Assembly (NCBI GenBank): GCA_937948705.1
Contig: CALECF010000226.1
Coordinates: 1-14,786, forward strand
DNA: 14,786 nucleotides
Direction: 5' to 3'
From: an uncultured Anaerosolibacter sp.
GTDB taxonomy: Bacteria; Bacillota_A; Clostridia; Peptostreptococcales; Thermotaleaceae
The translations under genes and the position numbers were made by a program. The first letter of the stretch is position 1; every line of letters begins with the position of its first letter. Below the pieces are notes generated by a model. It had not been told where the DNA came from and made no database searches. It saw only the letters and a program-made list of their open reading frames with translations. Positions 1 to 14,786 of the stretch are shown here, piece by piece.

Positions 1-1545
1 GCAGTCAATGACTTCCTTTACTCTGGTCATCGTTCCTTCACACTTTTCACACTTTAAATGAATATCATCTACATAAGGTCTGTGAAGCTCTACACTTTCG
101 TCAACATTCTCCACCGCCTGCTCAATCAATTCTTTTCTTGAGCCTACAGAGGTAATATGACCGCACTCACATCTCCAAATATTCAAAGGTGTACCCCAAT
201 ATCGACTTCTAGACAATGCCCAGTCATTCACGTTCTCTAACCAGTTTCCGAATCGCTTCTCCCCCACATAATCTGGATACCAGTTCACAGAATTATTGTT
301 TTCAATGAGCTTATCCTTCAACTTGGTCATCTCAATATACCAGCTTGGCTTCGCATAATACAGAAGCGGTGTGGAACAACGCCAACAGTGAGGATAATTA
401 TGCTCCACCTTTTCTTTCTTAAATAACTTATCTTCCCCATGGAGCCATTTGATGATGTCTACATCGCAATCCATGACAAATTTCCCTTCCCAAGGGGTCG
501 CTGTATATTTTCCTTCTTCATTTACTGGCTGTAATACTGGCAGGTCGTATTTTCTACCTACTTGATAGTCATCTTCACCAAAAGCTGGCGCAATATGAAC
601 GATTCCAGTACCATCACCCGTTGTTACATAGTCTGCAACCGTTACAAAGAAAGCTTTCTTTTCTGGCTTTACAAATGGCATCAACTGCTCATATTCAATA
701 TACTCTAAGTCCTTACCCTTCATTTCCTCCAGTACTTCAAATTCCTCACCTAGTACTTTCTTGGACAAAGTCTTTTCAACAATATATACCTTATCATTCA
801 TCTTCGCTTTGATATAGGTTTCTTCTGGATGCACCGCCAAGGCCACATTGGAAGCCAATGTCCATGGTGTAGTGGTCCATACTAAGAAATATTCATCGAC
901 ATCCTTTCGTTTAAAGGCTGCAATCACCGTGTTGGACTTGATCTCCTTATAGCCCTGGGATACTTCGTGGGAGGCAAGACCTGTCCCACATCGTGGGCAA
1001 TATGGAAGAATCTTATGTCCTTCGTAAATATAACCTTCCTTAAAGAACTTGTCTAAAATCCACCATACCGACTCAATATAGTTATTGTCCAGCGTGATGT
1101 AAGGATTATCCAAATCGATGGCATAACCCATCCGTCTTGTCATTTCTCTCCATAACTTCTCATAGGTGAATACAGATTCTCTACATTTTTCATTGAACTT
1201 ATCGAGGCCATAAGCTTCGATTTCCTGTTTGCTGGATAATTTCAGCTGCTTTTCCACTTCGATTTCTACTGGCAGCCCATGGGTATCCCAACCCGCTTTT
1301 CTCTTCACTTGATATCCTGACATGGTTTTATAACGACATACAGAGTCTTTCAGGGTTCTTGAGATGACATGGTGAATACCAGGTCTTCCATTGGCCGTAG
1401 GCGGGCCCTCATAAAATACAAAAGAATCCCCATTTCCACGATTCTCAATACTCTTTTCTAGAATGTTATTTTGATCCCAAAGATCAGCAACCATGGCCTC
1501 TCGTTTTGCAACGGGTGACTCTGATAGTGGTCTAAACTTTTTCAT
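1..1545 (-). CDS. ileS: Isoleucyl-tRNA synthetase, type 2 (eukaryote-like), N-terminal half, cut by window edge
   Basis: Cytoplasmic class I synthetase that charges tRNA-Ile. Only the first 515 codons are present, about half of the usual 1,030-1,050 residues; the frame is open to the left edge. Seen directly: a Rossmann start with the run YEGPPTANGRPGIHH at residues 45-59, the type 2 continuation KAGWDTHGLPVEIEVEKQ, a Cys pair in YCPRCG and the HCWRCSTPLLYY segment of type 2 enzymes, with an editing-domain-like insertion between the Cys motifs. The KMSKS loop and anticodon domain lie outside the window. The HIGH signature is altered to GIHH (see findings). Three in-frame ATGs (1554, 1551, 1545) crowd an AGGAG at 1556-1560. 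I chose 1545 for its 10-nt spacing, though 1551 (4 nt) is possible. An isoleucine T-box leader lies directly upstream, so expression should follow tRNA-Ile charging. Confidence 0.97.
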   Translation of the reverse strand, partial: MKKFRPLSESPVAKREAMVADLWDQNNILEKSIENRGNGDSFVFYEGPPTANGRPGIHHVISRTLKDSVCRYKTMSGYQVKRKAGWDTHGLPVEIEVEKQLKLSSKQEIEAYGLDKFNEKCRESVFTYEKLWREMTRRMGYAIDLDNPYITLDNNYIESVWWILDKFFKEGYIYEGHKILPYCPRCGTGLASHEVSQGYKEIKSNTVIAAFKRKDVDEYFLVWTTTPWTLASNVALAVHPEETYIKAKMNDKVYIVEKTLSKKVLGEEFEVLEEMKGKDLEYIEYEQLMPFVKPEKKAFFVTVADYVTTGDGTGIVHIAPAFGEDDYQVGRKYDLPVLQPVNEEGKYTATPWEGKFVMDCDVDIIKWLHGEDKLFKKEKVEHNYPHCWRCSTPLLYYAKPSWYIEMTKLKDKLIENNNSVNWYPDYVGEKRFGNWLENVNDWALSRSRYWGTPLNIWRCECGHITSVGSRKELIEQAVENVDESVELHRPYVDDIHLKCEKCEGTMTRVKEVIDC

Positions 1546-1575
1546 CGCCATCATTCTCCTCTCACAAAGTTTTTC

Positions 1576-1614
1576 AAAAATAATAAAGTCCCTAAGTCAT
1601 CATAACTTAGGGAC
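1576..1614 (-). terminator. T-box intrinsic terminator upstream of ileS
   Basis: On the minus strand a 10-bp perfect stem (GTCCCTAAGT paired with ACTTAGGGAC, 7-nt loop, 1588-1614) is followed by a U-rich run TTTATTATTTTTG. It sits between the T-box sequence and the ileS ribosome binding site. In T-box leaders this hairpin forms when tRNA is charged and is replaced by the antiterminator when tRNA is uncharged. Confidence 0.93.
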
Positions 1615-1838
1615 GAATAAACCGCGGTACCACCCTGATTATAAGGCACATCGCCGCCTTATCTCTCAATGCATTTTAACGCATGCCTACGGGATATCTT
1701 ACTACCATTTCAGATATCCGGCTCCAAGGTGATTTTCATAAAAAGCTTCATTATAATCTCTCACTGAATGATTATTTCTCTGTAAACTTCATCTTTTTAT
1801 TACTGTCCTTTTCTTCGCCATTATTCAACTATATTTTA
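1588..1838 (-). promoter_or_regulatory. Isoleucine T-box riboswitch leader of ileS
   Basis: The conserved T-box core AGGGTGGTACCGCGG is present (within 1621-1640), followed by the terminator. Stem I can be drawn from the sequence. AAGG (1807-1810) pairs with CCTT (1726-1729) and ATAAAAAG (1793-1800) with CTTTTTAT (1738-1745). These flank an internal loop of ACAGTA on the 5' side (containing the AGTA typical of specifier loops) and GAAAATCA on the 3' side. The specifier triplet read in that loop is ATC (1731-1733), an isoleucine codon. A second perfect stem, GGATATCT/AGATATCC, lies at 1692-1719, and a third, ATAAGGC/GCCTTAT, at 1641-1662. Uncharged tRNA-Ile should stabilise the antiterminator and switch ileS on. 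The 5' end is estimated from the promoter. Confidence 0.95.
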
Positions 1839-1845
1839 TTATCAT

Positions 1846-1873
1846 TCTATACTTACAGGGTTTCACCTGTCAA
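1846..1873 (-). promoter_or_regulatory. Sigma-A promoter for the ileS T-box leader
   Basis: Perfect -35 TTGACA (1868-1873), 16-bp spacer, -10 TATAGA (1846-1851), all on the minus strand. The predicted start is near 1838, just upstream of stem I. The spacer contains an inverted repeat, ACAGG-N6-CCTGT, sharing bases with the -35. Confidence 0.8.
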
Positions 1874-2157
1874 GGGATATATTGAAAATTCTATCATTCA
1901 CTAAATAATTATACTATGTTTTCATCTAGAATTCAATGTCTTTTGCCATAATCCACATACCTACGGATAAATAAATTGATGGCACTCTCTTCTATATAAA
2001 AGATATTCTTGGAGTGTGGATTGACCTTCCCCTGCAAGCTTCCTTATCATACTTCCTCGTCCCCTTCTGCTCATTCTTCATTGCACATTGGATAATTATG
2101 TAATATTCCCTTAAATCATTCAATGTTCCTTCTTTTATTTTTGAATAATTAATGAAT
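1874..2157. other. Intergenic spacer between mnmA terminator and ileS promoter; nothing recognised
   Basis: AT-rich spacer with no ORF preceded by a credible ribosome binding site on either strand, no tRNA-like fold, and no repeat copy of anything else in the window. One widely spaced 8-bp inverted pair (1950-1957 and 2015-2022) is not convincing. Confidence 0.6.
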
Positions 2158-3335
<1,178 letters not shown>

Positions 3336-3416
3336 TCACTTTTTTAAAAATTGCGCTTTCCTGCCTTTAAGTTCCCCTGTATTAAAAAAGCTATACAGAG
3401 ATTTAAATGGTTATGT

Positions 3417-4304
3417 CTAAGACTTCTTCCCAAATATCTCTTCTTGAATCCTCTTCCCCGTTGGTGTTGCAGCCAGTCCGCCCAGGGCAGTTTCTCGAAG
3501 GGAACAAGGGATAGATTGCCCTACCTTGTACATGGCCTCCACGACTTCATCAAAAGGAATGATACTCTGTATCCCTGCCAAAGCCATATCCGCCGAGATG
3601 TAAGCATTTGCAGCACCTATGGCATTTCGTTTCACACAAGGTGCCTCCACAAGACCCGCAATGGGGTCACAGACTAAGCCTAAAATATTCTTAATGGTCA
3701 TGGCCGCGCCATGCAAAGCTTGCTCTGGTGTTCCACCCATCAATTCTACTAAAGCAGCTGCTGCCATGGCAGCAGCGGACCCTGTTTCAGCTTGGCATCC
3801 ACCTTCTGCACCAGCCACGGTAGCATTTCTGGTGATAATAAATCCAATGGCAGCTGCAGTGAAAAGTGCCTGGACAATTCGCTCATCTTCTATATTGAAA
3901 TCTTGACCCGCGCTGATTAAAACCCCTGGTAATATCCCACTGGAACCTGCTGTAGGTGCAGCCACAATCTGTCCCATAGAAGCATTCACTTCCAATACTG
4001 CCATGGCACTGGCCACAGCCCTATTCATCTGCTCACCCGCCAAAGTTTTGTTCGTTTCGAAGTAATTACGCAACCTTTTGGCATCGCCTCCCACAAGACC
4101 GCTCACAGATTTTATATCCTCCTGTAAGCCTCTTTCAATGGCGTTTTTCATAATTGCTAGATTGCCCCTCATATATTCCATAACTTCTTCTCTATCTCTT
4201 CCAGAAATATAGGTTTCTCTTTCAACCATGACTTCCCATATTGGCTTTTCTTCTCTCTGGCACCGTTCTAATAAATCCCTGCCATTCACAAAATCTTTGT
4301 TCAT
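3417..4304 (-). CDS. sdaAA: L-serine dehydratase (ammonia-lyase), iron-sulfur-dependent, alpha subunit
   Basis: Catalytic subunit of the two-subunit 4Fe-4S L-serine dehydratase, which converts L-serine to pyruvate and ammonia in the cytoplasm. At 295 residues it is full length for the separate alpha chain. Seen: the glycine-rich APTAGSSGILPG segment near 117-127 and three conserved Cys, Cys170 in AGAEGGCQAETG, Cys212 in GLVCDPIAG and Cys223 in VEAPCVKRNAIGAANA. These are the expected cluster ligands of the family. The start ATG (4302-4304) follows AGAGGTGAT at good spacing. It lies 15 bp after sdaAB, whose product is the partner subunit, so the two form an operon. Confidence 0.97.
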   Translation of the reverse strand: MNKDFVNGRDLLERCQREEKPIWEVMVERETYISGRDREEVMEYMRGNLAIMKNAIERGLQEDIKSVSGLVGGDAKRLRNYFETNKTLAGEQMNRAVASAMAVLEVNASMGQIVAAPTAGSSGILPGVLISAGQDFNIEDERIVQALFTAAAIGFIITRNATVAGAEGGCQAETGSAAAMAAAALVELMGGTPEQALHGAAMTIKNILGLVCDPIAGLVEAPCVKRNAIGAANAYISADMALAGIQSIIPFDEVVEAMYKVGQSIPCSLRETALGGLAATPTGKRIQEEIFGKKS

Positions 4305-4319
4305 AGAATCACCTCTTTC

Positions 4320-4997
4320 CTATAGTCCTTCCACTAAGTATACATGAAGAATTTCATCTGCGAGATTTCGGATACCCTCTAGAACTTCTTTGGGTACATC
4401 GTTATCTATCTCAATAATCATGAATGCGTCCTCGCCCTTTCTTTGTCGAAACACCTTCATAAATGCAATATTAATTTTAAATTCATCCATGATGTGGGTC
4501 ACATTTGCAACGACCCCTGGCTTGTCCATATGTCGAATAATAATGGTAGGATACTCTCCTGTAAATTCTATGGCCAATCCGTTAATTTCTGTAACAAGGA
4601 TGTTTCCGCCGCCGATGGAAGCCCCTACAATTTCCGATTGTTGGCCTTCTCCATTGGTGGTAATGATTTTTACTGTGTTGGGATGGGAGACCTCATCCTC
4701 CGAAAGAATAAAACGATAGGTCAAACCCTCTTTCAATGCTATTTCCATAGATTTGCTTAACCTTTCATCGTCGGGATCCATACCTAATACACCAGCCACT
4801 AAGGCACGATCTGTCCCGTGTCCTCTATAGGTTTGCGCAAAAGAGCCATACAAAATAAACATGACCTCCTGAATTCCTTTACCACCTATTTTTCTAGCAA
4901 CCTTTCCCAACCGTGCTGCGCCAGCCGTATGGGAGCTTGATGGACCCACCATCCGAGGGCCGATAATATCAAAGGCACTATAGTTTTTTATCTGCAT
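4320..4997 (-). CDS. sdaAB: L-serine dehydratase, iron-sulfur-dependent, beta subunit
   Basis: Regulatory/structural partner of SdaAA. The N-terminal half carries the SDH beta signature (SAFDIIGPRMVGPSSSHTAGAARLGK written in pieces: FDIIGPRMVGPSSSHTAGA near 9-27), and the last ~75 residues form an ACT-type domain (IIIRHMDKPGVVANVTHIM). It is 225 residues from the ATG at 4997. That start is 12 nt from AGGAG (5010-5014) and has a second purine run AAGGGA next to it. A TTG at 5009 touches the Shine-Dalgarno and is an unlikely start. The 125-137 bp upstream to the FUSC gene holds no clear terminator but two short dyads (see next entry). Confidence 0.96.
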   Translation of the reverse strand: MQIKNYSAFDIIGPRMVGPSSSHTAGAARLGKVARKIGGKGIQEVMFILYGSFAQTYRGHGTDRALVAGVLGMDPDDERLSKSMEIALKEGLTYRFILSEDEVSHPNTVKIITTNGEGQQSEIVGASIGGGNILVTEINGLAIEFTGEYPTIIIRHMDKPGVVANVTHIMDEFKINIAFMKVFRQRKGEDAFMIIEIDNDVPKEVLEGIRNLADEILHVYLVEGL

Positions 4998-5026
4998 TCC
5001 CTTACCCAACTCCTTTCTATATCCTA

Positions 5027-5062
5027 AACAATATTGTTATGACACCATATGGATACCCATAT
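5027..5062. promoter_or_regulatory. Two adjacent dyads upstream of sdaAB, possible operator or leader structure
   Basis: A 12-bp perfect palindrome AACAATATTGTT (5027-5038) lies 8 bp from an inverted repeat ATATGG-ATAC-CCATAT (5047-5062), both just upstream of the sdaAB ribosome binding site. No confident promoter hexamers were found in the gap. The regulatory role is inference only. Confidence 0.3.
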
Positions 5063-5134
5063 CTATGCTGCCCATTCTCAGTCCACAAATTTATCGTTGA
5101 TCACATCTATAGAATCACCTTATGCACCAAAGCC

Positions 5135-6199
5135 TTATATTTTTTTCATATGACATTCTAAAGATTCAACCAATGCCTCCATTTCTGACAAGCTCTCAAG
5201 GATTCTTGATTGTTTATTATTTTCTATTTTATCTTTTTTAACCCCCTCTTTTTCAAAACTAGTCCTTTTCTCTTCTAGCTGAAAACCATTAGCCAATGTC
5301 CTTAGACGAATGATTATGTTTTCAAAACCCACAAATATCTTACGTTGTTGAACAAGAATCAATTCCCATTCTCCCTTTTGCCAGATCAAGCGAAGGTTTA
5401 TATCATAATTCAAATGACAAATGCTGCGGAGCGCCATAACAATTTCCACCAGCCCTTTCATTTCTCCATCCTTGCTCCCTAAATATCTACTTTTTATCCT
5501 CTTTTCTTCTTCTATATCCTTTAGAAATCCATATACCCAATCAATGTTCTTAAAAGTCCGAGACATGGCCTTTTGATTTTCCTCTAATAGTAAGGGGTCA
5601 TTGATTGTCAATGCATCTAGTGTTTCTTCCATATGGGAGATGAGGGATTTCATCAGAAATGCAATCCGTTTATAGGTCATCTTCCGGTAGGAGATAAAGG
5701 AAAATAATAGATTAAATAGAATTGCAATGATGATACCTGTTCCCAAAGCCATGAGTCTTAGCTGAATTGTCAATAATATACTAGGTTCTCCCGTTCCTGT
5801 CAGTTGAACATATTGCGTCATATAGATAGATGTAAAAATTGCAACGGGAGACACTTCTCTCCAGTTAATTTTTAAGCAAACATAAAGGGTAAAAGCTACT
5901 GACAAAGAGATGGTGATGATATGTATACCAAATATACTAATGATTACCGCCGTTGAAAGGGCACCAAGAATCGTGGCGTACATCTGACTCCATCCATGAC
6001 GAATTCCCGTTAACGTAACAGGTTCAAGGGTCAACATCAATCCAAAAAGTACAGAAATCATATCTTTATTCAAAATATCACTTCTAGAAGCCATGGCATA
6101 AGCTGTTGCTACTGCTAAAAATGACTTCAATATATATGTGGTAGAATCTAGTAAATCCGCTTCCTTTTGAAATCGAAATAAATCTATAAACTTCCTCAT
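5135..6199 (-). CDS. FUSC / aromatic acid exporter (ArAE)-like membrane protein
   Basis: Predicted inner-membrane protein of 354 residues. The first ~175 residues hold about six hydrophobic segments (roughly 22-40, 48-66, 73-92, 95-111, 117-134, 150-172) with the family-like elements LEPVTLTGIRHGWSQ and LGALSTAVIISIFG. The remainder is charged, helical and cytoplasmic-looking, ending in a Lys/Glu-rich tail. This half-size plan (one membrane bundle plus a soluble helical domain) matches the ArAE_1/DUF939 group of Firmicutes. The substrate is unknown. ATGs at 6202 and 6199 follow GGAGG by 3 and 6 nt; I chose 6199. It is upstream of sdaAB-sdaAA-mnmA in the same direction with no visible terminator in the 137-bp gap. 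A role in amino- or organic-acid export would fit but is not shown. Confidence 0.82.
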   Translation of the reverse strand: MRKFIDLFRFQKEADLLDSTTYILKSFLAVATAYAMASRSDILNKDMISVLFGLMLTLEPVTLTGIRHGWSQMYATILGALSTAVIISIFGIHIITISLSVAFTLYVCLKINWREVSPVAIFTSIYMTQYVQLTGTGEPSILLTIQLRLMALGTGIIIAILFNLLFSFISYRKMTYKRIAFLMKSLISHMEETLDALTINDPLLLEENQKAMSRTFKNIDWVYGFLKDIEEEKRIKSRYLGSKDGEMKGLVEIVMALRSICHLNYDINLRLIWQKGEWELILVQQRKIFVGFENIIIRLRTLANGFQLEEKRTSFEKEGVKKDKIENNKQSRILESLSEMEALVESLECHMKKI

Positions 6200-6308
6200 C
6201 ATCTTCCTCCAGATCTACCTTATACCCTTATAGGGCAGTGCCTCATTTTACAACCTTTATATAATAACACAAATATTCAATATAGAATAGCGGTGTAAAA
6301 TTGCTAAA

Positions 6309-6334
6309 ATATTAAAAAATGCATCTGACGATGC
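6309..6334 (-). terminator. Intrinsic terminator at the distal end of the multi-hairpin element
   Basis: On the minus strand GCATC-GTCA-GATGC is followed by ATTTTTTAATATTTT, a short GC stem with a U run. It would end minus-strand transcripts entering from the 6.5-kb side before the FUSC gene. Confidence 0.65.
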
Positions 6335-6425
6335 TTCGCTAGGGGAACCTAGTTCCCCTTCGACGGCTGCTAAGCAGCCTGAGCACCCCTCTGAATACGG
6401 CATGGGAATTCTTCCCCTGCACCCC
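6316..6425. repeat. GC-rich multi-hairpin intergenic element, unidentified
   Basis: About 110 bp of GC-rich sequence stands out in an AT-rich spacer. Four hairpins occur in series: GCATC-TGAC-GATGC (6321-6334), AGGGGAAC-CTA-GTTCCCCT (6341-6359), GGCTGC-TAA-GCAGCC (6365-6379) and GGGAA-TTC-TTCCC (6404-6416). They are separated by short linkers such as TTCGCT and TCGAC, and GCACCCCT occurs at both ends of the last section (6383-6390, 6419-6426). No ORF runs through it with a ribosome binding site. It could be a dispersed REP/BIME- or MITE-like repeat, or a structured small RNA read on the minus strand and ending in the terminator above. Only one copy is in this window, so 'repeat' is inferred from the form. 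Confidence 0.55.
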
Positions 6426-6516
6426 TTATTTTTTATTGTAAAATTTTACAAAATTTTTATAAACCTTATCCTTACTGTAATTGACATCAGTCAAAATTTA
6501 TACTCTCTTATACAAT

Positions 6517-6542
6517 AAAAAACCAGAGGCATTTCCTCTGGT
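6517..6542 (-). terminator. Intrinsic terminator of the 72-codon gene
   Basis: Minus strand: ACCAGAGG-AAATG-CCTCTGGT, an 8-bp perfect stem with 5-nt loop (6522-6542), followed by TTTTTATTG. It lies 27 bp beyond the stop of the small gene. Confidence 0.92.
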
Positions 6543-6568
6543 ATATACACATTTATGAATTCCATGCC

Positions 6569-6787
6569 TTACCTTTGATGTTTATGGGTTTTGGTCATTA
6601 AGCCAGGTACATTGCCTCCATCGATACCTCCTACATATCCAAATAATCTGGCTGGCAAATCGGCTCGATCAAAAATCTTTCTTTCTACGACAATCTCTTC
6701 TCCTGCCTCCATACCTAGGCTGCTTATTTCATTTCCTTTATTTTGTTCTCGCTCCTTCTTATCCATGATATTCACCTCACTATTCAT
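6569..6787 (-). CDS. Small hypothetical protein, 72 residues
   Basis: I do not recognise a family. The start ATG (6785-6787) has a strong AAGGAG 7-8 nt upstream, and an intrinsic terminator follows the stop, so it looks like a real gene. The N-terminal ~30 residues are charged and polar (MDKKEREQNKG), followed by an acidic patch and IVVERKIFDRADLPARLF. The C-terminal third is glycine-rich (GYVGGIDGGNVPGLM), ending in the basic tail KTHKHQR. There is no signal peptide or membrane segment. No sigma-A promoter is obvious in the 66 bp between it and the upstream terminator, so it may depend on read-through from the 30-codon unit upstream. Confidence 0.75.
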   Translation of the reverse strand: MNSEVNIMDKKEREQNKGNEISSLGMEAGEEIVVERKIFDRADLPARLFGYVGGIDGGNVPGLMTKTHKHQR

Positions 6788-6850
6788 TGGATCTCTCCTT
6801 ATTGTTTGTGGTTCCTATCCATGAATACGAGGCAATCTTTGGTGAATTAT

Positions 6851-6889
6851 TTAAAAAAACACAGAATAAGCATCAAGTGCTTATTCTGT
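6851..6889 (-). terminator. Strong terminator overlapping the stop of the 30-codon ORF
   Basis: A 12-bp perfect stem, ACAGAATAAGCA / TGCTTATTCTGT, with a 5-nt loop (6861-6889), then GTTTTTTTAA on the minus strand. The TAA stop codon of the upstream ORF (6881-6883) lies in the 5' arm. A ribosome finishing translation would sit on that arm, so the site could act as an attenuator for the 72-codon gene downstream (inference). Confidence 0.93.
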
Positions 6890-6973
6890 ATCTTTATTAT
6901 CTTGTTGTTTCTGACGCTTCTCTTTATCATTTTCTTCTCTTAAGCCAGCAATCATCAAATCTACAACGCACAT
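6881..6973 (-). CDS. Short ORF of 30 codons, small protein or leader peptide
   Basis: Too short for most gene callers but it carries a full set of expression signals. These are an extended -10 promoter about 60 bp upstream, AAAGGAG (6982-6988) at 8-nt spacing from the ATG (6971-6973), and a strong terminator. The product starts with a short hydrophobic run (MCVVDLMIAGL, residues 1-11) and continues as a highly charged Lys/Glu/Gln/Asp helix (REENDKEKRQKQQDNKDTE). It could be a small amphipathic membrane-associated protein or a leader peptide controlling read-through into the 72-codon gene. I do not recognise a family. Translation is inferred from the signals. Confidence 0.7.
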   Translation of the reverse strand: MCVVDLMIAGLREENDKEKRQKQQDNKDTE

Positions 6974-7026
6974 TACAAACACTCCTTTCCACGTTTTATA
7001 ATATTCAAAATATTTTGTTAATTTAT

Positions 7027-7035
7027 ATTATACCA
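7027..7035 (-). promoter_or_regulatory. Extended -10 promoter for the 30-codon ORF
   Basis: Minus strand TGGTATAAT: a perfect TATAAT (7027-7032) with the TGn extension. The -35 is poor (no TTGACA at 17 bp; a TTGACG lies only 9 bp upstream), as often seen for extended -10 promoters. Transcription should start near 7020, giving a leader of about 47 nt before the ATG. Confidence 0.75.
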
Positions 7036-7251
7036 TAATTTCGTCAAAATAAAAGGCCCCGTCATCAACATTCTTTCTTATCTTGCATTTAAAACGAATA
7101 CAATAAACCTTTGTCTATTTCTTTTCAGCATTAGAAACCGTCTTATTGGCTGCTGCTTTGTACTATATCTTTAAGCCAATATTCCATTTGGCAAAGTTCT
7201 ATATTATTACTGCTCTCGTCTTCTATGTGGGCTTAAACTATATGATTTATA
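7036..7251. other. Spacer between the small-gene promoter and the glnS terminator
   Basis: AT-rich. It holds an open plus-strand frame (from about 7113 into the glnS 3' end) encoding hydrophobic residues but without a ribosome binding site (see findings). No RNA gene was recognised. Confidence 0.5.
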
Positions 7252-7299
7252 AAACACAAAAGGAGCACCTCTTTGAAATGAAGTGCTCCCTTTGTGTTT
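7252..7299 (-). terminator. glnS intrinsic terminator, overlapping the stop codon
   Basis: Arms AAACACAAA-A-GGAGCAC (7252-7268) and GTGCTCC-C-TTTGTGTTT (7283-7299) pair over 16 bp with one A/C mismatch and a 14-nt loop. On the minus strand the 3' side reads TTTTGTGTTTTATAAATC. The TAA stop of glnS (7299-7301) touches the first bases of the hairpin. Confidence 0.88.
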
Positions 7300-9041
7300 T
7301 ATTGATTTTTCACTTTATCCCAAGAACTCTTTAAGGTTACGATTCTGTTGAATACTGGTGCTCCTAACACCGAAAGCTTTGTATCGACACTAAAGTATCC
7401 ATGTCTTAAGAACTGATACCTAGTGCCTGGATCTGCATTGGCTACAGATGGCTCGATATAGCATTCAGATAATACTTCAAGGGAATTTGGATTTAATTTG
7501 CTATTCGGATCCGTATTTTCTTCTGTCTCTGACTCTTCCTTATCAATAACAAGATAATCATACAAACGGACCTCTGACTTTACAGCATGACCAGCTGAAA
7601 CCCAATGGAGGGTTCCTTTTACTTTTCTGCCTGCAAAGCCAGTACCACTCTTCGTTTCAGGGTCATAGGTGCAACGAAGCTCAATGATTTCTCCCGTCTG
7701 TTCATCCTTGACCACTTCTTCACATTTGATGAAATATGCGTTCTTCAGACGTACTTCCTGACCTGGTGCCAATCGGAAAAATTTCTTTGGAGGTTCTTCC
7801 ATAAAATCCTCCTGCTCAATATATATCACTCTAGAAAAAGGTATTTGACGGGTACCCATCTCAATATTTTCAGGATTATTTTCAGCATCAAGCATTTCTA
7901 CCTGACCTTCAGGATAGTTGGTAATAACCACCTTCAAGGGTTTCAGCACCGCCATGATGGTAGGCACCTTCATCTTTAGGTCTTCGCGGATACAGTGCTC
8001 CAAAAGGCCAATCTCAACCTTGCTGTTGCTCTTAGATATTCCTATCAAATCACAGAATTTACGAATAGATTCTGGGGTATAACCTCTTCGTCTCAGCCCG
8101 GAAATCGTAGGCATTCTAGGATCATCCCATCCATCTACATAATTCTCTTCCACAAGCTTACGAAGATATCGCTTACCCATGATGGTATTGGTAAGGTTCA
8201 GCTTTGCAAACTCAATCTGCTTTGGCGGCGCTTCGAAATTTAGTTCCTTCAAAGGCCAATCATACAACGGTCGATGGTCTTCAAACTCTAGTGTACATAC
8301 AGAGTGAGTAATTTTCTCCATGGCATCTGAGATGGGATGGGCATAGTCATACATTGGATAAATGCACCATGCATCGCCAGTTCGATGATGGGTTACAAAG
8401 GCAATCCGATATAAGGCAGGATCTCTCATGTTGAGGTTTGGTGATGCCATATCTATTTTTGCCCGAAGTACCCGGGAACCTTCTTTAAATTCTCCATTTT
8501 TCATGCGTTGGAATAGATCTAAATTTTCTTCAACAGAGCGGTCACGATAGGGACTTTCCTTCCCTGGTTCTGTAAAAGACCCTCTATAGGCCTTCATTTC
8601 ATCTGGGCTTAAGTCACAAACATATGCTTTTCCATCTTTAATTAATTGTACAGCATATTGGTATAAATCCTCAAAGTAATCGGAAGCATAGTACTCACGA
8701 TCCTCCCAATCAAATCCTAACCACTTAACATCCCTCTTGATAGAATCTACATATTCTACATCTTCCTTAATTGGGTTGGTATCATCAAAGCGCAGGTTAC
8801 ATAACCCTCCGTTTTGTGCTGCAAGACCAAAGTTTAAGCAGATGGACTTGGCATGTCCTATGTGAAGGTAGCCATTTGGCTCTGGGGGAAATCGGGTATG
8901 TACTCTGTTTCCATATACACCCTCCGCGTTATCTGTATTAATGATGTTCTGAATAAAATTGGTCGATTGATATGAATCTGAGGTAGATTCAGCTTCATTT
9001 TTAGGTTGATCTATATCTAACCTTTCGTTCTCATGTGTCAT
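7299..9041 (-). CDS. glnS: Glutaminyl-tRNA synthetase
   Basis: Class I synthetase charging tRNA-Gln directly, cytoplasmic. At 580 residues it is slightly longer than the E. coli enzyme because of a polar N-terminal extension of about 45 residues. Seen: [17 protein letters not shown] with HIGH at 60-63, the GlnRS-type [27 protein letters not shown] (near 205-223), [20 protein letters not shown] (about 305-324), and the two-barrel anticodon domain in the C-terminal 240 residues ([33 protein letters not shown]). These mark GlnRS rather than GluRS. The KMSKS-equivalent loop reads IMGKR (288-291) where VMSKR is usual (see findings). The start ATG follows AAGGAGG at 10 nt. It is a single-gene unit with its own promoter and terminator. 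Confidence 0.97.
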
Positions 9042-9126
9042 TTCTTTTATTCCTCCTTACCCATCTATCATTCATTATTGAATATTGAATACACGAAACA
9101 ATCTAAAAAATTATATATTGTTATCT

Positions 9127-9155
9127 ATGGTATCATATATTGCAAAAGATTTCAA
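9127..9155 (-). promoter_or_regulatory. Sigma-A promoter for glnS
   Basis: Minus strand TTGAAA (9150-9155), 17-bp spacer, TACCAT (9127-9132) with a TGA just before it (extended -10 form). The predicted start is near 9120, leaving about 79 nt of leader before the ATG. No T-box core or terminator is visible in that leader. Confidence 0.55.
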
Positions 9156-9294
9156 AAGAAAATCCACTGTATTAATTCAAATGAAAGGATTTCTATCTAC
9201 AATTATATAACAATTATAACAAAGTTTAAATGTATCATAACAACTTCTATGAAGATTTATTCAACAATCATTGAAATTTTATTCTATCTTAAAA

Positions 9295-9323
9295 TTGACA
9301 TCTCCTCCAAATATGCATAACAT
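9295..9323 (+). promoter_or_regulatory. Sigma-A promoter for the YeiH-type transporter gene
   Basis: Perfect TTGACA (9295-9300), 17-bp spacer, TAACAT (9318-9323), with the predicted start about 30 bp upstream of the start codon. The remaining 140 bp between this and the glnS promoter is AT-rich and holds nothing else I recognise. Confidence 0.6.
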
Positions 9324-9361
9324 AGAATAGTGACCATAATAGGTAGAAGGAGTGAATTATA

Positions 9362-10369
9362 TTGTATTGGATTGGAGAGAATTTTCCTGGCTTACTACGT
9401 GTATTTATTATTGCAATGATTTCTACTTGGCTAGGTAGCATATTTCCCATTATAGGTGGTGCAGTTTTTGGTATTCTTTTGGGTATCTTGATAAGCAATG
9501 TTATTGGCAAGCCTGAAAATGCGTTACCCGGAATCAAGTTTGTATCTAAAAAAGTTCTTCAATGGGCTATTATTTTACTCGGTGCTGGCCTAAGCTTGTC
9601 CCAAGTATGGAAAACTGGTCTAGAGTCTCTTTATGTCATGATCTTCACACTATCTGCTGCATTTATTTCAGCCTACGGCCTTGGAAAAATCATGGGTATT
9701 CCTTTTCGTCTGACATCATTGATTGGGGTGGGCACCGCCATTTGTGGCGGGTCTGCCATCGCAGCCATATCTCCTATTATCGAAGCGGAAGACATGGAAA
9801 TTGCCTATTCCATTTCCACAATATTTTTGTTTAATGTATTGGCCGTTTTAATTTTCCCACCTTTGGGCCATCTTATTGGATTGTCTGATCAAGCATTTGG
9901 CCTATGGGCTGGTACCGCAATCAATGATACTTCCTCCGTGGTGGCAGCGGGCTATGCTTTTAGCAATATGGCCGGGGACTATGCCACCATTGTTAAATTA
10001 ACGAGAACCACGATGATTATACCTATTTCTCTTGTCTTTGCTTTTATCACAGCAGCCAGCAAGAAAAAAGATGCAGAGAAGAATAAAGATGCTTCCTATA
10101 GCATGAAAAGTATCTTCCCATGGTTCATTATCTGGTTCTTAGTGGCATCGCTCCTAAACACCCTTGGTTTATTCCCGGCTACCTTCCTAGGGTCCCTTAA
10201 ATTTCTAAGTAAATTCATGATAGTCATGGCTTTATCTGCCATTGGTTTAAGTGCTGATTTTCGAAAAATGCTAAAAACCGGCACGAAACCACTATTTCTA
10301 GGTTTGTTCGTATGGCTTATCGTCTCCGTTGTCAGTTTGATCGTTCAATTTTCAACTGGACAGATTTAA
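9362..10369 (+). CDS. YeiH/UPF0324 family membrane transporter (putative sulfate exporter family)
   Basis: Polytopic inner-membrane protein of 335 residues, the usual family length, with around ten hydrophobic segments. Family-typical stretches: GAGLSLSQVWKTG (74-86), GVGTAICGGSAIAAISPII (122-140), FPPLGHLIGL (165-174), GLWAGTAINDTSSVVAAGYAFS (180-201) and a C-terminal LSAIGLSADFRKM. The YeiH family is often annotated as a putative sulfate exporter, but the substrate is not firmly established. The start is TTG, preceded by AAGGAG 9 nt upstream; an in-frame TGA lies 3 codons before and the next in-frame Met is residue 19, which supports the TTG. It is divergent from glnS. No clear terminator follows before the next gene 102 bp downstream. 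Confidence 0.93.
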   Translation: MYWIGENFPGLLRVFIIAMISTWLGSIFPIIGGAVFGILLGILISNVIGKPENALPGIKFVSKKVLQWAIILLGAGLSLSQVWKTGLESLYVMIFTLSAAFISAYGLGKIMGIPFRLTSLIGVGTAICGGSAIAAISPIIEAEDMEIAYSISTIFLFNVLAVLIFPPLGHLIGLSDQAFGLWAGTAINDTSSVVAAGYAFSNMAGDYATIVKLTRTTMIIPISLVFAFITAASKKKDAEKNKDASYSMKSIFPWFIIWFLVASLLNTLGLFPATFLGSLKFLSKFMIVMALSAIGLSADFRKMLKTGTKPLFLGLFVWLIVSVVSLIVQFSTGQI

Positions 10370-10471
10370 TCTCACATGATCCTTTGTATTATCGAATTAT
10401 ACTGAATCCCCCGTATCATTTTTTAAATTCTTAGAATATGATGTAATAAGTTTTAAAAGGGGGGAATTCAT

Positions 10472-10834
10472 ATGTACAACAATTTTCCTTATGTGAGATG
10501 CCCGCATCAGCAATCTATGGCAAGACAACTTCCATGGCCAACCGCCCTTGGACCACCACCAGGTACATCTCCACCTATTGGCCCGCCACCTGGAATAACA
10601 CCGAAAAAGTTATATTCTGCTTTAAAAGTTGATCCAGCTGGCATCGCACCCTGTAGGTTGCAGTTTGCCTATGTGTGGATAAAAGATATAAAGGGAAGTA
10701 CAGGCCCTAAGGAATTTTGGACCTATATTGTATATGTGGGTCTTTCATCGGTGGCTGGATTTAGATGGACTGGGTCACAATGGCTCTTTTGGGGAGCAGA
10801 TTTGAACAACATCGATACATTTACATGTTATTAA
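10472..10834 (+). CDS. Proline-rich small protein of unknown function, 120 residues
   Basis: Two parts are visible. Residues ~1-45 are rich in Pro and Gly with two copies of a GPPPG element (LGPPPGTSPP and IGPPPGITPK). Residues ~48-120 form an aromatic-rich beta-looking domain (CRLQFAYVWIKD, FWTYIVYVGLSSVAGFRW, QWLFWGADLNNIDTFTCY) with Cys near both ends and one in the N-terminal part. There is no signal peptide or transmembrane helix. The start ATG has AAGGGGGG 7 nt upstream. A perfect palindrome that also serves as terminator begins at the stop codon. The layout suggests a structural or surface (possibly spore-associated) protein, but I cannot assign a family from the sequence alone. Confidence 0.85.
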   Translation: MYNNFPYVRCPHQQSMARQLPWPTALGPPPGTSPPIGPPPGITPKKLYSALKVDPAGIAPCRLQFAYVWIKDIKGSTGPKEFWTYIVYVGLSSVAGFRWTGSQWLFWGADLNNIDTFTCY

Positions 10835-10880
10835 AAATAAAGGAAATGTAGATCATGATCTACATTTCCTTTATTTTTAA
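10831..10880. terminator. Perfect 50-bp palindrome, bidirectional terminator
   Basis: Every base from 10831 to 10880 is self-complementary around the centre at 10855/10856 (GATCATGATC). The outer parts are AAAAATAAA / TTTATTTTT, giving U-rich tails on both strands. It includes the TAA stop of the plus-strand gene and lies before the end of the opposing minus-strand gene, so it is suited to end both transcripts. Confidence 0.9.
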
Positions 10881-10926
10881 TCATAGATACGCTTAAACCA
10901 TATATTGTAGTCGTCTCTCTCCAAAG

Positions 10927-11115
10927 TCAATCCCTCGCCTGATTTCTTTTATCCTCTAATTCCTCCACTTTTAATACGATGTCCCTTGCAGTCTTTAATC
11001 CCTCACGATACCAATATTGGCTATCCTTAAGAACTATTCCGTTTCTTTCCTGTTCATTCATTCTTCCAATAGAGAAATTCAATTCATCCAAAATGATTCT
11101 TATTTCCTTGCCCAT
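10927..11115 (-). CDS. Small hypothetical helical protein, 62 residues
   Basis: Not recognised. It is almost entirely predicted helix with charged heptad-like spacing (IRIILDELNFSIGRMNEQE, then TARDIVLKVEELEDKRNQ), with no Cys, signal peptide or membrane segment. The ATG at 11115 has AGGTGGGA upstream at good spacing. An in-frame GTG (11127) overlaps that ribosome binding site and is less likely. The 150 bp upstream shows no confident promoter. It ends facing the bidirectional palindrome. Confidence 0.65.
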   Translation of the reverse strand: MGKEIRIILDELNFSIGRMNEQERNGIVLKDSQYWYREGLKTARDIVLKVEELEDKRNQARD

Positions 11116-11265
11116 GGAAAATCCCACCTATCTTCGAGAAAGTTAAAGTTATTGATTAACATGAAACTGCCTATGTATTCATTTAAATTTCAAGGTTACT
11201 TATACTTATTTGATCTTTATGTTCATGTATAACTTTACTGTTTTCAAGTTAATGCCACCCAATGG

Positions 11266-11775
11266 TTACTTGTTCTTTTCAGAAATTCCATAAACAAACT
11301 TGTAAATCATCTTCTCAGTCTCATCGAATGCTTCCCTTGTTAGGGGATCCGGAAAAGACATCAAAAGAAGTGTTAGAGGGTTTTGACCATCTTCATAAGG
11401 TGGTTGTAAGTATGCATAAGGATTTAGAAAAAATCCGTTTCTTTGATAAAATCCAATTCGTCTTTGGGCTATTTCATCTTCTGGTGGCTCTACTTCAAGA
11501 ATAATTTTACGATTATCATCCTTTAATAATTCATTCAGCATTTCTGTACCATATCCACTGCCTCTAAATTCCTTTTTTACAGCAAAATGCTCTATAAAGG
11601 TGAAACGAGAAAATTCCCATATCCCCATAAATCCAACAAGGCATTTATTCTTATGATAGGGAACTATCTTATACTGGGCGGTATTGAATAACCTCCATTG
11701 ACTTTGGCGACTCCTTCTTTCGTCAATAGGAAATGCTTCAACATAGATTTCCCAAATTTCCTCAAAGCTATTCAT
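11266..11775 (-). CDS. GNAT family N-acetyltransferase
   Basis: 169 residues, one GNAT domain. Motif A is clear: FIEHFAVKKEFRGSGYGTEML (about 60-80), with the acetyl-CoA pyrophosphate-binding R-G-S-G-Y-G at 71-76. It is followed by IILEVEPPEDEIAQRRIGFYQRNGF, which resembles motif B (a Tyr in FYQRNGF is the usual catalytic-acid position in this group). The substrate cannot be told. Its ATG lies inside the end of cca (8-bp overlap in the form ATGAATAG), so translation is probably coupled to that of the CCA enzyme. No terminator is visible after its stop. Confidence 0.93.
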   Translation of the reverse strand: MNSFEEIWEIYVEAFPIDERRSRQSQWRLFNTAQYKIVPYHKNKCLVGFMGIWEFSRFTFIEHFAVKKEFRGSGYGTEMLNELLKDDNRKIILEVEPPEDEIAQRRIGFYQRNGFFLNPYAYLQPPYEDGQNPLTLLLMSFPDPLTREAFDETEKMIYKFVYGISEKNK

Positions 11776-13117
11776 TCCGCGATCCCCTCACTTCTAAAAG
11801 TCTTAACAAGGCTTGTCGATTGTTTAATTCCGGTTGTTCTAAGACCTTTTCTAGTAGATCATTCAAGGATTTTCCTATCTCTTTTCCTTGAGGGATGCCA
11901 GCGGCAATCAGATCTTTTCCATCTACTGCAAGATCTTTCACTGATAAGGGCTGTCTTTCATGGATAATTCTATCCGCTTCTTCTTTAACTCTGAGTATGT
12001 GGCTATAATCATAATCCTCCCGTGCTCCCATTTTGTCTGCAATCTGAAGCTTAAAAAGTCGATTCAGATTTTCTATGCCCACCCGACTGATCAATTTTTT
12101 AATCGCTTTTGGCTTGGCATCCTGAAATCTTGACATATGCTCTCCCACCAATATTTTCACATTCTCAATGGTGTTGTTATCATATCTCAATCTCTTTAAT
12201 ATCTGTTCTGCTATTTCCATCCCGTTCATATGATGCCCATAAAAACGACCTATTCCCTTCTCATCTACTATGAAGGTCTTGGGTTTTCCGATATCATGAA
12301 GAAGGGCTGATAATCGTAACTGCAAGTCACCTTCCGTATGATCTACAACAGCTAAGATGTGATGAAGCACATCTTTATCATGATTGGGATTGTGTTGTTC
12401 AAACCCTACACAGGCTATCAATTCAGGAATTATATATTTCATTAAGCCTGTATCTATTAAACGGATAATAGATTGGGAAGGGATGTCTGTCAAAAGGATT
12501 TTATTAAATTCTTCCCGAACCCGCTCCTGGCTGATCTTCTCTAGCAACCTTCCCTGCTCTACAATTTCTCGCTCTGTCATAGCATCTAAAGCAAAATCTA
12601 ATTGGCCACAAAACCTTATGGCCCTCAACATACGTAGTGCATCCTCCTGAAATCGAAGGGCTGGGTCTCCTACGCACTTCACAATTCTATCCTCTAAATC
12701 TTTTCGCCCTCCATAGGGATCAACCAATCCCTGTTGATGATTGTATGCCATGGCATTGATCGTAAAGTCCCTACGACTTAAATCTTGCCGAATATCTTCT
12801 GTAAATGATACATTGCTTGGTCTTCTATGGTCTTCATAGACCCCGTCCACGCGGAAGGTAGTGATCTCAACATGATCTCCCTGATCCACTATGGTAACGG
12901 TACCATGCTGCAGTCCTGTGGGTACAACCCTATACCCCTTTTTTTCCAGGATCTCTATGACCTTCTCTGGCTTTGCGCTGGTACAAGCATCCCAATCTTT
13001 AGGAGGCTTTCCCAGCAGAGAATCCCTTACACATCCCCCTACCAAATAAGTCTCAAAACCTTCCCCTTCTAATATCTTAAACAGCTTCTCAAGCTTTGAA
13101 GGGATTACTATCTCCAT
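11768..13117 (-). CDS. cca: CCA tRNA nucleotidyltransferase with HD domain
   Basis: Class II (bacterial) enzyme that builds or repairs the 3'-CCA end of tRNA from CTP and ATP. At 449 residues it is typical for the HD-domain form. Seen: nucleotide-binding VGGCVRDSLLG (26-36), catalytic carboxylates in DWDACTS (41-47), the flexible-loop region FRVDGVYEDHRRP (88-100), RRDFTINAMAYN (115-126) and EDALRMLRAIRF (158-169). An HD phosphohydrolase-like domain has LLHDIGKPK (272-280) and a later GEHMSRF. The start ATG follows AAAGGAG by about 11 nt. It is first gene of a two-gene unit with the GNAT gene. An A-adding-only function cannot be excluded from sequence alone, but only one such gene is seen here. 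Confidence 0.97.
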   Translation of the reverse strand: MEIVIPSKLEKLFKILEGEGFETYLVGGCVRDSLLGKPPKDWDACTSAKPEKVIEILEKKGYRVVPTGLQHGTVTIVDQGDHVEITTFRVDGVYEDHRRPSNVSFTEDIRQDLSRRDFTINAMAYNHQQGLVDPYGGRKDLEDRIVKCVGDPALRFQEDALRMLRAIRFCGQLDFALDAMTEREIVEQGRLLEKISQERVREEFNKILLTDIPSQSIIRLIDTGLMKYIIPELIACVGFEQHNPNHDKDVLHHILAVVDHTEGDLQLRLSALLHDIGKPKTFIVDEKGIGRFYGHHMNGMEIAEQILKRLRYDNNTIENVKILVGEHMSRFQDAKPKAIKKLISRVGIENLNRLFKLQIADKMGAREDYDYSHILRVKEEADRIIHERQPLSVKDLAVDGKDLIAAGIPQGKEIGKSLNDLLEKVLEQPELNNRQALLRLLEVRGSRNE

Positions 13118-13210
13118 GGTTCTCGTCTCCTTTATATTCCCTATAAAATGTTAATTTTCTTATCCTTTGGGCATACTACATATAAAACTCATAATCAGGG
13201 ATGGTTTAGT

Positions 13211-13765
13211 ATGGATATGATAGGATCAAAATTTAAATTAAACAATGATCAATTAACTTATCTCCACAGTATTTTAAACAATGGTGCATTGCTTCAACAA
13301 GGAAGCAATGGCCTTTCTACTATTACTGAAGATCTACAACTCATTCATTTGTCCCTAAAGGCAAAGCTAGAAAAAAAAATACTTAAACACCAAAAATCCT
13401 ACATTATTCAATTCAATGTTTTTGAGATTCTTTATATTCAAACCATGTTAGAGTTCCTTATTCCCCATTTGAGTACTAGGTCTGCAGAATACCAAGGGTT
13501 TTTGTTTGATCATAAGAATGAGTTAAGTCCCAAACACTTCATGGAAATCAAAGAAGTCCATCGAGGTATCTTCTCCTTCTATCACGCTATGTGTAAGCTT
13601 ATGGACAAAATCAAGCAACTGAAAGCTTATTATGAAAAAGACTTCTATGAAATCATGGATATGTCTTTAGAACAAAGGATCAATGCCCTACTACAAATCG
13701 ATGGACATCTTGAAAAAAAAGCAAAAGAAGGATCCAATGTGATCTATATACACACACAAGTATAA
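13211..13765 (+). CDS. Hypothetical helical protein, 184 residues
   Basis: No family recognised. The predicted protein is mostly helical, with mixed charge and no signal peptide or membrane span: hydrophobic-helix pieces such as VFEILYIQTMLEFLIPHL, then KHFMEIKEVHRGIFSFYHAM and long Lys/Glu helices to the C-terminus. The frame is open to an ATG at 13148, but that has no ribosome binding site. The ATG at 13211 follows AGGGATGG (weak) and gives an MDMIGSKF start, which I prefer. It is divergent from cca, with only 93 bp between the two starts. A bidirectional terminator follows. Base use is AT-rich like the spacers. Confidence 0.75.
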   Translation: MDMIGSKFKLNNDQLTYLHSILNNGALLQQGSNGLSTITEDLQLIHLSLKAKLEKKILKHQKSYIIQFNVFEILYIQTMLEFLIPHLSTRSAEYQGFLFDHKNELSPKHFMEIKEVHRGIFSFYHAMCKLMDKIKQLKAYYEKDFYEIMDMSLEQRINALLQIDGHLEKKAKEGSNVIYIHTQV

Positions 13766-13825
13766 TGCTGCCTTCCCATATATTCTCACTATTCTATTAA
13801 AACCCTTCTTCCAATAGATAAAATC

Positions 13826-13870
13826 AAATAAAATGATGAAGAGGCAACCTGCTTCTTCATCATTTTATTT
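13826..13870. terminator. Bidirectional intrinsic terminator between convergent genes
   Basis: A 16-bp perfect stem (AAATAAAATGATGAAG at 13826-13841, CTTCATCATTTTATTT at 13855-13870), extendable by one pair, with a loop of about 11-13 nt. The A/T-rich outer arms supply U-rich ends on both strands. It lies between the stops of the hypothetical gene and the hydrogenase gene. Confidence 0.9.
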
Positions 13871-13904
13871 AGATTGATATACTTCTTCCCAAAACCCTAA
13901 ATAT

Positions 13905-14786
13905 CTAGATTCTTTCTCTTTCTTCAAAATGGGTATGCAGAAGTTTATGGGCTAATTCTCCAAAAGGTTCGCCTAGATATTCTCTATATAGCTCCAATAT
14001 TTCCTGGTTTTCATGGGACTTTCTTACTTTCTTTCTTCTATCTTCTTCATAGATAGCATCGCGTCGCTTTTTAACAATCTCATGGTTGCCGTGATGATAT
14101 GGTTGGCCACCTCCGCCAATACAACCTCCAGGACAAGCCATAATCTCTATGGCATCATAATCAGCTTTTCCATCTCGAATTTCTTCTAGGATGACTCGGG
14201 CATTTCCCAACCCGCTGGCAATACCTATTTTCAAATCCTTGTCACCAATTCTCACCGTTGCTTTTCGCACGCCCTCCATTCCCCGTAATGCTTCAAACTC
14301 CACATTTTCTAAGGTTTCACCTGTCATCCACTCATAAGCCGTCCGAAGGGCTGCTTCGATGACACCGCCGGCTGTACCAAATATAACAGATGCACCCGTA
14401 GTTTCTCCTAATGGACTATCAAACTCGCCGTCTGGCAGTTTGTCAAACACGATACCTGCTTCCTTAATCATGGCACCAAGCTCCCGGGTTGTGATCACGA
14501 TATCCACATTGTTATGGGCATCCTTTGTAAGCTCAGGACGTTTTGCTTCTGCTTTTTTAGCAATGCAGGGCATTATGGATACTACGACAATGTTATCGGG
14601 ATCTAACCCATTTTTCTCCGCATAATATGTTTTAGCAATGGTTCCAAACATAATATGGGGTGATTTACAAGTGGATGGTACATGAAGTAATTCGGGGAAT
14701 TGATGCTCAATAAACTTTACCCATGCAGGACAGCAATTCGTTAGAATAGGCAATGTTTTATTGTTTTTGATTCGATAGATTAATTC
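13905..14786 (-). CDS. [FeFe] hydrogenase catalytic subunit, C-terminal part, cut by window edge
   Basis: Carries the active-site H-cluster domain of an [FeFe] hydrogenase (proton reduction or H2 oxidation); 293 residues are present and the frame is open to the right edge. All three H-cluster signatures are seen: L1 as LTNCCPAWVKF (17 residues from the edge, Asn where Ser is common), L2 as MPCIAKKAEA, and L3 as MACPGGCIGGGGQP. The last ~60 residues (RRDAIYEEDRRKKVRKSH...YLGEPFGELAHKLLHTHF) form the small-subunit (SSU) domain fused at the C-terminus, as in monomeric clostridial and NAD-linked HydA-type enzymes. Ferredoxin-like N-terminal domains would lie beyond the window, so the subgroup cannot be set. 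A TTG at 14753 lies inside the domain and is not a start. Confidence 0.96.
   Translation of the reverse strand, partial: ELIYRIKNNKTLPILTNCCPAWVKFIEHQFPELLHVPSTCKSPHIMFGTIAKTYYAEKNGLDPDNIVVVSIMPCIAKKAEAKRPELTKDAHNNVDIVITTRELGAMIKEAGIVFDKLPDGEFDSPLGETTGASVIFGTAGGVIEAALRTAYEWMTGETLENVEFEALRGMEGVRKATVRIGDKDLKIGIASGLGNARVILEEIRDGKADYDAIEIMACPGGCIGGGGQPYHHGNHEIVKKRRDAIYEEDRRKKVRKSHENQEILELYREYLGEPFGELAHKLLHTHFEERERI

Follow-up and report, generated by a model that had tools for sequence, protein, structure and literature searches.

A natural GXHH class I signature in a T-box-led clostridial type 2 isoleucyl-tRNA synthetase and its close relatives

The exchange of the first and third residues of the class I signature HXGH (the HIGH motif), which gives G/AXHH, was described for type 2 isoleucyl-tRNA synthetases (IleRS) by Brkic et al. 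2023 (PMC10485003), where the swap itself, a mM-range Ki for mupirocin, the retention of catalysis and the structural basis are already published. Enzymes of this kind are named there from D. radiodurans (ALHH) and S. griseus. Table 1 of that paper lists a mupirocin Ki of 6.6 mM for DrIleRS2, whose ALHH is natural, and a shift in Ki of about 200- to 800-fold whichever way the motif is exchanged. The nitrogen of the third-position His is reported to occupy the spot normally taken by that of the first His, and modelling indicates that this His would clash with mupirocin. When two HXGH enzymes were given GVHH in the laboratory, kcat or KM worsened by up to 10-fold, and the natural ALHH enzyme is given a catalytic efficiency like that of HXGH enzymes. 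The main text of PMC10485003 holds neither Firmicutes nor Bacillota nor any word beginning with Clostridi-.

The stretch of DNA analysed here (the window; 14,786 nucleotides from an uncultured Anaerosolibacter sp.) begins inside an ileS gene read on the minus strand. The features of this gene and its leader are:

1..1554, minus strand: ileS, type 2 isoleucyl-tRNA synthetase, first 518 codons (open reading frame, TIGR00392 and solved-structure matches)
1369..1380, minus strand: class I signature in the swapped form GIHH, GGT ATT CAC CAT (translation)
1606..1824, minus strand: T-box leader, RF00230, 145 bits (RNA family match)
1731..1733, minus strand: ATC, an isoleucine codon, in the T-box (read from GAAAATCACC)

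The reverse complement of window positions 1369-1380 is GGTATTCACCAT, which translates as GIHH in the sequence context EGPPTANGRPGIHHVISRTLKD; read from 1380 to 1369 on the minus strand, the codons GGT ATT CAC CAT lie inside EGPPTANGRPGIHH (also EGPPTANGRPGIHHVI). The preliminary description had named GIHH at this very place, and both motif and coordinates proved exact on re-translation. The window IleRS has Gly as the first and His as the third motif residue, as the definition of G/AXHH demands. It shares the swap of residues 1 and 3 with the G/AXHH enzymes of PMC10485003 and differs from those described there in reading GIHH, in being clostridial and in being known here from its sequence alone. 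The reading frame of 518 amino acids is open at window base 1, and KMSKS and the C-terminal part lie beyond the window edge. The match to NCBIfam TIGR00392 (ileS) has an E-value of 1e-178 and scores 596.3 bits where the cut-off is 621.4, a shortfall to be expected of a gene that the window start cuts in half.

By its sequence relationships the window enzyme is a type 2 IleRS. The top solved relatives are 8c8w, 8c8u, 8c8v and 8c9d (639 to 655 bits), chains of P. megaterium IleRS2 (PmIleRS2) according to the data section of PMC10485003, which gives 8c9e and 8c9f as PmIleRS1. The assignment follows from the P. megaterium IleRS2 chains (8c8w, 655 bits; 8c8u, 644 bits) scoring far above the IleRS1 chains 8c9e and 8c9f (268 to 277 bits); 1ffy scores 282 bits. 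In the tree described below, 53 type 2 rows including the window are split from six type 1 rows with a support of 100. Pairwise alignment at the motif puts GVHH of 8c8w and HVGH of 8c8u opposite GIHH. P. megaterium IleRS2 (8c8u, 8c8v) is a type 2 enzyme and the nearest solved relative by sequence, but its natural motif is HVGH, GVHH having been made in the laboratory to give 8c8w, whereas GIHH of the window is natural.

The T-box leader lies about 50 bases ahead of the ileS start codon, and a T-box stands ahead of ileS in all 12 related loci scanned. The ATC at 1733-1731 occupies the place expected for the specifier from T-box anatomy; ATC recurs at the matching place in 12/12 loci, the window and 11 of these having been read by script and L012 by eye. 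With such a leader, the gene is regulated in the way expected of a housekeeping synthetase, and the earlier view of a T-box-controlled ileS holds. A second T-box was observed in Lutispora saccharofermentans (L016, 2610-2859, plus strand), about 2 kb upstream of the T-box of ileS.

Copy number was counted in the genomes behind 19 of 80 related loci, every candidate being scored. Each of the 19 has a single match over the IleRS cut-off of 621.4 bits, and the next-best match to the profile, among the matches listed, reaches about 348 bits; from their lengths and profile ranges, the matches below the cut-off would be other class I synthetases. With one IleRS over the cut-off in 19/19 relatives, the source organism would probably lack a second ileS. 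When 119 genomes were drawn evenly from the phylum to which the nearest relative (G001) belongs, each likewise gave one IleRS match at E <= 1e-150, at most seven candidates per genome having been scored.

These counts bear on the possibility that the window holds an acquired resistance ileS, like mupA or mupB, beside a housekeeping copy. MupA and MupB are acquired resistance genes whose products are, like the window protein, type 2 IleRS. The window protein does match the NCBIfam models for MupA (574.2 bits) and MupB (582 bits), which any type 2 IleRS is expected to do, but these scores, for a protein cut at 518 amino acids, are far under the 1900-bit cut-off. An acquired copy is further disfavoured by the one over-cut-off IleRS in each of the 19 genomes, by the T-box ahead of ileS in all 12 loci and by a neighbourhood kept against the related locus L001, in which window positions 1-1963 align at 87% and 2156-6222 at 81% DNA identity. 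We regard acquisition as very improbable; the preliminary description had considered this probably the housekeeping copy, and the relatives, with their single IleRS and their T-box, support it.

The species-genome scan returned 447 stretches encoding relatives, of which the best 80 were analysed; the nearest are two Anaerosolibacter records with 94% protein identity. Over the first 518 residues, Anaerosolibacter carboniphilus DSM 103526 shares 94% identity with the window enzyme, and these relationships, with the DNA alignment to L001, point to Anaerosolibacter or close kin as the source. All of these best 80 of 447 carry GXHH (75 GIHH, 3 GVHH and 2 GLHH), spelled with several different codons, and intermediates such as HXHH or GXGH occur in none of them. 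KMSKS was matched in 78 of the 80, the misses being L065 and L067 (a 464-amino-acid piece). GXHH is therefore the rule in the close relatives that were examined. A sequencing or assembly error in an ordinary HIGH is ruled out for the lineage because the 80 GXHH loci come from other records and differ in their codons; for the window itself we give it a negligible chance. The motif of the window is also less unusual than first thought, because it is the rule among close relatives and its mechanism is already in print.

Farther out, IleRS of the 119-genome draw were called type 2 by GPPTAN and type 1 by GPPYAN or GPPFAN; the motif was read directly in 117 genomes and taken from L001 and L021 for G001 and G013. 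Type 2 enzymes with GXHH were found in 11 genomes and with HXGH in 17, and type 1 enzymes with HXGH in 52 and with HXGT in 39. All 11 GXHH enzymes are type 2, and none of the 91 type 1 enzymes of the draw has GXHH, which is absent from type 1 enzymes also in PMC10485003. Intermediates between HXGH and GXHH, such as HXHH or GXGH, are missing from all 28 type 2 enzymes that the 119 genomes hold.

A tree of 59 rows and 507 columns was built with the motif masked, by a quick method without bootstraps. It places 36 GXHH rows including the window on one side of a branch and 17 type 2 HXGH rows with 6 type 1 rows outside it; the SH-aLRT of this branch is 92, under the tool's mark of 95, and four rows have long end branches. 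We picked 26 of the GXHH rows from the 80 all-GXHH loci, and the six type 1 rows from 91. The simplest reading of this topology would be a single origin of GXHH among the sampled clostridial type 2 enzymes, followed by descent. Over all bacteria, at least two origins of GXHH were inferred by Brkic et al. 2023 (PMC10485003).

Our preferred explanation, of which we are highly confident, is that an Anaerosolibacter-like clostridium relies on this T-box-controlled type 2 IleRS as its only, housekeeping copy, with a natural GXHH inherited in a clostridial lineage, and that this enzyme should be hyper-resistant to mupirocin. The His at position 3 would take the catalytic role of the usual His at position 1, and the shifted motif of the type 2 active site would make the swap tolerable there. 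This His would also clash with mupirocin, making the enzyme hyper-resistant, and GXHH would have come from an ancestor of a clostridial GXHH lineage, with no recent acquisition. All observations on the window IleRS fit the account of Brkic et al., and the earlier statement that published work ties this swap in type 2 IleRS to extreme mupirocin resistance in a still active enzyme agrees with PMC10485003. Activity of the window enzyme, and mupirocin resistance of the enzyme and its organism, are thus predicted by analogy. A catalytic cost of GXHH is possible, given the losses of up to 10-fold in the laboratory GVHH variants.

Why GXHH persists may be seen differently. It could be an ancient solution for the active site that descent has preserved, with resistance as a by-product; this is compatible with the preferred explanation and differs from it only on the reason for persistence. 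GXHH in 80/80 related loci (the best 80 of 447) and in one branch of the tree speaks for it, as does the natural ALHH enzyme being as efficient as HXGH enzymes (PMC10485003), but the same paper presumes selection by natural mupirocin, and we lean somewhat away from the by-product view. With similar reserve we put forward, as a tentative proposal, that GXHH had a single origin, at the root of a large branch of clostridia in which IleRS2 is the sole housekeeping enzyme, and has remained fixed irrespective of mupirocin. If this were true, a broad group of anaerobes would be intrinsically hyper-resistant, and the swapped motif would be an alternative catalytic solution and not a resistance trait.

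What is added here to a published mechanism, itself unchanged, is GXHH as the rule in close relatives and as the signature of the only over-cut-off IleRS in 19 of their genomes. A departure from the class I signature that was already in print is thereby extended to a clostridial lineage where it is the rule in the relatives examined, with the indication that a swapped HIGH can serve in what is apparently the only IleRS of a cell. On the preferred explanation, intrinsic mupirocin tolerance is predicted for the clostridial GXHH lineage. Weak outside support for clostridial mupirocin tolerance comes from a primate study (PMC8316555), in which clostridial rods or sarcina-like cells were isolated on medium with 100 mg/L mupirocin.

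A separate observation concerns the type 1 enzymes. In 39 of the 91 from the 119-genome draw the fourth residue of HIGH is Thr instead of His (HXGT): L091, L108, L113, L114, L120 and 34 loci between L123 and L204. Each of these genomes has one IleRS match at E <= 1e-150, with at most seven candidates scored. HXGT is spread over the type 1 tree with 19 changes, although this is a weak tree of 160 columns whose well-supported branches force only two. All type 1 enzymes of the set in PMC10485003 have HXGH, and a change of the fourth-position His is mentioned there only for laboratory-selected S. aureus; a search of open-licence PMC text found no report of HXGT in synthetases. This variant is possibly more interesting than the GXHH finding.

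Elsewhere in the window, a search against a defence-gene library gave no match, and an open reading frame of 205 amino acids (13148-13765, plus strand) has no Pfam match at E <= 0.001. Positions 7299-9041 of the minus strand encode a class I synthetase with an E/Q catalytic domain and both anticodon-binding domains; judging from these domains, our guess is that the product is probably GlnRS rather than GluRS. Upstream of ileS, at 6353-6434 on the minus strand, lies a Clostridiales-2 sRNA (RF02937, 86.6 bits), and copies of it in L001 (11194-11275) and L002 (11102-11183) are found downstream of the ileS match, at a distance of some 4.6 kb, a place that does not correspond to that in the window.
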